Source of the DNA: Rhodococcus sp. WMMA185
GTDB taxonomy: Bacteria > Actinomycetota > Actinomycetes > Mycobacteriales > Mycobacteriaceae
NCBI RefSeq assembly: GCF_001767395.1
Contig: NZ_CP017014.1
Span: 4,171,012-4,235,011, forward strand
DNA length: 64,000 bases
Reading direction: 5' to 3'
This document shows positions 1 to 64,000 of the stretch, one piece after another. A program made the translations under genes and the position numbers. The notes beneath the pieces were generated by a model, which saw nothing but the letters and a program-made list of their open reading frames with translations, did no database searches and was not told the origin of the DNA. Position 1 is the first letter of the stretch; the number at the start of each line of letters is the position of its first letter.

Positions 1-12
1 GCAGTGCGTCAT
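1..12 (-). CDS. Possible start of a gene leaving the window
   Basis: On the minus strand an ATG at position 12 is preceded by a good ribosome-binding site (GGGGAGG, about 7 bases upstream). Only four codons lie inside the window, so no product can be named. It would lie downstream of, and in the same direction as, the GT87-like gene. The gene is inferred from the start signal alone. Confidence 0.3.
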
Positions 13-96
13 GCGGTGGCCTCCCCGTTGTCACGCCCGATATAGGGGCGATAGGAGTATAGACGCCGCTGTCCAGGTCGAAGATCCGCGCAGTGG

Positions 97-1458
97 TCAG
101 ATGCCTCTACCCGCAGCAACTTTCGCGTCGGATGGCGGTGGGCCGGCGGGTTCGGCTTCGGCTGTGGCCGGTCGGCGCAGCGTGGCGCGCAGGAATACGA
201 AGAACAGCACAATGAGTAGTCCCGCGCGACCCCACACCCCGAACTTCACCAGGAGCTCGTATGTCGTCGGGTCGGTTTGAGCGACCAGCGCCCCGAAGTA
301 CTTGAACACTCCGATCCCCAGCGAGAGGTCGGCCACCAGATACGCCGCCACGAGGCCCCAGGGCACCCGTAGCAGGACGAAGAAGGGGACCAGCCACAGT
401 GTGTACTGCGGCGAATGCACCTTGTGTAGCAACAGGAATCCGCAGAGCATCGCGGCGCTGACCTGGATCCACGGGTACAAGCCCTCTCGTTGGTACCGCA
501 GCCAGCCCAGCCGCAACGCCACCGCAAACGCCACGCACACCAGTAGCGGCGAGACGATGCCGACGGTCTGGTCATAGGCCGGCAAGGGTGTATCGGTGTT
601 GTGCGGTCCGAACAACGGTCGCAGACCCCAGTACCAGATCGAGTTGGTGGTGATATCGGCCAGCCGATTCTGCTGGAACGTGAATGATGCACGCCAGCCC
701 TCGTACGAGATCAGTGCGAAGGGCAGATTCACCGCCACCACGGTGGTCACCGCGGCTGCCCCGACCATCACGGCGCCGCGCACGTCGTACCGGCGTTCGG
801 CCCCGCCGCCTCGTGTCAGGACGTAAGCGATCAGCGGAAGCACGAACGCGCCGGGATACAGCTTGAGGCAGAAGCCCACGGCCAGAAGTACCGCAGCGAT
901 GACCGCGCGCCTGCGGAACGGGATACTCTCGAGGCTCATCACGAAGATCGCGGCGACCGACATCGCGATCACTGGCAGTTCCCAGTTGTGGAATGCATAC
1001 AGAACCAACGGTGGGCTTATCGACCAGAGCAGAGCCCACCAGCCGGTCAGACGTCCCAGCATCCACGCTGTGAGCAGACCGAATGGGGCGAGAATCAACG
1101 CCGAGTGCAGGAGGAAATCGGCGTCGGTGTGCGAACCGACGCCGCCGAGCCACATCAGGACACCGCTGAGTACCGGGTACTCCACGCTGCCCCCGATGAG
1201 TTTGCCGTCAGAGCTGATTCCACCGGTGAGGTAGGGGAATACGTGCAAGTTGATCTCGCGGCCGAGCCACAGCAACTGGATGTCGGAATAGCAGACCTGC
1301 GTGTCCTTGATCCGGTCGAAGATCAGGCTGCGGCCGACCTCGTTGAATGGCGGCCCGGCGCAGCGGGCTTTTTGTAGGTAGCCGGCGACCATGGCCAAAC
1401 CCGCCAATCCGACGGCGATGGCTGCGATCGGCGTCCGCTGCCGAACTCCGATAACCAT
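97..1458 (-). CDS. GT87/DUF2029-like polytopic membrane glycosyltransferase
   Basis: This 453-residue protein is hydrophobic along most of its length, with roughly ten predicted membrane spans beginning at residues 10-26. The N-terminal region after the first span holds the sequence RIKDTQVCYSDIQLLWLGR, which resembles actinobacterial proteins beside rpsF such as M. tuberculosis Rv0051. Family members of GT87 use polyprenyl-phospho-mannose to glycosylate cell-wall glycans on the outer face of the membrane; that role here is inferred. The C-terminus is a short Pro/Ala-rich tail. The ATG at 1458 directly precedes the first hydrophobic segment. Conserved linkage to the ribosomal/dnaB cluster supports the identification, not the substrate. 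Confidence 0.75.
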   Translation of the reverse strand: MVIGVRQRTPIAAIAVGLAGLAMVAGYLQKARCAGPPFNEVGRSLIFDRIKDTQVCYSDIQLLWLGREINLHVFPYLTGGISSDGKLIGGSVEYPVLSGVLMWLGGVGSHTDADFLLHSALILAPFGLLTAWMLGRLTGWWALLWSISPPLVLYAFHNWELPVIAMSVAAIFVMSLESIPFRRRAVIAAVLLAVGFCLKLYPGAFVLPLIAYVLTRGGGAERRYDVRGAVMVGAAAVTTVVAVNLPFALISYEGWRASFTFQQNRLADITTNSIWYWGLRPLFGPHNTDTPLPAYDQTVGIVSPLLVCVAFAVALRLGWLRYQREGLYPWIQVSAAMLCGFLLLHKVHSPQYTLWLVPFFVLLRVPWGLVAAYLVADLSLGIGVFKYFGALVAQTDPTTYELLVKFGVWGRAGLLIVLFFVFLRATLRRPATAEAEPAGPPPSDAKVAAGRGI

Positions 1459-1580
1459 GGATCCACACTAGTGTCCGGGGGTGCCAGACTCCGGGCTTGT
1501 CGCCAAATGTGCGATCACTGCGGACGGCTCGCCGGGGAGTGATCAGGCGGTGAGGCGACCGGTTGGGAGACTTCGCATCC

Positions 1581-2471
1581 CTAGTCGAGCAGGCTGGCCT
1601 CCGCAATCGTCAGCCGGTGCAGGTCCACCAACTCCTTCTCGTCGAGGTGCGCGCTGACGTAGCCCCCGGCCAAGGCGAAGGCGACTGGCATCTTGCGCTC
1701 CTGGCACCACCGGAACAGCAGATTCTCGCGGGCTTCGAGCACCTCTTTCGTGATGCCGTCCAGGCCGCCGGTGTCGCAGCCTTCGTAGGGGTCCATCCCG
1801 GCGTTGTAGAGAACCAGGTCGAAATTCGGCCCTATGTGTTCGATCCGGCTCAGGGCCTGGGTGCACGCGGCCAGGTACTGCTCCCCCTCCGAGACCAGGG
1901 TCGGCTGACAGCGGTCTGTCGGATCGTAGAAGTCGAACCAGTCCACGGATACATCGGCTTGCCAGATCCGGGGGTCCGACTGCATGAGCGAGGCGGTTCC
2001 GCCGCCACAGTGCGCGTCGAAGTCCACGATCAGTACGGATTCGGCGCCGTCATCGAGCGCGGCGCGGGCGGCCAGTACCAGGCCGTTGAACGTGCAGAAG
2101 CCGCGGCCCGAGGCCCGGCAGGCATGGTGCAGCCCAGACGACAGCGATCCCGCTACCCCACCGGTCCGTAGCCCGACCAGGGCCGCGTCCACCATGCCCC
2201 CGGCCGCCGCCGTAGTTGCGGTCCATAGATCCTCGTCCCAGGTCAGTCCCGGCGACCCGGCGAGGCCACGGGGTGTGCCGTAGTGCACCGCCTCCACGTA
2301 CTGCAGGTCGTGGACGGCGGCCAGTTCCCCGACATCCAGCGAGTGCGGGCGTACCAGCTCCACCCCGTCAATGGGATCACGAAGAAGCGATTCGGCGACC
2401 CACTGGGACTTGAGCGTGATGTCGAACGCGTGGGGCGATGCGGCGTAGTCGGGAGAGTAGAAGACCTTCAC
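1581..2471 (-). CDS. Histone deacetylase / acetylpolyamine amidohydrolase family protein
   Basis: A 296-residue zinc hydrolase of the arginase/deacetylase fold. Family residues are visible: tandem His (SSGLHHA, about residues 112-117), the zinc ligands in VDFDAHCGGG (Asp150, Asp152 region, His154) and the late Asp in NAGMDPYEGC (Asp227). Family members deacetylate acetyl-lysine or acetylpolyamines in the cytoplasm; the substrate here is unknown. I chose the GTG at 2471 because GGAAGGA lies 7 bases upstream and the protein then begins KVFYSPDYA, as homologues do; an in-frame ATG at 2534 adds 21 residues without a site. It is a single gene, convergent with nothing and followed by the GT87-like gene. 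Confidence 0.85.
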   Translation of the reverse strand: MKVFYSPDYAASPHAFDITLKSQWVAESLLRDPIDGVELVRPHSLDVGELAAVHDLQYVEAVHYGTPRGLAGSPGLTWDEDLWTATTAAAGGMVDAALVGLRTGGVAGSLSSGLHHACRASGRGFCTFNGLVLAARAALDDGAESVLIVDFDAHCGGGTASLMQSDPRIWQADVSVDWFDFYDPTDRCQPTLVSEGEQYLAACTQALSRIEHIGPNFDLVLYNAGMDPYEGCDTGGLDGITKEVLEARENLLFRWCQERKMPVAFALAGGYVSAHLDEKELVDLHRLTIAEASLLD

Positions 2472-2733
2472 GGCTGGTCCTTCCGGGTGCGCGGCCCCCA
2501 TTCGGAGATTACCGGCATGTGGAGGCTTCGGCATTCGTGCAGGTTCTCGGCCGCTGCGTGCCGGTGGTGATGGTGATGGTGTTGAGCTCGAGCTGTCGAC
2601 TGCCGGGCATTTTCGCCCAACACTGACTAAGGCGACCGTCCGTTATGTAGGTTCCTTGGGCGTGGCCACCTCCTGTGGCTACCTCCCGTGGCCTGTGCCC
2701 GGGATGCGGATTCCGTTGGAAGGGAACAATTTC

Positions 2734-4041
2734 TTGGCCACCATTGATCGGCCGCGCTCACGCGTCGGATCTTCGCGGATGCCGGCGGTACTCGGCGGCA
2801 CCGTTCTCGTCGTAGCCACGGCCCTCACTACTGCTGTCGGGCAGGCAACCGCCGACGTCGTCACGAACACGATCACAGTCGAGGCGGGACCGGGAGGGGT
2901 GGCGATCACCCCGGACGGCGCCCACGTCTATGTCGCCAACCAGAACGGTCACTCTGTGTCGGTGATCGCTACCGCCACCAATACGGTCACCGCCACCATT
3001 CCGGTCGGCGAAGGGCCGTCCGGCATGGCGATCACCCCGGACGGCGCCTTCGCCTACGTCACCAACCTGATTGACGACTCGGTGTCGGTGATCGATACCT
3101 CCATCAACACCGAGATCACGACCGTGCCGATCGGCGGCACACCGAACGAGGTGGCGATCACCCCGGACGGTGCCCTCGCCTACGTCCCCAACACGTCCAA
3201 CGACTCGGTGTCGGTGATCGATACCGCTACCAACGCGGTCATCACCTCCGTCCCGGTTGGGCGGGTGCCGTTCGGGGTGACATTCACCCCAAACGGTGCC
3301 CTCGCCTACGTCACCAACTTCCTCGGTGACTCGGTGTCGGTGATCGATACTGCTACCAACGCAGTCATCGCCTCCGTCCCGGTCGGCGTCCAACCGATCG
3401 GGGTGGCATTCACCCCGGACGGTGCCCTCGCCTACGTCACCCACCAGGGTGACAACTCGGTGTCGGTGATCGATACCGCTACCAACGCGGTCGTCACCAC
3501 CGTCTCGGTCGGCGACCGACCAAACGGGATCGCAATCACACCGGACGGCAACCTCGCCTACGTCAACAACTTTGACGGAAGTTCAGTGTCGGTGATCGAT
3601 ACCGCCACGAACACGATTGCCACCACCGTCCCGGTCGGCGACCGTCCGTCCGGAGTGGTGATCACCCCGGACGGTGCCCACGCCTATGTCACCAACTGGG
3701 GCGACGGCACCGTGTCGGTGATCGCGATCGGTAAGACTCCGGCCGAAATCGCCGGAACACCGACTGCAGGGGTCGTCGGCCAGCCCTACGAGCACACTTT
3801 CACCCTCACCGGAGAACCTGCGCCGACCGCGGCCGTCACCGCCGGGGCCCTGCCCGAGGGGGTCGCGTTGAGCGAGCAGGGTGTGCTGTCCGGAACCCCG
3901 ACGACTGCCGGGACGTACACGTTCACGGTGACCGCATCCAACGGGGTCGGTGACGACGCGATCCTCGAGGCCACCCTCGACATCACAGAGGCAACCGAGC
4001 CCGTCCCATCCAACCCTTGGGGAAGCTTGGGCGGGAGTTGA
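2734..4041 (+). CDS. Secreted seven-repeat YVTN beta-propeller protein with C-terminal Ig-like domain
   Basis: The protein has a signal peptide (basic start, hydrophobic VLGGTVLVVATALTTAVG, likely cut after QATA), then seven near-identical repeats of 42 residues, each carrying the pattern ITPDGA.AYVTN...SVSVIDTATN. Seven repeats would close a seven-bladed propeller. A putative Ig domain (He_PIG type, ALPEGV...LSGTPTTAGTYTFTVTASNG) follows, and a short Pro/Gly tail. No catalytic residues are seen; such proteins usually act in binding or adhesion. A TTG at 2734 is preferred because GGAAGGGA lies 8 bases upstream; TTG 2656, ATG 2704 and ATG 2779 are alternatives. Confidence 0.8.
   Translation: MATIDRPRSRVGSSRMPAVLGGTVLVVATALTTAVGQATADVVTNTITVEAGPGGVAITPDGAHVYVANQNGHSVSVIATATNTVTATIPVGEGPSGMAITPDGAFAYVTNLIDDSVSVIDTSINTEITTVPIGGTPNEVAITPDGALAYVPNTSNDSVSVIDTATNAVITSVPVGRVPFGVTFTPNGALAYVTNFLGDSVSVIDTATNAVIASVPVGVQPIGVAFTPDGALAYVTHQGDNSVSVIDTATNAVVTTVSVGDRPNGIAITPDGNLAYVNNFDGSSVSVIDTATNTIATTVPVGDRPSGVVITPDGAHAYVTNWGDGTVSVIAIGKTPAEIAGTPTAGVVGQPYEHTFTLTGEPAPTAAVTAGALPEGVALSEQGVLSGTPTTAGTYTFTVTASNGVGDDAILEATLDITEATEPVPSNPWGSLGGS
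2866..3741 (+). repeat. Seven tandem 126-bp repeats coding the propeller blades
   Basis: The coding sequence repeats with a 126-bp period. Phrases such as TCGGTGTCGGTGATCGATAC recur in nearly every unit. Units 3 to 6 are the most alike, which suggests recent duplication or gene conversion. The last unit is two codons short. Confidence 0.85.
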
Positions 4042-4088
4042 TTTGAGGGGCTCAGGGACCTGTACGCCCTGGCCCGAACCGCATAAAT

Positions 4089-4134
4089 GTGAAGTGGCCG
4101 CCCACCCTCGAAGCGGGGTAGGCGGCCACTTCAC
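4089..4134. terminator. Hairpin downstream of the propeller gene
   Basis: A perfect 14-bp inverted repeat (GTGAAGTGGCCGCC and its complement, 4089-4102 and 4121-4134) with an 18-base loop lies 48 bases after the stop codon. It has no T-run, as is common in actinobacteria. Confidence 0.7.
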
Positions 4135-4336
4135 GCTCCTGCCGGCAACGCAGCTCACGTCGCCTGAAGCGATCGGCGGGACAACCACTAGAGCTTGGCG
4201 GCCTCCGAGACAGTCAGCCGGTGTAGGTCCACGAGACGCTCTGAGGTGAGCACGTCATCCGAGCCACCCCGAAAACGCCTTGGGGTTGGTGTGCGGCCAG
4301 TCGGAGCTTGGCGCCGCATCTCGTGAAGCTCACTTG

Positions 4337-4393
4337 GTCTTGTGTCCGGTGGTCCGACACGAACTACCTAGGTCGGACCACCGGACACAAGAC
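4337..4393. terminator. Strong bidirectional hairpin between convergent genes
   Basis: A perfect 22-bp inverted repeat (arms 4337-4358 and 4372-4393) surrounds a 13-base loop. It sits 18 bases downstream of the PLC-like gene on the minus strand and can also stop read-through from the propeller gene. The rest of 4042-4410 holds no gene that I can support. Confidence 0.75.
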
Positions 4394-4410
4394 GTCGGCG
4401 AGGAGTTGTG

Positions 4411-5631
4411 TCATTCGCCCCGCGGAAGAACCTCGGACAGCACCGTCGGCAGCGTGGTCCAGTCGGAGGTGACGATGCTCGCCGAGTGAGCGGCCAGTTC
4501 GGCTACACGGTCAAGCGCCTCCGCTTCGGTAGGCGTCCAGGCATCGATCGCGGGCGGCACACTGTGCGCGGATGTCATCACCAGCAGGTATCCGTTCTCG
4601 CGATACCAGTCGGTGTCGATCTTCTTCGAGATGTATCCGGACGCACCACTGTCGAACACCACGAACCAGGGCCGAATCGACTCGTCCTCATACTTTTTCG
4701 CTCGGGGGTCGCCCTTCGTCGAGCCGAGAACTGCGGGGAAGGCTGCGGCCTTGTCGAGCTCATCGTCCGACGCCAGATCCCGAAGATGCGTGGCGTACTC
4801 GATGTCGGTCTTGAGGCTATCGAGCGGGTTCTCCCCCTCCACCGTTCCATTGGTGACGTAGAAGAGGAACTTGCCCCGCATCGCGTCACGGGTCGGCCAG
4901 CCGTTGGTGCGCACTGCCTCGTCCAAGGTCAATCCTGAGTCGCCGACCAGATCGGACGGACTGAACAGCGCGTCACCGAGCTGCTCCCTCACGAGTTCGT
5001 CGAACTCGCTCGGCCCTCGCCTGAAGGCCGCCGGTCCGCCCGACCCGCTGGACCCGGTGGCGCCGCCGGTTTGCGTTGTGTTGAACCCGTCCTTCATCTC
5101 CATCTTGAAGATGACCGGAGGGTGGTCGGGGTTCGCCTCATGCCAGGTCCGAATATCTGTGAGGCAGCCATCGAGCCCCTGATCGCGTGACCCTTTGCGT
5201 AACTGCGCCTCCGACTCCGCGCCGACGCAGTTGTTGTCATTGCCAATGGGATTGGAATGGGAGACCCGCCATCCCTTGCCCGCGCCGTTGCTCCACACGT
5301 CGATTTCGATCAGCGCGGCACCGGAGTCCAGCCCATCGGCGAGGTAGGGGAACGCGAACTTCTCGTAGGCGTTGTGGACGCCGACTGTGGTGGTCTCGTC
5401 GTACCCGAGCTGATCGGTGTCGACGGCAGGCGTGTCCGCGGGAGTTGTGTCCGCGGAAGTTGTGTCCGTGGAAGGTGCGTCTACCGAAGGTGTGTCTGCA
5501 AGGGGTGTGTCTGCAAGGGGTGTGTCCTCAGACGGTTCGGCAGAGTTCGCGGTCGCCGGCAGCGAAACCAGGATGGCAGCCGCGGCCGTCAGGGAGGCAA
5601 CCGTCGCGCGCCTCGATCGAGAGATGTTCAC
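4411..5631 (-). CDS. Secreted Ca2+-dependent phosphoinositide phospholipase C-like protein
   Basis: The 406-residue protein starts with a signal peptide (cut near ATANSA-EP), then a Thr/Asp/Pro-rich spacer of short repeats (residues 36-72), then a PI-PLC-like TIM barrel. The catalytic pattern of the Ca2+-dependent PI-PLC family is visible: GVHNAYEKF (His86), LIEIDVW (Glu109, Asp111) and VSHSNPIG (His125). Family enzymes cleave inositol phospholipids outside the cell; the true substrate is not known. The GTG at 5631 has AAAGGCGG upstream. It is monocistronic and ends at a strong hairpin. The spacer may cross the cell wall. Confidence 0.8.
   Translation of the reverse strand: MNISRSRRATVASLTAAAAILVSLPATANSAEPSEDTPLADTPLADTPSVDAPSTDTTSADTTPADTPAVDTDQLGYDETTTVGVHNAYEKFAFPYLADGLDSGAALIEIDVWSNGAGKGWRVSHSNPIGNDNNCVGAESEAQLRKGSRDQGLDGCLTDIRTWHEANPDHPPVIFKMEMKDGFNTTQTGGATGSSGSGGPAAFRRGPSEFDELVREQLGDALFSPSDLVGDSGLTLDEAVRTNGWPTRDAMRGKFLFYVTNGTVEGENPLDSLKTDIEYATHLRDLASDDELDKAAAFPAVLGSTKGDPRAKKYEDESIRPWFVVFDSGASGYISKKIDTDWYRENGYLLVMTSAHSVPPAIDAWTPTEAEALDRVAELAAHSASIVTSDWTTLPTVLSEVLPRGE
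5415..5530. repeat. Short direct repeats coding the Asp/Thr/Pro spacer
   Basis: Degenerate 15-bp units (for example TGTGTCTGCAAGGGG twice in tandem at about 5500-5523) encode the repeated LADTP / ADTTP peptide after the signal sequence of the PLC-like protein. Confidence 0.6.
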
Positions 5632-5776
5632 TGTGCCGCCTTTGAGAGGGTGAATAGAACAGCCGGGAGTGTATAACTATTCGCGGTTTGGGCGGGTGAT
5701 TTCGCCAAAAAGTCCGATTTCCTCGACGCGTAGTCCTGATTTCGCTGGTCAGGGGCCCGTCGTGTAGCCTGCAAAG

Positions 5777-5818
5777 GTTGCTGACGCAACGACCCTCCTG
5801 CCACGGACAGCCCGTGGC
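5777..5818 (+). promoter_or_regulatory. rpsF leader hairpins, possible S6:S18 binding leader
   Basis: Two hairpins precede rpsF: GTTGC/GCAAC (5777-5790) and GCCACGG/CCGTGGC with a five-base loop (5800-5818). Many bacteria carry an S6:S18-binding leader RNA before rpsF; this could be one, but I cannot match the consensus with certainty. Confidence 0.35.
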
Positions 5819-5852
5819 CGTTTCACTAGTCCATAGGAGGTGATGAGGTCTT

Positions 5853-6140
5853 ATGCGTCATTACGAATTGATGGTCATCCTGGACCCCAGCCTGGACGAG
5901 CGCACTGTTGCTCCTTCGCTGGATACGTTCCTCAATGTTGTTCGCCAGGACGGCGGCAAGATCGACAAGGTCGATGTCTGGGGTAAGCGTCGCCTCGCCT
6001 ACGAGATCGCCAAGCAGAGCGAAGGCATCTACGCGGTGATCGATATCAGCGCTGCTCCCGCCACTGTCGCGGAGCTCGATCGTCAGCTCGGCCTGAACGA
6101 ATCGGTGCTTCGTACGAAGGTTCTGCGCCACAACAAGTGA
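5853..6140 (+). CDS. rpsF: 30S ribosomal protein S6
   Basis: This 95-residue protein begins [19 protein letters not shown] and contains [11 protein letters not shown], both hallmarks of S6. It binds 16S rRNA with S18 in the platform of the small subunit. An AGGAGGTGATG sequence lies 10-20 bases before the ATG. It opens the conserved cluster rpsF-ssb-rpsR-rplI, with gaps of 64, 38 and 18 bases, so the four are probably co-transcribed. Confidence 0.98.
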
Positions 6141-6204
6141 TTCTGTCGGCCACCAGCCTTAGGCTCGTGCCCAACCGAACTCCACATTCTGCAGGAGGAA
6201 CCAC

Positions 6205-6726
6205 ATGGCAGGCGACACCGTAATCACCGTCATAGGAAACTTGACGGCTGATCCGGAGCTTCGATTCACACCCGCGGGTGCCGCGGTCGCGAACTTCACC
6301 ATTGCGTCCACGCCCCGCACCTTCGACCGTCAGACCAATGAATGGAAAGACGGCGAAGCCCTGTTCTTGCGCTGCAACATCTGGCGCGAGGCAGCCGAGA
6401 ACGTGGCGGAGAGCCTGACCCGCGGCTCGCGAGTGATCGCGAGCGGCCGGCTCAAGCAGCGCTCCTACGAAACTCGTGAAGGTGAGAAGCGCACTGTCGT
6501 CGAGCTCGAGGTCGACGAGATCGGCCCCTCGCTGAAGTACGCCACGGCCAAGGTCAACAAGGTCAGTCGCGGCGGCGGAGGCGGAGGTGGCTTCGGTTCC
6601 TCCGGCGGATCGGGCGGCGGACGTTCGCAATCCACCAGTGTCGGAGACGATCCGTGGGGTAGTGCGCCGCAGGCGCAGGGCTCCTTCGGAGGCTCTGGTG
6701 GTGGGAGCGACGAACCACCGTTCTGA
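6205..6726 (+). CDS. ssb: Single-stranded DNA-binding protein
   Basis: The 173-residue protein has an N-terminal OB fold (residues 1 to about 115, starting [21 protein letters not shown]), a Gly/Ser-rich flexible linker with runs of glycine, and the acidic tip DEPPF that recruits replication and repair partners. It coats single-stranded DNA as a tetramer. The start has a strong AGGAGG site. Its place between rpsF and rpsR is the usual actinobacterial arrangement and marks it as the main SSB. Confidence 0.97.
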
Positions 6727-6764
6727 TCCGTACCTGATCGGAACATCCAGAAAAGAGCGAACAA

Positions 6765-7007
6765 ATGCCTAAGCCGCCCTTGCGCGACAAGGTAATGAAG
6801 AAGAAGGTCTGCGTCTTCTGCAAAGAGAAGAACACGGAGATCGATTACAAGGACACGACGCTTCTGCGTAAGTACGTCAGCGACCGCGGCAAGATCCGCG
6901 CGCGCCGTGTCACTGGCAATTGCGTCCAGCACCAGCGCGACGTTGCCATTGCCGTCAAGAACTCTCGTGAGGTGGCGTTGCTGCCCTACGCCACCGTGGC
7001 TCGCTAA
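6765..7007 (+). CDS. rpsR: 30S ribosomal protein S18, zinc-binding (C+) type
   Basis: An 80-residue S18 with [18 protein letters not shown] and the C-terminal [10 protein letters not shown]. It retains CVFC near the N-terminus and GNCVQHQR, which is the Cys/His set of the zinc-containing form. In mycobacteria this form is the housekeeping copy, and a zinc-free paralogue is induced by zinc starvation; no such paralogue is in the window. It pairs with S6 on the ribosome. Confidence 0.97.
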
Positions 7008-7025
7008 GGGAAAGGGAGGAAAGAC

Positions 7026-7481
7026 ATGAAGCTCATCCTCACCGCTGACGTGGAAAACCTCGGTGCCCCCGGCGACACCGTCGAGGTCAAGGACGGCTAC
7101 GGCCGCAACTACCTGCTTCCGCGCGGGCTGGCGATCGTCGCCACCCGTGGCGCCCAGAAGCAGGTCGAGGGCATCCGTCGTGCTCAGGAGGCTCGCGCTG
7201 TGCGCGGTCTCGACCACGCGAAGGAGCTCAAGGCTGCGATCGAGGGCCTCGAGTCGGTGTCGCTGTCGGTCAAGACCGCAGGTGGCTCGGGCAAGCTCTT
7301 CGGTTCGGTTACCGCCGCCGATGTTGCAGGTGCCATCAAGGCCGCAGGTGGACCCGTTCTCGACAAGCGCATCCTGGACCTGCCGAAGGCTCACATCAAG
7401 GCGACCGGCAAGCACGCCATCGCCGTGAACCTGCACCCCGACGTGGTTGCGAAGTTCCACCTGAACGTCGTCAGCGCCTAG
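7026..7481 (+). CDS. rplI: 50S ribosomal protein L9
   Basis: A 151-residue L9: N-terminal domain [36 protein letters not shown], long connecting helix, and C-terminal domain with [14 protein letters not shown]. It binds domain V of 23S rRNA and affects reading-frame maintenance. GGGAGGAAAGAC precedes the ATG. It ends the ribosomal operon and is followed by a hairpin. Confidence 0.98.
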
Positions 7482-7501
7482 CCGACTCCGTTCCTGACAA
7501 G

Positions 7502-7538
7502 CGCAGGCCCCACGTTCCTCGGAGCGTCGGGGCCTGCG
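7502..7538 (+). terminator. Terminator after rplI
   Basis: CGCAGGCCCC (7502-7511) pairs with GGGGCCTGCG (7529-7538). The intervening bases extend the stem (ACGTTCC with GGAGCGT), and TTTG follows. This separates the ribosomal operon from dnaB. Confidence 0.85.
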
Positions 7539-7715
7539 TTTGTCGAATCTGCGGGATGGCCCATGATCCGTGCGAAATGTGGCTCGGACCATCTTCCCAG
7601 GCGGGAGCAACGGGCACGACACGCCCGGCTCCTCGACGTCAAAGACACGCCGAACGAGTTTCCATCCACAACGGTGGAAAACTAAAAATCGAGGCTGAAC
7701 TGGCATTTTGGGACT

Positions 7716-7802
7716 GTGATCCACACTTATCCTCAGGTTGTCCCCATGGGGTTCACAAACCTGTCCAGTTGTTTCCACAATTTGTCCCCAACCCTGTGCA
7801 CA
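7716..7802. promoter_or_regulatory. Cluster of DnaA-box-like 9-mers
   Basis: Within 87 bases there are several near matches to the actinobacterial DnaA box TTGTCCACA: GTGATCCACA (7716), TTATCCTCA (7727-7735), TTGTCCCCA (7738-7746), TTTCCACA (7772-7779), TTGTCCCCA (7782-7790) and CTGTGCACA (7794-7802). DnaA could regulate dnaB here or be titrated. None is a perfect consensus box, so binding is a guess. Confidence 0.45.
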
Positions 7803-7982
7803 GGACGGTTTGAACACAGGGGCACCCCGTCCTTAACCTCGTTTCAGCGTGTCTCCCTGTCACGGCGCCGTTTGCCGCAACGAGCCTGAGAAGGTTGTCG
7901 GTAGGGGCGAGTACCAAAGATCTTGAAGCTCACGAGATGGAGTTCTCGGCAGCAACGGAACGTGATGCGGAAGGGCGGTCGA

Positions 7983-10139
7983 GTGGCTGTAGTAGACGAT
8001 CGGGGCCGTTCCGACTACCCGGGTCCACCCGAGGAGCCGGGCGAGGAGTTCGGCAGGCAGCCTCCGCATGACATGGCAGCCGAGCAGTCGGTGCTCGGCG
8101 GCATGCTACTCAGCAAGGACGCCATCGCCGACGTGCTCGAGGTGCTCCGGCCCGGCGATTTCTATCGCCCCGCGCATCAATCTGTGTACGACGCCGTCCT
8201 CGACCTCTACGCCCGTGGTGAACCGGCCGACCCGGTGACCGTATCCGCTGAACTGGAAAGGCGCGGCGAACTCCGACGGATCGGCGGAGCGCCCTACCTG
8301 GTGACGCTCACCCAGACGGTGCCGACCGCCGCCAACGCCGGATATTACGCCGACATCGTGGCCGAGAAGGCGATCCTGCGACGCCTTGTCGATGCCGGTA
8401 CCCGCATCGTGCAGTACGGCTACACCGGCGCTGACGGCCAGGATGTCGCCGAGGTCGTCGACCGCGCCCAGGCGGAGGTCTTCGAGGTCACCGAGCGGCG
8501 CACGGCCGAAGACTTCGTCCCACTCGAGCAGTTGCTGCAGCCCACGATGGACGAGATCGACTCCATCGCCAGCCGCGGCGGAATCTCCCTCGGTGTGCCC
8601 ACCGGGTTCGTCGAACTCGACGAGGTCACCAACGGCCTCCATCCGGGCCAGATGATCATCGTCGCGGCCCGGCCCGGTGTGGGTAAGGCGCTCGCTCTCG
8701 ACACACCCCTCCCCACCCCGACGGGCTGGACCACCATGGGTGAGGTTCAGGTGGGTGATCATCTGATCGACGCCGACGGCTTACCCACTCGCGTCGTCGC
8801 GGCCACCGAGGTCATGCTCGACCGGCCCTGCTACGAGGTGGAGTTCTCCGACGGCGCCGTCCTGGTCGCAGACGCCCAGCATCAGTGGCTGACGCGGACC
8901 GGCGGTGTGGCCGCCGTCCGCACCACGGATCAGATTGCCGAATCGCTGGGGCGGGGGCACTACGTCGCACATGCCGGCGCGCTCGAGTTACCTACGTCGA
9001 GCCTCGACGTCGACCCCTACGCGCTGGGAGCCGCGCTCGCCTGCGGGGTCCCAGAGGCGGACAAGCGCGTTCCGGCTGAATTGCTGCGCGGCTCGGTGTT
9101 GGAGCGGCGCGAGCTGCTGGCCGGTCTGCTCGACGTAGGCGGTTCGGTCAGTGAAGACGGATCGGTTCGCTTCGAGGCCAAGGAGATTCCGCTCGCGGCG
9201 GATGTTCGCGAGCTGGTAGTCGGGTTGGGATATGACTGCCGCCACGAAGATCGCTGTCTCACGTTCTCTGCAGATGAGGAAGTGTTCCAGCTTCACCGAA
9301 AGGCAATCCAGCACAAGGAACTTCGCGGTCCCGTCAGTTCGGCGCGCCGAATCGTCGATGTTCGCCGGATCGACAGCGTCCCAGTGCGTTGCGTCGAGGT
9401 CGACAACGCTGAGCATCTCTATCTCGCCGGCCGGTCGATGATCCCAACGCACAATTCCACGCTCGGCATGGATTTCCTGCGATCGTGCTCGATCAAGAAC
9501 GGCATGGCCTCCGTCATCTTCTCCCTGGAGATGGGGAAGACCGAGATCGTCATGCGACTGCTGTCCGCCGAGGCGAAGATCAAACTCGGTGACATGCGTT
9601 CGGGCAAGATGAGCGACGACGATTGGACGAAACTCGCTCGCCGCATGAGTGAGATCAGCGAGGCGCCGCTCTTCATCGACGATTCCCCCAACCTCACCAT
9701 GATGGAGATCCGCGCCAAGGCCCGCCGCCTCAAGCAGAAGCATGACATCAAACTCATTGTGGTGGACTACCTTCAGCTGATGACGTCCGGCAAGAAGGTC
9801 GAGTCACGTCAGCAGGAAGTCTCCGAGTTCTCCCGCAGCCTCAAGCTTCTCGCCAAGGAACTCGAGGTCCCCGTGGTCGCCATCTGTCAGCTCAACCGTG
9901 GACCCGAGCAGCGAACGGACAAGAAACCGATGGTGTCTGACCTTCGCGAGTCGGGCTCGCTCGAGCAGGACGCCGACATGGTCATCCTGCTCCACCGCCC
10001 CGATGCCTTCGAGCGAGACGACCCACGCGGCGGCGAGGCCGACCTCATCCTCGGCAAACACCGCAACGGCCCGACGGCGACAATCACCGTGGCACACCAA
10101 CTTCACCTGTCCAAGTTCGTAGACATGGCGCGGGGGTAG
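7983..10139 (+). CDS. dnaB: Replicative DNA helicase DnaB interrupted by an intein
   Basis: The precursor has 718 residues; removing the intein leaves 462, the normal size. The N-terminal domain (AAEQSVLGGMLLSKDAIADV) interacts with primase. The RecA-like domain has Walker A ARPGVGK-S, split by the intein, Walker B (LIVVDYLQLM) and the QLNRGPEQR motif. It unwinds DNA ahead of the replisome as a hexamer. I chose GTG 7983: GGAAGGGCGG lies upstream and the start MAVVDD matches mycobacterial DnaB; a TTG at 7923 adds 20 residues. The ATPase can form only after protein splicing, because the intein separates the P-loop Lys from the Ser. Confidence 0.97.
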   Translation: MAVVDDRGRSDYPGPPEEPGEEFGRQPPHDMAAEQSVLGGMLLSKDAIADVLEVLRPGDFYRPAHQSVYDAVLDLYARGEPADPVTVSAELERRGELRRIGGAPYLVTLTQTVPTAANAGYYADIVAEKAILRRLVDAGTRIVQYGYTGADGQDVAEVVDRAQAEVFEVTERRTAEDFVPLEQLLQPTMDEIDSIASRGGISLGVPTGFVELDEVTNGLHPGQMIIVAARPGVGKALALDTPLPTPTGWTTMGEVQVGDHLIDADGLPTRVVAATEVMLDRPCYEVEFSDGAVLVADAQHQWLTRTGGVAAVRTTDQIAESLGRGHYVAHAGALELPTSSLDVDPYALGAALACGVPEADKRVPAELLRGSVLERRELLAGLLDVGGSVSEDGSVRFEAKEIPLAADVRELVVGLGYDCRHEDRCLTFSADEEVFQLHRKAIQHKELRGPVSSARRIVDVRRIDSVPVRCVEVDNAEHLYLAGRSMIPTHNSTLGMDFLRSCSIKNGMASVIFSLEMGKTEIVMRLLSAEAKIKLGDMRSGKMSDDDWTKLARRMSEISEAPLFIDDSPNLTMMEIRAKARRLKQKHDIKLIVVDYLQLMTSGKKVESRQQEVSEFSRSLKLLAKELEVPVVAICQLNRGPEQRTDKKPMVSDLRESGSLEQDADMVILLHRPDAFERDDPRGGEADLILGKHRNGPTATITVAHQLHLSKFVDMARG
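8688..9455 (+). mobile_element. Class 3 mini-intein at the DnaB Walker A site
   Basis: A 256-residue intein lies between Lys (codon 8685) and Ser (codon 9456) of GKS. It begins with Ala rather than Cys or Ser. Class 3 inteins are defined by Trp in block B, Cys in block F and Thr in block G; here Trp67 (AQHQWLTR), Cys235 (PVRCVEVDN) and Thr254 (MIPTHN, ending in Asn256) all fit. In that class the block F Cys starts splicing. A LAGLIDADG-like remnant (LLAGLLDVGGSVSEDGS, about 143-159) remains, but the first motif (YALGAALACG, 111-120) is eroded and the spacing is short, so homing activity is probably lost. Confidence 0.93.
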
Positions 10140-10142
10140 TTC

Positions 10143-10192
10143 TTGTCGAGCAGCAGCGAAGATTAGCGAGATGCGACGCTAGTTTAACTAGC
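10143..10192. repeat. Short dispersed repeat and small palindrome after dnaB
   Basis: TTGTCGAG plus GCAGCGAAGATTAG (10143-10166) recurs at 14841-14864 with two differences. It is followed by GCTAGTT-T-AACTAGC (10178-10192), a perfect 7-bp palindrome. The latter may help end dnaB transcription. The remainder up to 10330 has no gene. Confidence 0.4.
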
Positions 10193-10330
10193 CGATCGAA
10201 GTGCCTCGGGCAGGTGACCAGCGGAGTTACAGATCGTGCTCCGTCCCGGACTCGAGCATCACGAGCCGCTTCGCGCGAGGGTCGGATCTGGCCATAACCT
10301 CCTGACCCGCAACAGTTAGGGTCGCCGATT

Positions 10331-10921
10331 GTGGGTGAACAACGTGAACGCATGCTGCGTGGGGATTCGTACCAGGACAACGACGCGGATCTGGTTGCCG
10401 ATCGCAAGGCGTGCCAACGGCTGCTCGACAGGTTCAATGCCACCCTTGCCGAGGAGGACGATGTCCGCCGGGCATTACTGGACAAGCTCCTCGGTTCGCT
10501 GGGCGAACGGTCATGGATCATGCCGCGGTTCCAATGCGACTACGGTCAGTACATTCGTATCGGCGCGAACAGCTTCCTCAACTACGACGCGATCCTGATG
10601 GACTGTGCGCCGATCACCATCGGTGACGACGTCTCGATAGGACCCAGGGCACAGCTCTTGACCGCGCTACATCCCATGGCCGACCACCAGGCCCGGCGGC
10701 AGCGCTGGGAGACCGCTGCGCCGATCACCATCGGCAACAATGTCTGGATGGGTGGCGGCGTTACGGTCTGCCCCGGTGTGACCATCGGCGACAACACCGT
10801 AATCGGGGCCGGCAGCGTCGTAACGAAGAATGTTCCGGCCCACGTCTTCGCTGCCGGGAACCCTTGTCGCATCATCAAACCGCTGCCATGGATTGCAGAC
10901 GGTGAGACGCCCAGGATCTAG
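10331..10921 (+). CDS. Maltose/galactoside O-acetyltransferase family (hexapeptide repeat) protein
   Basis: The 196-residue protein has the helical N-terminal segment of Maa/LacA enzymes and then a left-handed beta helix, with hexapeptide repeats such as ITIGDDVSIGP, ITIGNNVWMGGGVTV and VTIGDNTVIGAGSVV. The conserved His of TALHPM would be the catalytic base. These trimers transfer acetyl from acetyl-CoA to a sugar or related hydroxyl group in the cytosol; the acceptor is unknown. The GTG at 10331 lacks a strong binding site; ATG 10352 is an alternative. It stands alone. Confidence 0.88.
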   Translation: MGEQRERMLRGDSYQDNDADLVADRKACQRLLDRFNATLAEEDDVRRALLDKLLGSLGERSWIMPRFQCDYGQYIRIGANSFLNYDAILMDCAPITIGDDVSIGPRAQLLTALHPMADHQARRQRWETAAPITIGNNVWMGGGVTVCPGVTIGDNTVIGAGSVVTKNVPAHVFAAGNPCRIIKPLPWIADGETPRI

Positions 10922-11286
10922 TGATTGCCTCGTTGAGGAAAGCTCTTGCCCGTTGCGAGATGCCTGCCAGCCGCACAGGTCAAGTGGGAGAGCCGGTGGG
11001 TGCGGTGGCGAGATTCCTGGCTGCCGTCCGACCGCCGAGCCCTCGCCCCGCCACTGCGTGAACTGCTTGATCGTTCCGAGAGCGAGCGCGTCGAGATTGC
11101 CTACAGAGTTGATTCCGGACGTACTGGCACAGCGATGGCCTGAGCCGAGGAATCAGTACGGCGGCCCGAAGCCAGGCGACGATGAGACGGTGCTTGGGCG
11201 TCATCGCCGAGTTTGGGTGAGGCATGGGCCGCTCCGGTCGCAGGTGAAGGGTCAGCCGTGGTGCGCGGCCAACCCTTCGGGAAAAT

Positions 11287-12126
11287 TCAGTGGCTGACCC
11301 ATGCGGCTGAGTAGCGGGGATCGAGGTTGTACTCGGTCTGACGCTGCTGGATCACGGCCGCTACCTGGGATGGGGCGTCGCTTCCTAGGAGGATCCGAAG
11401 CCGGTCGTCCGCGGGTGCGACGACGTGTTGCAGGAGTTCGCGTGCGATGTCTGCGGGGTCAGCGCCACCGCCGGTTGCGCCCGCTTCGCTCTCCCATGGC
11501 ACAGACGGCGCGCCCAGGATGCTTCGACGCAGGTCGTCATACTCGGGAATGGGTCTACTGAACTTCATGCTGCCGGTGGCCCACTCGGTGTCCATGGAGC
11601 CGACTTCCGCGACGGTCACGCGGATTCCAAAAGGCTTCACTTCGCCTGCCAGAGCCTCGGCGAAACCCTCGAGACCCCACTTCGCCGCGTTGTAAAGCCC
11701 GAAGAAGGGCATGGCCCCAACCCCGCCGACCGACGAGATCTGCACGATGTGTCCGCTCCGCTGGGTTCGCATGACGGGTAGTGCTGCCTGCGTTAGCCAC
11801 AGAGCCCCAAGCAGGTCGGTGTCGAGGATCGCGCGGGCCTCCAGTTCCCCGACCTCTTCGACAGCGCCTACGAGTCCATAGCCAGCGTTGTTCACAAGCA
11901 CATCCAGTTTGCCGTGCTCTTCAGCGGCCAAACGGACAGCGTCCCGGCAGGCATCTCTGTCACGTACATCGAGCCGACACGTGGACAGCCGATCGTGGCG
12001 CACAGGGGCTTCACCACTTCGCGTCGCTGCCACGACTCGATGTCCGGCGTCGAGTGCTGCCTTGGTCAAGGCACAGCCGAGTCCTCTACTCGCGCCAGTA
12101 ATGAACCAAGTCTGCGAATCAGTCAT
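11287..12126 (-). CDS. Short-chain dehydrogenase/reductase
   Basis: A 279-residue classical SDR. TGASRGLG (residues 10-17) binds the NADP(H) cofactor, NNAG is at 78-81, and the catalytic Ser near 131 and Tyr144-xxx-Lys148 (YNAAK) are all present. The substrate cannot be read from sequence. The ATG at 12126 gives the expected N-terminus (MTDSQTWFITG). It is divergent from a TetR-type gene, and a palindrome lies between them, so the reductase is probably repressed by that regulator and induced by a small ligand. Confidence 0.88.
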   Translation of the reverse strand: MTDSQTWFITGASRGLGCALTKAALDAGHRVVAATRSGEAPVRHDRLSTCRLDVRDRDACRDAVRLAAEEHGKLDVLVNNAGYGLVGAVEEVGELEARAILDTDLLGALWLTQAALPVMRTQRSGHIVQISSVGGVGAMPFFGLYNAAKWGLEGFAEALAGEVKPFGIRVTVAEVGSMDTEWATGSMKFSRPIPEYDDLRRSILGAPSVPWESEAGATGGGADPADIARELLQHVVAPADDRLRILLGSDAPSQVAAVIQQRQTEYNLDPRYSAAWVSH

Positions 12127-12141
12127 GGCACCATGAAAGCA

Positions 12142-12166
12142 CAAACGAGACGGTACGTCTCGTTTG
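12142..12166. promoter_or_regulatory. Palindromic operator between the SDR and TetR genes
   Basis: CAAACGAGACG (12142-12152) and CGTCTCGTTTG (12156-12166) form a perfect 11-bp inverted repeat around GTA. It lies 15 bases from the SDR start and 13 bases from the regulator start, the typical setting of an autoregulated TetR operator. Confidence 0.8.
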
Positions 12167-12179
12167 GTACAGTTCCATC

Positions 12180-12722
12180 ATGGCTCGTGCTACCACTGTG
12201 GCCCGCGTGCACGCGGCGGTCTTGGAGCTCGCAATTGCCAGCGGACCGGCGTCGTTGACCATGGAAGGCATCGCCGCCAAGGCTGGAGTGGGCAAGCAGA
12301 CGCTCTATCGGACATGGCAATCCGTGCCGGCGATCCTCTTCGACGCATTGCTCACACACAGCACGCAACAACCTGAGACGGGCGCACGGGGCGATGGCGG
12401 AGACCTGCAACACCAGCTCGAGGAATTGCTGCGGTCCGCCATTGAGGAGATCACGACGCAGCCGCATGAGTCTCTGCTGCGCACCCTGGCCGCTGCGATC
12501 CAGACAGACGAGGCGGTAGCGCGTGAGTTCCAGGAACGACTCCTGAGCCCGCAGCTGAGCACGGTCCGGGCCCTGTTCCAGCACGGCGGAGTATCGGATA
12601 CCCAACGCGCCGCAGAGCTGCTGCTCTCACCTGTGTTCTATCGCTGGTTCATGCGCTTGCCGACGATGTCGCCTGAGGAACTGGCGCAGCACGTGTCACA
12701 AGTGCTGCGCTGCGTGACCTAG
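12180..12722 (+). CDS. TetR/AcrR family transcriptional regulator
   Basis: The 180-residue protein has an N-terminal helix-turn-helix (SLTMEGIAAKAGVGKQTLYRTWQS, residues 24-47, here quoted in part: AAKAGVGKQTLYRTW) and a helical ligand-binding C-terminal domain. It likely represses itself and the divergent SDR through the palindrome between them. The ligand is unknown. The ATG at 12180 follows the operator closely and has no obvious Shine-Dalgarno, which could mean a short leader. Confidence 0.9.
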   Translation: MARATTVARVHAAVLELAIASGPASLTMEGIAAKAGVGKQTLYRTWQSVPAILFDALLTHSTQQPETGARGDGGDLQHQLEELLRSAIEEITTQPHESLLRTLAAAIQTDEAVAREFQERLLSPQLSTVRALFQHGGVSDTQRAAELLLSPVFYRWFMRLPTMSPEELAQHVSQVLRCVT

Positions 12723-12804
12723 CCTGCTCGACGTCCTCTCCGCCCAATCAACGGTCCCGGCCAGTACAGCTAGCTGCGTTCGGTGCACCTACATTACAGG
12801 CCTG

Positions 12805-12841
12805 CCCCTCCTCGCGGCTTGGTGCCGCCGCCGAGGAGGGG
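12805..12841. terminator. Hairpin between convergent TetR and clamp genes
   Basis: CCCCTCCTCGCGGC pairs with GCCGCCGAGGAGGGG, with one bulged base and a five-base loop. It lies between the 3' ends of the TetR gene (+) and the sliding-clamp paralogue (-). Nearby, TCGAAGTCGTGTGCAC is repeated directly at about 12863 and 12884. Confidence 0.65.
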
Positions 12842-12959
12842 TCCGTCCGTGGTCGATGTTCGAAGTCGTGTGCACTGGTGATCGAAGTCGTGTGCACGTG
12901 CCCCGGCAGCGGCTGAAGTCTGGGGCGGGATTCGGGTCGCGTTCTCGTCGGGCGATGGC

Positions 12960-14093
12960 TCAGTCGGGTAGGCGAACGGGCATCAGTACATAGATCAGAC
13001 CGTCGCGGCGCTTACCGTCGGGTTCGCGATCGGTCGCACGCAGAATCGCTGCTCTGGTAGGGCCGTTCAGGGCGATCTCTACGATCTCGGCATGCGCGGC
13101 GGTCAGTCCCTCGAGTAGATAACGGGGGTTGAAGGCGATGGTCAACGGTTCGCCGTCGAACTCGCAACCGATGGACTCCTCCGCGCTTCCTTCGTTGTCG
13201 CCCCCGGCAGACAAACGAGCCGTGGTTGCGGCGAAGGTCAACCGAACCTGCGCTCCTTTGGGCGAGAGAAGCGACACCCGTTTGATCGCGGCGATCAGCG
13301 GGGCGGAACGCATGCGGGCGGATGCGGTGCGGGTGGTCTCGAGATAGCGCTCGTAGGGCGCATAGGGCATGTCGAGCGTGCGCATGGTGTGATGCTGCTC
13401 GTCGGTCGCGAGTCCCAGGATCGCTTGCCCTGGAACACTGGCGATTTCGATTCTCGGTCCCGTGAGCGTCTTGCTTGTCTCTGCCAGCGCGCGGGCCGGC
13501 ACGAGCATGCTGGTTGGTCTCGAGTTGCCCATCGCGGCCACAGGCTCCCACCTGAGCTCGCGGATCGCGATGCGGAACCGGTCGGTGCTCACCAGCCGCA
13601 GGAACGAGGGATGGAATTCGATGTTGATCCCGGTCAGCATGGGCAACGTGTCGTCGCGCCCGGCGGCCACGACCACCTGCGCCACGGCGTCGCGTAGGTC
13701 TGAGTGATTGACTGCGCCGACCGCTGCAGGTGAGGGCGGGAGGTCTGGGTAGTCCTCGACAGTCATCAGCGGCAGGGCGAATCGCGATGGACCGCAGACG
13801 ATCTCGAGGCGGTCCCCGTTGTCGGACAACTCGACCGGCTGCGGGGGGAGGGCTTTCGCGATATCGGTGAGCAGTCGCCCCGATACCAGTGCAGCACCGG
13901 GCTCGTCCACCACTGCATCGGTGATCGTGGCATGGGAGGAGATCTCGTAGTCGAAACCGGCGACCGACGCCGAGTCCGGTTCCGCTCGTAGTCGAATGCC
14001 CGCGAGCACGGGGATCGAAGGGCGCCGAGGCACTGTTGGCCCGACCACGGCCACCGCATCGGCGAGACGATCGCGGTCTACACGGAGTTTCAT
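12960..14093 (-). CDS. DNA polymerase III beta subunit (sliding clamp) paralogue
   Basis: This 377-residue protein has the three-domain clamp pattern: MKLRVDRDRLADAVAVVG, RPSIPVLAGIRL, a middle domain with DTLPMLTGINIEF, and the C-terminal PVRLPD close to the clamp ending. The housekeeping dnaN sits beside dnaA and recF; this copy does not, and is somewhat divergent. It may replace or modify the clamp under special conditions such as repair. The ATG at 14093 overlaps the stop of the upstream 123-residue gene (ATGA), so translation of the two is coupled. An upstream extension to 14201 lacks a site. Confidence 0.85.
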   Translation of the reverse strand: MKLRVDRDRLADAVAVVGPTVPRRPSIPVLAGIRLRAEPDSASVAGFDYEISSHATITDAVVDEPGAALVSGRLLTDIAKALPPQPVELSDNGDRLEIVCGPSRFALPLMTVEDYPDLPPSPAAVGAVNHSDLRDAVAQVVVAAGRDDTLPMLTGINIEFHPSFLRLVSTDRFRIAIRELRWEPVAAMGNSRPTSMLVPARALAETSKTLTGPRIEIASVPGQAILGLATDEQHHTMRTLDMPYAPYERYLETTRTASARMRSAPLIAAIKRVSLLSPKGAQVRLTFAATTARLSAGGDNEGSAEESIGCEFDGEPLTIAFNPRYLLEGLTAAHAEIVEIALNGPTRAAILRATDREPDGKRRDGLIYVLMPVRLPD

Positions 14094-14461
14094 CGGTTTT
14101 CTTCCTCGTCGAGGGTTCGATATTCCAGGCGTCGGTGCAGTGCACTGGCCCGAGCGTGTGCGGCTTGCTTGGAGCGGTGGCCGAATGTCTCGGCGATCCA
14201 ACTCCAGCTGTTGCCGTGTTCGCTGGCTGCCCGCATCAGGCCCAGTTCCAGCCGATCCAGATCGGTCCGCGCGACCGACAGCAATACGACGCAGGCGTAG
14301 ACCACGTGGTGTGGTAGCTCTACTCCGTCGTTGTCCAATCGGTTCAGTACTCCGCGCACGATCGCCGTCGGGTCGTCACGGGGTGCTTCGTTCGTCGATG
14401 ACGATGTGGCTTGCAGCCACTCGTCGAGCATCGCCGCCTCCGGCCGTTCGGGATCGGGCAT
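14090..14461 (-). CDS. Small HTH-like protein coupled to the clamp paralogue
   Basis: A 123-residue protein that I cannot assign to a named family. Its C-terminal part, SWSWIAETFGHRSKQAAHAR, resembles the small helix-turn-helix proteins of actinobacteria that read W..IA..LG.S.QAAH.R. The middle is helical and hydrophobic (HHVVYACVVLLSVART). It is the first gene of a two-gene unit with the clamp paralogue, overlapping by four bases. A -10-like TAGGCT lies six bases before the ATG, so the mRNA may be nearly leaderless, and a palindrome covers the -35 area. It may be the local regulator. Confidence 0.7.
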   Translation of the reverse strand: MPDPERPEAAMLDEWLQATSSSTNEAPRDDPTAIVRGVLNRLDNDGVELPHHVVYACVVLLSVARTDLDRLELGLMRAASEHGNSWSWIAETFGHRSKQAAHARASALHRRLEYRTLDEEENR

Positions 14462-14477
14462 GCCCCGAGCCTACCCC

Positions 14478-14500
14478 ACCGTCAAAACATTTTTGACGGT
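14478..14500. promoter_or_regulatory. Palindrome in the promoter of the clamp-paralogue operon
   Basis: ACCGTCAAAA (14478-14487) and TTTTGACGGT (14491-14500) form a perfect 10-bp inverted repeat around CAT, ending 17 bases before the start of the HTH-like gene. It does not look like the actinobacterial SOS box (TCGAAC-N4-GTTCGA). It is probably an operator over the -35 region. Confidence 0.7.
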
Positions 14501-14816
14501 ACGTGGCTGGTTCGGTCACGCCGTCCATCCGGGGTACACCCGATAACCCCGCGAGTTGATCAGACGGTCGCGTCGTTCAGTCGGTCCCGGTAGATCCGAA
14601 ATGCCTTGCGATCAGAGGCAGAATCGCTCTCTCCGACTGTTCCGGTAGCGGCAAATAGCGCTAGGTGGACGTGCGGAAGCGGGGTGTGACGTGCAGGCTG
14701 TAGCCTTGGCCGCGTCGCACTTCCCGGCCTTGTTGCAGGGCGTGGCGCGCTTGCACGTAAATTGGCGAGACCCCTCGACCCGCCCGAGATCCGTCAAACT
14801 GCACTGGCGAGTCCCG
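14501..14816. other. Gene-free stretch
   Basis: I see no supported gene, RNA or repeat in this stretch between the divergent promoter of the clamp operon and the palindrome at 14817. Short open frames here lack coding-like codon use and start sites. Confidence 0.5.
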
Positions 14817-14864
14817 CTAATCCTCACTGCATCTCGACACTTGTCGAGACGCAGCGAAGATTAG
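14817..14864. repeat. 48-bp imperfect palindrome sharing sequence with the dnaB 3' flank
   Basis: Arms 14817-14839 and 14842-14864 pair over 23 bp with three mismatches and a two-base loop. The right arm repeats the element found at 10143-10166. It could be a small mobile or REP-like element or a transcription signal before the gene at 14911. Confidence 0.55.
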
Positions 14865-14910
14865 GCGGATCGATTCCGGTTCCACCCAAGGTTGGATAGT
14901 GTGAGGGACC

Positions 14911-15261
14911 ATGAGTGCCATTCCCAGTCAATGGATTCCACACCGCCGACAGGACGGTGAAGTTATCGGTTGGATCGACCTGGACTCCCAGGCGCCTGAC
15001 CTGATCCCCGTCGATCGTCTGGGCTGGCCCCTCGAGCCGGTTTCAGACTGGCCCGCCGCGGAGGAAGCACTCGAGAAGCGCGGCTTGGGTTTTCTGCTGA
15101 ATCGGTTCCACTACCGCGGACACGCTGTGAGGATCAGGCAGCTCTATGAGGACCGTGTCATCGTCACTACCGCCGTCTCCGATGCTGTCGGTGATGTCGG
15201 CGAAGAGTTCACGCTTCCATTCCCTGCCGGGACAGAGCTCACCGAGATCCAAGCCGGCTGA
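14911..15261 (+). CDS. Conserved hypothetical protein (116 aa)
   Basis: I do not recognise a family. The protein is soluble and acidic, with Trp-rich N-terminal text (QWIPHRRQDGEVIGWIDLD) and a beta-rich C-terminus (RIRQLYEDRVIVTTAVSD). Codon use is typical of the chromosome, and the ATG at 14911 follows a plausible upstream region, with a hairpin after the stop. It seems to be a single-gene transcript. Confidence 0.7.
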   Translation: MSAIPSQWIPHRRQDGEVIGWIDLDSQAPDLIPVDRLGWPLEPVSDWPAAEEALEKRGLGFLLNRFHYRGHAVRIRQLYEDRVIVTTAVSDAVGDVGEEFTLPFPAGTELTEIQAG

Positions 15262-15285
15262 GGGGGCTGAGGTCGTAACGAAGCG

Positions 15286-15323
15286 GCGTGCACGGGGGGG
15301 GGTGAACTTTCCCCGTGCACGCC
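15286..15323 (+). terminator. Terminator after the 116-aa gene
   Basis: GGCGTGCACGGGG pairs with CCCCGTGCACGCC across a short loop, followed by CCCTTTG. Confidence 0.8.
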
Positions 15324-15400
15324 CCCTTTGCTCGTGTGCACGACGGCCAATTCGTTCCGTTCGAGCCGGAGCGCATGCTCAACCGTGAAACGCTCTTGGG

Positions 15401-16345
15401 CTAGGTGGCATCCTGCTGTTCCAGCCACTTCAAGATCGCTTGGTTTGTTTCTTCCGGCCTTTCTTGCTGGATCCAATGACCGCAATCCAGATTGACCACT
15501 TCCACATTGGGCACGAAATCCGTCAGTTTTTCAGATCTGGCGATCGGATCCCGGTCGCCATAGATCATGAGTGCGGGCTGCTGGATGATCGGGTCAACAT
15601 CCGCCAGCAAGTGCCAGTTGCGGTCGAGGTTTCTGTACCAATTGATGCTGCCCGTAAACCCTGATGCTTCGAAAGCGGAGACGAAAACGGCCAGTTCGCT
15701 GTCGCTCATCAAAGGCTCACCGAGTGGTGTTTCTGCTTTGGCGAGATTGATCAACGCCATACCCGGCGCAGGCTCGCTGGGCGGCTCGTTCTTCCGGTAC
15801 AGGTTGCGAAGGAACCGGAATGTATTTTCTTCGAACACAGCGTCCGCGACACCTGGCTGTCGATTGAAGTGGACGAAATAGAAGTCGCCGCCCAGCATTT
15901 CCTCCATGACCTCGATCCAGGGCCTTTCTCCGCGATCCTGGTAGGGCAGGCTCAGGTTTATCACTGTGTTGACCCGGTTCGGATGCAACAGGGTCAGCCC
16001 CCACACGACGAACGCACCCCAATCGTGGCCGACGAAGGTGGCATCCTCGTATCCGAAGTGATCGAGAAGTGCGACGAGATCACCCGACAAGTGTTCGATG
16101 TCGTAGTCCGCTACTTCGGTCGGACGGGATGAGTTCCCATAACCTCGCTGGTTCGGGACGATGACGTGGTAGCCCGCGTCGGCAAGGGCGGGCACCTGAT
16201 GGCGCCAAGAAAAGGCATGCTCTGGAAAGCCATGACAGAGCACAATCGGGTTTCCTGCATTTTCCCGTCCCGTTTCGAAGACTTCGAGTTCTACACCGTT
16301 GACCGAAATCAGGGTGGGCTCGGGAAAATCGGTTGGATCAAACAT
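15401..16345 (-). CDS. Epoxide hydrolase-type alpha/beta hydrolase
   Basis: The 314-residue enzyme shows the epoxide hydrolase set: oxyanion motif HGFP (38-41), nucleophile Asp108 in VGHDWGAFV, ring-opening Tyr237 in INWYRN, the acid in YGDRDP (Asp266) and His290 in CGHWIQQ. It would hydrate an epoxide to a diol through an ester intermediate. I prefer ATG 16345, which has GAGAGGA upstream; in-frame starts up to 16426 run into the operator. It is divergent from a WYL-type regulator, which probably controls it. Confidence 0.88.
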   Translation of the reverse strand: MFDPTDFPEPTLISVNGVELEVFETGRENAGNPIVLCHGFPEHAFSWRHQVPALADAGYHVIVPNQRGYGNSSRPTEVADYDIEHLSGDLVALLDHFGYEDATFVGHDWGAFVVWGLTLLHPNRVNTVINLSLPYQDRGERPWIEVMEEMLGGDFYFVHFNRQPGVADAVFEENTFRFLRNLYRKNEPPSEPAPGMALINLAKAETPLGEPLMSDSELAVFVSAFEASGFTGSINWYRNLDRNWHLLADVDPIIQQPALMIYGDRDPIARSEKLTDFVPNVEVVNLDCGHWIQQERPEETNQAILKWLEQQDAT

Positions 16346-16415
16346 GGCGTTCCTCTCTGGCTTCTCTTGGGCAGCTGGACTCGTCTGTGAGGTCATGTCG
16401 ACATCTTGCTGACCT

Positions 16416-16440
16416 AAACCGGTCACCTCATGACCGGTTT
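16416..16440. promoter_or_regulatory. Palindromic operator between hydrolase and WYL regulator
   Basis: AAACCGGTCA (16416-16425) and TGACCGGTTT (16431-16440) form a perfect 10-bp inverted repeat with a five-base centre, between two divergent genes. The ATG at 16430 lies inside it, which argues for the GTG at 16460 as the regulator start. Confidence 0.75.
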
Positions 16441-16459
16441 CTGTGAAAAAGTTGTGAGG

Positions 16460-17410
16460 GTGAGCACAGACCGACTAGTGGCCGTCCTCCTCTTGCTGCA
16501 ACGACGCGGGCAGGTGACAGCGCCAGAAGTCGCCCGAGAGCTCGAGGTCTCCGAGCGCACTGCCCGCCGCGACCTCGACGCCCTGGCCAGGGCCGGGGTG
16601 CCCTTGTACTCCACGCAGGGCCGAGGCGGCGGCTGGCGCCTCGTGGGGGGCGCCCGCACCGACCTGTCCGGGTTGACCGCGAGTGAGGCCCGCGCTTTGT
16701 TCCTGGTTGCCGGCCCGGCCTCGGCTGCGACGCCGGCCGTGAAAACAGCTCTGCGCAAGCTCGTCCATGCGCTGCCGGAGCCCTTCCGGGTTCAGGCAGA
16801 GGCAGCGGCGTCGTCGTTGGTCACGGACCCGGGGCGATGGGGATCAAGCCCGATCGAGCCACGACCACAGCCTCGCTTCCTCGACGAACTCCAAGACGCG
16901 GTGATCCGCGGCGTCCAGGTGCGGCTCGGCTACGTGGACAGCAAAGGCGTCGAAACCGAGAGAACCGTCCACCCGCTGGGCATCGTGGCCAAAGGTCCGT
17001 CGTGGTATCTCGTCTCCAACACCGAGGCCGGCCAGCGAACCTTCCGGATCGACCGCGTGTCGTACGCCGACCCGACCGACGATCCCGTCCGCCGACCTGA
17101 GGACTTCGACCTTGCGGAGAGCTGGCGCGAGATCGCCGACGAGGTCGACCGCAAGCGAACGCCCCTCGAGATCCAGGCGGTATGCGAGCCCCACCGGATA
17201 GGTCTGCTCCGGATGGCGCTCGGCGGTCGGCTCGAGGTTGGAGGTTCCACGACCGACGGCCGCATCGAGGTCGTGATCCGCGGCCGCGACGAGTACGCGA
17301 TCGCCGGCGAGCTTGCCTGGATGGTCGAATGGCTCGAGGTGACCGGCCCTCCGGGTGTGCGAGACCACCTGGCCTCGATTGGCAACGCGCTCGTCGAGCG
17401 GTACGGCTGA
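16460..17410 (+). CDS. YafY-type HTH and WYL-domain transcriptional regulator
   Basis: Residues 1-60 form a winged helix of the DeoR-like HTH_11 type (GQVTAPEVARELEVSERTARRD, quoted in part: ELEVSERTARRDLDAL). A WYL domain follows (WYLVSNTEAGQRTFRIDRV) and a C-terminal WCX-like extension. WYL domains sense ligands, often nucleic acids or small molecules. It likely controls the divergent epoxide hydrolase through the palindrome at 16416-16440. The start is uncertain between GTG 16460 and ATG 16430. Confidence 0.88.
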   Translation: MSTDRLVAVLLLLQRRGQVTAPEVARELEVSERTARRDLDALARAGVPLYSTQGRGGGWRLVGGARTDLSGLTASEARALFLVAGPASAATPAVKTALRKLVHALPEPFRVQAEAAASSLVTDPGRWGSSPIEPRPQPRFLDELQDAVIRGVQVRLGYVDSKGVETERTVHPLGIVAKGPSWYLVSNTEAGQRTFRIDRVSYADPTDDPVRRPEDFDLAESWREIADEVDRKRTPLEIQAVCEPHRIGLLRMALGGRLEVGGSTTDGRIEVVIRGRDEYAIAGELAWMVEWLEVTGPPGVRDHLASIGNALVERYG

Positions 17411-17726
17411 GACCGCCCCACAACAACCCCAGCTCCAACCCCCGGGCCGCACAACTACTTTGACGGGCGTCGGCGACTAGCCGGGGATCCGTCAAAGTGG
17501 CGGGGTGTGTCTCTGTCTAACGGCTGCCACGGATACGTTTGTCTCACGGGACGTTTCAATTCCAATGCTCGCACGAGCGACCCGCCGCCGGCCCGACCTC
17601 AGTGAGAGCCTGTTCGAAAACGTTTGTCCTGATCTGGACCGCCTGTCGAGCGTCGAGGCTCGGTCAGGACGGCGGTCCATCCACGGACCAATCGTGGGTA
17701 GTCATCGACCACAATGTGGTGGTCGC
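17411..17726. other. Gene-free stretch with two inverted repeats
   Basis: ACTTTGACGG (17457-17466) and CCGTCAAAGT (17489-17498) could end transcription of the WYL gene. CGACCAC (17706-17712) and GTGGTCG (17719-17725) lie just past the stop of the ligase gene on the other strand. I see no gene in between. Confidence 0.5.
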
Positions 17727-19109
17727 TCATGAGCCTGCGGTCCATACGTGGCGGAATTTGCCGCTGCGCGGGTGGCGTTGCAGCGGTGCTGTGCCTTGTT
17801 CAACCCGCACGTCACTGAGGCTGTGGGACTCGAGGAATCGGCCCAGCGACTGGGCGATGTGGTTCCACACGGCAGCCTTGTCCCGGCCGGGCTTCGCCTC
17901 GAAGCGGACTTCGAGAGTCGAGGGGCCGGTGCGCACTATTTGGCTGCGCGCCACGTCGGGAACCGCTTCCACGACGCCGATTAACGCCAGTGGGAAGATC
18001 GCTGTCTGCTGTCCGGTCGCGGACTGAAAGAACAAGACCTCGCCCTGGCGGCCTTGGACCTCGATGACCGGAAACGCGCTGCCGCACAAACACTTGTCGC
18101 GGTGCATGATGATGCTGTCGCCGAGATCGTATCGGATCAGTGGCTGCACCCGATTGCCTAGGTGGGTTAGCAGGACCGTGGCGGAGGGCTGGCCGGGCTC
18201 GACTGCGTGATACGTGTCGTCGACCGGTTCAAGGATGAACCAGTCGGTGTTGGCGTGCAGGCTGCGGCGGCTGCATTCGGTGGCCAACGTAAGGGCTTCG
18301 GTGGCGCTGTAGGTCTCTCGGACCACGCACCGAAAGGTTTCGCGTAGTTCCTGTTTGGCGGCGTTGGAAATCGGCTCGGCAGAGGGCTGAATCATTGCTG
18401 GGCTGATGGCCAGGCGGCCGTCCTGTTGGGCGCGAGCTAACTCCACCAACACTGTCGAGTATCCGATGATGACCGCCGGTTGGTAGTCGTTGAGATCCGC
18501 AACGAGCTCATCGATGGGCCGGGTGGCCGAGAAGAACCGGATGCGGCTTGCGCCGAGGCGGGATTCGCGGCGAAACAATGCGATACCGGATGCGCCGGCG
18601 AAGTGACCTCCAGCGACGGCTATTTCGGCGAACTTGCGGTTGTTTCGGATCAGCCGTCGCATCATCTTGAAGTTGAGCAGGGCGGGGTTGGTCCAGCGGT
18701 CCGGGACGGTGTGCACCAGCATGAGCGAAAAGTCGTCCTGGACGAACACGCCGGGCTCACCGGTAGTCCCTGAGGTCGTCCACACCGGATAGCGCCCCAA
18801 ATAGCGCCGGCCGATGTTGGCCTGGTCGGCCAGGAACGCGTCGACCCCGGACTTCGTGATCGTGGGGTCGGTGACCACGTCATCGAAGTTCTCCATCAGC
18901 ATCGGCTTGGTCACCGCGGGAAGCTCGCTGAGATGTCTGAGCGTATCGGGAAGCCGGGCATAGTGGCGCCGGTAAAAGCCCGACTCACGTCTCGCGAACG
19001 ACAATAGATCAGCCAGTCGGTGTTGCTGCCGCGCGCGGATTCCGTCGGTGTTTGCCCACTTGGCTCGCCAGATATCGAGCTGTGCCCTGCGAAGATTCGT
19101 CCCCGTCAT
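17727..19109 (-). CDS. PaaK/CapK-like adenylate-forming enzyme
   Basis: A 460-residue protein related to phenylacetate-CoA ligase and to the CapK-like proteins of polysaccharide clusters. The ATP-binding loop TTSGTTGEPG is at 111-120, and ETYSATEALTLATEC and RYDLGD match the middle motifs of the family. It would activate a carboxylate as an acyl-adenylate; the acid and acceptor are unknown. The Cys pair near KCLCGSAFP is typical of PaaK relatives. The ATG at 19109 is followed by a normal N-terminus. It stands alone, divergent from the alpha/beta hydrolase cluster. Confidence 0.82.
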   Translation of the reverse strand: MTGTNLRRAQLDIWRAKWANTDGIRARQQHRLADLLSFARRESGFYRRHYARLPDTLRHLSELPAVTKPMLMENFDDVVTDPTITKSGVDAFLADQANIGRRYLGRYPVWTTSGTTGEPGVFVQDDFSLMLVHTVPDRWTNPALLNFKMMRRLIRNNRKFAEIAVAGGHFAGASGIALFRRESRLGASRIRFFSATRPIDELVADLNDYQPAVIIGYSTVLVELARAQQDGRLAISPAMIQPSAEPISNAAKQELRETFRCVVRETYSATEALTLATECSRRSLHANTDWFILEPVDDTYHAVEPGQPSATVLLTHLGNRVQPLIRYDLGDSIIMHRDKCLCGSAFPVIEVQGRQGEVLFFQSATGQQTAIFPLALIGVVEAVPDVARSQIVRTGPSTLEVRFEAKPGRDKAAVWNHIAQSLGRFLESHSLSDVRVEQGTAPLQRHPRSGKFRHVWTAGS

Positions 19110-19340
19110 GGAGGATACCTTTCGAGATCGGTCTCGGCGGTGGCGGTGTTGACAGAGGCTCTTAGGGATCTCGGCTGGCCTGGCGAATGCAGCTGGTGAG
19201 TGAGAGTTTACGGCATGCCCGCCGAGCCGACGCGATTATCGATCCCGGCCCAGGGGGATCACATACGGGTCTCGGTGCCATTGCCCACCGCATTTCTATG
19301 ACAGTACAATTCGATAAAACCGTCCGAACCCGGTGCAACT

Positions 19341-19493
19341 ATGAAGATCACGTACTATCTGGATAACGCGTTCCCGATCGAGCATGAGGGCGTGAAAGCG
19401 GTTGATCCGCAGAGCGATTGGTGTGGACTGCACGAACCTGCGTTACGGGCAGGCGGTGACCATTTGACGTTCAGCGAAGGACAGTCGCCGTGA
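19341..19493 (+). CDS. Possible 50-aa protein coupled to the downstream hydrolase
   Basis: An ATG at 19341 opens a 50-codon frame (MKITYYLDNAFPIEHEGVK...) whose stop overlaps the GTG of the alpha/beta hydrolase (GTGA). The overlap suggests translational coupling. I do not recognise the product, there is no clear ribosome-binding site, and third-position GC is moderate, so it could be a short regulatory peptide, a remnant or chance. Confidence 0.4.
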   Translation: MKITYYLDNAFPIEHEGVKAVDPQSDWCGLHEPALRAGGDHLTFSEGQSP

Positions 19494-20380
19494 TCGCACC
19501 GCGAATCGATTCTGCGGTTCGCCTGTCGGATCAGCGGCGATTGGCTTATGCCGAATATGGAGACGCTACAGGTGTTCCCGTCTTCGTCTTCCACGGACTT
19601 CCGGGCTCGCGTCTTAGCTGGGGCATGCTGCCCGACAACTCGCTTCCTGGTGCTGCGCGAATCATCGCGCCAGATCGTCCGGGCTACGGCGGCTCGGATC
19701 CCAAACCCGGGCGCACGCTGCTCGACTGGGCGGATGACGTTGCGGCGCTCGCGGATTCACTGGAGGTCCCCAGGTTTGCGATCGTCGGTATCTCCGGTGG
19801 CGGTCCCGGTGCGCTGGCGTGCGCCTGGAAGATGCCGCAGCGCCTGACGACGGTGGGTATCGTCGCATCTCCCGCACCGACCGACGCTGCTGGAGTCTTC
19901 GACGGAATCAGCAGCACCAACCGGTTCTTCATGAAACTGGCCTGGTATCTGCCGTGGCTGTCCAGCGCGAACACGCGATTCCTGGCGGCGGTCATCCGAC
20001 GCAATCCGCGGCGATACCTCGACACCATGAAATACAAGATTCACGATGTCGACCAAGCCATCCTCGATCGACCCGAGATTCACAGGATGCTGGTCAAAGA
20101 CTTCGCCGAAGCGGTGCGGGGTGGCGCGGCGGGGATGGTCGATGACATGGCCGCGAATCACGGTCGTCCGTGGGGCTTTCCGTTAGAGCAGATCCGCAGC
20201 GAGGTCCTGCTGTGGTCGTGCGAGCTGGATCGAAGCGTTCCACCTGCAATGGGAAAATACTTGAGCCAGGCGATCCCGTCCTGTCAAGCAAACTTCGTGG
20301 CCGGGGCAGGGCACCTGTGGATCCTCCTTCACCTGCGGGAGGTGCTGGACGAGGTCACCGGGCAGCACCCGCCGCTGTGA
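19490..20380 (+). CDS. Alpha/beta hydrolase
   Basis: A 296-residue alpha/beta hydrolase: oxyanion motif FHGLPGSRL (35-43), nucleophile Ser102 in VGISGGGPGA, an Asp in CELDRSVPP and His in AGAGHLWIL. The cap region is long and Trp/Leu-rich. The substrate is unknown. GTG 19490 has GAAGGA about 12 bases upstream and overlaps the stop of the 50-codon frame. It converges on the amidohydrolase gene with a gap of only 38 bases. Confidence 0.85.
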   Translation: MIAPRIDSAVRLSDQRRLAYAEYGDATGVPVFVFHGLPGSRLSWGMLPDNSLPGAARIIAPDRPGYGGSDPKPGRTLLDWADDVAALADSLEVPRFAIVGISGGGPGALACAWKMPQRLTTVGIVASPAPTDAAGVFDGISSTNRFFMKLAWYLPWLSSANTRFLAAVIRRNPRRYLDTMKYKIHDVDQAILDRPEIHRMLVKDFAEAVRGGAAGMVDDMAANHGRPWGFPLEQIRSEVLLWSCELDRSVPPAMGKYLSQAIPSCQANFVAGAGHLWILLHLREVLDEVTGQHPPL

Positions 20381-20418
20381 CGACCCTTGTGTGCAACTCC
20401 AGGCGGGTCGGCGGGCGA

Positions 20419-21393
20419 TCATCCCAGGGCTGCGTCAGACGCGGGGCGGCGTGCCGGTGTTGATCGAAGTCGGGGAAACAGCGCCAGCGCGTTGGTGCGG
20501 TCGATCGCGTCCCTCCCGTCCTGATCCAGGCCCGGGTAGGACTCCAGGCCCTGCGCGAAGTACTGGGCGGCCGGCAGTGACGCGAATGGCCAATCCGAGC
20601 CGAAGGTGACGTGGCCGGGTTTGGCGAACGCAAGCAGGCTGGGCAGAGCGGATGCGGTTGAGGACACTGCGGTGTCGAAGTAGAAACCCGAGAGCTCGTC
20701 AAAGCATTGCTGTGGGTCACGGCCGGCTTCGCCGACCATCGAGCCGACCAGGCGATGCGCGGCGTAGGGCACAAAGCCCCCGGCGTGACTGAGGATGAAC
20801 CGAATGTGCGGATAGCGGCTTCGGATTCCGTTGCACACCAGAAGGTATGCGGCGCGGGTGGTGTCGAGAAGGACATCGGCGACGTACGGCGCGATGCCGG
20901 GCACCCTGGGGCCGGGAAGGTCGGTGGGGTGCACGAACACGACGGCAGACCTCTCGTCCAGAGCGGCGAACAGAGCGTCATGTCCTTCGGCGCCGAGATA
21001 GGTCCCCATCGCGTTGGCGAGCAGAACAACGCCGTCGGCAGACAACTCGTCGAGTGACCGGATCACTTCGCGGACCGATTCCTCGAGATGCGGGGTAGGG
21101 ATGGTGGCAAAGAAACCGAACCGGTCGGGCCGACTGACCGCTAGATCTGCGGCGAAATCGTTGAGCTCCCGCGCGAGCGCCGCCGCGGCAGCGGGGTCCG
21201 TGAGGAACGTTGCTGCTGGTGTGGAGACCGACAAGATGGCGGTGGCGATGTCGAGTGCGGCCATGGTTTCCAGCGCCGAGTCCACGCTCCACTCGGGCAG
21301 CGCAGCGCCGATGGCGTCCTCAACTCCGGCCTCGTGCAAGGAGCTGCGATAGAACGGCGCGACGAAATGATGATGGGTATCAATCCTCGGCAT
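20419..21393 (-). CDS. Amidohydrolase family 2 (ACMSD-like) metal-dependent hydrolase
   Basis: The 324-residue TIM-barrel protein begins MPRIDTHHHF, with the metal-binding His7 and His9, and has FILSHAGGFVP and the late Asp in TFGSDWPFA. This is the 2-amino-3-carboxymuconate semialdehyde decarboxylase-like branch, whose members decarboxylate or hydrolyse aromatic-derived acids. ATG 21393 has GAAGGGAG upstream; a longer frame to 21600 has no support. The neighbouring hydrolase and ligase hint at aromatic catabolism, but no full pathway is visible. Confidence 0.87.
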   Translation of the reverse strand: MPRIDTHHHFVAPFYRSSLHEAGVEDAIGAALPEWSVDSALETMAALDIATAILSVSTPAATFLTDPAAAAALARELNDFAADLAVSRPDRFGFFATIPTPHLEESVREVIRSLDELSADGVVLLANAMGTYLGAEGHDALFAALDERSAVVFVHPTDLPGPRVPGIAPYVADVLLDTTRAAYLLVCNGIRSRYPHIRFILSHAGGFVPYAAHRLVGSMVGEAGRDPQQCFDELSGFYFDTAVSSTASALPSLLAFAKPGHVTFGSDWPFASLPAAQYFAQGLESYPGLDQDGRDAIDRTNALALFPRLRSTPARRPASDAALG

Positions 21394-21937
21394 TTCATGA
21401 CTCCCTTCGGCGACTCGGCGTGAGCTACATCCGAACGATTGATAGCGATGTTGGGACCACGCCGTGTAGTTGCGGATGATCTGCCCTACCGCCCTCACTA
21501 TGCGCGGCAGAAATGCGCGGGGATAGAGGCGAACGTCAACACTGCACGGTCCGTGCTTGGGAGATGGCTGCAGCGGCGTCGCTCGGCAGGAAGATGCCAC
21601 GGTGGAAGTCCACGCGGCCCGGATCGATCTGTAGGTCGAGTGGGCTGTCTTTTGCCGGAGGCAGCAGCCCGGCTACACACATGCGCATAGCGAGGCCTTA
21701 GCTGAAAGACGTCGAGGGGCCGTACCTAGGAAATGTATCGGTGCCTGACGCAAATTGCGGGACATCGCTTTGAGCAGCGGAGCGAAACCGCAGGTCAGCA
21801 TGCGCTCTAGATGTCGCTAACGGTGAGAACATACAGGCAATCGGGAGTCAGGCGTGGCTGAGGCGATCGTGCAGGTGTCGGTGCTGACGTATACAGTCAT
21901 CTGTTCGCTTGTTGACGCTGGATAGGAGCCTGGTCAC
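21394..21937. other. Gene-poor stretch before hsdM
   Basis: No gene can be supported with confidence. A minus-strand frame at 21536-21688 could encode 50 residues starting MRMCVAGLLPPAKDSPLDLQ; its text looks partly protein-like, so it may be a gene remnant. The hsdM promoter should lie at the right end. Composition shifts here at the edge of the restriction island. Confidence 0.45.
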
Positions 21938-23482
21938 GTGATCACTGGTGAGATCAAGAGCAAAGTCGACGCGGTGTGGGATGCGTTCTGGACCGGCGGC
22001 ATCTCCAATCCGCTCGAGGTGATGGAGCAGATCACTTACCTGCTGTTCATCCGCCGCCTCGACGACGAGCAGACCAAGGCGCTGAACCAGCAGAACCTGC
22101 TGGGCGTGACGGTCGAGAACAAGCCCTTCCCGGACGGCAACGACGAGGAGGGCCGTCCCTACGACGAGCTGCGTTGGTCGCGGATCAAGAACATGTCCGC
22201 CGAAGAGGCCTTCGACGTGGTGGGCCAGCGGGTGTTCCCGTTCATCAAGTCGATGCGCGGTGACGACTCCACCTACGCGCACTTCATGAAGGACGCGCGC
22301 CTGACCATCCCCAACGCGGGCATGCTGCAGCGCGTGATCGACCGCCTCGACCAGGTGCCGATGGGTGATCTCGACACCAAGGGCGACATCTACGAGTACC
22401 TGCTCGCGAAGATCGCCAGCGCCGGCCAGAACGGCCAATTCCGCACCCCGCGGCACATCATCCAGTTGATGGTGGAGATGACCGCGCCCAAGCCCGGCGA
22501 CACGATCGTCGACCCGGCGTCGGGCACGTGCGGCTTCCTGGTGGCGGCCACCGAGTACATGCGCGCCAACCACGCCGACGCGATCGGCTCGGGGGACGGC
22601 AAGCGCCACTATCACCACGAGATGTTCCACGGCTTCGACTTCGACAACACGATGCTGCGGATCGGCTCGATGAACCTGTTGCTGCACGGCGTGGAACAGC
22701 CCGACGTGCGGTACCGGGACTCGTTGGCGGAGGCCAACACCGGCGATGCGGGCGCATACTCGCTGATCCTGGCGAATCCACCGTTCGCGGGATCGCTGGA
22801 CTACGAGAACACCGCGAAGGACCTCCAGCAGATCATCAAGACCAAGAAGACCGAGCTGCTGTTCCTGGCGCTGTTTCTGCGGCTGCTCAAGCCCGGTGGA
22901 CGGGCGGCGGTGATCGTGCCGGACGGCGTGCTGTTCGGAAGCTCGAAGGCGCACAAGACTCTTCGCAAGATCCTGGTCGAGGATCAGAAGCTCGACGCGG
23001 TGGTGAAGCTGCCGTCGGGGGTGTTCAAGCCTTACGCAGGCGTCTCGACGGCGATCCTGTTCTTCACCAAGACCGACTCCGGCGGCACCGACAACGTCTG
23101 GTTCTACGACGTGCAGGCCGACGGGTATTCGCTCGACGACAAGCGCAACGCCCTGCTCGACGAGGACAAGCTCGGTGTGACGGCGGTGCTCGACGAGGCC
23201 GAGCACCAGAAGAACAACCTGCCGGACGTGTTGCGGCGCTGGGCCGTACGGGATAGCTCGGAGCGGGAGCGGGCGCGTACGGAGCAGAGTTTCTGCGTGC
23301 CGAAGGAGGACATCGCAGCGCAGGGTTATGACCTGTCGCTGAACCGGTACAAGGAGATCGTCCACGAGGAAATCGAGCACCGGACGCCTGAGGCGATTCT
23401 GGACGAGCTCGAGCGGATCGAGAAGGAGATCGGCGACGGCATGGCGCAACTGCGGGAGATGCTGGCGGGGGGTGCGGCGTGA
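21938..23482 (+). CDS. hsdM: Type I restriction-modification system methyltransferase subunit
   Basis: A 514-residue HsdM with the helical N-terminal domain (residues 1-150), the SAM-binding motif DPASGTCGF (192-200) and the N6-adenine methylase motif NPPF (280-283). With HsdS it methylates adenines in a bipartite target. AGGAG lies 9 bases before the GTG at 21938. It overlaps hsdS by four bases (GTGA), the first junction in the operon hsdM-hsdS-mrr. Confidence 0.96.
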   Translation: MITGEIKSKVDAVWDAFWTGGISNPLEVMEQITYLLFIRRLDDEQTKALNQQNLLGVTVENKPFPDGNDEEGRPYDELRWSRIKNMSAEEAFDVVGQRVFPFIKSMRGDDSTYAHFMKDARLTIPNAGMLQRVIDRLDQVPMGDLDTKGDIYEYLLAKIASAGQNGQFRTPRHIIQLMVEMTAPKPGDTIVDPASGTCGFLVAATEYMRANHADAIGSGDGKRHYHHEMFHGFDFDNTMLRIGSMNLLLHGVEQPDVRYRDSLAEANTGDAGAYSLILANPPFAGSLDYENTAKDLQQIIKTKKTELLFLALFLRLLKPGGRAAVIVPDGVLFGSSKAHKTLRKILVEDQKLDAVVKLPSGVFKPYAGVSTAILFFTKTDSGGTDNVWFYDVQADGYSLDDKRNALLDEDKLGVTAVLDEAEHQKNNLPDVLRRWAVRDSSERERARTEQSFCVPKEDIAAQGYDLSLNRYKEIVHEEIEHRTPEAILDELERIEKEIGDGMAQLREMLAGGAA

Positions 23483-24687
23483 GCAAGTGGCCTACGACAG
23501 CCCTGGGTGAGGTAGCAGCCTTCATCCGTGGCGTGACGTTCAAACCCGCAGACGTGGTGCCACCTGACACCGTCGGCTCCGTTTCGTGCATGCGAACGAA
23601 GAACGTGCAGGAGCACCTTGACCTTTCAGACGTCTGGGCCATCGATACAGTTCACGTAAAGCGAGTCGAGCAGTACCTCAAGAAGGGTGATCTGCTAGTT
23701 TCGTCGGCGAACAGCTGGAACCTCGTGGGAAAGTGCTCATGGGTTCCTGAGTTGGAGAGACGGTCCACGTTTGGAGGCTTCGTCACGGTCTTGCGGCCAA
23801 ACGAGGACAAAGTTGATCCTAGGTTTCTCTATCGGTTCTTCTCATCCGACCGCACGCAGGCCACTGCGCGCAGCTTCTCGCGTCAGACAACGAACATCTC
23901 AAATCTGGACCTGAAGCGCTGTGCGGCGATGCCTATTCTGCTTCCACCACTCGCCGAACAGCGCCGGATCGCCGCGATCCTCGACCACGCCGACGCCCTC
24001 CGCGCCAAGCGCCGCGAAGCCCTCGCCCGCCTCGACGAGCTTACCCAGTCGATCTTCGTCGAAATGTTCGGCGAACCATCCACAAACCCACGCGGCTGGC
24101 CCGTCCAAACAATGGACGAGCTGTGCATGGGAAACTTCCGGAATGGGCTTTCCCCCTCAAGCCGTGGAACTGTGCATGCCAACGTGCTGACGCTCTCTGC
24201 GGTCACGGGTACTGAGTTCGACAGCACAGCGGTTAAGGTGGCGACGTTCAAGACAACGCCCCCACCTGAACAATCAGTCGACGAACGAGACCTGCTGATC
24301 TGTCGAGGCAACGGCAACCTCAACCTCGTTGGAAAGGGCTATTTCGCCCCGAGAAGTTTGCCTGACACGACATTTCCAGACACCATAATTGCGGCGCGCG
24401 TCGACGCGACCTCGTGTAGTAGGGCCTACATACAGGCACTGTGGAACACTCGAGCCGTCAGGATGCAACTTGAATCTGCTGCACGAACTACCAACGGTAC
24501 GTACAAGATCAATCAGGGATCACTGGGGTCGATCAAACTCCCAATTCCTCCCTCAGAGCATCAAACGCAGTTCGCGGGTCGGATTGCTGGTATCGAAGGC
24601 TTGAGGAAGGGGCATCGCCAAGCGCTCAGTGCACTCGACGCCCTCTTCGCGTCGCTCCAGTCCCGCGCCTTCCGAGGAGAGTTGTGA
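23479..24687 (+). CDS. hsdS: Type I restriction-modification specificity subunit
   Basis: The 402-residue HsdS has two target recognition domains (about 1-155 and 205-370), each followed by a conserved helical region: LPPLAEQRRIAAILDHADAL and IPPSEHQTQFAGRIAGIEGL. These helices set the spacing of the two half-sites. The recognition domains have less GC-biased codons than hsdM, as is usual for exchangeable domains. It starts at the hsdM stop and ends within the mrr start. Confidence 0.95.
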   Translation: MSKWPTTALGEVAAFIRGVTFKPADVVPPDTVGSVSCMRTKNVQEHLDLSDVWAIDTVHVKRVEQYLKKGDLLVSSANSWNLVGKCSWVPELERRSTFGGFVTVLRPNEDKVDPRFLYRFFSSDRTQATARSFSRQTTNISNLDLKRCAAMPILLPPLAEQRRIAAILDHADALRAKRREALARLDELTQSIFVEMFGEPSTNPRGWPVQTMDELCMGNFRNGLSPSSRGTVHANVLTLSAVTGTEFDSTAVKVATFKTTPPPEQSVDERDLLICRGNGNLNLVGKGYFAPRSLPDTTFPDTIIAARVDATSCSRAYIQALWNTRAVRMQLESAARTTNGTYKINQGSLGSIKLPIPPSEHQTQFAGRIAGIEGLRKGHRQALSALDALFASLQSRAFRGEL

Positions 24688-25610
24688 CCGCAGCGGAACC
24701 CGTCTCTGCGATGCCGGTGTGGTCGGGCTTCCTGACCCCTGCGCTCAAGGTACTCAGCGATGGGAGGACATGGCGCAAGCGAGATCTCCATGCAGCCGTC
24801 GCTGATCACGTCGGACTCTCCGCGGACCAACGGGCGGAGGTGTTGCCTTCCGGGCAGAGTCGTTCTGACAACAGGATCGGTTGGGCGCTCAGTGGCCTGT
24901 ACCGCGCCAAGCTGGTTGAGAAGCCGGCGCGGGCGACATTCGTCATAGCCGACGCGGGCCGCGAATTGCTCGCAGCTCACCCCACCGGGATAACCGAGAA
25001 AACACTCAAAGCCGTTCCCGCGTACCGGGACTATGTTCCACCAGCGCGGGCATCAGCCGACACGTCGGCAACTAGCACTGAGCCCGAAGAGGAAGCGGAT
25101 CCGCTCGAGCAGATCGAGACCGGCGTCAAACGTCTCCACTCCGAGGTCGCCGCAGACCTGCTCGAGCGCCTGCGCGAACAGCACCCCGATTTCCTCGAGC
25201 AGTCCGTCCTGGACGTACTCGTCGCCATGGGGTACGGCGGCACCGAGGGGAAGGCTGCCCGGATCGCCGGGTCGGGAGACGGTGGCGTCGATGGCGTGAT
25301 CGACCAGGACCCTCTGGGGCTTGACCGGATCTATGTACAGGCAAAGCGCTATGCGCAAGACAATGCTGTGGGTAGGCCAGAGATCCAAGCATTCGTCGGA
25401 GCGCTGCACGGAGTCGGTGCCGCTCGGGGCGTCTTCATCACCACCAGTCGGTTTACTGCTGAAGCGCGGGCCTATTCCGACACCATCGGGACCAGGGTAA
25501 TCCTCATCGACGGAGAACGACTGGCAGCGCTGATGATCAAATACGGCGTCGCAGTACAGGTCCGTCAAACGTTCACCCTCGTCGAAGTCGATGAAGACTA
25601 TTTCGAATAA
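24684..25610 (+). CDS. mrr: Mrr-type restriction endonuclease
   Basis: A 308-residue protein with an N-terminal winged-helix domain (Mrr_N, about 15-95), a Glu-rich linker and a C-terminal Mrr catalytic domain of the PD-(D/E)xK fold: GSGDGGVDGVI (Asp203) and VQAKRYA (Gln219, Lys221). E. coli Mrr is a type IV enzyme that cuts DNA with foreign methylation. Here it overlaps hsdS by four bases (GTGA), so it is made with the methylase. It may act as an extra nuclease of this system or as an independent barrier. Confidence 0.92.
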   Translation: MTAAEPVSAMPVWSGFLTPALKVLSDGRTWRKRDLHAAVADHVGLSADQRAEVLPSGQSRSDNRIGWALSGLYRAKLVEKPARATFVIADAGRELLAAHPTGITEKTLKAVPAYRDYVPPARASADTSATSTEPEEEADPLEQIETGVKRLHSEVAADLLERLREQHPDFLEQSVLDVLVAMGYGGTEGKAARIAGSGDGGVDGVIDQDPLGLDRIYVQAKRYAQDNAVGRPEIQAFVGALHGVGAARGVFITTSRFTAEARAYSDTIGTRVILIDGERLAALMIKYGVAVQVRQTFTLVEVDEDYFE

Positions 25611-25871
25611 CCACGAACCTGTGGCAGTTGGTGCTGTAGGAATCGATGCCCTACCGGGGCGACCAGTGGCTATAACCTAGCGGTGGCTCGATATGGACGT
25701 TGCTGGAGTGTGTAGGAGTGTGTATTTCATTGTGCAGCTGACTGTGAACAAGAGTGAATCTGAATCAGATCTACTCCGTACTCAGGTGGAGAATATGGTG
25801 ATTGATCTGCGGATATCATCAAATGGACACAAATAGAGAAAATGAGTACATAGGTGGGCTATCCTGTGGAC

Positions 25872-27650
25872 ATGTTGTGGACCGCGGAGCGACTTCAGGA
25901 TGTGCTGGCGGACCTGCGACTGCGCGGCGGGGATCGCACTGAGGTCGAAGTCAAGCGTGCGACTGGTGGATGTCCTGGGTTGGCCGAAACGCTCTGCGCC
26001 TTCGGCAACATGCCAGAAGGCGGCACCATCCTTCTGGGCGTCGATGAAGCGCGAGACTTCGAAGTCGTCGGCGTGGCATCCGTGGCCGAGATCGAGGGAA
26101 GTGTTGCGTCGCAAGCTAGGAACAGGGTCACACCTCCCGTTCACGTGAAGTTCGAGCATGCGGTAGTCGACGGACGAGATGTCGTCGTTGCCGGTGTGGC
26201 TGGGCTCCCGACATCCGACCGGCCATGTCGTGTGGTCAGGGGAGATTCCGCGTATCTGAGACAGGCCGACGGCGATTATCGGATGTCAGATCAGGAAGTG
26301 GCACAACTTATCGCACTCCGCGACAAGCCTCGCTACGACGCGGAATCGGTAGCAGGGTCTTCCGCTGAGGATCTCGATGCACGGCTTGTAGCGGTGTTTC
26401 TTTCAGAAGCGAGATCCTCGTCCAGGCGGCTTGCCGATGCCACGGATGAACAGATTCTCCGGTGGAAGGGGGTTACCTCGCCTGAAGGGCACAATCTTAC
26501 GATCGCGGGGTTGTATGCGCTCGGACAGTACCCACAGCAGTTCGCGCCGTCGTTGTCCATCACTGCTGGGGTCGAACTACCTGATCGGACTGAGGGGCGA
26601 ACACGTGACCTGGTTCACCTCGACGGTCCGATTCCGGACATGTTGGATCAAGCAATGGAATGGGTGCGCCGGAACACTCGAAGTGTGATCCGGTACGGTG
26701 CCGATGGTCACGGCGTCGACCAGAGTGAAATTCCTATGGTCGCCGTCCGAGAGTTGATCGCAAACGCGCTGGTACATAGAGACCTTGGCCCGCATACACA
26801 GAGCAAGCGTGTGGAAATTCGTCTACGAGACGATAAGCTGGTCATCGCGAATCCGGGCGGGCTGTGGGGCTTGAGCCGTGATCAACTCGGCAAGCCGACC
26901 GGGAAATCCGCAGTAAACGAATTCTTGTATGAGATTTGCAAACTGACGCGGACGAAGACGGGTAGCCGTGTTGTCGAAGGTGAGGGTGGCGGAATCCGGG
27001 AAGTGCGATCGGCCCTGCGCCAAGCAGGGATGCGCCCTCCTGAGTTCCATGACACCGGTGTGAGATTCACCGCAGTTGTTCCGCGCCATGCGCTGCTGTC
27101 CCCTGACGACCTGTCCTGGCTGACCGATGTTGTCGGAGATGCGGCGTTATCGGATATGCAGCGTCAGATTCTCGCCTCGATGCGTCACGGACAGGAATGG
27201 ACGAATTCATTTGTGCGACAGGAGTTTGCACCGATCGATTCGACCGATGCCCGAGCCGTGTTGCAGGGCTTGGTCACCGCAGAGCTCGCCGTTGCCAGTG
27301 GTGATCGAGGCAGCACCACCTACCATCTTGCGCCGAAACTTGCCGAAGGAATCGAACGGACCGTACCAACGGTAGAGATTCTTGATGCAGGGGACGACAC
27401 CCCGACACCCTCTGGTGTGCCGGGAAATGCGGAACTTGCAAAGTTGGCGTCCAACGTCCCACCGGTCTGGGGTGCGCTCGACCAGCCCAGGTCTGTCCGG
27501 GAACTGGTTGATGCGACAGGGCTCAAGGCGCATCAGGTCAAATACGCACTCAACAAGTTGATCGACCGCGGAATCATTCAGATCTATGGAGGCCCCGGCC
27601 ACCGGGGGACTCGGTATATGCGCTGTTCGGGCAGTGTTGACTCGAGCTGA
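25872..27650 (+). CDS. Schlafen AlbA-2 domain / RecG-C-like ATP-binding protein
   Basis: About 592 residues. The N-terminal AlbA_2 (Schlafen) domain is seen in EVEVKRATGGCPGLAETLCA and EGGTILLGVDE. The middle has ELIANALVHRDLG, the signature of the HATPase-like region next to these domains. The C-terminus holds a winged helix (VRELVDATGLKAHQVKYALN). Relatives occur in restriction and defence islands as regulators or effectors; the function here is unproved. The start is uncertain: ATG 25872 or GTG 25854, neither with a clear binding site. A 260-base, less GC-rich gap separates it from mrr. Confidence 0.82.
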   Translation: MLWTAERLQDVLADLRLRGGDRTEVEVKRATGGCPGLAETLCAFGNMPEGGTILLGVDEARDFEVVGVASVAEIEGSVASQARNRVTPPVHVKFEHAVVDGRDVVVAGVAGLPTSDRPCRVVRGDSAYLRQADGDYRMSDQEVAQLIALRDKPRYDAESVAGSSAEDLDARLVAVFLSEARSSSRRLADATDEQILRWKGVTSPEGHNLTIAGLYALGQYPQQFAPSLSITAGVELPDRTEGRTRDLVHLDGPIPDMLDQAMEWVRRNTRSVIRYGADGHGVDQSEIPMVAVRELIANALVHRDLGPHTQSKRVEIRLRDDKLVIANPGGLWGLSRDQLGKPTGKSAVNEFLYEICKLTRTKTGSRVVEGEGGGIREVRSALRQAGMRPPEFHDTGVRFTAVVPRHALLSPDDLSWLTDVVGDAALSDMQRQILASMRHGQEWTNSFVRQEFAPIDSTDARAVLQGLVTAELAVASGDRGSTTYHLAPKLAEGIERTVPTVEILDAGDDTPTPSGVPGNAELAKLASNVPPVWGALDQPRSVRELVDATGLKAHQVKYALNKLIDRGIIQIYGGPGHRGTRYMRCSGSVDSS

Positions 27651-28274
27651 GTATTTGAGGCAAGGTACCTCCACTCTGACGCGGTAACGCACCGGAGGCA
27701 GAGTGGCACACCAGCGTCCATGTCCCGCACCGCTTGCTGGTGAACGTGACGTTGCTGGCTGCATGGTGACGACCTCGTGCCGCTCTCGTTGCTGTTGGCG
27801 AGGATCTCGTTGAAGTCTCCGCTGGTGCCTCGGGACCGCTGCCGGTAGCACTTTGGATGTCCCACTGTTTCGGTATGCCCCCGGATTGATGGCGACGCCG
27901 ACGAGCTAGATGCCGTCGCCTGCTCCTTAGGCGGCAGTTCTCTCTCGCGGCGATCGATATCGTCACTCTATTCATCCAGTTCCGACGCAAAGGCGTCGAG
28001 GGCGACGTTCTCGGAGTCGGTGCGGGCCTGTCGATCCGGTTCCCGTTCCGCGACATCCTGTTCCTGCTTCGCCACCTTCTTGGTTGCCGTTCGATGGGAC
28101 GATTCGGCCCTGGCTGAGTGGCTCACGAGCAAGGGGAAGGGGTCGTACGAGCAGTACCTCATCCGCTGGTTCGCGGAGCATGAGCTCGATGTGTTGAAAG
28201 GGGAATCCTGACGGATGACGGGGCGGCGATCGAGGCGTCCTGACGGCCCGACTTCGTCGACAGACCCGCCCGAG
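27651..28274. other. Gene-poor stretch with probable gene debris
   Basis: I cannot support an intact gene. On the plus strand two frames read like protein fragments: IQFRRKGVEGDVLGVG...FPFRDILFLLRHLLG (about 27955-28085) and, in another frame, WDDSALAEWLTSKGKGSYEQ to a stop at 28211. This looks like a decayed or frameshifted gene, but a minus-strand frame over the same bases is also open, so strand and identity stay uncertain. Confidence 0.4.
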
Positions 28275-29462
28275 TTACCCCGCCAAGTACGCGGGCGGCG
28301 GCGTGCGATCGAGGGCCAATGCCACGGCCGCGCGGGCCGCGACGGCGCCGACCAGGTTGCCTGTGCCGTTGTACCCGCCCACGGCGATGACTCCAGGGCG
28401 GGTTTCCGCGCACAGTGGACGACCGTCGTCCGTGTAGCCGACAGACGCCGCCCACCGCTGGACGACGTCGACGGGACGGCCGGCTATGCGTTCGGCGACG
28501 TACTCGATGTAGTGCTGCACCGCCGTGGTCGGCGAGGTGTCGGTGGTCCACTCGGCATCGGCGAACAGGTCCCGCCCACCGCCGACGAACAGGCGCCCAT
28601 CGGCGGTTTGCTGTGCGTAGTCGTAGCCCCACCGGCCGTACACCGGGCACGGCAGGCGCCGGGGGAGGCCTTCGGCAGTACAGAGCATCTGCAGCCGTGC
28701 CGTCCGGACGCGTCCTCGTAATTCCGGGAGCACCTGCTCGAGCCGGCCGTCCACCGCCACGATGATCACGGGTGCATGCACCGCGCCGTGATCGGTGACA
28801 ACCCTTCCGTTGTCGATGAGCCTGACGTTCGAGTGCTCGTACAGCTCGGCCGAATGTCGCAGCAGCGCCGCCAGTTTCAGTGCGCGACGGGATGGATTCA
28901 TCGCCGCATCGTCGGGCAGGTACACCCCGGTCCCGAGTTCACCCTCATAGTGCTCGACACGGATTCCGTTGTCCCGCAGCGCCGCTGCGAGCGCCGCACA
29001 GTCGGCCTCCTCGACGGCCCGGTCGCGGGCTTCGGCGGCGTCACGGGGAGCACCTGGAAGTCCGGCGAGCCGGATCGAGCCAGTTCGGGCGATCACGTCG
29101 GGTCCCAAGACCGCGGCGAGATGGTCGAGTTCTGCGAGCGTGGCCCGATACAGCTCGACCGCTGGCGCACCCCACGCCTCGACGGCCGAGTGCAGGAACG
29201 CTGATGGCCCACCCAGCAGAAACCCGCCGTTGCGGCCCGCAGCACCGGCCGCGACCCTGCCGCCGTCGAGCCCGACGACCCGGAGTCCGCGGCCCGCCAG
29301 TTCGACGACGGCCGCCAACCCCGAGCCGCCGAGCCCGACGACGCACGCATCCGCGGTGACCGTCTGTTCCAGCCGCGGCAGACCCTCCCACGACGCGACC
29401 ACGGGGTCGTCGTCCCAGGCGCACGCCGAGTCCCGTCGTGGTGCGGATCGGGAGTTGCTCAC
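28275..29462 (-). CDS. FAD-dependent oxidoreductase (DAO family)
   Basis: The 395-residue protein has an FAD-binding Rossmann start ACVVGLGGSGLAAVVELAGR and the flavin motif AGRNGGFLLGG seen in gamma-glutamylputrescine oxidase and related D-amino-acid-oxidase-like enzymes, plus a C-terminal GGYNGTGN. It likely oxidises an amine or amino acid with oxygen. The start is GTG 29462. It follows the SRPBCC gene by 36 bases on the same strand. Both lie, oddly, between the parts of a restriction system. Confidence 0.85.
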   Translation of the reverse strand: MSNSRSAPRRDSACAWDDDPVVASWEGLPRLEQTVTADACVVGLGGSGLAAVVELAGRGLRVVGLDGGRVAAGAAGRNGGFLLGGPSAFLHSAVEAWGAPAVELYRATLAELDHLAAVLGPDVIARTGSIRLAGLPGAPRDAAEARDRAVEEADCAALAAALRDNGIRVEHYEGELGTGVYLPDDAAMNPSRRALKLAALLRHSAELYEHSNVRLIDNGRVVTDHGAVHAPVIIVAVDGRLEQVLPELRGRVRTARLQMLCTAEGLPRRLPCPVYGRWGYDYAQQTADGRLFVGGGRDLFADAEWTTDTSPTTAVQHYIEYVAERIAGRPVDVVQRWAASVGYTDDGRPLCAETRPGVIAVGGYNGTGNLVGAVAARAAVALALDRTPPPAYLAG

Positions 29463-29498
29463 GGTGATCGTCGGCTATCTTGCCCGGTCGCGGCCGGG

Positions 29499-29963
29499 TT
29501 AGTTGGACTCGGCAGCCTTCTTGATCGCGGCGAGGGTTGCCGGAATGCTGCTGTGTGCGGCGGCGGTGCGATCGTCGATCTGTTTTTGGGCATCGGCTCC
29601 GAACTTTTCCTGGAACATGGCAAGTCCGGCGGGCAGGAACTCCCAGGACTCGGTGAGTTCGGTGCCACCGTCGCAAGGGGTGAAGGTGTAAGCCCACCGG
29701 ACGAAGGAACCGCCGACGACGAAAGTGAACTCTCGTCCGCGGTCGGCGACCACCACCTCCGAACGCGTCTCCCAGGTCCTTTCCGGCAGTTCGTTCCGCC
29801 CGGTGAACCAGGCGCCCACAACGGGACCGCCGCCCTCGTCCCACCAGCACACCTTGCAGATCGGACTCCACTCGCCCGTCCGAGTCACGTCCGAGACCAT
29901 GTCGTAGAGAACCTCGGGCGAGCTGTCGACGACAATCGACGCCGAGAAAGTGAAATCGCTCAT
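29499..29963 (-). CDS. SRPBCC family protein (polyketide cyclase/dehydrase-like)
   Basis: A 154-residue START-like protein. It begins SDFTFSASIVVDSSPEVLYDMV, has DVTRTGEWSPICKVCWWDEG and ends with the long helix AAIKKAAESN typical of the fold, which encloses a hydrophobic ligand pocket. No specific function can be read. It is the first gene of a likely two-gene operon with the FAD oxidoreductase. Confidence 0.85.
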   Translation of the reverse strand: MSDFTFSASIVVDSSPEVLYDMVSDVTRTGEWSPICKVCWWDEGGGPVVGAWFTGRNELPERTWETRSEVVVADRGREFTFVVGGSFVRWAYTFTPCDGGTELTESWEFLPAGLAMFQEKFGADAQKQIDDRTAAAHSSIPATLAAIKKAAESN

Positions 29964-30175
29964 CTCGGCAGTATGCCACCGGAATTTACCGAACGCTCCC
30001 GGCGAAGCGGCGTCACGTCGCGCCAGCGACCGGGACGACGCGGAGAGGGGCTGCGGGTGCCAAATCAGGGGACGCGTCTGGTAGCTCGGCCGTTGCCACG
30101 ATCAGCACTACCCGGTCAGTCGGAACCCTGTGCGAAGATCACCGGACGACCATTGCAAGAGAAGGATGGGCATTG

Positions 30176-33100
30176 ATGGCGGGGAACTTTGACTTTCTGC
30201 AGGCAGAGTGGCCGATGCTGCACGCGGAGGCGCGTAAGGCGGAGCGGGACGCGCTCTTCGATGCCCGCACCACCTGTTTCTACACTCGGCGCACTGTCGA
30301 ACTGATAGTTAAGTGGCTGTACCAGGTGGAATCGCTGCGGGAGCCCTACAAGAGTGACCTTGCCGCCCGCCTGCACGACCCGGCGTTCGTCTCGATCATT
30401 GGGCACGGGCTGCAGGCGAAGATGAATCTCATCCGCAAGCTCGGTAACACCGCCGTCCACGAGGCGCGCCCGGTCCCGCCCGACGCTGGGCGCAAGGTCC
30501 TGACTGAGCTGTTTCACATCCTGTCCTGGCTCGCCCGCACCTATGCGAGCCAGCCGTCGAGTCGGCCTTCGCCGCAGCAGCAGTTCGATCCGGGACTGCT
30601 ACCCAAGCCCGGCGGCGGTGCCGCGGTTGCCAAGACTGTTGCGCAGCTCAAGAAGCTCGAGTCAGACATGGCGGCCAAGGACGCACTCCTGGAGCAATCC
30701 GAAGCCGAGAAGCGTGATCTGGCAGCGCAGTTGGCGGCGCGTGATGCTGAGAAGCAGACCAGCGACCTCGAGAAGGCGTCCCTCGAACAGCTGGTTGAAC
30801 AGTTGCAGGCGCAGATCGCTGCGGCGCACGCCGCCAGCGCGGCGACACCCGATACCCACGATTACGACGAGGCGCAGACCCGCCGCGACCTCATCGACCT
30901 GCTGCTTCAGGAGTCCGGTTGGCCGCTTGATCAGCCCCGCGACCGCGAATACCCGGTGGAGGGCATGCCGGACGGCAAGAACGGGTTCGTCGACTATGTG
31001 CTGTGGGGTGACGACGGCCTCCCGCTCGCGGTGGTCGAGGCCAAGCGCACGTCAAAGGATCCCCAGGTAGGCCAGCAGCAGGCCAAGCTGTATGCCGACT
31101 GCCTCGAGAGGTCGACCGGACAACGACCGATCATCTACTACACCAACGGGTTCGAGCACTACTTCTGGGACGACACTCATTACCCGCCCCGGCCGATAGA
31201 GGGCTTTCACACCCGTGACGAGCTGGCACTCGTGGTCCAGCGTCGTGCCTCCCGCAAGCCGCTGGGATCACTCGAGGTGCCCAACAAGATCGCCGGCCGG
31301 CCCTACCAGGAGCGCGCGATCCGTCGCGTCACCGAGTATTTCGAGGCTGACAATCAGCGCGCGGCGCTGCTGGTGATGGCGACCGGCTCCGGTAAGACAC
31401 GAACCGTCGTCGCCCTCGTCGATTTGCTGATGCGGGCCAACTGGGTCAAGCGGGTGCTCTTCCTCGCTGACCGCAAGGCGCTCGTCAAGCAGGCCGTGAA
31501 CGCGTTCAAGACCCACCTGCCCGACTCGTCACCGGTGAACCTGCTCACGGAGAAGAACACCGACGGCCGCGTCTACGTCTGCACCTACCCGACGATGATG
31601 GGTCTGATCAACGAAGTCGACGGCGGGGAAAGGAAGTTCGGCCCCGGCTACTTCGACCTCGTGGTGATCGACGAGGCGCACCGCTCGGTGTACCAGAAGT
31701 ATCGACACATCTTCTCGTATTTCGATTCGTTGCTTCTCGGTCTCACCGCAACCCCCAAGGATGAGATCGATCGCAATACGTACTCTCTCTTCAACCTCGA
31801 AACCGGAATTCCCACAGACGATTACAGTCTGGAACAGGCTATCGAGGACAAGTATCTTGTTCCACCGCGAGCGGTGACGGTTCCGCTGGCCTTTCCTCAG
31901 CGCGGGATCACCTACGACGACCTGAGCGACGAGGAGAAGCAGCAGTGGGAGGGTATCGAGTGGGGTGACGACACTGAAGAAGACGTAATCCCGGACGGCG
32001 TCGACGCCGAAGTCGTCAACAAGTGGCTGTTCAATACCGATACCGTTGACAAGGTCCTCGAGGTCCTCATGACCCGTGGGCACCGGGTCGAGGGCGGCGA
32101 CCGTCTCGGCAAAACGATCATCTTCGCGAAGAACCAGCGCCACGCCGACTTCATCGCGCAGCGCTTCGACGCAAACTATCCGCAGTTCAAAGGATCGTTC
32201 GCGCGGGTGATCACACACGCCGTCGAACAGAGTCAGGATCTGATAGACCAGTTCTCGCAGGCGGAGAAGGACCCCCAGATCGCGATCTCCGTCGACATGC
32301 TCGACACCGGTATCGATGTCCCCGAGGTGGTCAACCTCGTCTTCTTCAAACCAGTGCGTGCCAAGGCGAAGTTCTGGCAGATGGTCGGACGCGGAACCCG
32401 TCTGTGCCCAGACCTGTACGGGCCCGGTCAGGACAAGACCGACTTCTTCATCTTCGACGTCTGTGGGAACTTCGCATTCTTCAAGGAGTATCCGGACGCC
32501 TCGGAAGGAGCGGTGACAGCATCGCTGTCGCAGCGACTCTTCACGAGGCGAGCAGAATTGGTTGCGGCGCTGGGTAAGAACGATACCGATGCCGAACTTC
32601 GATCGACCACCGCCGACATGTTGCACAAGCAGGTGCAGGGGATGCGTCTCGACAACGTCATCGTCCGCGCGAAGCGGAGGCAGGTCGAGAGGTATTCCGA
32701 TCGGACCGAGTGGGAGTCACTGTCGGAGCGCAAGCTTGCCGAGATCGTCGAGAACCTGGCGGGGCTGCCGACGACGGTGCGCGACACAGACGAGATGGCC
32801 AAGCGCTTCGACCTGATGATCCTGGGTAGCCAGCTGGCGGTCCACTACCACGACGACACCCTCCCGAAGTATCGGACGTCGATCCAGCAGATCGCCGACG
32901 GGTTGCTCGACGAGGGGTTGAACATCCCGAAGGTGAAGGAAAAAGAGCCGCTGCTTCGCGAGGTGGCCGGAGACGAGTGGTGGCAGGACGTGACACTGCC
33001 GATGCTCGAGCATGCACGCCGCGAACTTCGCTCCATCGTCGGACTGCTCGAGAAGAAGAAGCGCACGATTGTCTACACCGACTTTCAGGACACCCTCGGC

Positions 33101-33631
33101 GACGTCGTCGAGGTCGACATGCCGGAGTTGCGATCCGGCACGGACGTCGAGCGCTTCACCGCGAAGGTGCGGGACTATCTGCGGCGCCAGCCCGACAACC
33201 TCGCACTGCAGAAACTACGAAACGGAAAGGCGCTCACTCCTGCGGATCTCGTTTCGTTGGAAGAACTTCTCGCTCGCAGCGGTGCCGGTGATCCCGAGGA
33301 TCTCGAGCGTGCGGTAGAGAACGCGAAGGGACTGGGGCGGTTCATTCGATCGCTCGTCGGTCTGGACAAGCAGGCGGCAACCGAGGCCTTCGCGGAATTC
33401 CTGAACGGCAAGACCGCAACCGCCAGCCAGATCGACTTCGTGAACCTCATCATCTCGCACCTGACCCGCCACGGGGAGATGGACCCGAAGCTGCTGTTCG
33501 AGTCGCCGTTCACCAACAGCGCCCCGCACGGGCCCACCGAGGTGTTCGGCGACGATCAGGCAGTGCGGCTCGTGCAGGTGATCCGGTCGATCAACGACTC
33601 CGCCGAGCCGACTGAGGTGGCCAGCGCCTGA
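30176..33631 (+). CDS. hsdR: Type I restriction enzyme endonuclease/translocase subunit
   Basis: The 1151-residue protein has an N-terminal DUF4145-like domain (1-125), a coiled coil (150-220), an HSDR_N nuclease domain with Asp273 and VVEAKR (Glu288, Lys290), and a helicase motor with ATGSGKT (402-408), DEAH (499-502), LGLTATP and QMVGRGTRLCP. The C-terminal domain is of the EcoEI type. It translocates DNA and cleaves when the HsdMS complex meets unmodified sites. AGAAGGA precedes the ATG at 30176. It is 4.6 kb from mrr, with unrelated genes between, so it needs its own promoter. Confidence 0.95.
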   Translation: MAGNFDFLQAEWPMLHAEARKAERDALFDARTTCFYTRRTVELIVKWLYQVESLREPYKSDLAARLHDPAFVSIIGHGLQAKMNLIRKLGNTAVHEARPVPPDAGRKVLTELFHILSWLARTYASQPSSRPSPQQQFDPGLLPKPGGGAAVAKTVAQLKKLESDMAAKDALLEQSEAEKRDLAAQLAARDAEKQTSDLEKASLEQLVEQLQAQIAAAHAASAATPDTHDYDEAQTRRDLIDLLLQESGWPLDQPRDREYPVEGMPDGKNGFVDYVLWGDDGLPLAVVEAKRTSKDPQVGQQQAKLYADCLERSTGQRPIIYYTNGFEHYFWDDTHYPPRPIEGFHTRDELALVVQRRASRKPLGSLEVPNKIAGRPYQERAIRRVTEYFEADNQRAALLVMATGSGKTRTVVALVDLLMRANWVKRVLFLADRKALVKQAVNAFKTHLPDSSPVNLLTEKNTDGRVYVCTYPTMMGLINEVDGGERKFGPGYFDLVVIDEAHRSVYQKYRHIFSYFDSLLLGLTATPKDEIDRNTYSLFNLETGIPTDDYSLEQAIEDKYLVPPRAVTVPLAFPQRGITYDDLSDEEKQQWEGIEWGDDTEEDVIPDGVDAEVVNKWLFNTDTVDKVLEVLMTRGHRVEGGDRLGKTIIFAKNQRHADFIAQRFDANYPQFKGSFARVITHAVEQSQDLIDQFSQAEKDPQIAISVDMLDTGIDVPEVVNLVFFKPVRAKAKFWQMVGRGTRLCPDLYGPGQDKTDFFIFDVCGNFAFFKEYPDASEGAVTASLSQRLFTRRAELVAALGKNDTDAELRSTTADMLHKQVQGMRLDNVIVRAKRRQVERYSDRTEWESLSERKLAEIVENLAGLPTTVRDTDEMAKRFDLMILGSQLAVHYHDDTLPKYRTSIQQIADGLLDEGLNIPKVKEKEPLLREVAGDEWWQDVTLPMLEHARRELRSIVGLLEKKKRTIVYTDFQDTLGDVVEVDMPELRSGTDVERFTAKVRDYLRRQPDNLALQKLRNGKALTPADLVSLEELLARSGAGDPEDLERAVENAKGLGRFIRSLVGLDKQAATEAFAEFLNGKTATASQIDFVNLIISHLTRHGEMDPKLLFESPFTNSAPHGPTEVFGDDQAVRLVQVIRSINDSAEPTEVASA

Positions 33632-33652
33632 ACTGACCAGCGGGCTATGCGC

Positions 33653-34906
33653 TCACTCGGTGATGGACCGCGGGACCGGCAGCAAGATCCTTTCTACGAC
33701 ATCCGCGTTCGCCGGATCGGCGAAGGGGTCCGGCTGAACCCAGGAAACGGTGCCGCACGTGCGCCTATCGAGGTCGACCGTCGTGCGCTTGCCGTCCGGT
33801 GTTCGTATGGTGACTTGTCCGTCAGCACATCTCCATCCCGTGTCGTCGGCGCGCGCCTGGCTGACCCGAAAACGTCTCGCTCGCAATGCAGCCGCAGCTT
33901 CCGGGTCGTCGACCGGTATGAGCCGTCGGTTCTGATCGAGCATTCGCACAGGGTGTGCGTCTGGCTCGACGCGCACGAGACCACGCCGTCGATCAATCCG
34001 CATCACCGGCCGGGGCATGCGGAGGATGAACAGGCGTCCGTTGTCGACGACGCCTGCGCCGCCTTCGGTGCTCACGCGTTCGACGGTCAACGTTCCGTCG
34101 TCGGCGCGGTCGCATCGGAACACGTCGTAGGGCGAGGTGATCCAACATCCGCTCCGATCGGCATGGATGTCGCGTCGCGTACTTCCCGATGGCTCGATTG
34201 TCAGCGGCAGCAGGTACTCGGTGATCCTCGGTGGGGACGAGCGGCTATCAAGATGCAGAAGAGTGGGATTCGACCGATCCATCACCCAGACGTCCGTGCC
34301 TTCAGCGGATAGCGCCCCCGGAACGAACTGAGAATCGAGGGCTGGAACGTCGTCGAGGTCGAGGTCGACCAATACCCCAGTTGGGCTGAAGCTTTCGTCG
34401 TCCCAAAGTGGTTCCAGGGTCGACCAAAAGCGCTGCGGGGTGGACTCGAACTCGATGAATCGCTCAGTACCTTCGATGGCACTAACACTGTTGTCCGTGC
34501 GTTCGATTCTTTGCTCGACCACCCGAACCCGTCGTACCCTGCCTCGTACGGGTACAGGATCATCGTCCAACCGTCCCGGTCCGAGGGTGGCGACGAACCT
34601 TCCTGTGACCTCGACCGCTCCCGTGATAGGGCAGTCGGACCACCAATCGGCCGACCAGCCGTCTCCGAACAAAGAGATCAGCCAGCGCAAGCTACCGTCC
34701 GTGTGAACGCCGGGCATCCGCCCGAAGATCGGCCGTGCGGTGGCTTGCATGGATTGTTCGATGGACGATGCCTCGGAACCAGTAGGGATGAAATGCACCG
34801 CCACTTCGACAACATCACCTCGGGAAGGCGGGGCTAGTGAGCGATCATCAAGAACGGAGCCGGGAATCAGGACCCGGAGTGTGCGACTTGCCGTTTCGGC
34901 GATCAT
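33653..34906 (-). CDS. Hypothetical protein (about 417 aa)
   Basis: I do not recognise this protein. It has many short beta-like segments and Trp motifs (GDGWSADWWSDCPITG, DVWVMDRSNPTLLHLD, CWITSPYDVFRCDR), which could form a propeller of the kind that reads out a bound ligand. No signal peptide or membrane span is seen. ATG 34906 is the most likely start, though the frame stays open far upstream into the transporter gene. It converges on hsdR with a 21-base gap. Confidence 0.6.
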   Translation of the reverse strand: MIAETASRTLRVLIPGSVLDDRSLAPPSRGDVVEVAVHFIPTGSEASSIEQSMQATARPIFGRMPGVHTDGSLRWLISLFGDGWSADWWSDCPITGAVEVTGRFVATLGPGRLDDDPVPVRGRVRRVRVVEQRIERTDNSVSAIEGTERFIEFESTPQRFWSTLEPLWDDESFSPTGVLVDLDLDDVPALDSQFVPGALSAEGTDVWVMDRSNPTLLHLDSRSSPPRITEYLLPLTIEPSGSTRRDIHADRSGCWITSPYDVFRCDRADDGTLTVERVSTEGGAGVVDNGRLFILRMPRPVMRIDRRRGLVRVEPDAHPVRMLDQNRRLIPVDDPEAAAALRARRFRVSQARADDTGWRCADGQVTIRTPDGKRTTVDLDRRTCGTVSWVQPDPFADPANADVVERILLPVPRSITE

Positions 34907-35065
34907 CGTCGAACCCCACGCACTCGACGATCCGATGGACGACGCCACCGGGCGCGGGGCTACCTTGCGCTGAACTGTAGCGCACTGTTGAAACAGAGGT
35001 GGCAGCGCTTCGGTAGGGCGCATCTCCAGTTCCGGATGCGCAGAACCCGCTCGAGACTGAAACCG

Positions 35066-36451
35066 ATGGCATATGTTGACCCGATGACCATGGCTCCCCC
35101 ACGTCTGAGTAGATCGACGGTCGCCGGCTATTCGCTCGGGTCGGTGGGTACGGGAGGGTTCGCGACCCTGCCCGGTCTGGTGCTGGCCTACTACCTCACT
35201 GACACGCTTGGGGTCGCTGCCGCGGTCGCGTCGGTGGTGGTCTTCGCTCCGAAGGCGCTCGACGTGCTGATCAACCCGTATATCGGCTCCCGCAGCGATG
35301 CCGACGCGGCTCGTACAGGAACGCGCCGACGGTTCCTGCTTCTCGGTGCGCTCGCCCTGCCGGTGTTCTTCGCGCTCACATTCGCGGTGCCCGCCGGCGC
35401 CGACGCGCTCCTCGGGTGCCTGTGGGTGACGGTGGCGTTCGTACTCGCCGCGATCGCGTTCAGCCTGTTCCAGGTTCCGTACATCGCGTTGCCCGCCGAG
35501 CTCACCGACGACTATCACGAACGGTCTCGGCTGATGTCCTGGCGGGTCGCGCTGCTCGCCGTTGCGATCCTGCTGTTCGGCGCGGGCGGTCCGGCGTTGC
35601 GCGAACTCGGGGGCGGCGACAGGCCCGGATACTTGTTGATGGGCGTCGTCGCGGGGCTCACTCTCGGGCTCGGCATGCTGGCCGCCTGGCGGATCGCACC
35701 ACGCGGCCGCAACATCGTCCTCACCCGCGATCCAATCCCGGAAGGTGCCTCGTCGGGCCACGGTCTCGCCGACAGCTTGGCAGCGGTGCGCTCGAGTAGT
35801 CCGTTCCGATTCCTGCTCGGCGCCTTCGTGTTACAAGCACTGGCTACTGGATGCATGCTGGGCGCCGCCCAATACGTGGCCACCTACTTGCTCGACTCCG
35901 AGGGTTCGGTGTCCGTCTTGTTCGCCGCGCTCGTCGCACCGGCGCTGGCGGTGATGCCGCTGTGGATGCGGCTGGTGCACGCGTGGGGCAAGCGCGGCGC
36001 ATACTTCCTGGCGTCCGGATTGTTTCTGGCCGCCGCCGTTGCGATGCTCGGACTGCTCGCCACCCCCGGGCCGTGGGTGTATGCGGTCGTGGCACTCGCC
36101 GGTATCGGCTACGCCGGTATGCAGATGCTGCCGATGTCGATGCTCCCGGACGTGATCAGCGAACACGAGACCAACACCGCCGGATCGGTTCGCGCGGGTG
36201 CTTTCAGTGGGGTGTGGACCGCCGCGGAGACCGTGGGCTTGGCACTAGGACCTGCGGTGGTGCTCGCCATCCTCGCGGTCACCGGATTCGTCTCCTCCAC
36301 CGGTGGGGAAACCGTCATCCAATCCGACGGAGCGATCACCGGAATCGTCATCGCATTTGCAGCTGTGCCAGCGGTTCTCGTGGCTGCGAGCATGGTTGCG
36401 CTACGCGGGTACAGACTGTCAGCCGAAGAACGGATCAGGAGCGCCCGATGA
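35066..36451 (+). CDS. GPH-type MFS transporter
   Basis: The 461-residue protein has about twelve membrane spans and resembles the glycoside-pentoside-hexuronide:cation symporters (MelB-like): LINPYIGSRSDADAARTGTRRRF follows the second span, as in that family, and LPAELTDDYHERSRL corresponds to the central conserved loop. It imports a solute with a cation; the solute may be the substrate of the next gene. Start codons at 35066, 35084 and 35090 are all possible. Its stop overlaps the start of the PLP enzyme (ATGA). Confidence 0.85.
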   Translation: MAYVDPMTMAPPRLSRSTVAGYSLGSVGTGGFATLPGLVLAYYLTDTLGVAAAVASVVVFAPKALDVLINPYIGSRSDADAARTGTRRRFLLLGALALPVFFALTFAVPAGADALLGCLWVTVAFVLAAIAFSLFQVPYIALPAELTDDYHERSRLMSWRVALLAVAILLFGAGGPALRELGGGDRPGYLLMGVVAGLTLGLGMLAAWRIAPRGRNIVLTRDPIPEGASSGHGLADSLAAVRSSSPFRFLLGAFVLQALATGCMLGAAQYVATYLLDSEGSVSVLFAALVAPALAVMPLWMRLVHAWGKRGAYFLASGLFLAAAVAMLGLLATPGPWVYAVVALAGIGYAGMQMLPMSMLPDVISEHETNTAGSVRAGAFSGVWTAAETVGLALGPAVVLAILAVTGFVSSTGGETVIQSDGAITGIVIAFAAVPAVLVAASMVALRGYRLSAEERIRSAR

Positions 36452-37914
36452 TCTTTGAACGCACTCCCGCAGAGGTGCTCGCCCGACTCGATGAAATGCG
36501 CGAGGCGGACGCGCCGACCGAGGGCGGGCGACTGCTGTCGTATGTATATGACCCGGATATCGCCGAGCTGCAAGAGGTTGCGGCTGAGGCCGCACGAAAG
36601 ACACAGGCGCTCAACGGGCTCGACCCCACTACGTTCCCTTCCGTCGCCGCGATGGAACGCGATCTCGTGGCGTTGGCCCGTGACGTGCTGGCGGACGGTG
36701 TGCCCGATGTGGTCGGCAGCGTGACCAGCGGTGGCACCGAAAGCTGCATGCTTGCGGTCAAGTCGGCCCGCGACACCTGGCGGGCCGCGACCGGCAGGTC
36801 TGACCGGCCGACACTGCTGATCGGTTCCACCGCGCACGCTGCATTCATCAAAGCCGCGCACTATCTTGATCTGAACTTGCGGGTGCTACCCGTGGATCCG
36901 GACACCTGCCGGCTGCGCGCCGAGGATGTGGCCGCGAGTCTGGACGGGGCAGTGGCGTTGGTGGTGGTGTCGACGCCGTCCTACCCGCACGGAGCGGTGG
37001 ACCCCGTCGCTGAGATTGCGGAAACATGTGCAGGCCGGGGCGTCCCGGTGCATGTTGATGGTTGTATCGGAGCCTGGGTGTTGCCGTGGTGGCCGGGTGC
37101 CGAGGAGCGACCGGCGTGGGACTTGCGGGTGCCGGGGGTCGAGAGCATCTCGGTGGACCTGCACAAGTACGGCTACGCCCCGAAGGGGGTGTCGGTGCTG
37201 CTCTACCGCGACCGAGACCGGCACCGCCGACAGTGGTTCGCCACCAGCGCCTGGCCCGGCTACGCGGTGGTCAACCCCACCATTCTCGGGTCCCGTTCCG
37301 TGATGCCGCTCGCCGCGGGGTGGACGGTCTCGCAGACGTTGGGGCGCAGTGGATTCGCGGAACTGACCCAGCAGATCGCGCGGGCCACCGAACAGGTACA
37401 CAAGGCCATCTACAGCATCGAGGGGCTTAGAGTTGTGGGTGATCCGATTGGTCCGCTGCTCGCCGTGGCCGCCGATCCCGAGGTTGCCCCGGAGCGCCAG
37501 GTAGATCCGCATCGCTGGGCGGACGCCGCGAAGGATCTGGGCTGGACGCTACAGCCCCAGCCGGGCCGGACGCAGTCGGACGGCACGACACTGCCACGCA
37601 CCACGCATCTGACCGTCACGCCGGTCACCGAGAAGGTCAGCGTGGAGCTGTGCGACGCACTGGCCGTGGCGGCGGACTCCGCGCGCGGTATGCCGGGGGC
37701 GCAGGCACCAGCGGACTTCGTCGCCGCAGCCGGTCAGATTCGGATGGACGACCTGACCAGTGAGAACTGCGCAGCAGTCCTAGCCATGGTCGGGATGGAA
37801 CCCGGCGGCGGACTGGCCGGCCCGATGTCTGAGGTTCTGGCGCTGATCGAGGCCCTACCGGAGCCCGTGGCGGAGCGTCTGCTGATCGAATTCCTTGCCC
37901 GCTTCATGGAGTAG
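36448..37914 (+). CDS. PLP-dependent decarboxylase family, sphingosine-phosphate-lyase-like
   Basis: This 488-residue enzyme of the group II decarboxylase/sphingosine-1-phosphate lyase fold has SVTSGGTESCMLAVKSARD (phosphate-binding loop), Asp204 in VHVDGCIGAW and the Schiff-base Lys240 in DLHKYGYAPKG. The DLHK.G..PKG form is that of S1P lyase and its bacterial relatives rather than glutamate decarboxylase. It would cleave or decarboxylate an amine-bearing substrate. Coupling to the transporter by a four-base overlap suggests uptake and breakdown of one compound. Confidence 0.87.
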   Translation: MIFERTPAEVLARLDEMREADAPTEGGRLLSYVYDPDIAELQEVAAEAARKTQALNGLDPTTFPSVAAMERDLVALARDVLADGVPDVVGSVTSGGTESCMLAVKSARDTWRAATGRSDRPTLLIGSTAHAAFIKAAHYLDLNLRVLPVDPDTCRLRAEDVAASLDGAVALVVVSTPSYPHGAVDPVAEIAETCAGRGVPVHVDGCIGAWVLPWWPGAEERPAWDLRVPGVESISVDLHKYGYAPKGVSVLLYRDRDRHRRQWFATSAWPGYAVVNPTILGSRSVMPLAAGWTVSQTLGRSGFAELTQQIARATEQVHKAIYSIEGLRVVGDPIGPLLAVAADPEVAPERQVDPHRWADAAKDLGWTLQPQPGRTQSDGTTLPRTTHLTVTPVTEKVSVELCDALAVAADSARGMPGAQAPADFVAAAGQIRMDDLTSENCAAVLAMVGMEPGGGLAGPMSEVLALIEALPEPVAERLLIEFLARFME

Positions 37915-37943
37915 ATCCTCTGCGTTCCGGCACTTCGTTGCGG

Positions 37944-38429
37944 TCAGCACTCCGGCGGGATCGGTGACGGTTCCAGGACCCATCCCTGGACGGTGGATCG
38001 GTCACTGGCACATGCCAGCAGCTTCCACTCCGCGTCCGTCCAGGCGAAGATCGCAACCTGCTCGAATTCAAGGCCGATCTCGCGGGCCTCATCGTCGGCC
38101 AATCCAGATACCGCAACACTGAGTTCGCGGTAGGTGCCGTCCCGCGAACCCCCGATCGCTTCGAACGTCTCGAGGCCGCGGCCGTGCAGATCCTCGGTAA
38201 GCCGCACATGGTCTTCACGTTCGCGTTCGGTCCCGGGAGGTTCACCGGGCCGGCAGGACGCGATGATGTGCAGCGGGCCGGCTACGGGCATGATTCCGCA
38301 TGCACCGCCGTCTGTAGGGACGACGCGAACGGCGCCGGTCGGTAGCGCAATGTCCACGACCGCGTCCGAATAGTCTTGCCACAGTTCATCGTCATCGGCG
38401 AATGCGGCCAACGAGTCGTCCCCCGTCAC
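37944..38429 (-). CDS. DUF3293-like protein coupled to the dapA paralogue
   Basis: A 161-residue protein. Its text HGRGLETFEAIGGSRDGTYRE and LSVAVSGLADDEAREIGLEF resembles DUF3293, a small family of unknown function. GTG 38429 overlaps the stop of the dapA paralogue by four bases, so the longer frame reading on to 39410 is not the gene. It may be translated with that enzyme; no functional link is known to me. Confidence 0.7.
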   Translation of the reverse strand: MTGDDSLAAFADDDELWQDYSDAVVDIALPTGAVRVVPTDGGACGIMPVAGPLHIIASCRPGEPPGTEREREDHVRLTEDLHGRGLETFEAIGGSRDGTYRELSVAVSGLADDEAREIGLEFEQVAIFAWTDAEWKLLACASDRSTVQGWVLEPSPIPPEC

Positions 38430-39316
38430 AGCAGACCTGACGCGGCGAGTCCCGCGCGCAGGCGCTCGATGTGTTCGGCAGGCCCCTGCCGTAGCGGCAT
38501 GCGGAGCCGGTCGGAATCGATGAGGCCGAGCATCTTGAGGGCCGCCTTCACCTGGATCGCGCCCTGCGAGGTGTGCATGATTGCGTCGACCGCAGGGATC
38601 AGTTGGGTGTGAATTTCTCGTGCACGCGCGAGGTCGCCCCGATCGATACAGGACACCATTTCGGCGTAGAGGTCGCCTGCGACGTGCCCGACCACCGACA
38701 CGATGCCGGTGGCGCCCTGCGCGAGGTGGGCGAGGTTGACGACGTCGTCCCCCGAGTACCAGAGCAGATCGGTCTCGGCGATCAGCCGGCTTGCCTCGAA
38801 CAGATCGCCTTTGGCGTCCTTGACGGCCTTGACCTGCTCGATTTCCGAGGCGCGTCGAATCGTATCGGTGGTCAGAGCGGTTCCGGTGCGGCCGGGGATG
38901 TCGTACAGCATGACCGGCGTCTGGCCGCCGGCTTCGGCGACAATGCGGAAGTGCTCGAGGATGCAGTCCTGCGGTGGCTTGTTGTAGTACGGGGTGACAA
39001 CCAATAACGCGTCCGCTCCGCGGGCGACCATCTCCCGCGCCGCCCTTGTGGAGTGTTCGGTGTCGTTGGTGCCGCAACCGGCCATGACCGCGACGCGGTC
39101 GCCCACCGCCTCGACTACAGCCTGCACCGAGGAGTAGTCCTCCTCGTCGGTGGTCGTCGGGGATTCTCCCGTGGTGCCGTTGACCAGAAGCCCGTCGTGC
39201 CCATGGTCGGCGAGGTGTACTGCGAGCCGTTGCAGCCCGTCGTAGTCGATCGAGCCATCGTCGTGCATCGGAGTCACCATCGCGGTGATGATCCGGCCAA
39301 ACGGGGAGTTCTCCAT
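38426..39316 (-). CDS. dapA: Dihydrodipicolinate synthase family protein (DapA paralogue)
   Basis: A 296-residue class I aldolase. NGTTGES (46-52), Tyr138 in VMLYDIPGRTG and the Schiff-base Lys166 in VKDAKGD match 4-hydroxy-tetrahydrodipicolinate synthase, which condenses pyruvate with aspartate semialdehyde in lysine and diaminopimelate synthesis. The usual actinobacterial dapA neighbours (an RNase J gene, dapB) are missing, so this may be a second copy or a related aldolase. No clear binding site stands before the ATG at 39316. Confidence 0.85.
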   Translation of the reverse strand: MENSPFGRIITAMVTPMHDDGSIDYDGLQRLAVHLADHGHDGLLVNGTTGESPTTTDEEDYSSVQAVVEAVGDRVAVMAGCGTNDTEHSTRAAREMVARGADALLVVTPYYNKPPQDCILEHFRIVAEAGGQTPVMLYDIPGRTGTALTTDTIRRASEIEQVKAVKDAKGDLFEASRLIAETDLLWYSGDDVVNLAHLAQGATGIVSVVGHVAGDLYAEMVSCIDRGDLARAREIHTQLIPAVDAIMHTSQGAIQVKAALKMLGLIDSDRLRMPLRQGPAEHIERLRAGLAASGLL

Positions 39317-39688
39317 GGTTGATAGACACTACGCCCGACAGTTGCTCTGGGCATCGCCGACTGACCGCGAGTTGCCCAAGAAACGCGAAAGGGACGTACA
39401 AGATGTACACCAGGCGTGTTCGGAGGCTCGGATCAAACGCCTCGACGCCGCGTCTCAGATGGCAAACTAGCCGGAATTCGCTCTTGGATGAAATGCAGCA
39501 ACACCCCTATCCAGCAGAAATGCACCTTAGAAGTTAATGCTTGCTGACCGGACAAAACAGAAAAAATCCGTATGGTTGAAGTCGGGCACTTGGGCGGGGC
39601 CAAGCTCGGTCGACCCGATCCGTTCTCGCCGAGCGCATGTCGTGAATGCGCGGTACGCTCTGGCTCGTTGGCGAGTGAAGGTAAATCA
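39317..39688. promoter_or_regulatory. Intergenic region with a possible GntR-type site
   Basis: No gene is supported here. GTACA-AGA-TGTAC (39396-39408) is a small palindrome like those bound by GntR-family regulators. The right half is AT-rich (near 39553-39575) and should hold the promoter of the cysteine hydrolase operon. Confidence 0.35.
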
Positions 39689-40378
39689 ATGGTAAACAAA
39701 AGCAATACAGCACTCCTTGTTATTGATATGCAGAAGGAAAGTAAGTACGGCATCGAGCACATGCAGGATGCCGTGGATTCTGCCGAATCTCTTATCGAGG
39801 CCTGTCGATCGTTGTCGGTCCCGGTCGTCTACACCCGGCACGTGAGCCGTGCAGACGGTGCAGGCCTGGTCAATCATGACGTCCTCGATGACTCGGGGAA
39901 ACCCATTTTCTACCGATCCGATACCGAGAATCTCGAGGTGATCGACCAACTCCAGCCGCAGCCCGGCGACGTCGTCATCGACAAGTACCGGTGGAGTGGG
40001 TTCCACGAAACCTCATTGGATCTGATACTGCGAACCCAGAAAATCGAAACGGTGATCGTGGTCGGGTTTACTACCGACTGCTGCGTTTTGACTACCGTGG
40101 TCGACGCCTTCTCCCGCAACTACGACGTAATACTGGTAAAGGACGGTTGCGCGGCCACCAATTCTGGTGCGCACAAGTCGGCAATCCTGAACATGGCGAA
40201 TTGGACGTACGGGATAGAAATCATCGATTCCCGTGAACTGATCAAGAAGATGTCGGGTTCGCCGTATACATCCTGGAAGGCAACTGCACCTGATCTGGTG
40301 GCCTACTCGAGCAAGAGGATCGACGAAGCCTACGAATCTCTCTCGGCCGAGTTCAAGGGGGATACGTTCAATGACTGA
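39689..40378 (+). CDS. Isochorismatase-like cysteine hydrolase
   Basis: A 229-residue hydrolase with the catalytic triad of the family: Asp13 in LLVIDMQKE, Lys99 in VVIDKYRWSGF and a Cys at 131/132 in GFTTDCCV. Members hydrolyse amides such as nicotinamide, carbamoylsarcosine or ureidoacrylate. The extra CC is unusual. ATG 39689 has GAAGGT upstream. Codons use more A and T at third positions than nearby genes, which suggests transfer. The next gene starts inside its last codons, and an NCS1 permease follows, so the substrate is probably a nucleobase-like or ureide compound. Confidence 0.87.
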   Translation: MVNKSNTALLVIDMQKESKYGIEHMQDAVDSAESLIEACRSLSVPVVYTRHVSRADGAGLVNHDVLDDSGKPIFYRSDTENLEVIDQLQPQPGDVVIDKYRWSGFHETSLDLILRTQKIETVIVVGFTTDCCVLTTVVDAFSRNYDVILVKDGCAATNSGAHKSAILNMANWTYGIEIIDSRELIKKMSGSPYTSWKATAPDLVAYSSKRIDEAYESLSAEFKGDTFND

Positions 40379-40514
40379 GCACGATGAGTGGCGCAACGTC
40401 GATCCCGGTGCATCCACAGACCTTTCCAGAGCCGACCAAATCCTGATGCTGGCGTTGGCCATCGCCCCGATCTCACTCGCGATCTTGTGGCATATCGCGC
40501 AGGGAGTGTCGTAG
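40371..40514 (+). CDS. 47-aa single-span membrane protein
   Basis: This short gene starts (ATG 40371) eight bases before the end of the hydrolase gene, and its TAG shares a base with the GTG of the permease. The protein has an acidic head (MTEHDEWRNVDPGASTDL) and one strongly hydrophobic helix (QILMLALAIAPISLAILWHI). The tight packing on both sides argues that it is real. Small subunits pair with some solute:sodium symporters (for example YhdT with PanF); a like role with this NCS1 permease is an inference. Confidence 0.75.
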   Translation: MTEHDEWRNVDPGASTDLSRADQILMLALAIAPISLAILWHIAQGVS

Positions 40515-41941
40515 TGAGCGCTGAATCTTCCACGTCGGCGCCGCTGACGAAATCGAATCGCTATGCCGGCTTCTTGTCGATATTCTGGCTGTGGGCTGGA
40601 GGCAATGTTCTACTCACCAACTTCATCTCCGGGTCTTCATACGCCAGCGGGATCGGGTTTCAAAATCTGTTGGTGATCACCGTCACCGGATTCATGCTGG
40701 GATTCGCTTTCTGTTCGTGGAATTCTCAGCGTAGTGCGCGATACGGAATCGACGAGATCGTGTCGCTGCGTCCGGCCTTCGGCCACCGGGGCTCAGCATA
40801 TGGAACGATGGTTCTCGTCTGTATCAATTTCGGCTGGGTCGGAATTTTGGCCGCGCTCGCGGGCACAGCCACGCAGATCGTGGCCAACGGTCAAGGAATC
40901 AGTTTTGCGGGCGACTACTACGTGTACGCGATCGGAGCGGGAATAATCATTCCGCTGCTTATTGTTTCGTACAGTCAGAAGGCTGCGTTCGTGGTTTCGC
41001 GGTTGGTAGTGCCGCTACTGGTGGCCTTTGTCGGATATATCATCGTCAGGTTGATCATCGACGGTCACATGTCGACGGTAGTGAACAAACCTGGCGACGG
41101 CAGTTCCGATTGGGCGATTGCATTCGAAATCATCTTTGCATTTTCGATATCCTGGTTCCCCTACTTGGGATCCTGGAATAGATTCTCCAGATCCGAGAAG
41201 TCAAGCTTTTGGGGTACTTATCTGGGACTGTTTGCCACCGGAGTTCTGTTTGCCATCGTTGGCGGTATGGCGACGCTGGCAACCGGAGAGATCGATCCAG
41301 CGATTTGGGCCAATGAACTGGACCTAGGATTGGTTTCCTTGCTCATTATCGTCCTGGGAACGATTACGTCGGTAACACATCTTCTGGGTTCGGGATCGAT
41401 GGGAATTCTGAGCACCTTCCCGCGCACAAACTACAGAATAGTGTGCCTGTTGGTGACCATTCCGTCCATGATATTCGTATTCGGTTCATCACTGCAGGGC
41501 ATCTTCGACACCCTGCTCATCTTCATCGGCCTACTTGTAGCGCCCTACTGGGCGGTGGCGCTGGTCGACTACTTCTTCCTCCGGAGACAGCGAATCGACG
41601 TGAAGGCGTGCTTCGACAAGTCCGGGCCGTATTGGTACAGCCGAGGGTTCAACGTCTTGGCCTTCGCGAGCACACTGGTCGGGATGGTCGTGTGGATGTT
41701 CCTCGGTGGCTGGCAGAGCGGCTTTTCGATCCTGAGCTTCTCTGCAGGGGAAGCAGCCTTCGACCACATCACTGCGACGCTTCCTGCCATGGTCGTCGCG
41801 GGAGGGGTTTATTACCTTCTCGGCAGAACGGTGATCCCGAAGCTGGGCATGGGCGGGTATACGGCGTCCACTAGCGCGGACAAACCCGAAGGCGTGGGCG
41901 CTGGACCGTCAGTACAGGTTGGAGCGGTACCAGTCGCCTGA
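40514..41941 (+). CDS. NCS1-family nucleobase/hydantoin-type permease
   Basis: The 475-residue protein has about twelve membrane spans. It begins SNRYAGFLSIFWLWAGGNVLLTNFISG, has the NCS1 motif RYGIDEIVSLRPAFGHRGS after span 2, and FPYLGSWNRFSRSEKSSFWG later. NCS1 carriers import cytosine, purines, allantoin or hydantoins with H+ or Na+. GTG 40514 overlaps the stop of the small membrane protein. Codon use is less GC-rich than the chromosome average. It forms one transcript with the cysteine hydrolase. Confidence 0.88.
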   Translation: MSAESSTSAPLTKSNRYAGFLSIFWLWAGGNVLLTNFISGSSYASGIGFQNLLVITVTGFMLGFAFCSWNSQRSARYGIDEIVSLRPAFGHRGSAYGTMVLVCINFGWVGILAALAGTATQIVANGQGISFAGDYYVYAIGAGIIIPLLIVSYSQKAAFVVSRLVVPLLVAFVGYIIVRLIIDGHMSTVVNKPGDGSSDWAIAFEIIFAFSISWFPYLGSWNRFSRSEKSSFWGTYLGLFATGVLFAIVGGMATLATGEIDPAIWANELDLGLVSLLIIVLGTITSVTHLLGSGSMGILSTFPRTNYRIVCLLVTIPSMIFVFGSSLQGIFDTLLIFIGLLVAPYWAVALVDYFFLRRQRIDVKACFDKSGPYWYSRGFNVLAFASTLVGMVVWMFLGGWQSGFSILSFSAGEAAFDHITATLPAMVVAGGVYYLLGRTVIPKLGMGGYTASTSADKPEGVGAGPSVQVGAVPVA

Positions 41942-41954
41942 CGGAAACAGGTCA

Positions 41955-42026
41955 AGACAGGTGAGCGAAACCTTGACCGATTCGGTGCTCGCGGCCACGA
42001 GATCGAGCCCCCTCTGGAATTCGATG
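41955..42026 (-). pseudogene. Decayed 3' fragment of an alcohol dehydrogenase gene
   Basis: About 72 bases match the 3' end of the dehydrogenase at 45694 (roughly four of five bases equal). Read on the minus strand it gives FQRGLDLVAASTESVKVSLT, compared with FQKGLDLVAGGTESVKVSLI in the intact gene, then a one-base deletion removes the stop frame. It abuts the end of the TauE-like gene. Together the two copies flank the sulfur island as direct repeats. Confidence 0.8.
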
Positions 42027-42800
42027 TCAGTGCAGGAACACTGTGTCGATCAATATGTACGTTGCGACAGCGAAGACAAGATATGCGAACCAGCGTTGAA
42101 GTCGGTCGGCGTCGATGCGGGTGCCGAAGTGGGCAGTGAGTAGTGACCCGACGATGGCGGTGCCGGCGAAGGCTACGGTGATCGCCCAGTCGATGCTTGC
42201 GCCACTCAGGTGCGAGATCAGTCCGGCGGCCGAGTTCACGACGATTATTACCAGCGACGTCCCGACGGCGATCTGTATCTGGACACCGAGCATCACTACC
42301 AGGGCGGGAATGATGAGGAAGCCGCCGCCAACGCCGAACAGTCCGGTCAGGAATCCCACTGCGAATCCGGCCGGAATCGAGCGGGGCGCGCACCGCCGCC
42401 AGTTGATTCCTGAATCGTCAGTCTTGCAGGCAGTTCCGATGCTGTCGCGGTCAAGCAGCATCCGGATACCCGCGACGACCATCACAGCGGCGAAGCCGAT
42501 CATGACTGCGGCCTGCGGCAGAAGTCGGCTCACCGCGCTCCCAGCGAAGGTGGCGGGGATACCTGCGGCGGCGAAGATTCCCACCAGCCGCCATTCGACC
42601 TGCCGAGCACGCAGTTTCGGGAGGGTGCCGACTGCTGAGGCGATGCCGACCACGAGCAGCGACATCGGTATCGCCTGTTCGATGCCGAGTCCGAGGCCGT
42701 AGACCAGAGCGGGGACGGCCAGGATGGATCCACCGCCGCCGAGCAGACCGAGCAAAATTCCAATGACTGCGCCGAGGGTGAGGGCGACTGTGAGGGTCAC
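42027..42800 (-). CDS. TauE/SafE family sulfite/sulfur-compound exporter
   Basis: The 257-residue protein has about eight membrane spans and the repeated family motif GLLGGGGSILAVPALVYGLG and GLFGVGGGFLIIPALV. Members export sulfite, sulfoacetate or related anions. GTG 42800 has AAGGAAG just upstream; a longer frame to 42878 lacks this. It is the last gene of a unit headed by a CstR-like repressor, and in the Staphylococcus cst locus a TauE homologue has the same partner genes. Confidence 0.88.
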   Translation of the reverse strand: MTLTVALTLGAVIGILLGLLGGGGSILAVPALVYGLGLGIEQAIPMSLLVVGIASAVGTLPKLRARQVEWRLVGIFAAAGIPATFAGSAVSRLLPQAAVMIGFAAVMVVAGIRMLLDRDSIGTACKTDDSGINWRRCAPRSIPAGFAVGFLTGLFGVGGGFLIIPALVVMLGVQIQIAVGTSLVIIVVNSAAGLISHLSGASIDWAITVAFAGTAIVGSLLTAHFGTRIDADRLQRWFAYLVFAVATYILIDTVFLH

Positions 42801-42843
42801 GATCTTCCTTCCTGGTTCCCGATGGGAGCCAAGTGAGCAGCAG

Positions 42844-43026
42844 TCACCATGAGGTGAAAACGATAGTTGTTGCCACACTGAGTAAGCCGACGGTGTCGCC
42901 CAGTAGCGGCCTCACTCGCTCGATTGTCCTGCCGTAGTGTCGAGCAATTCGGTCACGAGTTCGTTGACGTCCTTCCAATTTCGGTTGGGAAGGCATCGTG
43001 AACTGCGTCACCGGGCCGCCCCCCAC
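42844..43026 (-). CDS. Possible 60-aa protein between repressor and exporter
   Basis: A GTG at 43026, or ATG at 42996, opens a frame ending in VRPLLGDTVGLLSVATTIVFTSW. The basic middle and short hydrophobic tail could be a small membrane-associated protein. It starts eight bases past the repressor stop and ends 43 bases before the exporter start, so it fits the operon, but no ribosome-binding site is evident. Confidence 0.35.
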   Translation of the reverse strand: MGGGPVTQFTMPSQPKLEGRQRTRDRIARHYGRTIERVRPLLGDTVGLLSVATTIVFTSW

Positions 43027-43033
43027 CGTGAGA

Positions 43034-43402
<369 letters not shown>

Positions 43403-43447
43403 TCACTGGCAGAAGCTGATGTTCGGCAAGGTCGAGTGCAGGCCCGC

Positions 43448-43762
43448 TCACGTCTGGCCACCGGCTTCCAGCGGCCTGCCCAATGCGGCCCATCCAGAGG
43501 TGCCGCCGGCAACCGAGACTGCCGTTCGGCCAGCGGCTTCAACAATGCGTGCTCCCTGCACGCTCCGGTTGCCGGACGCGCAGATCACGTAGACCACGTC
43601 CCCGTCGGAGATGTCCGCGGTTCGGCTATCCAACTGGCCGAGCGGTATCAGCACCGCGCCGGGGACGTGCCCGGTGGCGTACTCCCACGGTTCGCGCACA
43701 TCGATGATGGGAACGCCGTCGGCCCAGTTCTCGGCAAATTGGTCGAGGTCTATCTCACGCAT
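43448..43762 (-). CDS. Single-domain rhodanese (sulfurtransferase)
   Basis: A 104-residue rhodanese domain with the active Cys61 in VICASGNRS and the start IDVREPWEYATGHVPGAVLIPL. It carries sulfane sulfur as a Cys persulfide and would pass it between partners in the cytoplasm. ATG 43762 is preferred; a TTG two codons upstream is possible. It lies between the Cys-rich small protein and the repressor, in the same direction as both, consistent with a cst-like operon. Confidence 0.9.
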   Translation of the reverse strand: MREIDLDQFAENWADGVPIIDVREPWEYATGHVPGAVLIPLGQLDSRTADISDGDVVYVICASGNRSVQGARIVEAAGRTAVSVAGGTSGWAALGRPLEAGGQT

Positions 43763-43841
43763 ACCCAATCTCTCTATCAGTCGTTCTATTCAGACCCGTC
43801 TACCTGTGTAGGTGGCGATGCACCCGTAGCCTGTCGGTAGA

Positions 43842-44012
43842 TCAAGATCCGAAGAGCGCGCGGAAGAACCCCGGCTTCGCCGGTGGGGCGGATTCCTTGT
43901 CGCATGTGCACCGCTCGGAGGCGGGCACGGATCTCATGACGCCGTCGGCGTGTTGGCCGCATCCGCCCCAGGTCGTTTTTGCGCATTGCGAGCAGGTCGT
44001 GGGATAACACAT
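43842..44012 (-). CDS. 56-aa Cys-rich protein of the persulfide island
   Basis: A short gene with an excellent AGGAGAG site seven bases before ATG 44012. The protein begins MCYPTTCSQCAKTTWGGCGQ, continues with His21 and ERCTCDKE (two more Cys), and ends with a Pro-rich tail and FFRALFGS. It has six Cys, five of them in CxxC-like or CxC spacing, which suggests zinc binding or persulfide carriage. I do not know a function. It lies 114 bases after the dioxygenase stop and 79 bases before the rhodanese start, on the same strand. Confidence 0.82.
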   Translation of the reverse strand: MCYPTTCSQCAKTTWGGCGQHADGVMRSVPASERCTCDKESAPPAKPGFFRALFGS

Positions 44013-44126
44013 GATCATCTCTCCTAGCAGTTCTGTTCGTTTGTCCGGCTACAGGTTTCACGGATTCCTTCGACGAGGTGGCGATGCTCTGTCGTCTGAC
44101 CGCTACTGCGCCTTCGCCGTGTTACG

Positions 44127-45509
44127 TCACGAGCCGAGAATCTTGTGCGCAGCCCATTCGTCGTAGCCGCCGACGAGGTCGCTGACCTGCTCAAATCCTC
44201 GAGCACGCAACAGCGACGCGGCGACGCTGGAACGCCACCCGCCGGCGCAATGCACCACGATCGGACGATCGTGGGGGAGATCATCGAGTCGGAAAAGCAT
44301 CTGCGCCAGCGGAATCGACACAGCACCCGGGATTACTCCGAACTCGCGCTCGGCTGGATTGCGGATATCGACGAGCATCACGGCCTCCGCAGCGAGCAAC
44401 CGATCCAGTTCCGCGGCTGTGACCCTCGGCGAGGTTTGCATGAGGTCAGCCAGTTCTGCAGGAAAGGCACCATCGACGTCCACGGTCAGGTAGCCCTCCG
44501 CGTGATCGGAGCCGATGCGCGCGAGCCGCATCGCCGCATCCTGCTCCTGCCCAGGGTAAGTGATCAGCAAGATCCTCTCCCCGATCTGGGCGACCATGCC
44601 CCCGGTCTCGGCGAACCGGCCGTCGAATCCGACGTTGACCGACCCCTTCAGGTGTCCGTCGGCGAAGTCGTCTGGGGTACGGGCATCAAGCACCCGAGTA
44701 CCGGAAGCGAGTTCGGTGCGCAGTTGCGCCGCGGACACTGCGGGGATATGGCGGTGTTGGTCGAGCAAGGGATGAGTGGCCTTGTTCAGGGCCGCGTCGA
44801 CGGAGAAGTACGCGGGTACCGCGGGCTGCCCATCGGTGATCAGAGCGACGAACGCGTCCTCGCTCATCGGTTGCACGGACGGGTTGGTGCGGCGTTGCTC
44901 ACCGATGGTCGAGGTCAGCTCCGCCGACAGGTTCTTCCCGCAGGACGAGCCGGCGCCGTGCGCAGGCATCACCGTCACCGAATCAGGCAGGGTCAGCAGC
45001 GTCCGGTGGATGGTGTGATACATGGCTCGGGCCAGGTCGGTGTTGGAGCCATCACCGAGATTGACCAGGTCGGGGCGGCCCACATCGCCGATGAACAGCG
45101 AATCGCCGGTCAGTACGGCGGACGGGAGCGCCTGCGGTCGCTCGCGGACCAGCAGGCTGATCGACTCCCACGTGTGTCCTGGGGTCGACAAGATTCCGAT
45201 ATCGACCTCGCCGAGGCTGATGTGCTCGCCGTGCCGGAGTCGGCGGATCGGGTATTCGGTCTCGGCGGCCTCGCCGAATCCGATCCACGCGCCGGTCGCG
45301 TCGATCAGTTCCAGATGCCCGGAAACGAAATCTGCGTGGAAGTGAGTGTTGATCACTCCCTCGATGGTCAACCCGAATCGGCGGGCGTCGGCAAGGTACT
45401 CGGTGATGTCACGTCGCGGATCGACCACGACGGCACGTCCCGTGCTCTCGTCGCCGATCAAGTAGGACGCATGCGACAGGCACTCGATGTAGTACTGCTC
45501 GAGGATCAT
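44127..45509 (-). CDS. Persulfide dioxygenase-rhodanese fusion (CstB-like)
   Basis: The 460-residue protein has an ETHE1-type metallo-beta-lactamase domain (1-240; THFHAD at 55-60, His65, TPGHTWESISLL) followed by two rhodanese domains. The middle one has no active Cys (LLITYPGQE), and the last has Cys421 in VVHCAGGWRSS. This is the plan of S. aureus CstB, which oxidises persulfide to sulfite and makes thiosulfate. Two operators lie 50-90 bases upstream, so it should be induced by sulfane sulfur. The small Cys-rich gene and the rhodanese follow it. Confidence 0.93.
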   Translation of the reverse strand: MILEQYYIECLSHASYLIGDESTGRAVVVDPRRDITEYLADARRFGLTIEGVINTHFHADFVSGHLELIDATGAWIGFGEAAETEYPIRRLRHGEHISLGEVDIGILSTPGHTWESISLLVRERPQALPSAVLTGDSLFIGDVGRPDLVNLGDGSNTDLARAMYHTIHRTLLTLPDSVTVMPAHGAGSSCGKNLSAELTSTIGEQRRTNPSVQPMSEDAFVALITDGQPAVPAYFSVDAALNKATHPLLDQHRHIPAVSAAQLRTELASGTRVLDARTPDDFADGHLKGSVNVGFDGRFAETGGMVAQIGERILLITYPGQEQDAAMRLARIGSDHAEGYLTVDVDGAFPAELADLMQTSPRVTAAELDRLLAAEAVMLVDIRNPAEREFGVIPGAVSIPLAQMLFRLDDLPHDRPIVVHCAGGWRSSVAASLLRARGFEQVSDLVGGYDEWAAHKILGS

Positions 45510-45562
45510 CTTGCTACCTCCGGAAAGGGAAGTCTCTTTGCTTGCTGCACCGAGATTGCCAT

Positions 45563-45597
45563 ATACCCGTGGGGGTATGCAATTACCCCCGGGGGTA
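45563..45597. promoter_or_regulatory. Tandem CsoR/CstR-type operators before the dioxygenase gene
   Basis: ATACCCGTGGGGGTAT (45563-45578) is followed after five bases by TACCCCCGGGGGTA (45584-45597), a perfect palindrome. Both match the site before the repressor gene, which supports one regulon for the island. Confidence 0.85.
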
Positions 45598-45693
45598 TGT
45601 GACGGAACAGATAGAAGTTCACCGACCCGCGACCGAGCCGATGGGTTGCCCTCTCCGGGGGGCGGTTCGGCTCACAGGCCCCAATCCAGTCGG

Positions 45694-46770
45694 TCAGGAC
45701 GGGATGAGCGACACTTTGACCGATTCGGTTCCGCCGGCCACCAGATCGAGCCCCTTCTGGAAGTCGGCGAGTGGTAGCTGGTGGCTGCAGATTTTGTCCA
45801 TCGGCAGCTCACCCGACTCGAGCATTCGGATGGCTGCGGGCCAGCAATGTGGCCCGAGGTGCGCGCCGAGAACGTCGAGTTCCTTGTCGTCGCTGATGAT
45901 GCTCCAGTCGACTGTGGCGTCGCTGCCGAAGACGCCGTATTCGACGTACCTTCCCAACTTGCGCAAGAGGCTCAATCCCTGGGTTACCGCCGAGGGGTGG
46001 CCTGTTCCCTCCAGATAGACATCGGCTCCGTAGCCGTCGGTGAGATCCATGACGACCTTCTCGGCGTCTTCGTCGGCGATATCGACGACGATGTCCGCCC
46101 CACATTCCTTGGCAAGCTCGAGCTTCTCGGGTACCAGGTCCAGGGCGATGACATGAGCGGGATTCTTCGACCGCGCGCCGATCACCATGCCGAGCCCGAT
46201 CGGGCCGCACCCGGCGACGACCACGACGTCGTCGAAGGTGATGCCGGCACGTTCGACCGCGTGGAGTGAGCACGACAGTGGCTCGGTGAAGGCTGCGTGC
46301 GCCGGCGGGAGTTTTTTGGAGATCTTGTACACCAGCGCGTCGACCGGGTAGATCATGTATTTCGCCATCGCACCCGGCGTGCGACGCTTGAATCCATACA
46401 TATCGTGCGGCTTGCACATGTGGTACAGACCCCGCTCGCAATACCGGCATTTCCAGCACGGGACGATTTGTTCGGACACCACCCGATCTCCGACCTCGAC
46501 GCCCCACCGGGCAGCACCCTCGTCATCGATCTGCGCTATCTTGCCGGCGAACTCATGGCCGGGTATCACCTCGGTTTCCGCCCACGCGGGCCGGGTCTCG
46601 TCGCCCCAGAATTTGGCCGCACCGTAGTAGCACTTCAGGTCGCTCGCGCAGATGCCGACGGCCTCGACTTGCACGAGTGCCTCACCGGGCCCTGGAACGG
46701 GAACCGGTATTTCCTCGAGTCTGTAGTCCCGTGGACCATGACAGATCACGGCCTGCATAGTTTGCGACAT
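45694..46770 (-). CDS. Zinc-dependent alcohol/polyol dehydrogenase
   Basis: A 358-residue medium-chain dehydrogenase. Catalytic zinc ligands are Cys41 and His72-Glu73; structural zinc is held by Cys105, 108, 111 and 119 (PCWKCRYCERGLYHMC). The NAD fold has AGCGPIGLG. The text resembles polyol dehydrogenases of actinobacterial erythritol/threitol clusters. GGGAGAAG lies just before ATG 46770. A FGGY kinase lies 91 bases upstream on the same strand, so oxidation and phosphorylation of one polyol is likely. A fragment of this gene's 3' end recurs at 41955. Confidence 0.88.
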   Translation of the reverse strand: MSQTMQAVICHGPRDYRLEEIPVPVPGPGEALVQVEAVGICASDLKCYYGAAKFWGDETRPAWAETEVIPGHEFAGKIAQIDDEGAARWGVEVGDRVVSEQIVPCWKCRYCERGLYHMCKPHDMYGFKRRTPGAMAKYMIYPVDALVYKISKKLPPAHAAFTEPLSCSLHAVERAGITFDDVVVVAGCGPIGLGMVIGARSKNPAHVIALDLVPEKLELAKECGADIVVDIADEDAEKVVMDLTDGYGADVYLEGTGHPSAVTQGLSLLRKLGRYVEYGVFGSDATVDWSIISDDKELDVLGAHLGPHCWPAAIRMLESGELPMDKICSHQLPLADFQKGLDLVAGGTESVKVSLIPS

Positions 46771-46861
46771 CGCTTCTCCCGATTGGTGGCCGAGCAACAG
46801 TGGTGGCTGAGCAACCCGGTGACCGGGTGTCCCGATGGGTGGATACCCAGACGATCGGAGA

Positions 46862-48370
46862 TCATGCGTTGAATCGGGCCAGCCGGTGCATCTGTTCGCG
46901 CGTGGACGGATAGATTCGGAGCCACGTTTCATACAGCTGGTCGTAGCGCTCGCGGTACTCCGGATTCGGTTCGATCTCGGTCGCGATTCGCGCCCAATCA
47001 GTATTGGGTGGAACAAGTCCCACACCGATCGCGGCAAGTAGTCCGTCGCCGTAGCTGGCTCCGATCGTCTGATCGGGTAGTAGCTGGGTGCGACCGGTGA
47101 TGTCGCTGAGTGCCTGCGCCCAGATCGGGCTGCGCAACCCGCCCCCGACGGCGACCACCCTCTCGACCGGTGCGTCTGCATCGTCGAACATCTCGAGAAT
47201 CTGCCTGGTACCGAATGCGATGCCCTCGTACGATGCCCGAAAAAGGTGACCGCGGCCGTGCCGGAGGGTCAGTCCGGCGACCACACCGCGTGCATCGGGG
47301 TCGAAGATCGGGGTTCGCTCACCGGCAAGGTACGGCAGCACCAGCAGCCCGTCCGATCCCGGCGGGACCGCAGCCGCCTCTGCCGTGAGTTCCTCGAAAG
47401 AGGCTTCACCCGTGATGCTCTGAAGCCAGTTCGTCAGAGTGCCCGCCGTCGCGGTACCGCCCGAGAGAGTGTGCGTATCCTCCTGCACGCCGGCGGTAGT
47501 CCACAGCGCCGGGCTGGTATGGAACTCCTCGAGCACCTGCACCAGAAACATCGTCGACCCGTACATGAGCATCAGATCACCCGGTCGGCGGACACCGATG
47601 CTCACCGTGTCGGCCAGCGCGTCCAACGTGCCCGCGACCACCGGCGTCCCCTCTGGAATGCCGGTTTCGCTCGCGGCGCTTGCATGCACGGTGCCGACCA
47701 CCTCGGCAGGCCAGACGAGCCGCGGAAGAGGCAGTCCGGCGAGGATCCTCTCTGCCCAATCAGTGTTCCAGCGGAAGTCGCGGATCGAATACAGCGGATC
47801 GCATGCGCTCGCGGTGGGATGGTCCAAGACGTACTCGCCGGTGAGCTTCGCGGCAATGTAAGAGTTGGAGCCGTACCAGCGCGCAGCCCGCGCGAAGACG
47901 TCCGGTTCGTTCTTGCGTACCCATTCGATCTTCGGACCGACCGCTTGACTCGACAGTGCCTTACCCCCGCGGGCCAGAATGTTGTCGGCTCCGAACAAAT
48001 CCGTGAGCTCGCGGATCTCGACGGAAGCCCGAGTATCGATTCCGTACAGGATTGCGGGCCGCACCGGGGACACGTTCTCGTCGCACAGCACCAGGCAGGG
48101 CCCCACTCCGCTCACGCATATTCCCGCGACGCGCGAACCCGGTGGTCTGCTGTCGAGCAGAGTCTTGCTGATCCGGCAAACATCCGCCCACCAGACCTTC
48201 TCCGCATCCACCTCCGCCCAACCCGGCCGTGGCAGAGACATCTCATGGGGAAGTTGGTGTGAGGCGACGACGACGCCGTCCGGCGTCACCAGCACGCCCT
48301 TGCTGCTGCCAGTCCCCATGTCGATACCGAGGAGAACATCCACGTCGGCCAGCCTATCCGTCGGGCTCAT
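46862..48370 (-). CDS. FGGY-family carbohydrate kinase
   Basis: A 502-residue sugar/polyol kinase: LLGIDMGTGSSKGVLVTPDG at the N-terminal phosphate loop, then YGIDTRA, VAGTLDALADTVSIGV and the late AVGGGLRSPIWAQALSDITG. The second half has the usual actin-like ATPase fold. It phosphorylates a pentose, pentulose or polyol with ATP. The ATG at 48370 gives the expected N-terminus, but its binding site is weak; a GTG 24 bases later is possible. It heads the unit with the dehydrogenase. Confidence 0.87.
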   Translation of the reverse strand: MSPTDRLADVDVLLGIDMGTGSSKGVLVTPDGVVVASHQLPHEMSLPRPGWAEVDAEKVWWADVCRISKTLLDSRPPGSRVAGICVSGVGPCLVLCDENVSPVRPAILYGIDTRASVEIRELTDLFGADNILARGGKALSSQAVGPKIEWVRKNEPDVFARAARWYGSNSYIAAKLTGEYVLDHPTASACDPLYSIRDFRWNTDWAERILAGLPLPRLVWPAEVVGTVHASAASETGIPEGTPVVAGTLDALADTVSIGVRRPGDLMLMYGSTMFLVQVLEEFHTSPALWTTAGVQEDTHTLSGGTATAGTLTNWLQSITGEASFEELTAEAAAVPPGSDGLLVLPYLAGERTPIFDPDARGVVAGLTLRHGRGHLFRASYEGIAFGTRQILEMFDDADAPVERVVAVGGGLRSPIWAQALSDITGRTQLLPDQTIGASYGDGLLAAIGVGLVPPNTDWARIATEIEPNPEYRERYDQLYETWLRIYPSTREQMHRLARFNA

Positions 48371-48426
48371 AGGCCGCAGCGGTGTCCGAATCGGAACATT
48401 GGGACGAAATATGTTGTGTGCCTGTT

Positions 48427-49467
48427 TCAGCGGCCTCCAGAAACGATCGCTCTGTGTGCCGGATAGGCGTGCACGAGCGCGGTGGAGAGCTTCGGCACCG
48501 CGTGGGTGAGAGTGTGTTCGGCCTCGTGTGCCAGCCGATGCGCGTCGGCCAGGCTGGTGGAGGGGTCGATGTCGAGCTCGACGTCGGCGTGAAGGCGGTG
48601 CCCGATCCACCTCATCCGCAAGCTACGCACTTGGCGAACGCCGGGTTCGGTGGACAGGGATTGCTCGGCGGCTTCGACGAGTTCGGGGTCGACGCCGTCC
48701 ATGAGGCGGCGCAGTACATCTCGCGCCGCGCTGCGCAGAATCGCGAGGATCGCCACGGTGATGACGAGTCCGACGATCGGGTCCGCGAGCGGAAAGCCCA
48801 GCGCAACGCCGCCGGCGCCGAACAGCACTGCCAACGAAGTGAATCCGTCTGTGCGAGCGTGCAATCCGTCGGCAACCAATGCCGCGGAACCGATCCGACG
48901 CCCGACTCGGATGCGATACCCGGCGACGATTTCGTTGCCGAGGAACCCGACGAATCCGGCAACCGCCACCCAGCCGACGTGTTCGATCGGGACAGGGTTG
49001 ATCAGCCGTCGCACCGCCTCGACCCCGGCGATCACCGCAGACAGGGTGATCATCGCGACTACGAACAATCCGGCGAGATCTTCGGCCCGCCCGAAACCGT
49101 AGGTGTAGCGGCGGGTGGCGGCCCGTCTGCCCAGCGCGAACGCAATCCACAGCGGTATCGCAGTCAGTGCGTCGGAAAAGTTGTGCACCGTGTCAGCCAA
49201 CAGCGCCACCGATCCGGAGACGGCGACGATCGCGAGCTGAATGAGAGCGGTGGCGCCGAGGATTACGAGGCTGATCTTGACAGCCCGGATTCCGATGGCA
49301 CTGGACTCGAGGGCATCGTCGACGCTGTCGGCCGCGTCGTGACTGTGCGGCGCGAACACCTCGCGAACAGCCGCACCGATCCGGCCGCCGCGCCCGTGCC
49401 CGTGGCCGTGGCCGTGGCCATGCCCGTGGTCATGCGCGGGCGGGACGCGGTTCGATGTGTGGCTCAT
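48427..49467 (-). CDS. Cation diffusion facilitator (CDF) metal-efflux transporter
   Basis: The 346-residue protein has a His-rich N-terminal tail (DHGHGHGHGHGHGRGG), six membrane spans with the metal-site motifs LADTVHNFSDAL and DGLHARTDGFTSLAV, and a cytosolic C-terminal domain (LHADVELDIDPS). It exports zinc, cobalt or nickel by proton exchange. ATG 49467 overlaps the ArsR stop by four bases, so sensor and pump are co-translated. The His tail is coded by a simple CCGTGG/CCATGC-type repeat. Confidence 0.92.
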   Translation of the reverse strand: MSHTSNRVPPAHDHGHGHGHGHGHGRGGRIGAAVREVFAPHSHDAADSVDDALESSAIGIRAVKISLVILGATALIQLAIVAVSGSVALLADTVHNFSDALTAIPLWIAFALGRRAATRRYTYGFGRAEDLAGLFVVAMITLSAVIAGVEAVRRLINPVPIEHVGWVAVAGFVGFLGNEIVAGYRIRVGRRIGSAALVADGLHARTDGFTSLAVLFGAGGVALGFPLADPIVGLVITVAILAILRSAARDVLRRLMDGVDPELVEAAEQSLSTEPGVRQVRSLRMRWIGHRLHADVELDIDPSTSLADAHRLAHEAEHTLTHAVPKLSTALVHAYPAHRAIVSGGR

Positions 49468-49913
49468 GCCGGATTCTCCGGCCCACGCTTCGGTGCGGCG
49501 TCGAACCCTGGATCGTCGAACCCTGGATCGTCGAACCCTTGATGCAGACTGCGCAAGTCTTCGCTGGTGCGGTGATGCCCGGGAATGCCGGGTCCGGCAT
49601 GTTCGGCATTGAATACCGCGTCGGTGACGAGTTGGCGAACGTGTTCGTTTTCCAAGCGGTAGATCACCTGGGTGCCCTCTTTCCGGGAGCGGACCAGGCG
49701 GGACATCCGAAGCTTTGCCAGATGCTGCGACACCGATGGTGCAGGCTTTCCGACGTGCTCGGCGAGGTCGTTGACCGACAGTTCTCTGCCCGTCAAGGCC
49801 CACAAGATCTGCACCCGAGTCGAATCGGACAGCATGCGAAACACCCCTACCACCAGATCGACCTGGTCGTCCGGCAACCTCCGCCGACAGGTAGCAACAG
49901 TATCTGCATTCAT
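49464..49913 (-). CDS. ArsR/SmtB-family metal-sensing repressor
   Basis: About 149 residues with an ArsR winged helix (RMLSDSTRVQILWALTGREL and LAEHVGKPAPSVSQHLAKLR). The C-terminal tail has His residues (HAGPGIPGHH) like the nickel/cobalt or zinc sensors NmtR and KmtR, then a GFDDP repeat. ATG 49913 fits a leaderless mRNA: TATTAT lies about ten bases before it. A GTG at 49949 would add 12 residues. It represses itself and the coupled CDF pump; metal binding releases it. Confidence 0.88.
   Translation of the reverse strand: MNADTVATCRRRLPDDQVDLVVGVFRMLSDSTRVQILWALTGRELSVNDLAEHVGKPAPSVSQHLAKLRMSRLVRSRKEGTQVIYRLENEHVRQLVTDAVFNAEHAGPGIPGHHRTSEDLRSLHQGFDDPGFDDPGFDAAPKRGPENPA
49501..49539. repeat. 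15-bp tandem repeat in the ArsR tail
   Basis: GGATCGTCGAACCCT occurs about 2.7 times in tandem and encodes the GFDDP repeat near the ArsR C-terminus. Such a simple repeat can change copy number without shifting the frame. Confidence 0.8.
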
Positions 49914-49922
49914 GCGCAGATA
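49901..49922. promoter_or_regulatory. ArsR-type operator overlapping the start codon
   Basis: TATCTGC (49901-49907) and GCAGATA (49916-49922) form a 7-8-7 inverted repeat that covers the ATG at 49913 and touches the -10 element. A repressor bound here would block its own promoter. Confidence 0.65.
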
Positions 49923-49984
49923 ATAGCACCGAGAGAACCCGGTCGTCACCGGCCGAAGGGATTATCCGATGATTCTGTTCGACC

Positions 49985-50758
49985 TCACCAAATCGTGTAG
50001 CCGCCGTCGGCAACGAGGACGGATCCGGTGATGAAACTGGCGGCGTCGCTGGCGAGGAAGACGACGCTGGGGGCGATCTCCTCCGGCATTGCAAACCGCT
50101 GTTGGGGTGCGTCGTCGACCCAGTACCGCTTGAATTCGGGATTCTCGACCGGCGAACCTGGGGTCAACACATAGCCGGGTGCCAACGCGTTGACTCGGAT
50201 ACCGAGCGGTGCCCACTCGGCGGCCAGTGATTTGGTGAGGTGGTGCACGGCCGCTTTCGATGCGTTGTAGGCCGGCTGCATCTGCGGGCGATTGACGATG
50301 ATGCCCGACATCGAGCCAAGGTTGACGATTGATCCCCCGCCCCGCTCGCGCATGTGAGCACCCACGGCAATACTGCACTGCCACAGTGCTTTCACATTGA
50401 GGTCGAACACGGAATCCCACTGTTCCTCGGTGACATCCCAGGAATCGTTGTGAACGCCGATGCCTGCGTTGTTGACAAGGATGTCGATGTGTCCGAGCGC
50501 GTCGATGGCCTCTCCGGTCATACGGTCGACATCGGCACGGGAGGTGACATCGGCGGTGATCGGCGCGAATTCGTATCCCTTGGAGGCTGCTTCGGTGACC
50601 ACCTCCTTGTTGCGTTCGGTGTTGCGTCCGGCGATAGCGACGCGTGCGCCGGCGTCGGCGAGACCGAGTGCGAATGCGCGGCCGAGTCCCTGATTCCCGC
50701 CGGTGACCAGAGCGGTCCTTCCGGTCAGGTCGAACGGTGTGCGAGTGGCTGCAGTCAT
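49985..50758 (-). CDS. Short-chain dehydrogenase/reductase of a sugar operon
   Basis: A 257-residue SDR: TGGNQGLGRAF binds NAD(P), NNAGIG follows, and the catalytic set is Ser (LGSMSG), Tyr and Lys (YNASKAAVHHL). It looks like gluconate 5-dehydrogenase or polyol dehydrogenase-type SDRs. GGAAGGA lies before ATG 50758. It comes 23 bases after the xylulokinase-like gene in the same direction, so it probably makes the ketose that the kinase uses. Confidence 0.9.
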   Translation of the reverse strand: MTAATRTPFDLTGRTALVTGGNQGLGRAFALGLADAGARVAIAGRNTERNKEVVTEAASKGYEFAPITADVTSRADVDRMTGEAIDALGHIDILVNNAGIGVHNDSWDVTEEQWDSVFDLNVKALWQCSIAVGAHMRERGGGSIVNLGSMSGIIVNRPQMQPAYNASKAAVHHLTKSLAAEWAPLGIRVNALAPGYVLTPGSPVENPEFKRYWVDDAPQQRFAMPEEIAPSVVFLASDAASFITGSVLVADGGYTIW

Positions 50759-50781
50759 CGGTTGTTCCTTCCGGGAGACGA

Positions 50782-52272
50782 TTATCGGGTGGCCGCTCTT
50801 GCGCGGTCGAGTGTGTCGACGCCTGCACACTCTGCCCAGCGTGCGCGCACCGCTGCGATATCGCGGCCGGTATCGCGAGGTTCCACCGTGATTCGTGGGG
50901 GCGGTGCCCAACGCCGAGCCACGGTGACCATGCCCTCGACGTCGGTGCCCGCGCAGACCGCGGCGGCCTGCACGCACGCGCCTCGTGCACTGGCCTCGCC
51001 CGCGTCGGGCACGGTGACCACGTCGCCCGAGAGATCGGCGAGGAGTGCGAGTGTGGCACGAGAGCGGGTTCCGCCGCCAACGGCTGTCATCGGACCGTCA
51101 CAGCGCAACCCGTAGGAACGCAACGCATCTCGGTGGTCCAACAGCGACAGCAGCGGACCTTCGAGGAATGCGCGAGCCATCTCCTCGCGGGTGGTGGCCG
51201 AAGTGATGTCGGACAGCAGACCTCGCGCATTGGGGCGGTTCGGGGTGCGTTCGCCGTCGAGGAACGGAACGAGCACCGGCCCCGGGGCCGAGCCTGCGGC
51301 GAGTGCGAGTGTGGAAAGTCCGGCGTGGTCGGTCCCGAGGATGCGTGCCGCGGTGTCGCCGACCCGTGCAGCGTTGAGCGTGCAGACGAGAGGAAGATAG
51401 CCGCCGGTGGTGTCGGCTACTCCGCTGATGGTGCCGGTCGCGTCGAATACCGGGGTGCGCGACGAGGTCGCGACGACACCGGACGTTCCCAGCCCGATGT
51501 ACTGGTCTCCGTCGCTCAACCCCAGGCCGAGGTAGGCGGCGTGCTGGTCGCCCGCGCCGGCGCCAACCAGCGTCGTGTCCGTCAGGCCTAATTCGGCTGC
51601 GGCATAGTCTGATACGACTTCGGCGGGTTCAGCGGCGCCGAGAACTGTTGGCAGCAGGGGGAGCCAATCCCGTTCTCCCGCAGCGATCTCGAGGTAATCC
51701 GGCAACCAGGCAGAGGTGGTGGCGTCGAAATAGCCTGTGCCGGAGGCATCGGACCGGTCGGTGACGGCCCGGCCCGTGAGTCGGTAGACGAGGTAGTCGT
51801 GAGGAAGCAGGATGTGACGGGTCCGATCGAGAATCGACGGTTCGTGCTCGGCAACCCAGGCCAGCTTGGCGATCGTGAATGCAGCCGTCGGCAGCGTGCC
51901 GATCCGTCGCACCCACCGGGGTCCGCCGATGCGCTCGACGAGCACGGACAGTTGAGGTGCTCCCGTGGTGTCGTTCCACAACTTGGCAGGCCGCAGAGGC
52001 TGTCCGTCCGAGCCGAGAAGCACGAGTCCGTGACACTGTGCGGCGACCGACAGCGCGCGCACATCGACCGGTCCCGCGCCAGACAGAGCTGTGCGGACTG
52101 CGGCGACCATGGCGTCCCACCATGATCGTGGATCCTGTTCGCTACACGGCGGGAAAGCAGGTGTGTGCGGCGCAGACCCGGAGGCGAGCAGTGCGCCGGT
52201 ATCCGCGTCCCGGATCTCGGCCTTGCAGGACTGGGTCGACGAGTCGATGCCGAGAACGACCGGGCGGGTCAA
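50782..52272 (-). CDS. xylB: Xylulokinase-like FGGY kinase
   Basis: A 496-residue FGGY kinase starting TRPVVLGIDSSTQSCKAEIRD, with HGLVLLGSDGQPLRPAKLWND (sugar contact), LPHDYLVYRLTG and the C-terminal TAVGGGTRSRATLALLADL. It resembles D-xylulose kinase most, but the sugar is not certain. The TTG at 52272 overlaps the stop of the SIS gene (TTGA), and there is no separate binding site, so it depends on translation of that gene. It is the middle gene of SIS-kinase-SDR. Confidence 0.87.
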   Translation of the reverse strand: MTRPVVLGIDSSTQSCKAEIRDADTGALLASGSAPHTPAFPPCSEQDPRSWWDAMVAAVRTALSGAGPVDVRALSVAAQCHGLVLLGSDGQPLRPAKLWNDTTGAPQLSVLVERIGGPRWVRRIGTLPTAAFTIAKLAWVAEHEPSILDRTRHILLPHDYLVYRLTGRAVTDRSDASGTGYFDATTSAWLPDYLEIAAGERDWLPLLPTVLGAAEPAEVVSDYAAAELGLTDTTLVGAGAGDQHAAYLGLGLSDGDQYIGLGTSGVVATSSRTPVFDATGTISGVADTTGGYLPLVCTLNAARVGDTAARILGTDHAGLSTLALAAGSAPGPVLVPFLDGERTPNRPNARGLLSDITSATTREEMARAFLEGPLLSLLDHRDALRSYGLRCDGPMTAVGGGTRSRATLALLADLSGDVVTVPDAGEASARGACVQAAAVCAGTDVEGMVTVARRWAPPPRITVEPRDTGRDIAAVRARWAECAGVDTLDRARAATR

Positions 52273-52907
52273 AGCCCGACCACAGGTCTGTTGTCGTCGA
52301 GCAGGTCCTCGCGAGTGCCGACGCCACCTGCGGGGTGGGATCGAACGACGTCGTGGATCGTGCGTCCGGTGAGAGCCATTGCCACGACACCGACGGCGTC
52401 GCCCCATGCGCCGACCGCGAGTGTGCTGGTCAGGGCAATCATGTCGCCCGGGTCGGCATCGTGGGCTGTGGCGGGCAGCTCGGCCACGTCGGTGGCGGCA
52501 GCCGCGAAAGGGGACCCGGAGTTCTCCGTGACCGCGACTACGCGAACGCCGTGGCTCACGAGGCGGGCCGCCAGTTCGGTCAGCTCACCGGAGCGTCCGG
52601 TCTTGGAGATTGCCAGCACGAGGTCGTCGGTGCCGATCGCCGCCATTCCGCCGTGGAGCGCATCCGTGGCGGCCAGGTACAGGGCCGGTGTGCCGCACAC
52701 GGAGAGTAGATGGGCCAGGCGTGCCGCCATGATTCCCGACGTTCCCGAACCGGTGGTGATGATCTTGCCGGGAGTATCGACCACGATGCGTGCGACGTGC
52801 ACGACGCTCGGTCCGACCGAATCGGCCAAAGCGGACAGTCCGGCGGCTTCCCGAACCAAAACGGTGTGCGCGAGGCTTTCGAGTGCGGCGTCGTCGATTT
52901 CGCTCAT
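52269..52907 (-). CDS. SIS-domain sugar-phosphate isomerase-like protein
   Basis: A 212-residue protein with one SIS domain: GKIITTGSGTSGIMAARLAHLL and LVLAISKTGRSGELTEL are the phosphosugar-binding loops. It resembles arabinose-5-phosphate isomerases (KdsD/GutQ) without CBS domains, and MurQ-like proteins. GATGAGG precedes ATG 52907. It is the first gene of the SIS-kinase-SDR operon, so it may interconvert the kinase product or sense it. Confidence 0.85.
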   Translation of the reverse strand: MSEIDDAALESLAHTVLVREAAGLSALADSVGPSVVHVARIVVDTPGKIITTGSGTSGIMAARLAHLLSVCGTPALYLAATDALHGGMAAIGTDDLVLAISKTGRSGELTELAARLVSHGVRVVAVTENSGSPFAAAATDVAELPATAHDADPGDMIALTSTLAVGAWGDAVGVVAMALTGRTIHDVVRSHPAGGVGTREDLLDDNRPVVGL

Positions 52908-52956
52908 GTGCCGTACCTCATCGCATAGTGATTGCTCACCTGTGGTGCGATTCGGA

Positions 52957-53040
52957 TCATGTCCACAGAGCCATTCGATTGTCAATGAACATCTCGCGGT
53001 CAGTCGGCCCGAGATCGGACAATTCGGGCAAAGCGCTCAT
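52957..53040 (-). CDS. Possible 27-aa peptide coupled to the Lrp-type regulator
   Basis: An ATG at 53040 overlaps the regulator stop (ATGA) and opens a 27-codon frame, MSALPELSDLGPTDREMFID and on to a TGA. The overlap is the usual sign of coupled genes. It may be a peptide, or the surviving start of a gene cut off by the sugar operon downstream. Confidence 0.4.
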   Translation of the reverse strand: MSALPELSDLGPTDREMFIDNRMALWT

Positions 53041-53510
53041 ACCCACTCCGCCCCTGGCCCGTTCGCCTCTTCGAAGATCAGCCACGTCTTGGTGGACAGC
53101 ACGCCCTCTAGGCCTTGCAGTTGCTCGAGCACAAGGTGGCGGAGCGCACGGTTGTCGGGTGACCGGACCAGCACCAGAACGTCGAAATCGCCGCCGAGCA
53201 GCGAATAGTGCTCGACAAAGGGCAGATTGCGCAATTGGGACGCAATTCCGCGCCACGAGTCCTGCTTGATGGAGAGGGCGATGAACGCGGAGGAACCGAG
53301 CCCGGCCTTGTCGTGGGCGATGTGGGTGGTGAAACCCTCGATGATCCCAGCGTCTTGCAGACGTCCGATCCGCATGTAAGCGTGTGCGCGGGAGATATGC
53401 GTTTTCTCCGCAAGGGCTCGAATCGAGATTCGTCCGTCTGCGACGAGTTCCCTGATGATGCGTCGGTCGGTCGCGTCGAGTACGTATGTGCGTGATGTAT
53501 CGTCGGCCAT
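53037..53510 (-). CDS. bkdR: Lrp/AsnC-family regulator of the keto-acid dehydrogenase operon
   Basis: A 157-residue Lrp/AsnC protein: winged HTH (IIRELVADGRISIRALAEKT and SRAHAYMRIGRL) and a RAM domain for amino-acid binding (FVEHYSLLGGDFDVLVLVRS). Members that lie beside bkd genes activate them in response to branched-chain amino acids, as BkdR does in Pseudomonas. It is divergent from the E1 alpha gene with a palindrome between. ATG 53510 has a weak GGTGG site. The gene symbol rests on context. Confidence 0.87.
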   Translation of the reverse strand: MADDTSRTYVLDATDRRIIRELVADGRISIRALAEKTHISRAHAYMRIGRLQDAGIIEGFTTHIAHDKAGLGSSAFIALSIKQDSWRGIASQLRNLPFVEHYSLLGGDFDVLVLVRSPDNRALRHLVLEQLQGLEGVLSTKTWLIFEEANGPGAEWV

Positions 53511-53521
53511 CTGTCCACCCT

Positions 53522-53543
53522 TACTGTGGTCTACCACACAGTA
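53522..53543. promoter_or_regulatory. Palindrome before the regulator and bkd operon
   Basis: TACTGTG (53522-53528) and CACAGTA (53537-53543) form an inverted repeat; a second one, TGTGGT-CT-ACCACA, overlaps it. It lies 12 bases from the regulator start and is a likely Lrp-type site. Confidence 0.7.
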
Positions 53544-53663
53544 GCGAGACGATCTGCCGCCACTGCGCTGATTTTGGGCCGTATGTCTTGGTTCGAGCCG
53601 GATCATTGTCGATCAGTCGATCCATTGGGAGCATTACTGCACACAATGGGTTTGGAGGTAGAT

Positions 53664-54782
53664 GTGACGCTCATGGAACCTGTGGGTGCGCCGCAGTATC
53701 AGAAGTTTCTTCCGGCAGATCATGCGGTGCAGTACCTCGACACGGCGGGTGAGTTGACCGAGAGCGAGGCCCGGTATCCGAGGCCCAGTGACGACCGCCT
53801 CGTCGAGATGTATCGAAACATGTTTCTGGGCAGGCGATTCGATCAACAAGCCACTGCGTTGACGAAGCAGGGCAGGCTTGCGGTGTACCCGTCCGCACGC
53901 GGTCAGGATGCCTGTCAGATCGCGGGAGCGATGTGCCTGCGTCCGACGGATTGGATGTTTCCCACCTACCGGGATTCGATGGCGCTCATGGCGCGCGGCA
54001 TCGACCAGGTGGAGCTTCTGGGCATGCTCGCCGGTGAATGGCACTGCGGATACGACCCCGCGCGGTATCGCAGCGCCCCGCAGTGCACCCCCCTGGCCAC
54101 CCAGTTGCTCCACGCCGCGGGCGTGGCCTACGGCGAGAACCGCAAGGGCCGCGACACGATCGCATTGGCGTTCTGCGGCGACGGCGCGACGAGTGAGGGC
54201 GACTTTCACGAGGCACTGAACTTCGCCGGCGTGTTCAAAGCCCCGGTGATCTTCCTGGTGCAAAACAACGGGTTCGCGATCAGCGTGCCGATCGCGAAGC
54301 AGAGCGCTGCTCCCTCGCTTGCGCACAAGGGTGTCGGCTACGGAATCGGAAGCGAGCAGGTAGACGGCAACGATCCGGTCGCGATGCTGGCGGTGATGGA
54401 CGAGGCCGCCAGATTCGTCCGCGCGGGCAATGGTCCGGTGATCGTGGAAGCGCAGACCTACCGGATCGACGCACACACCAATGCCGACGACCCCACCCGG
54501 TATCGAGACGCCGGGGAGGTGGAGAAGTGGCTCGGACGCGACCCGTTGGCCCGGCTCGAGAAGTACCTGCGCGAGAAGGGCCTCTTCGACGACGACGCGG
54601 CGGCGGCCCTCGCCGCTGAGGCCGAGGCTTCAGCTTCGGCGCTGCGCGAGGGTATGAACGCTGAACGCCCCGCCGACCCCACGGACCTGTTCCGGTACGT
54701 CTTCGCCGAACCAACTCCCCAACTGCGCGAACAACAAGCGCAGGTAGAGGCCGAACTGGCCGCTGAGTCCGAGGAGCACTGA
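53664..54782 (+). CDS. bkdA1: Branched-chain 2-oxoacid dehydrogenase E1 alpha subunit
   Basis: The 372-residue protein has the thiamine diphosphate motif GDGATSEGDFHEALNFAGVF and the conserved SARGQDACQIAGAMCLRPTDW and RIDAHTNADDPTRYRD. With E1 beta it decarboxylates 2-oxo acids from valine, leucine and isoleucine, giving acyl groups also used for fatty-acid starters. GTG 53664 has GGAGGT five bases upstream; earlier in-frame starts lie over the operator. The next gene begins four bases after the stop. Confidence 0.94.
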   Translation: MTLMEPVGAPQYQKFLPADHAVQYLDTAGELTESEARYPRPSDDRLVEMYRNMFLGRRFDQQATALTKQGRLAVYPSARGQDACQIAGAMCLRPTDWMFPTYRDSMALMARGIDQVELLGMLAGEWHCGYDPARYRSAPQCTPLATQLLHAAGVAYGENRKGRDTIALAFCGDGATSEGDFHEALNFAGVFKAPVIFLVQNNGFAISVPIAKQSAAPSLAHKGVGYGIGSEQVDGNDPVAMLAVMDEAARFVRAGNGPVIVEAQTYRIDAHTNADDPTRYRDAGEVEKWLGRDPLARLEKYLREKGLFDDDAAAALAAEAEASASALREGMNAERPADPTDLFRYVFAEPTPQLREQQAQVEAELAAESEEH

Positions 54783-54786
54783 CACC

Positions 54787-55791
54787 ATGCCCACGATCAC
54801 CATGGCTCAGGCACTGAACACCGCGCTGCGGGATGCGCTCACCGCAGACGAGAATGTCGTCGTCTTCGGAGAGGACGTCGGTGCTCTCGGGGGTGTATTC
54901 CGCGTGACGGATGGGTTGACCAGCGACTTCGGCGAGGACCGCTGCTTCGACACTCCACTGGCAGAGTCAGGCATCGTCGGCTTCGCGGTCGGCATGGCGA
55001 TGGCCGGATTCCGCCCGGTGGTGGAGATGCAGTTCGACGCGTTCGCCTACCCCGCGTTCGAGCAGATCGTCTCCCACGTCGCCAAGATCAGGAACCGCAC
55101 CAAAGGCGCCCTGTCGGTGCCGATCGTGATCCGTGTCCCGTTCGCCGGCGGCATCGGCGGGGTCGAGCACCACTGCGATTCGAGTGAGGCCTACTACGCT
55201 CAGACTCCGGGGCTGAAGGTCGTCGCGCCGTCCACAGTCTCGGACGCGTACACGCTGTTGCGTGAGGCCATTGACGACCCGGACCCGGTGATCTTTCTCG
55301 AACCCAAGCGTCTGTATTTCTCCCGTGCCGACGTCGAGCTCGGGGCCGGCCCGCCGATCGGGAAGGCTGCTGTGCGCCGCCAGGGTCGGGACGCGACCAT
55401 CGTCGCGTACGGCCCGTCGGCGAGTGTCGCGCTCGAGACGGCCGAGGCTGCGGCCGCCGAAGGTCGTGACCTCGAGGTGATCGATCTACGTTCGATCGTG
55501 CCGTTCGATGACGAGACGGTCATGGCATCGGTCCGGAAGACCGGCCGGTGCATCGTGGTTCAGGAAGCTCAGGGCTTCGCCGGGGTTGGGGCGGAAGTCG
55601 CCGCCCGCGTTCAGGAGCGGTGCTTTCACTACCTGCACGCTCCCGTCCTGCGGGTCAGTGGTTTCGACATCCCGTATCCGCCACCAAAGCTGGAACGGTT
55701 TCATCTTCCCAGCGTGGACCGAGTCCTCGACAGTGTGGAGCGGTTGCAGTGGAACGACACCGCAGACACCCGCTGGGCGGTGCCCGTATGA
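54787..55791 (+). CDS. bkdA2: Branched-chain 2-oxoacid dehydrogenase E1 beta subunit
   Basis: A 334-residue transketolase-like subunit: ENVVVFGEDVGALGGVFRVTDG, VPIVIRVPFAGGIGGVEHHCDS and YGPSASVALETAEAAA are typical. It forms the alpha2-beta2 E1 with the previous product. Its stop overlaps the ATG of the E2 gene (ATGA), so subunit ratios are tied by coupled translation. Confidence 0.95.
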   Translation: MPTITMAQALNTALRDALTADENVVVFGEDVGALGGVFRVTDGLTSDFGEDRCFDTPLAESGIVGFAVGMAMAGFRPVVEMQFDAFAYPAFEQIVSHVAKIRNRTKGALSVPIVIRVPFAGGIGGVEHHCDSSEAYYAQTPGLKVVAPSTVSDAYTLLREAIDDPDPVIFLEPKRLYFSRADVELGAGPPIGKAAVRRQGRDATIVAYGPSASVALETAEAAAAEGRDLEVIDLRSIVPFDDETVMASVRKTGRCIVVQEAQGFAGVGAEVAARVQERCFHYLHAPVLRVSGFDIPYPPPKLERFHLPSVDRVLDSVERLQWNDTADTRWAVPV

Positions 55792-57038
55792 GCGACCAGG
55801 TCTTCATGCTTCCCGACCTCGGCGAGGGTCTGACCGAAGCCGACATCGCGGAATGGAGGGTGAAGGTCGGCGATACGGTCGCGATCGACCAAGTGGTCGT
55901 AGAGGTCGAGACCGCCAAGGCGGCGGTGGAGGTACCGATTCCGTTCGAGGGCACGGTCGTGGCACTGCACGGTGACGCAGGCTCGACGCTGAAGGTCGGA
56001 ACCCCATTGATAACGGTCAGCGCGGCGGGCCACGAGCAATACCGGGAAGAGGAACGTGCCGGATCCGGCAGCATTCTGATCGGGTACGGAACCAGTGAAG
56101 ATACGCGACGCCGACGGCGTCGCGTGCAGACCGACCAGCGCGTGCAGACCGACCAGGTTGTGACCACGACGCCACCGCGCCGCGCCGCCGTGGCACGGGT
56201 CATCTCCCCGGTCGTACGAGGCCTCGCGCTCCGGAACGGCATCGACCTGTCGACAGTGTCGGGAACCGGCTCGGGCGGTGTGATCACCCGGGCGGACGTC
56301 GAGAACGCACTTGGTGCGGCACCCGCAAACAAGACCGGCGACCATCAGCGGATTCCGATCAAGGGCCTGCGCAAGACTGTCGCAGACAGGCTGTCGGCCA
56401 GCCGTCGGGAGATACCGGACGCCACCACCTGGGTTGACGTGGATGCAACGGCCTTCCTCGACGCCCGCACGGCGATCAACGCTTCGCTCGATGACGACGG
56501 CGGCGGAGTGGGTCTGCTGGCATTGCTTGCCCGCATGGCCGTTGCCGCGCTGAAGCAGTTCCCGGAGCTGAACTCCACCGTCGATACCGAGCGCAACGAG
56601 ATCGTCCAGTACGACCACGTGCATCTGGGTGTCGCCGCGCAGACCCCGAAGGGGTTGGTTGTCCCGGTCATCGAGAATGCCGATCTCCTCTCGACAATTG
56701 ATCTTGCGCAACAACTTCGGGAGACAACTGCCCTTGCCCGCGAAGGCAAGCTCGCGCCCACGCGCCTGTCCGGGGGCACGTTCACGCTCAACAACTACGG
56801 CGTCTTCGGGGTTGACGGTTCGACACCGATCATCAACCATCCGGAGGCCGCGATCCTCGGCGTAGGACGAATCATCGACAAACCCTGGGTCGTGAACGGG
56901 CAGCTGGCTGTCCGGAAGATGACCCAGGTATCGCTCAGCTTCGATCACCGCGTCTGCGACGGCGGCGTCGCGGGCGGGTTCGTGAGGCTGTTCGCCGATT
57001 ACATCGAGAATCCGATCTCCCTGCTGGGAAGACTGTGA
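55788..57038 (+). CDS. bkdB: Dihydrolipoamide acyltransferase (E2)
   Basis: A 416-residue E2 with one lipoyl domain (1-80; lipoyl Lys44 in VETAKAAVEV), an Arg/Thr/Gln-rich linker, a subunit-binding domain (about 137-175, ISPVVRGLALRNGIDLSTV) and an acyltransferase domain ending in SFDHRVCDGG, with the active His and Asp. It moves the acyl group to CoA. ATG 55788 overlaps the previous stop. The linker carries an exact 18-bp tandem duplication. Confidence 0.95.
   Translation: MSDQVFMLPDLGEGLTEADIAEWRVKVGDTVAIDQVVVEVETAKAAVEVPIPFEGTVVALHGDAGSTLKVGTPLITVSAAGHEQYREEERAGSGSILIGYGTSEDTRRRRRRVQTDQRVQTDQVVTTTPPRRAAVARVISPVVRGLALRNGIDLSTVSGTGSGGVITRADVENALGAAPANKTGDHQRIPIKGLRKTVADRLSASRREIPDATTWVDVDATAFLDARTAINASLDDDGGGVGLLALLARMAVAALKQFPELNSTVDTERNEIVQYDHVHLGVAAQTPKGLVVPVIENADLLSTIDLAQQLRETTALAREGKLAPTRLSGGTFTLNNYGVFGVDGSTPIINHPEAAILGVGRIIDKPWVVNGQLAVRKMTQVSLSFDHRVCDGGVAGGFVRLFADYIENPISLLGRL
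56121..56156 (+). repeat. Exact 18-bp tandem duplication in the E2 linker
   Basis: CGCGTGCAGACCGACCAG occurs twice in tandem (56121-56138, 56139-56156) and encodes RVQTDQ twice. It lengthens the flexible linker after the lipoyl domain and looks recent, as there are no differences. Confidence 0.9.
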
Positions 57039-58420
57039 TGGTCGGTACGCACAGTGACGTCCTGATTCTTGGTGGGGGGTCAGGCGGTTACGCCTGCGCC
57101 GTTCGTTGCGCCCAGCTCGGACTCTCCGTCACGCTGATCGAGTCGGACAAAGTCGGCGGGACTTGTCTGCACCGCGGATGCATCCCCACCAAGGCTCTCC
57201 TGCGCTCCGCCGAGGTTGCGGACACCGCCCGATCGAGTGAGTCCTTCGGTGTCAGGGCAAGATTCGAAGGCATCGACCTCGAGGCCGTCCACGAGTACAA
57301 GAACGGCGTCGTCGAGCGCCTGTACCGGGGATTGCTGGGGCTCGTCGCGAATCACGCGGTGACGACCGTCGTCGGACATGGCCGGTACCTCGGGGATCGG
57401 ACGGTAGAAGTCGGCGGAACGCGTTACACGGGAACGTCTGTCGTGCTGGCAACGGGTTCATATGCCCTCACGGTCCCGGGCATAGAACTCGGCAACCGGA
57501 TCATCACCAGCGACCAGGCACTGAATCTCGAGTTCTCACCACAGAGCGTGATTGTTCTGGGCGGTGGGGTGATCGGTGTCGAGTTCGCCAGCATCTGGGC
57601 GTCGTTCGGGGCTGAAGTAACCGTCGTCGAAGCGCTTCCCCGACTGGTATCCGGGGAGGATTCGTGGTGCTCGAAGCAACTCGAACGGGCTTTCCGAAGG
57701 CGGGGCATCGCCGTCAGGACGGGCGCGAAGGTTGCGACCGCGAAGGAATCGATTGACGGCGTCGCCGTCGAACTGGACGGCGGTGAAGTCCTTCAGGCAG
57801 ACGTTCTGTTGGTGGCGGTGGGACGTGGACCACGCACCGGTGATACCGGATTCGCCGAACACGGCATCGCGCTCGAGCGAGATTTCGTCGTCACGGACGA
57901 GCGCCTCCGCACAACCGCTGAGGGTGTGTATGCCGTCGGTGACGTCGTGAATGGCCTTCAGTTGGCGCACAGGGGGTTTCAGCAGGGCATCTTCGTTGCT
58001 GAGGAGATCGCGGGTCTTCTGCCGACTGCAGTCGCCGAGCATCTCATTCCGCGGGTGACGTATTCGCACCCCGAGGTCGCATCCGTCGGGCTGAGTGAGG
58101 ATGTTGCCAGGAAGCGTTACAGCAATGTCGCCGCTGTCTCGTACGACCTTGCGGGGAACGGCAAGAGTCAGATCCTGAAGACCTCGGGTGGGATCAAGGT
58201 CGTGCGGGCAGGAGGCAGCGGTGAGGATGGACCCGTCGTCGGGGTTCATATGGTCGGCGACCGGGTCGGTGAACTGATCGGTGAGGCTCAGTTGACCGTG
58301 GCCTGGGAGGCGCTGCCTGCCGATGTCGCCCCTTTCTTGCACGCGCATCCAACTCAGGGCGAAGCCCTCGGCGAGGCAATGCTCGCACTCGCAGGTAAGC
58401 CACTGCACGCACATTCCTAG
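57038..58420 (+). CDS. lpdA: Dihydrolipoamide dehydrogenase (E3)
   Basis: A 460-residue flavoprotein: FAD motif VLILGGGSGGYACAVRC, redox disulfide Cys43 and Cys48 in GGTCLHRGCIPTKALL, NAD motif VIVLGGGVIGVEFASIW and the C-terminal active His in HAHPTQGEALGEA. It reoxidises the lipoyl group of E2. The start overlaps the E2 stop (GTGATG: GTG 57035 or ATG 57038, GGGAAG upstream). It closes the bkd operon, and having its own E3 makes the complex self-contained. Confidence 0.95.
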   Translation: MVGTHSDVLILGGGSGGYACAVRCAQLGLSVTLIESDKVGGTCLHRGCIPTKALLRSAEVADTARSSESFGVRARFEGIDLEAVHEYKNGVVERLYRGLLGLVANHAVTTVVGHGRYLGDRTVEVGGTRYTGTSVVLATGSYALTVPGIELGNRIITSDQALNLEFSPQSVIVLGGGVIGVEFASIWASFGAEVTVVEALPRLVSGEDSWCSKQLERAFRRRGIAVRTGAKVATAKESIDGVAVELDGGEVLQADVLLVAVGRGPRTGDTGFAEHGIALERDFVVTDERLRTTAEGVYAVGDVVNGLQLAHRGFQQGIFVAEEIAGLLPTAVAEHLIPRVTYSHPEVASVGLSEDVARKRYSNVAAVSYDLAGNGKSQILKTSGGIKVVRAGGSGEDGPVVGVHMVGDRVGELIGEAQLTVAWEALPADVAPFLHAHPTQGEALGEAMLALAGKPLHAHS

Positions 58421-58489
58421 ACATGCGTACGTCCAGACATGTGCACAGCGAGTAGCCAGTGTCGAACCGTGGCCGTCGAGGACTTCGGA

Positions 58490-59389
58490 CTATCGCCCGC
58501 CTAGCGCTGGATGGAAGCCGACGTCGCCGAGATTGAGCACCACCATATTGTTGTCGATCGGGTTGTTGTCCCGACCCAAGCCGTCGATGACGGTTCGATA
58601 GTCGGCGCCTTCCAGAATCGTGCGGTATCGGTGGTGGAAGTGGCCGTGCCACAATCGGCAGGGACGAACCCGATCCACGACAAACCGCAGCTTGGCGCGG
58701 TTCGCCTCCGATTCGGCGAGTTCCTCCGGTGGAAATCCGTAACGGTCGCGGGCCATGCCTGGCACCTCGATACCGCCGGGGCAGTCGTGGCAGAACATGA
58801 CATCCACCGGTCCGCCATCGACAGCCGTTCGGACGTCGGCGCCGCTGATCTGTTCCTGCGGCCACCAAGACTTGCCCTCGGTACGCAGGAATCGGTCGAT
58901 AGAATGGGCACCGCCCAACGCCAGGCAGCGTGTCTGCCCCCAGTTCCAACGCAGCCCCCGCGGGAGATGCACGATTCGTCCTCTCAAGTAGCGCAACCCA
59001 TCTTCGGCAACGGGTTGCGCGAGAAGCCAATCGAAGTCCTCGTGGTTGCCCTCGACGAATCCGAGAACCATGTCTTCGGCGGCGAGCGCGGCGTCGATCG
59101 CGTCGAGATAGCTGTCCTTGAAGCTGTAGCCGAAGTCGCCGAGATGCACCAGGATGTCGGCGTTCCGCTTGGCTGCGTACGCGATCACCTGCCGTGCGTA
59201 GTCGGTATTGGCGTGCCAGTCGCCGGCGATCGCCACCCTGCGCGGTGTGTGGAAGAAGCGTCCTCTCACCTCTTGTCCGCCAGCGGCCCGAGGGGTGCGG
59301 GTGGGTCTCGGCGGTTGGTCGAACTGCCGAGAAGCACGGAGGGTCGGTTGCTCGAGATTCGTCGTCTCACGCGGGGAGTTTGGTGGCAT
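58490..59389 (-). CDS. Calcineurin-like metallophosphoesterase
   Basis: A 299-residue phosphoesterase with the full metal set: AGDWHANTD, HLGDFGYS, VEGNHEDFD, FCHDCPGG and WHGHFHHRY. The first 45 residues are Pro/Arg-rich and probably disordered. It hydrolyses phosphoester bonds; the substrate is unknown, and the text resembles actinobacterial relatives of the Ser/Thr phosphatase fold. AGGAG lies about 11 bases before ATG 59389. It is convergent with the bkd operon with a 69-base gap. Confidence 0.88.
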   Translation of the reverse strand: MPPNSPRETTNLEQPTLRASRQFDQPPRPTRTPRAAGGQEVRGRFFHTPRRVAIAGDWHANTDYARQVIAYAAKRNADILVHLGDFGYSFKDSYLDAIDAALAAEDMVLGFVEGNHEDFDWLLAQPVAEDGLRYLRGRIVHLPRGLRWNWGQTRCLALGGAHSIDRFLRTEGKSWWPQEQISGADVRTAVDGGPVDVMFCHDCPGGIEVPGMARDRYGFPPEELAESEANRAKLRFVVDRVRPCRLWHGHFHHRYRTILEGADYRTVIDGLGRDNNPIDNNMVVLNLGDVGFHPALGGR

Positions 59390-59677
59390 CAAATAGGCTC
59401 CTTCCTGGCATCGAAGGAGCCGTCGACCTCGAAGACCAGGTGTTGGGTAGACGAAGCAACCTGCGCGAGCGGGAACCCACCGCTCTCCGTCAGTCTATGC
59501 TTCGCGGGTGTCGCTTGGGGGCAAGTTTTGGTCTCGAACGTTCCCGGTTACTCGAGTGCCACCGCGGATTACGTAACGTCTTTATCGAATTGATTTGCAG
59601 CAGTGTACAATGCACCGCCATATCCGGAAACGGACATGGCGGACGCTCCCGGTGCCATTGCGCTCGGGGCGCTTCGC

Positions 59678-59974
59678 CTATTTGACGGCGATCACGTCGA
59701 CGGGGCGAATATCGGGATCCTTGGCGAGCAGTTCGGGTCCGACCTTGCCCAGAGCTTCAGGGATGGCGCCGGTCAGATGCGCCTGACGACCGTCTTCGTC
59801 GCTGAACGTGTCGAAGATGCCGTACGTGGTCTCGCTGAGCTTGAACGCGTACCAGGTCACGGTGCCGCCTTCCTCCAACACCAGGGCCCGGCCCTGTTCG
59901 AGGAAGGCCGCCAGATCCCCACCCTTACCCGGCTTGGCCTCGAGTAGGGCCAGTATTCCTCTGTCGACTGCCAC
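59678..59974 (-). CDS. Antibiotic biosynthesis monooxygenase (ABM) domain protein
   Basis: A 98-residue ferredoxin-like dimeric alpha+beta protein: ILALLEAKPGKGGDLAAFLE, VTWYAFKLSETTYGIFDTF and a C-terminal VDVIAVK. Relatives include quinol monooxygenases and haem-degrading enzymes, and many have no known role. GTG 59974 has GAGGAGG seven bases upstream and is better than the ATG at 60010. It is divergent from a GlxA-type regulator. Confidence 0.87.
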   Translation of the reverse strand: MAVDRGILALLEAKPGKGGDLAAFLEQGRALVLEEGGTVTWYAFKLSETTYGIFDTFSDEDGRQAHLTGAIPEALGKVGPELLAKDPDIRPVDVIAVK

Positions 59975-60057
59975 AATGCCTCCTCGGTTCTGGTTCGTGA
60001 TTACATCCACTGATCACGCTAGGTGGGCGGTGCGCGATGTAGAGCGTCGGAAGCGAC

Positions 60058-61047
60058 ATGTTTGTTACCGTTTCCGTCATGAGAGTCGCGGTCCTGGCCG
60101 TAGACGGAGTGTTCGACTCGGGACTGAGCATCCTGCTCGATGTACTGGCGACGGCGAACGCTCTGCACGAACGCGCAGACGTCGGGCAGTCACCGTTCAC
60201 GGTGGTCCCGGTGGCGGTGGAGCCGTCGGTTCGCACCGGTCACGGCCTCGAACTAGTCACCACGCCGCTCGAAGACATCGCCGAGCTGCCAGACGTGCTC
60301 GTGATGCCCGCAATCGGGGTGAGGACGCCGGCGCAGATCGTCGACACGGTACGTGGGCACCCCGCATTGGACTGGGTGGCCGAGGGGCGACGCTCCGGAG
60401 CAGCCCTCGCCGCCGCCTGCAGTGGAACGTTTTTCCTGGCCGAGGCGGGAGTTCTCGACGGGTTGGCGGCGACGACGAGTTGGTGGCTGGGCCCGGCGTT
60501 TCGTGCGCGGTATGCCCGCGTCGAACTCGACGAGCGTCGCGCGCTCACCCAGGACGATGGTGTGACGACGGCCGGGGCGGCGTTCGCGCACATCGATCTC
60601 GCATTGACGATCGTCCAGCAGCAAAGCCCCGCGCTGGCTGATCTCGTCGCGAGGTACCTCCTGATCGGGGACAGGCCCTCCCAGGCGATCTTCGCTGTGC
60701 CGGCGCTACTCGCCACCGCCGATCCCACGATGATGGCGTTCGAACGCTGGATCCGCGATCATCTCGAGGAACCGCTACAGATCAGCACTGTCGCACGTGA
60801 GATCGGTGTGAGTGAACGAACGCTCCAGCGCACAACGGCCTCCGTACTCGGCATGTCGCCGATGGAATTCGTTCAGGAAGTCCGCCTCGACCAGGCGACT
60901 TTTCTGCTTCGCACCACCGCGCTCAGCGCCGACGCAGTAGCCGGCGCCGTGGGCTACCAGAAGTCTGCGACCTTGCGTGCGCTGATCCGCCGCCGACGTC
61001 ACACCAGTATCACGGAGATCCGTCGCGGAAGTCAGTCTTGCGGTTGA
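60058..61047 (+). CDS. GlxA-type AraC regulator (DJ-1/PfpI + AraC HTH)
   Basis: The 329-residue protein has a DJ-1/PfpI-like domain (about 8-185) with AAACSGTFFLAEAGVLDG, where the Cys corresponds to the amidotransferase nucleophile position, and a double AraC helix-turn-helix (ISTVAREIGVSERTLQRTTA). Such proteins often govern neighbouring oxidoreductase genes. GGAAG lies five bases before ATG 60058. It may control the divergent ABM gene, but no clear operator was found. Its 3' end overlaps the convergent VOC gene by 16 bases. Confidence 0.9.
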   Translation: MFVTVSVMRVAVLAVDGVFDSGLSILLDVLATANALHERADVGQSPFTVVPVAVEPSVRTGHGLELVTTPLEDIAELPDVLVMPAIGVRTPAQIVDTVRGHPALDWVAEGRRSGAALAAACSGTFFLAEAGVLDGLAATTSWWLGPAFRARYARVELDERRALTQDDGVTTAGAAFAHIDLALTIVQQQSPALADLVARYLLIGDRPSQAIFAVPALLATADPTMMAFERWIRDHLEEPLQISTVAREIGVSERTLQRTTASVLGMSPMEFVQEVRLDQATFLLRTTALSADAVAGAVGYQKSATLRALIRRRRHTSITEIRRGSQSCG

Positions 61048-61445
61048 GCGATATCGACCATCCACGAGATGCCGAATTGGTCTATGCAGGAACCGAACTC
61101 ATCGCCCCACATTTGCATTTCCAACGGTACCGTCACAGTGCCGCCACGTGAGAGTTCGGTCCAGTAGCCGCGAAGTTGGTCGGCATCGTCTCCGTTGAGG
61201 CTTATGGCGATGTTCGTTCCCGGGTTGTGTTCAACGGAAGGGGGCGTGTCTGAGCCCATGAGGGTGAATCCGTTCTCGGATTCGAGAATGGCGTGCATGA
61301 TCTTGTCGGCGCTCTCGGCATCCGGTATGCCGAATTCGCCGAACGTACTCATCGACAACGTGCCACCGAAGATGTTCTGGTAGAACTCCATAGCCTGCCG
61401 CGCGTTGCCCGCGAAACTGATATAGGGATTGAGGCGAGAGGTCAT
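61032..61445 (-). CDS. VOC (glyoxalase/PhnB-like) family protein
   Basis: A 137-residue vicinal-oxygen-chelate protein of the PhnB branch: MTSRLNPYISFAGNARQAME, FYQNIFGGTLSMSTFGEFG and FGSCIDQFGISWMVD. The fold uses paired beta-alpha-beta motifs to hold a metal or ligand; function is unknown. AGAAGGAG lies before ATG 61445. It stands alone and overlaps the tail of the GlxA-type gene on the other strand. Confidence 0.9.
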   Translation of the reverse strand: MTSRLNPYISFAGNARQAMEFYQNIFGGTLSMSTFGEFGIPDAESADKIMHAILESENGFTLMGSDTPPSVEHNPGTNIAISLNGDDADQLRGYWTELSRGGTVTVPLEMQMWGDEFGSCIDQFGISWMVDIAQPQD

Positions 61446-61583
61446 GGGACGTGCTCCTTCTGGGTGGCAGATCCGGTAGAAAGACGCTACAACGAACCAA
61501 CGGGGAGATGTGCGCAAAAGGGGTCGCTAGGCGTGCAAATCGACCGAAACGGTGCAGTGGAGGGAATCGGTACCTTGGGATGG

Positions 61584-62306
61584 ATGAACACATCACCTGA
61601 CCGGCACCCGAAGGCTCTCCTGTTCGACGTCCAAGGAACGGTCACCGATTTTCATTCCACGGTTCGCCGCTCGGCGGAACGAATCTGCGGCATGCGGTAC
61701 CCGGGTGTCAACTGGTCGGAGTTCGTGAACAGCTGGCGCGCTATGTATTTCGAGTCGACATCAAGACCCGATGACCTGTCGGATCAGTGGACAACTGTCG
61801 ACTCCATCTACAGGCGGTCTCTCGATGCTCTCCTCGAGCGGGAAGACCTCGAGGAGATCGGCCTTGCCGAACGCGAGGAACTGAACGCGGCTTGGCAGCG
61901 GCTCGACCCCTGGCCCGACGCCGTCCCGGGCCTCTTGCGGATGCGCGGCAAGTTCGCCCTGGCTACTCTGTCGAACGCCGATGTATGCGCCGTCATCAGT
62001 ATCAGTAGACACGGACAACTACCTTGGGACGCAATCTTTTCCGCAGAGATGGCCGGTGCGTTCAAGCCGGACCCACGCACGTACCTGATGGCGTGCCGAT
62101 ACCTGGGTTGCGACCCTGGTGATGTGATGATGGTGGCCAGCCACAAGTACGACATCCGAGCCGCCGGCGCCCTCGGCATGAAGACCGCATTCGTTGCGCG
62201 CCCGGACGAGTTGGGTGCGGACGCGCCCGCCGATGTCGAGTACTCGGACGAGTTCGACATCAACGCCGCGGACTTCTCGGATCTCGCTACACAACTCGGC
62301 TGCTGA
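61584..62306 (+). CDS. HAD-superfamily hydrolase, haloacid dehalogenase type II-like
   Basis: A 240-residue HAD protein: nucleophile Asp15 in LLFDVQGTVTDFH, motif II Ser in ATLSNADVC, motif III Lys in AGAFKPDPRTYLMAC and a motif IV acidic region near GDVMMVASHKYDIRAA. The cap and the HKYD text match type II haloacid dehalogenases. It may remove chloride from a 2-haloacid or act on a phosphate. ATG 61584 gives the normal start; longer frames overlap the VOC gene. Confidence 0.87.
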   Translation: MNTSPDRHPKALLFDVQGTVTDFHSTVRRSAERICGMRYPGVNWSEFVNSWRAMYFESTSRPDDLSDQWTTVDSIYRRSLDALLEREDLEEIGLAEREELNAAWQRLDPWPDAVPGLLRMRGKFALATLSNADVCAVISISRHGQLPWDAIFSAEMAGAFKPDPRTYLMACRYLGCDPGDVMMVASHKYDIRAAGALGMKTAFVARPDELGADAPADVEYSDEFDINAADFSDLATQLGC

Positions 62307-62387
62307 CATCACCGGTGCCGCACTCTGTCCGACGGCGCCAAATGGAGGCATAGTGGAACGGGAGAGTAGTCGATGATAAGGAGCATC

Positions 62388-62894
62388 GTGGATCACAGCG
62401 CTGTGTTGGCCGATGCGTTCGGCCGCATCCAGGATGAAGTGCACGCGACACTGTCCGGTCTGCCTGACGATGCCCTCACATACCGGGTGGACGAGGGCGC
62501 CAACTCCATCGCCTGGCTCGTTTGGCATCTCACTCGGGTGCAGGACGATCATGTCGCAGGGGTCGCGGGAACCGAACAGGTCTGGACCTCAGCCGGCTGG
62601 GACGAACGCTTCGGCCTCCCGTTCCCGACCAGGGAGATCGGCTACGGGCAGTCTCCCACCGACGTGGCCCTGATAGCGGCGTCGGCTGATCTGCTGCTGG
62701 GCTACCACGACGCGGTCCACGCACGTACCGTCGCGTATCTCGCGACAATCAGCGAGGCTGACCTCGACGTCATCGTGGATGAGAGCTTCGACCCCCCAGT
62801 CAGTCGCGGTGTGCGCCTGGTCAGCGTCCTGTCGGACGACCTTCAACACATCGGCCAGGCGGCATACGTTCGCGGGGTCTATGAGCGCCGTTGA
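62388..62894 (+). CDS. DinB / DUF664 (mycothiol-dependent type) protein
   Basis: A 168-residue four-helix protein: WLVWHLTRVQDDHVAG and LQHIGQAAYVRGVYE supply the metal-binding His residues of the DinB_2 superfamily. In actinobacteria many use mycothiol as cofactor for thiol transfer to toxic compounds. GTG 62388 has AAGGAG four bases upstream; ATG 62373 overlaps that site and is unlikely. It ends three bases before the stop of the convergent dehydrogenase gene. Confidence 0.87.
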   Translation: MDHSAVLADAFGRIQDEVHATLSGLPDDALTYRVDEGANSIAWLVWHLTRVQDDHVAGVAGTEQVWTSAGWDERFGLPFPTREIGYGQSPTDVALIAASADLLLGYHDAVHARTVAYLATISEADLDVIVDESFDPPVSRGVRLVSVLSDDLQHIGQAAYVRGVYERR

Positions 62895-62897
62895 TCG

Positions 62898-64000
62898 TCA
62901 GACCAGCTGATCGAGCGCGATCTCGAAGGCTGTACCGGCGATGCCGGTCGGTTCCGGCGAACGGGCGTAGCAACGCTCGAGGGCGGCCGCGATCGTCGCG
63001 GAGACGTCACCGAAGATCGCCTCGTCGGACACCTCGATGTCCCCTTCCATCAGTAGCGCGAAAGCACGGGCCATGCCGCAATTCGCGATGAAGTCCGGAA
63101 CCACGGACACACTCTTGTCGGCGTACTCGTAGGTGGGGCCGTAGAAGATCTCATTGTCCGCGAAGGGCACGTTGGCGCCGCTGGCTACCAGTTCGAGCCC
63201 GCCGACAATCAGTCGATTCAGCTGGTCACGGGTGACGAGGCGAGATGCGGCGCAGGGCAGGAAGATCTCGGCGTCGTAGTTCCAGATCGCCTCGTCGATC
63301 TCTTCGAATGGCACCATCGCGGCGTCGCAGAGTTCGTTGCCGTCCTTGGCGAGGAACAGGGTGCGGACCTGTTCGAAGTCGTAGCCATCCGGACGAGACA
63401 ATCCGCCGTTGCGGTCGATGATCCCGACGATGCGGGCACCCGCCTGGGCCAGGTAGTAGGCGGCGCTGGCACCGACATTGCCCCAACCCTGCATGATCAC
63501 TCGCTTGCCGGCAAGTTCGCCGCCGTAGACGCGGTAGTAGTGGCGCACCGATTCGGCCACACCCCACCCGGTGATGAGATCTGACACCGTGTACTTGAAC
63601 TGCGGGTCAGGCGTGAACCGAGGATCCTCGACCACCTTCGCTGCACCCATGCGAAGCTGGCCGACCCGTTGCACGCGCTCGCGGTCGCTGGCTGCGAAAT
63701 GTCCGTTGACCACACCTTCCTGCGGATGCCAGAGGCCATAGCTCTCAGTGATCGGTGCAACCTCGACCATTTCGTCGACGTTCAGGTCTCCGCCGGTGCC
63801 ATAGTACGACTTCAGAAGTGGTGCAACAGCTTTGAACCACCGTCGCAATACCTCGTCCTTGCGCGGGTCCGTCGGATCGAAGTCGATGCCGGACTTTGCG
63901 CCGCCGATGGCCGGACCGGAGACAGTGAACTTCACCTCCATGGTCTTGGCCAGCGATTCCACCTCGCGGCGGTCCAGGCCGCGACGCATACGGGTTCCGC
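62898..64000 (-). CDS. Glu/Leu/Phe/Val dehydrogenase, 5' end outside the window
   Basis: At least 363 residues of a glutamate dehydrogenase-type enzyme: GPAIGGAKSGIDFDP (substrate loop with the catalytic Lys), NVDEMVEVAPITESYGL, and the NAD-binding RVIMQGWGNVGASAAYYLAQ. The frame stays open to the window edge, so the true start lies beyond 64000. It interconverts glutamate (or a branched amino acid) and the 2-oxo acid with ammonia. The text diverges from hexameric E. coli GdhA, and the amino-acid specificity cannot be read. Confidence 0.9.
   Translation of the reverse strand, partial: GTRMRRGLDRREVESLAKTMEVKFTVSGPAIGGAKSGIDFDPTDPRKDEVLRRWFKAVAPLLKSYYGTGGDLNVDEMVEVAPITESYGLWHPQEGVVNGHFAASDRERVQRVGQLRMGAAKVVEDPRFTPDPQFKYTVSDLITGWGVAESVRHYYRVYGGELAGKRVIMQGWGNVGASAAYYLAQAGARIVGIIDRNGGLSRPDGYDFEQVRTLFLAKDGNELCDAAMVPFEEIDEAIWNYDAEIFLPCAASRLVTRDQLNRLIVGGLELVASGANVPFADNEIFYGPTYEYADKSVSVVPDFIANCGMARAFALLMEGDIEVSDEAIFGDVSATIAAALERCYARSPEPTGIAGTAFEIALDQLV

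Follow-up and report, generated by a model that had tools for sequence, protein, structure and literature searches.

Two described systems come closest to the locus analysed here. ClpC2 (Rv2667 type) is an autorepressor, probably made from a leaderless transcript, that binds CGTCAAC-n5-GTTGACG in published gel shifts (PMC10030653). It acts as an antibiotic sponge in which the residues of the parent protein ClpC1 that touch the drug are preserved, and cyclomarin, an antibiotic against ClpC1, releases its repression (PMC10030653). The other system consists of griR and mypR, the second dnaN genes of the producers of the clamp antibiotics griselimycin and mycoplanecin, which are named as self-resistance genes (PMC10817943). 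The pocket of the beta sliding clamp is the binding site both of polymerases and of these two antibiotics (PMC11139829, PMC10817943). No paper on a self-regulated second dnaN was found in the open literature. Here we describe a locus that may be of this kind. We suggest, with a probability of about one half, that it is a self-repressed two-gene switch for a spare clamp, which is turned on if an antibiotic or similar ligand blocks the main clamp. This model combines the two precedents, i.e., the second clamps for self-resistance in producers and the autorepression circuit of ClpC2.

In Rhodococcus sp. WMMA185, the gene dnaN2 (377 amino acids) is located on the minus strand at positions 12960–14093 of the window, the whole stretch of 64,000 nucleotides that was analysed. 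Its product reaches 253 bits against TIGR00663, the DnaN equivalog, where the cut-off is 137.65, and contains all three clamp domains (PF00712, PF02767 and PF02768); it thus belongs among the bacterial beta sliding clamps. The genome has exactly two dnaN copies. The housekeeping copy is flanked by dnaA and recF (C1:3982 kb), 200 kb from dnaN2, and the two products are 47% identical. A second dnaN in the genome is also what characterises the GriR and MypR systems. Like the housekeeping clamps (~43–51% identity within the order), DnaN2 is a three-domain clamp with conserved TDRFR and C-terminal MPxR motifs. The DNA-facing R24 and the hydrophobic residues of the dimer face are retained as well, and ring formation and loading on DNA are predicted. 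In contrast to the housekeeping gene, dnaN2 is unlinked to dnaA, has its own promoter and regulator, and encodes a clamp that is changed in subsite I of the pocket at positions 177, 242, 247 and 360. In many congeners, a second clamp-like match is found that is very distant (22–35% identity) and partial, in ORFs of ~265–463 amino acids (e.g. G022:C33:37046-37699, L127).

Directly upstream of dnaN2, and joined to it by an ATGA overlap at 14090–14093, is a gene on the same strand (14090–14461) for a 123-amino-acid helix-turn-helix (HTH) protein, a predicted autorepressor of the ClpC2-HTH type. The HTH covers approximately residues 75–106, with the recognition helix RSKQAAHARAS. In front of this gene, a perfect 10-3-10 palindrome at 14478–14500 contains the putative operator core CGTCAA-N7-TTGACG (14480–14498). 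Such a palindrome is expected 0.00 times in the shuffled window, and it is present in a single copy in the genome of 4.44 Mb, even when up to 3 mismatches are allowed. The -10 hexamer TAGGCT (14468–14473, minus strand) lies 6 nt 5' of the ATG, and a -35 at a spacing of 17 nt would fall inside the palindrome. The four observations from which the preliminary description started, namely a dnaN paralogue away from dnaA, the ATGA overlap with a 123-amino-acid HTH protein, the perfect palindrome and an almost leaderless -10, are all borne out. A little further upstream, an imperfect 28-bp inverted repeat with a 2-nt loop (14812–14869) is found just upstream of an ORF of 116 amino acids (14911–15261), for which a family match was sought and none was found.

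The same arrangement is found in other genomes. In a scan of 84,980 species, the sole close relative of the HTH protein (~75%) is in Nocardia sp. CNY236, where the HTH gene is followed by a clamp of 72% identity and preceded by the same palindrome. Profile searches brought in G249, G232 and G323, and later G803 and G807, giving seven genomes. All seven belong to one GTDB family of the order Mycobacteriales, to which both Nocardia and the window genome belong. In the samples of genomes searched, the occurrence is patchy and the contexts are varied: one of 28 genomes in the genus of the window, four of 150 in Nocardia and the remainder in two other genera. In every one of the seven, the HTH gene comes first and the clamp next, with a comparable overlapping junction and the operator in front. 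The preliminary description had named two outcomes that would speak against a clamp with its own regulator, the absence of another dnaN in the genome and a lack of co-conservation of the pair. Instead there are two dnaN genes, and all seven carriers keep the pair. The clamp and the operator are both missing from approximately 60 more distant loci that belong to the same broad HTH family, and among the matches listed from 395 genomes the DnaN2 clade does not occur elsewhere in the class.

A comparison of the seven promoters shows that it is the palindrome itself which is conserved. A 19-bp palindrome, CGTCAAAA-N3-TTTTGACG, is located 18–20 nt upstream of the start codon in 7/7 genomes. The frame CGTCAA-N7-TTGACG is exact in five operators and has one mismatch in the other two. 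The mean pairwise identity of the operator is 0.87, compared with 0.27 directly upstream and 0.33 directly downstream. In each of the five genomes that were scanned, the only operator-like site is the module's own. A TANNNT hexamer lies 6–7 nt before the start codon in all seven, i.e., the promoters are of the leaderless type and the transcript of the dnaN2 operon is predicted to be leaderless.

The neighbourhoods share little beyond the pair. No third gene is common to the five that were compared, save for weak matches between common enzyme families, although a downstream gene is common to two Nocardia loci, G232 and G807. No NRPS gene or cluster was recognised among the neighbours in the window, while those of the other members were judged from ORFs only; the module does not sit in a biosynthetic cluster for a clamp antibiotic, which counts against the spare-clamp model. 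This sets it apart from GriR and MypR, which by their description are part of the NRPS clusters of the producers, whereas the dnaN2 module is apart from any recognised cluster and has a conserved HTH protein and operator. What they have in common is a second actinobacterial clamp that should allow replication to continue in the presence of a cleft-binding antibiotic. Elsewhere in the window, we observe a SAM-IV riboswitch on the minus strand (4253–4325) and a DnaB replicative helicase (7923–10139) whose ATP-binding loop is apparently interrupted by an intein (GVGK...THNSTLG).

Some phage proteins are known to take over the clamp of the host, and they would not capture a spare clamp whose cleft is changed. 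The module could then protect the cell from clamp-binding phage or toxin proteins. A type I restriction-modification system is found ~7.5 kb from the module, with HsdM and HsdR at 21938–33631 and a gene for an AlbA/Schlafen-type ATPase between them. However, the module has no PADLOC match, and apart from the pair, no notable genes, and in particular no defence genes, recur in the five neighbourhoods. We consider a role in defence hardly probable.

The strongest link to a described system is that of the regulator to ClpC2. The profile of the HTH protein aligns to the N-terminal HTH of ClpC2 with an hhalign probability of 90.8% (P 1.2e-6), and that of the broader HTH family with 96.3% (P 1.9e-9), so the two HTH regions are homologous. 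The KQAA core of the recognition helix is common to both proteins. In each of the five ClpC2 loci that we compared (L176–L180), a pair of CGTCAA-N7-TTGACG sites directly precedes the ATG; one of the ten sites has a mismatch. Thus, the module and ClpC2 share a homologous HTH, the operator frame and a predicted leaderless gene directly behind the operator. In addition, in both cases an essential protein that is the target of an antibiotic has a paralogue under autorepression, which for the dnaN2 module is predicted. The differences are that ClpC2 has its HTH fused to a domain that resembles ClpC1 and binds the drug, often behind two copies of the operator, while the dnaN2 module has separate, overlapping genes, a single operator and, as the paralogue, a sliding clamp with a changed pocket. 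The 123-amino-acid protein itself has only weak Myb/HTH matches in Pfam; no fused domain like the drug-binding N-terminal domain of ClpC1 was found in it, and no ligand-binding domain was recognised.

The prediction that the 123-amino-acid protein represses its own operon is well supported, as both its HTH and the operator frame match those of ClpC2, a published autorepressor. From the single site per genome and the co-conservation of the pair with the palindrome, we infer that it would do so by binding this operator. The claim of a clamp with its own regulator is strongly supported by the co-conservation, by the uniqueness of the palindrome in each of the five genomes scanned and by the ClpC2 type of the HTH and operator. 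A more remote relative is the antitoxin RelI of M. tuberculosis (9sdc; PMC13284704), which belongs to the same broad HTH superfamily (broad HTH profile A5, E 7.7e-5). However, RelI neutralises the toxin RelS, while in the dnaN2 module there is no toxin and the partner is a clamp.

The comparison also bears on ClpC2. From the R185A/R189A mutant, a C-terminal helix was proposed to read the operator (PMC10030653). Since the HTH alone is common to the ClpC2 and dnaN2-module systems, it is probably the N-terminal HTH of ClpC2 that reads the CGTCAA half-site, and the C-terminal region may contribute too. The crystal fragment of ClpC2 (8ADA, residues 4–72) ends just short of the predicted recognition helix. 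Another CGTCAA-N7-TTGACG site, which may be there by chance, is found in Thermobispora bispora (L059, 4351–4369) inside an annotated HTH-domain gene; this gene is directly upstream of a plasmid-borne dnaN.

The preliminary description had called for a phylogeny of the clamp against the housekeeping DnaN. In maximum-likelihood trees, the seven DnaN2 form a single clade of their own with full support (100/100); an earlier tree took in five members. DnaN2 is an old clade. Between the window and the CNY236 copies, the three codon positions differ by 0.22, 0.12 and 0.47, the pattern of a maintained protein. A recent duplication of the host's own dnaN was rejected as the origin given the age of the clade, while a grouping with the housekeeping clamps of the family is not favoured and not firmly rejected (AU p 0.078).

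It is also conceivable that dnaN2 once served the replication of a plasmid, phage or integrated element and was left behind in the chromosome, as clamps are known on Streptomyces plasmids and actinophages, and transposase genes, read from the sequence, lie near some relatives. However, the fully supported clade lies apart from the tested plasmid clamps and from three viral-contig clamps, the HTH protein has no relatives on viral contigs and only distant, partial matches on plasmids, and neither a tRNA nor a phage gene was recognised beside the module in the window. We therefore regard a mobile-element origin as very unlikely; DnaN2 neither groups with the phage or plasmid clamps tested nor lies in such an element. 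Among the individual candidates that were rejected, the closest viral-contig clamps are 28–44% identical and all phage records are below 60%, the tested Streptomyces and Thermobispora plasmid clamps form a separate group, and a Tsukamurella "plasmid" match is the housekeeping dnaA-dnaN-recF locus. In the first clamp tree, one phage clamp was placed near DnaN2, on a long and unreliable branch.

Several normally invariant residues of the pocket differ in DnaN2. Using E. coli numbering and a list of pocket residues from PMC11139829, the clamp of the window has L177I, P242A, V/L247Y and L360V in subsite I of the cleft, and further P249E and P346A. Across the seven members, the changes are L177I, P242A, L247Y/H and L360V/I/F, with I at 177 and A at 242 in all of them. 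Of the columns with a single residue throughout 21 housekeeping clamps, thirteen show other residues in every DnaN2. Four of the thirteen (177, 242, 247 and 360) fall in subsite I, which has ten invariant columns in total (P 0.0098; over the whole pocket P 0.036), modest values from sequences that share ancestry. Second clamps of another actinobacterial family, f31, have changed at the same invariant positions 177, 247, 249 and 346 (overlap with DnaN2, P 0.005). A common clade of these with DnaN2 is rejected (AU p 1e-4), i.e., the changes are independent. Many f31 genomes carry two full-length dnaN genes, which in the three genomes examined (G1038, G1157 and G1137; L163–L168) are ~52–58 kb apart on opposite strands. 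In parallel to DnaN2, one of the copies lacks the invariant pocket residues and has 177I, 247R, 249V/T/Q and 346A.

These altered residues could equally mean an altered choice of partner, which counts against the spare-clamp model. The LF part of clamp-binding motifs docks in subsite I (PMC11139829), and it is in subsite I that the changes conserved across the seven members sit. DnaN2 could then be a specialised clamp for another polymerase or a repair enzyme, with the operon turned on under DNA damage or replication stress. However, an exact LexA box, as expected of an SOS gene, is absent from all seven promoters. Near-matches with 2 mismatches are found in four of them, scattered and at no conserved place, and no PafBC motif is present in any. 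Nor is a polymerase or repair gene common to the five neighbourhoods compared, and the module is patchy and its contexts are varied. On this evidence, a specialised clamp appears unlikely. The preliminary description had proposed a switchable clamp for repair or against phage. While its regulator holds up strongly, this use finds no support, as the repair, phage and defence readings are all weakened by the lack of exact LexA and PafBC motifs in the promoters, of a PADLOC match, of a recognised prophage context and of viral-contig relatives of the HTH protein. With its altered cleft and a switch of the ClpC2 type, the module is more suggestive of the bypass of a blocked clamp.

A blocked clamp could also be relieved by a decoy. 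ClpC2, the closest characterised circuit, works as a sponge (PMC10030653), and with the same HTH type and operator frame, DnaN2 could protect by soaking up a clamp-binding compound and not by replacing the blocked clamp. However, the residues with which ClpC1 contacts the drug are retained in ClpC2 (PMC10030653), whereas in DnaN2 normally invariant pocket residues are changed. The three domains, R24 and the MPxR motif are kept, as expected of a working clamp. A sponge is thus quite unlikely.

We therefore return to the self-repressed spare clamp, for which the sequences support the pair, the operator and its uniqueness, the homology of the HTH to that of ClpC2 and the changes in the cleft. In this model, the HTH protein, probably as a dimer, would bind the CGTCAA-N7-TTGACG operator, which covers the promoter, and silence the leaderless operon. 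Repression would be lifted once a ligand blocks the housekeeping clamp, most likely a natural product that binds the cleft in the manner of griselimycin and mycoplanecin, or else another cleft ligand. DnaN2 would then be made in quantity and could still be loaded and still bind polymerases. The insensitivity to antibiotic that is expected of GriR and MypR is predicted for DnaN2 from its changed pocket residues: the altered subsite I would bind the blocker poorly, so replication would go on. We infer the antibiotic role of the module, the inducer and the sensing route from these features. The model leaves the route of the signal to the HTH protein unexplained, as this protein has no recognised ligand-binding domain. 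It can be speculated, although the odds are clearly below even, that the module is a stand-alone antibiotic-sensing switch in non-producers, where the block of the clamp is sensed, the ClpC2-type repressor lets go and the replisome swaps to a drug-insensitive clamp. DnaN2 itself would perhaps be the corepressor.

DnaN is a validated tuberculosis drug target. If the model is true, relatives of Mycobacterium would have, in a self-repressed spare clamp, a natural way around DnaN drugs, and this clamp would reveal the pocket changes that are compatible with function. The combination of the HTH, CGTCAA-N7-TTGACG and a target paralogue is a searchable signature that may lead to other built-in target-protection circuits and to new natural products. 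If the antibiotic-sensing switch is real, it would, together with ClpC2, represent a wider actinobacterial strategy, in which one type of HTH is combined with paralogues of various proteins that antibiotics target.

Follow-up and report, generated by a model that had tools for sequence, protein, structure and literature searches.

A nameless 56-residue Cys/His protein as a predicted small component of the sulfane-sulfur regulon of actinobacteria

The persulfide island of Rhodococcus sp. WMMA185 carries, between a dioxygenase gene and a rhodanese gene, a short open reading frame for a cysteine-rich protein. This raises the question of whether the frame is a gene at all and, if so, which part its product could play in the response to reactive sulfur. 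Here we report a computational analysis of this locus within a window of 64,000 nucleotides (contig NZ_CP017014.1, positions 4,171,012 to 4,235,011), to which the coordinates below refer. All together, the data lead us to propose, with a probability of roughly 0.6, that the product is a CstR-controlled Cys/His protein of the persulfide stress regulon, which adopts a metal-bound fold and handles sulfane sulfur.

The persulfide island and the company of the small gene

The small gene maps to positions 44012-43842 of the minus strand and occurs as a single copy in the 4.44-Mb genome. Its 56-residue translation, MCYPTTCSQCAKTTWGGCGQHADGVMRSVPASERCTCDKESAPPAKPGFFRALFGS, contains the six cysteines (positions 2, 7, 10, 18, 35 and 37) and the WGGCGQH core announced by the original prediction. 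The good ribosome-binding site that had been claimed is likewise present: a Shine-Dalgarno sequence, AGGAGAG, lies at 44019-44025 (minus strand), with its AGGAG (44025-44021) 8 nt ahead of the ATG at 44012. The open reading frame listing places the start two codons earlier, at 44018, from which AGGAG is just 2 nt away; because of this difference in spacing, and because the homologues begin at the second Met, we prefer the ATG at 44012.

All the genes of the island lie on the minus strand, in the order dioxygenase-rhodanese, small gene, rhodanese, CstR-type repressor and TauE. Specifically, the first gene of the operon (44127-45509) encodes a type-III persulfide dioxygenase-like protein, with a metallo-beta-lactamase and two rhodanese domains (Pfam PF00753 and PF00581), and ends 114 nt before the small gene. 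After a further gap of about 75-80 nt follows a single-domain rhodanese (43448-43768; PF00581), listed with a TTG start and having an alternative ATG at 43762, so that the position between dioxygenase and rhodanese stands as described. A simple scan of both gaps flanking the small gene detected no terminator on the minus strand. Further downstream are a CsoR-family repressor (43034-43303; PF02583), classified as CstR-type by comparison with the copper-type paralogue of the genome, and a TauE/SafE sulfite exporter (42027-42800; PF01925) with a tentative start codon.

The cst operon of Staphylococcus aureus, which consists of CstR, CstA, CstB, Sqr and TauE, has in common with the window a CstR-type repressor, a CstB-like dioxygenase-rhodanese and TauE; to our knowledge, no small Cys-rich gene belongs to it. 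The ScCsoR-ScPDO-rhodanese-TauE circuit of Streptomyces coelicolor brings together the four kinds of enzyme, regulator and transporter that are also present in the window, but its four genes include no small Cys-rich protein where the window has one between dioxygenase and rhodanese (PMC7533328). The small protein is therefore not essential to circuits of this kind.

Within the genus, presence of the small gene closely follows that of the dioxygenase. Among 28 genomes, 19 contain both a close type-III dioxygenase and the small gene, 8 contain neither, one contains the small gene only and none the dioxygenase only (Fisher p = 2.9e-6). The dioxygenase of the window is 73-82% identical to those of relatives in which the small gene adjoins, and at most same-genus loci the small gene comes closely after the dioxygenase; in R. 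jostii, genes for thioredoxin and for the carboxymuconolactone decarboxylase family separate the two. Two matches to the small gene that are split or contain stops were also observed beside a dioxygenase gene (G010:C1:3540959-3541116 and G011:C10:85600-85695); they are possibly decayed copies or sequencing errors, and both genomes have other, intact copies.

The original prediction had suggested looking for the same short gene near CstB-like genes elsewhere, and indeed it adjoins CstB-like or CstR-type genes in many actinobacteria. When 144 neighbours from 44 diverse loci were scanned, the most frequent Pfam families were the rhodanese and the CsoR-family repressor (13 each). Over 80 homologue loci, a CsoR-family gene, nearly always without the copper-ligand His, is found within 3.5 kb of the small gene in 42, and an operator, a CsoR gene or a rhodanese gene is nearby in 66. 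The remaining 14 loci (L068, L105, L109, L111, L116-L118, L120, L121, L126, L129, L131, L137 and L140) belong to several other actinobacterial lineages and have assorted neighbours, which implies another control, or a broader function, of the small gene in those lineages; the family may thus have a broader or older role.

Conserved residues and the putative metal site

Alignment of 89 distinct sequences showed that C2, C10, G17, C18, H21 and C35 are invariant and that C7 is changed once. Position 37 is a Cys in 68 sequences and a Gly in 21, all of which have a His further on, at a distance of one residue (19 sequences) or two residues (2), the last ligand position being either C37 or CxG(x)H. 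The conserved set of ligand-type residues thus comprises C2, C7, C10, C18, H21, C35 and C37 or His. Interchange of Cys and His being typical of metal ligands, the exchange at position 37 favours such a ligand there. The C-terminus is variable and frequently reads GFFxxLFGR. An AlphaFold model of two sequences (that of the window and its relative L031), of low confidence with a mean pLDDT of 62, displays a hairpin or turn at CxxC and a helix beginning at CGxH, an arrangement which is suggestive only. Judging from the residue pattern, we infer that the small protein binds a metal, with less certainty than attaches to its control by CstR discussed below; the Cys-to-His replacement and the low-confidence model speak for zinc. 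Least certain of all is an activity as sulfur acceptor or carrier.

A metal site is also what would be expected if the protein were an adaptor or regulator of the zinc-finger type with a purely structural role, binding the dioxygenase, the rhodanese, the repressor or nucleic acid without ever carrying sulfur. This explanation, which we consider possible and still hold to be doubtful, fits the invariant CxxC and CGxH together with the Cys-to-His exchange of the last ligand, and the short basic, aromatic tail GFFxxLFGR could serve for docking. Small treble-clef and zinc-ribbon proteins indeed combine a CxxC with a second Cys/His pair, one ligand being interchangeable between Cys and His, as in the small protein. 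Against it, known zinc-finger families match at chance level only: unlike those proteins, the small protein obtained no match above chance in Pfam, NCBIfam or PDB, profile searches included, and none among curated zinc-finger and zinc-ribbon profiles and solved structures. Moreover, the predicted fold is of low confidence.

The position of the gene between dioxygenase and rhodanese, its strong co-occurrence with the dioxygenase and the thioredoxin, TusA and DsrE genes found near it in R. jostii could instead point to a metal-free carrier of sulfane sulfur, transferring it in the manner of TusA from the rhodanese to the dioxygenase on a reactive Cys (for example, C18 in W-x-G-C-G-x-H). TusA-type carriers, too, are small, handle sulfur and have rhodanese genes in the vicinity of their own. 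However, the small protein has no sequence or profile match to TusA and differs in its Cys pattern, with several invariant cysteines and probable metal ligands in place of a single reactive Cys motif. The conservation of the other cysteines except C37, and of the His, and the replacement of C37 by His argue for a metal site over one reactive Cys. In addition, stand-alone copies sit amid unrelated genes. We therefore regard a metal-free carrier as unlikely.

Considering these data, we propose for the small protein a Zn/Cys mini-finger that would handle persulfide sulfur; it is probably a metal- or sulfur-binding helper of the reactive-sulfur stress response. More tentatively, the whole family of about 55 residues could be a dedicated zinc-thiolate acceptor or chaperone of sulfane sulfur, found widely among actinobacteria and subject to CstR control also where its gene stands alone, a proposal that we would not yet expect to hold. 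If true, it would add a new functional part to bacterial persulfide detoxification.

Operators and CstR-type regulators

The site of S. coelicolor ScCsoR is ATACC-N6-GGTAT (PMC7533328), and the predicted operators of the window fit it. Two exact occurrences are found in the window, both in the persulfide island, where 0.01 would be expected: ATACCCGTGGGGGTAT (45563-45578), upstream of the dioxygenase, and ATACCCCCACGGGTAT (43338-43353), upstream of the CstR-type repressor. A third site, TTACCCCCGGGGGTAT (45583-45598), again upstream of the dioxygenase, departs slightly from this consensus. An operator of the ScCsoR kind is therefore present before the operon of the small gene. A pattern search for TACCC-N4-GGGTA over the entire genome returned seven sites, of which three belong to this island, three to a second CstR-type gene and one lies elsewhere. 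That second gene (L157, 4322-6953; G000:C1:3538321-3540953), encoding another His-less CstR-type regulator, has an MMPL-like transporter and a DUF302-like protein as neighbours, and possibly represents a second sulfane-sulfur-type regulon of the same genome.

The homologue loci were searched with the CsoR/CstR-type pattern TACCC-N3-5-GGGTA. A predicted operator was found within 150 bp upstream of the small gene in 28 of the 80 loci, and 31 more have one between -2700 and +1500, commonly at about -1500, where it mostly precedes the dioxygenase as first gene of the operon; 21 loci have none in this interval. The background amounts to 13 sites in 753 kb, binomial tails computed from it overstating the significance because of phylogenetic dependence among the 80 loci. 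At six loci of actinobacterial lineages outside the order (L138, L141-L144 and L128), only 6-7 bp separate the operator centre from the small gene's start codon downstream, and a repressor bound to this site would therefore overlie the start or a leaderless promoter.

Several copies of the small gene located amid unrelated genes also bear the operator. In genomes with such stand-alone, operator-bearing copies, a His-less CstR-type regulator was found in 8 of 8 tested, compared to 1 of 12 (L181) among genomes in which the small gene lacks an operator (p = 7e-5, for a small, author-chosen sample and with kinship ignored). In one of the genomes, G311, the locus in trans also includes a dioxygenase, 49% identical to that of the window.

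The window itself contains a His-less, two-Cys CsoR-family regulator: the repressor at 43034-43303 has two cysteines 29 residues apart and a Gly in place of the His of copper CsoRs. This CstR pattern makes less likely the earlier suggestion that the small protein is the sensor partner, as the equivalent regulator of S. coelicolor detects sulfane sulfur without any small partner (PMC7533328). Since the CstR-type protein can sense through cysteines of its own, we set this reading aside.

CsoR-family operators are common to copper CsoRs, and the pattern does occur at some copper-type CsoR loci; the operator alone is therefore no proof of persulfide control. With six cysteines in 56 residues, the small protein could then be a metallothionein-like protein responding to copper or another metal under a CsoR-family regulator, and not to persulfide. 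This appears improbable, considering that 43 of the 44 neighbouring regulators are devoid of the copper-ligand His, that copper ATPases are absent from the commonest neighbour families and that genomes with only a copper-type CsoR have operator-less small genes. Furthermore, the copper-type CsoR of this genome, which lies beside copper ATPases, has no TACCC-N4-GGGTA within the 9 kb examined.

In conclusion, the operators, found also at stand-alone copies, and the genomic association strongly support, on comparative sequence grounds, that this conserved and nameless small protein belongs to the sulfane-sulfur regulon of actinobacteria. S. coelicolor ScCsoR serves as the analogy from which we infer both the binding of CstR to these operators and their induction by persulfide. 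Accepting our preferred reading of a CstR-controlled Cys/His protein, the CstR-type repressor would shut the operon of dioxygenase, small protein and rhodanese, as well as its own gene, via TACCC-N4-GGGTA sites, and modification of its cysteines by sulfane sulfur would release it from them. The small protein would then be produced along with the persulfide dioxygenase, the rhodanese and the sulfite exporter, and would fold round a metal, probably zinc, through CxxC (7, 10), CGxH (18, 21), C35 and C37 or a nearby His. Under persulfide stress its thiolates could accept, buffer or relay sulfane sulfur, or could shield a metal-thiol site.

In the sulfane-sulfur circuits described so far, a sensor is combined with oxidising enzymes, a rhodanese and an exporter. 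The small protein, accompanying every close dioxygenase in the genus genomes searched and predicted to belong to the regulon on its own elsewhere, suggests that one component has so far been missing, and offers a way to test whether bacteria hold or relay reactive sulfur on a metal-thiolate protein.

Homologues, selection and annotation

Homology searches identified relatives of the small protein in 34 of 61 related genomes, in 49 of a phylum-wide sample of 396 genomes and in 78 plasmid records, where every organism listed is an actinobacterium; there are dozens of homologues, with E values as low as 1e-26. The median dN/dS is 0.25 (50 pairs for which it could be computed), and substitutions by codon position (538/359/930 over 53 pairs) are in excess at the third position, the pairs being in both cases not independent. 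A Shine-Dalgarno-like motif lies ahead of 76 of the 89 copies. The homologues, the purifying selection and the conserved context place the small gene far beyond chance, and from the substitution pattern we conclude that it is a real gene under purifying selection. That it is a chance frame without a product, as its shortness and the missing annotation in most plasmid records might suggest, has a negligible probability in view of the family-wide conservation, the dN/dS and the frequent ribosome-binding-site-like motifs.

The view that the gene is too short for many gene finders holds in part: most plasmid records show no feature there, in a gene table that is incomplete, whereas RefSeq calls a 'hypothetical protein' in several, the only name given by the records that annotate it. 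With 56 residues and no family name, the protein is easily missed. The open-access literature searched contained no text on the core motif, nor on CsoR and persulfide together with small Cys-rich proteins.

A single-sequence scan of genome contigs yielded one true relative, L031; a second candidate, L032, was rejected as a longer unrelated protein with only a short motif in common. Among 247 Bacteroidota genomes there was one weak match only (E 1.8e-4), which we discounted since its DNA, by eye, resembles the zinc region of a PriA-type helicase. The viral contigs searched contained no relative. Finally, a homologue of the small gene was observed in MT835623.1 (L160), an unannotated, 'unverified' phage record labelled 'Bacteriophage sp.' from human faeces, which may be a mislabelled actinobacterial contig.
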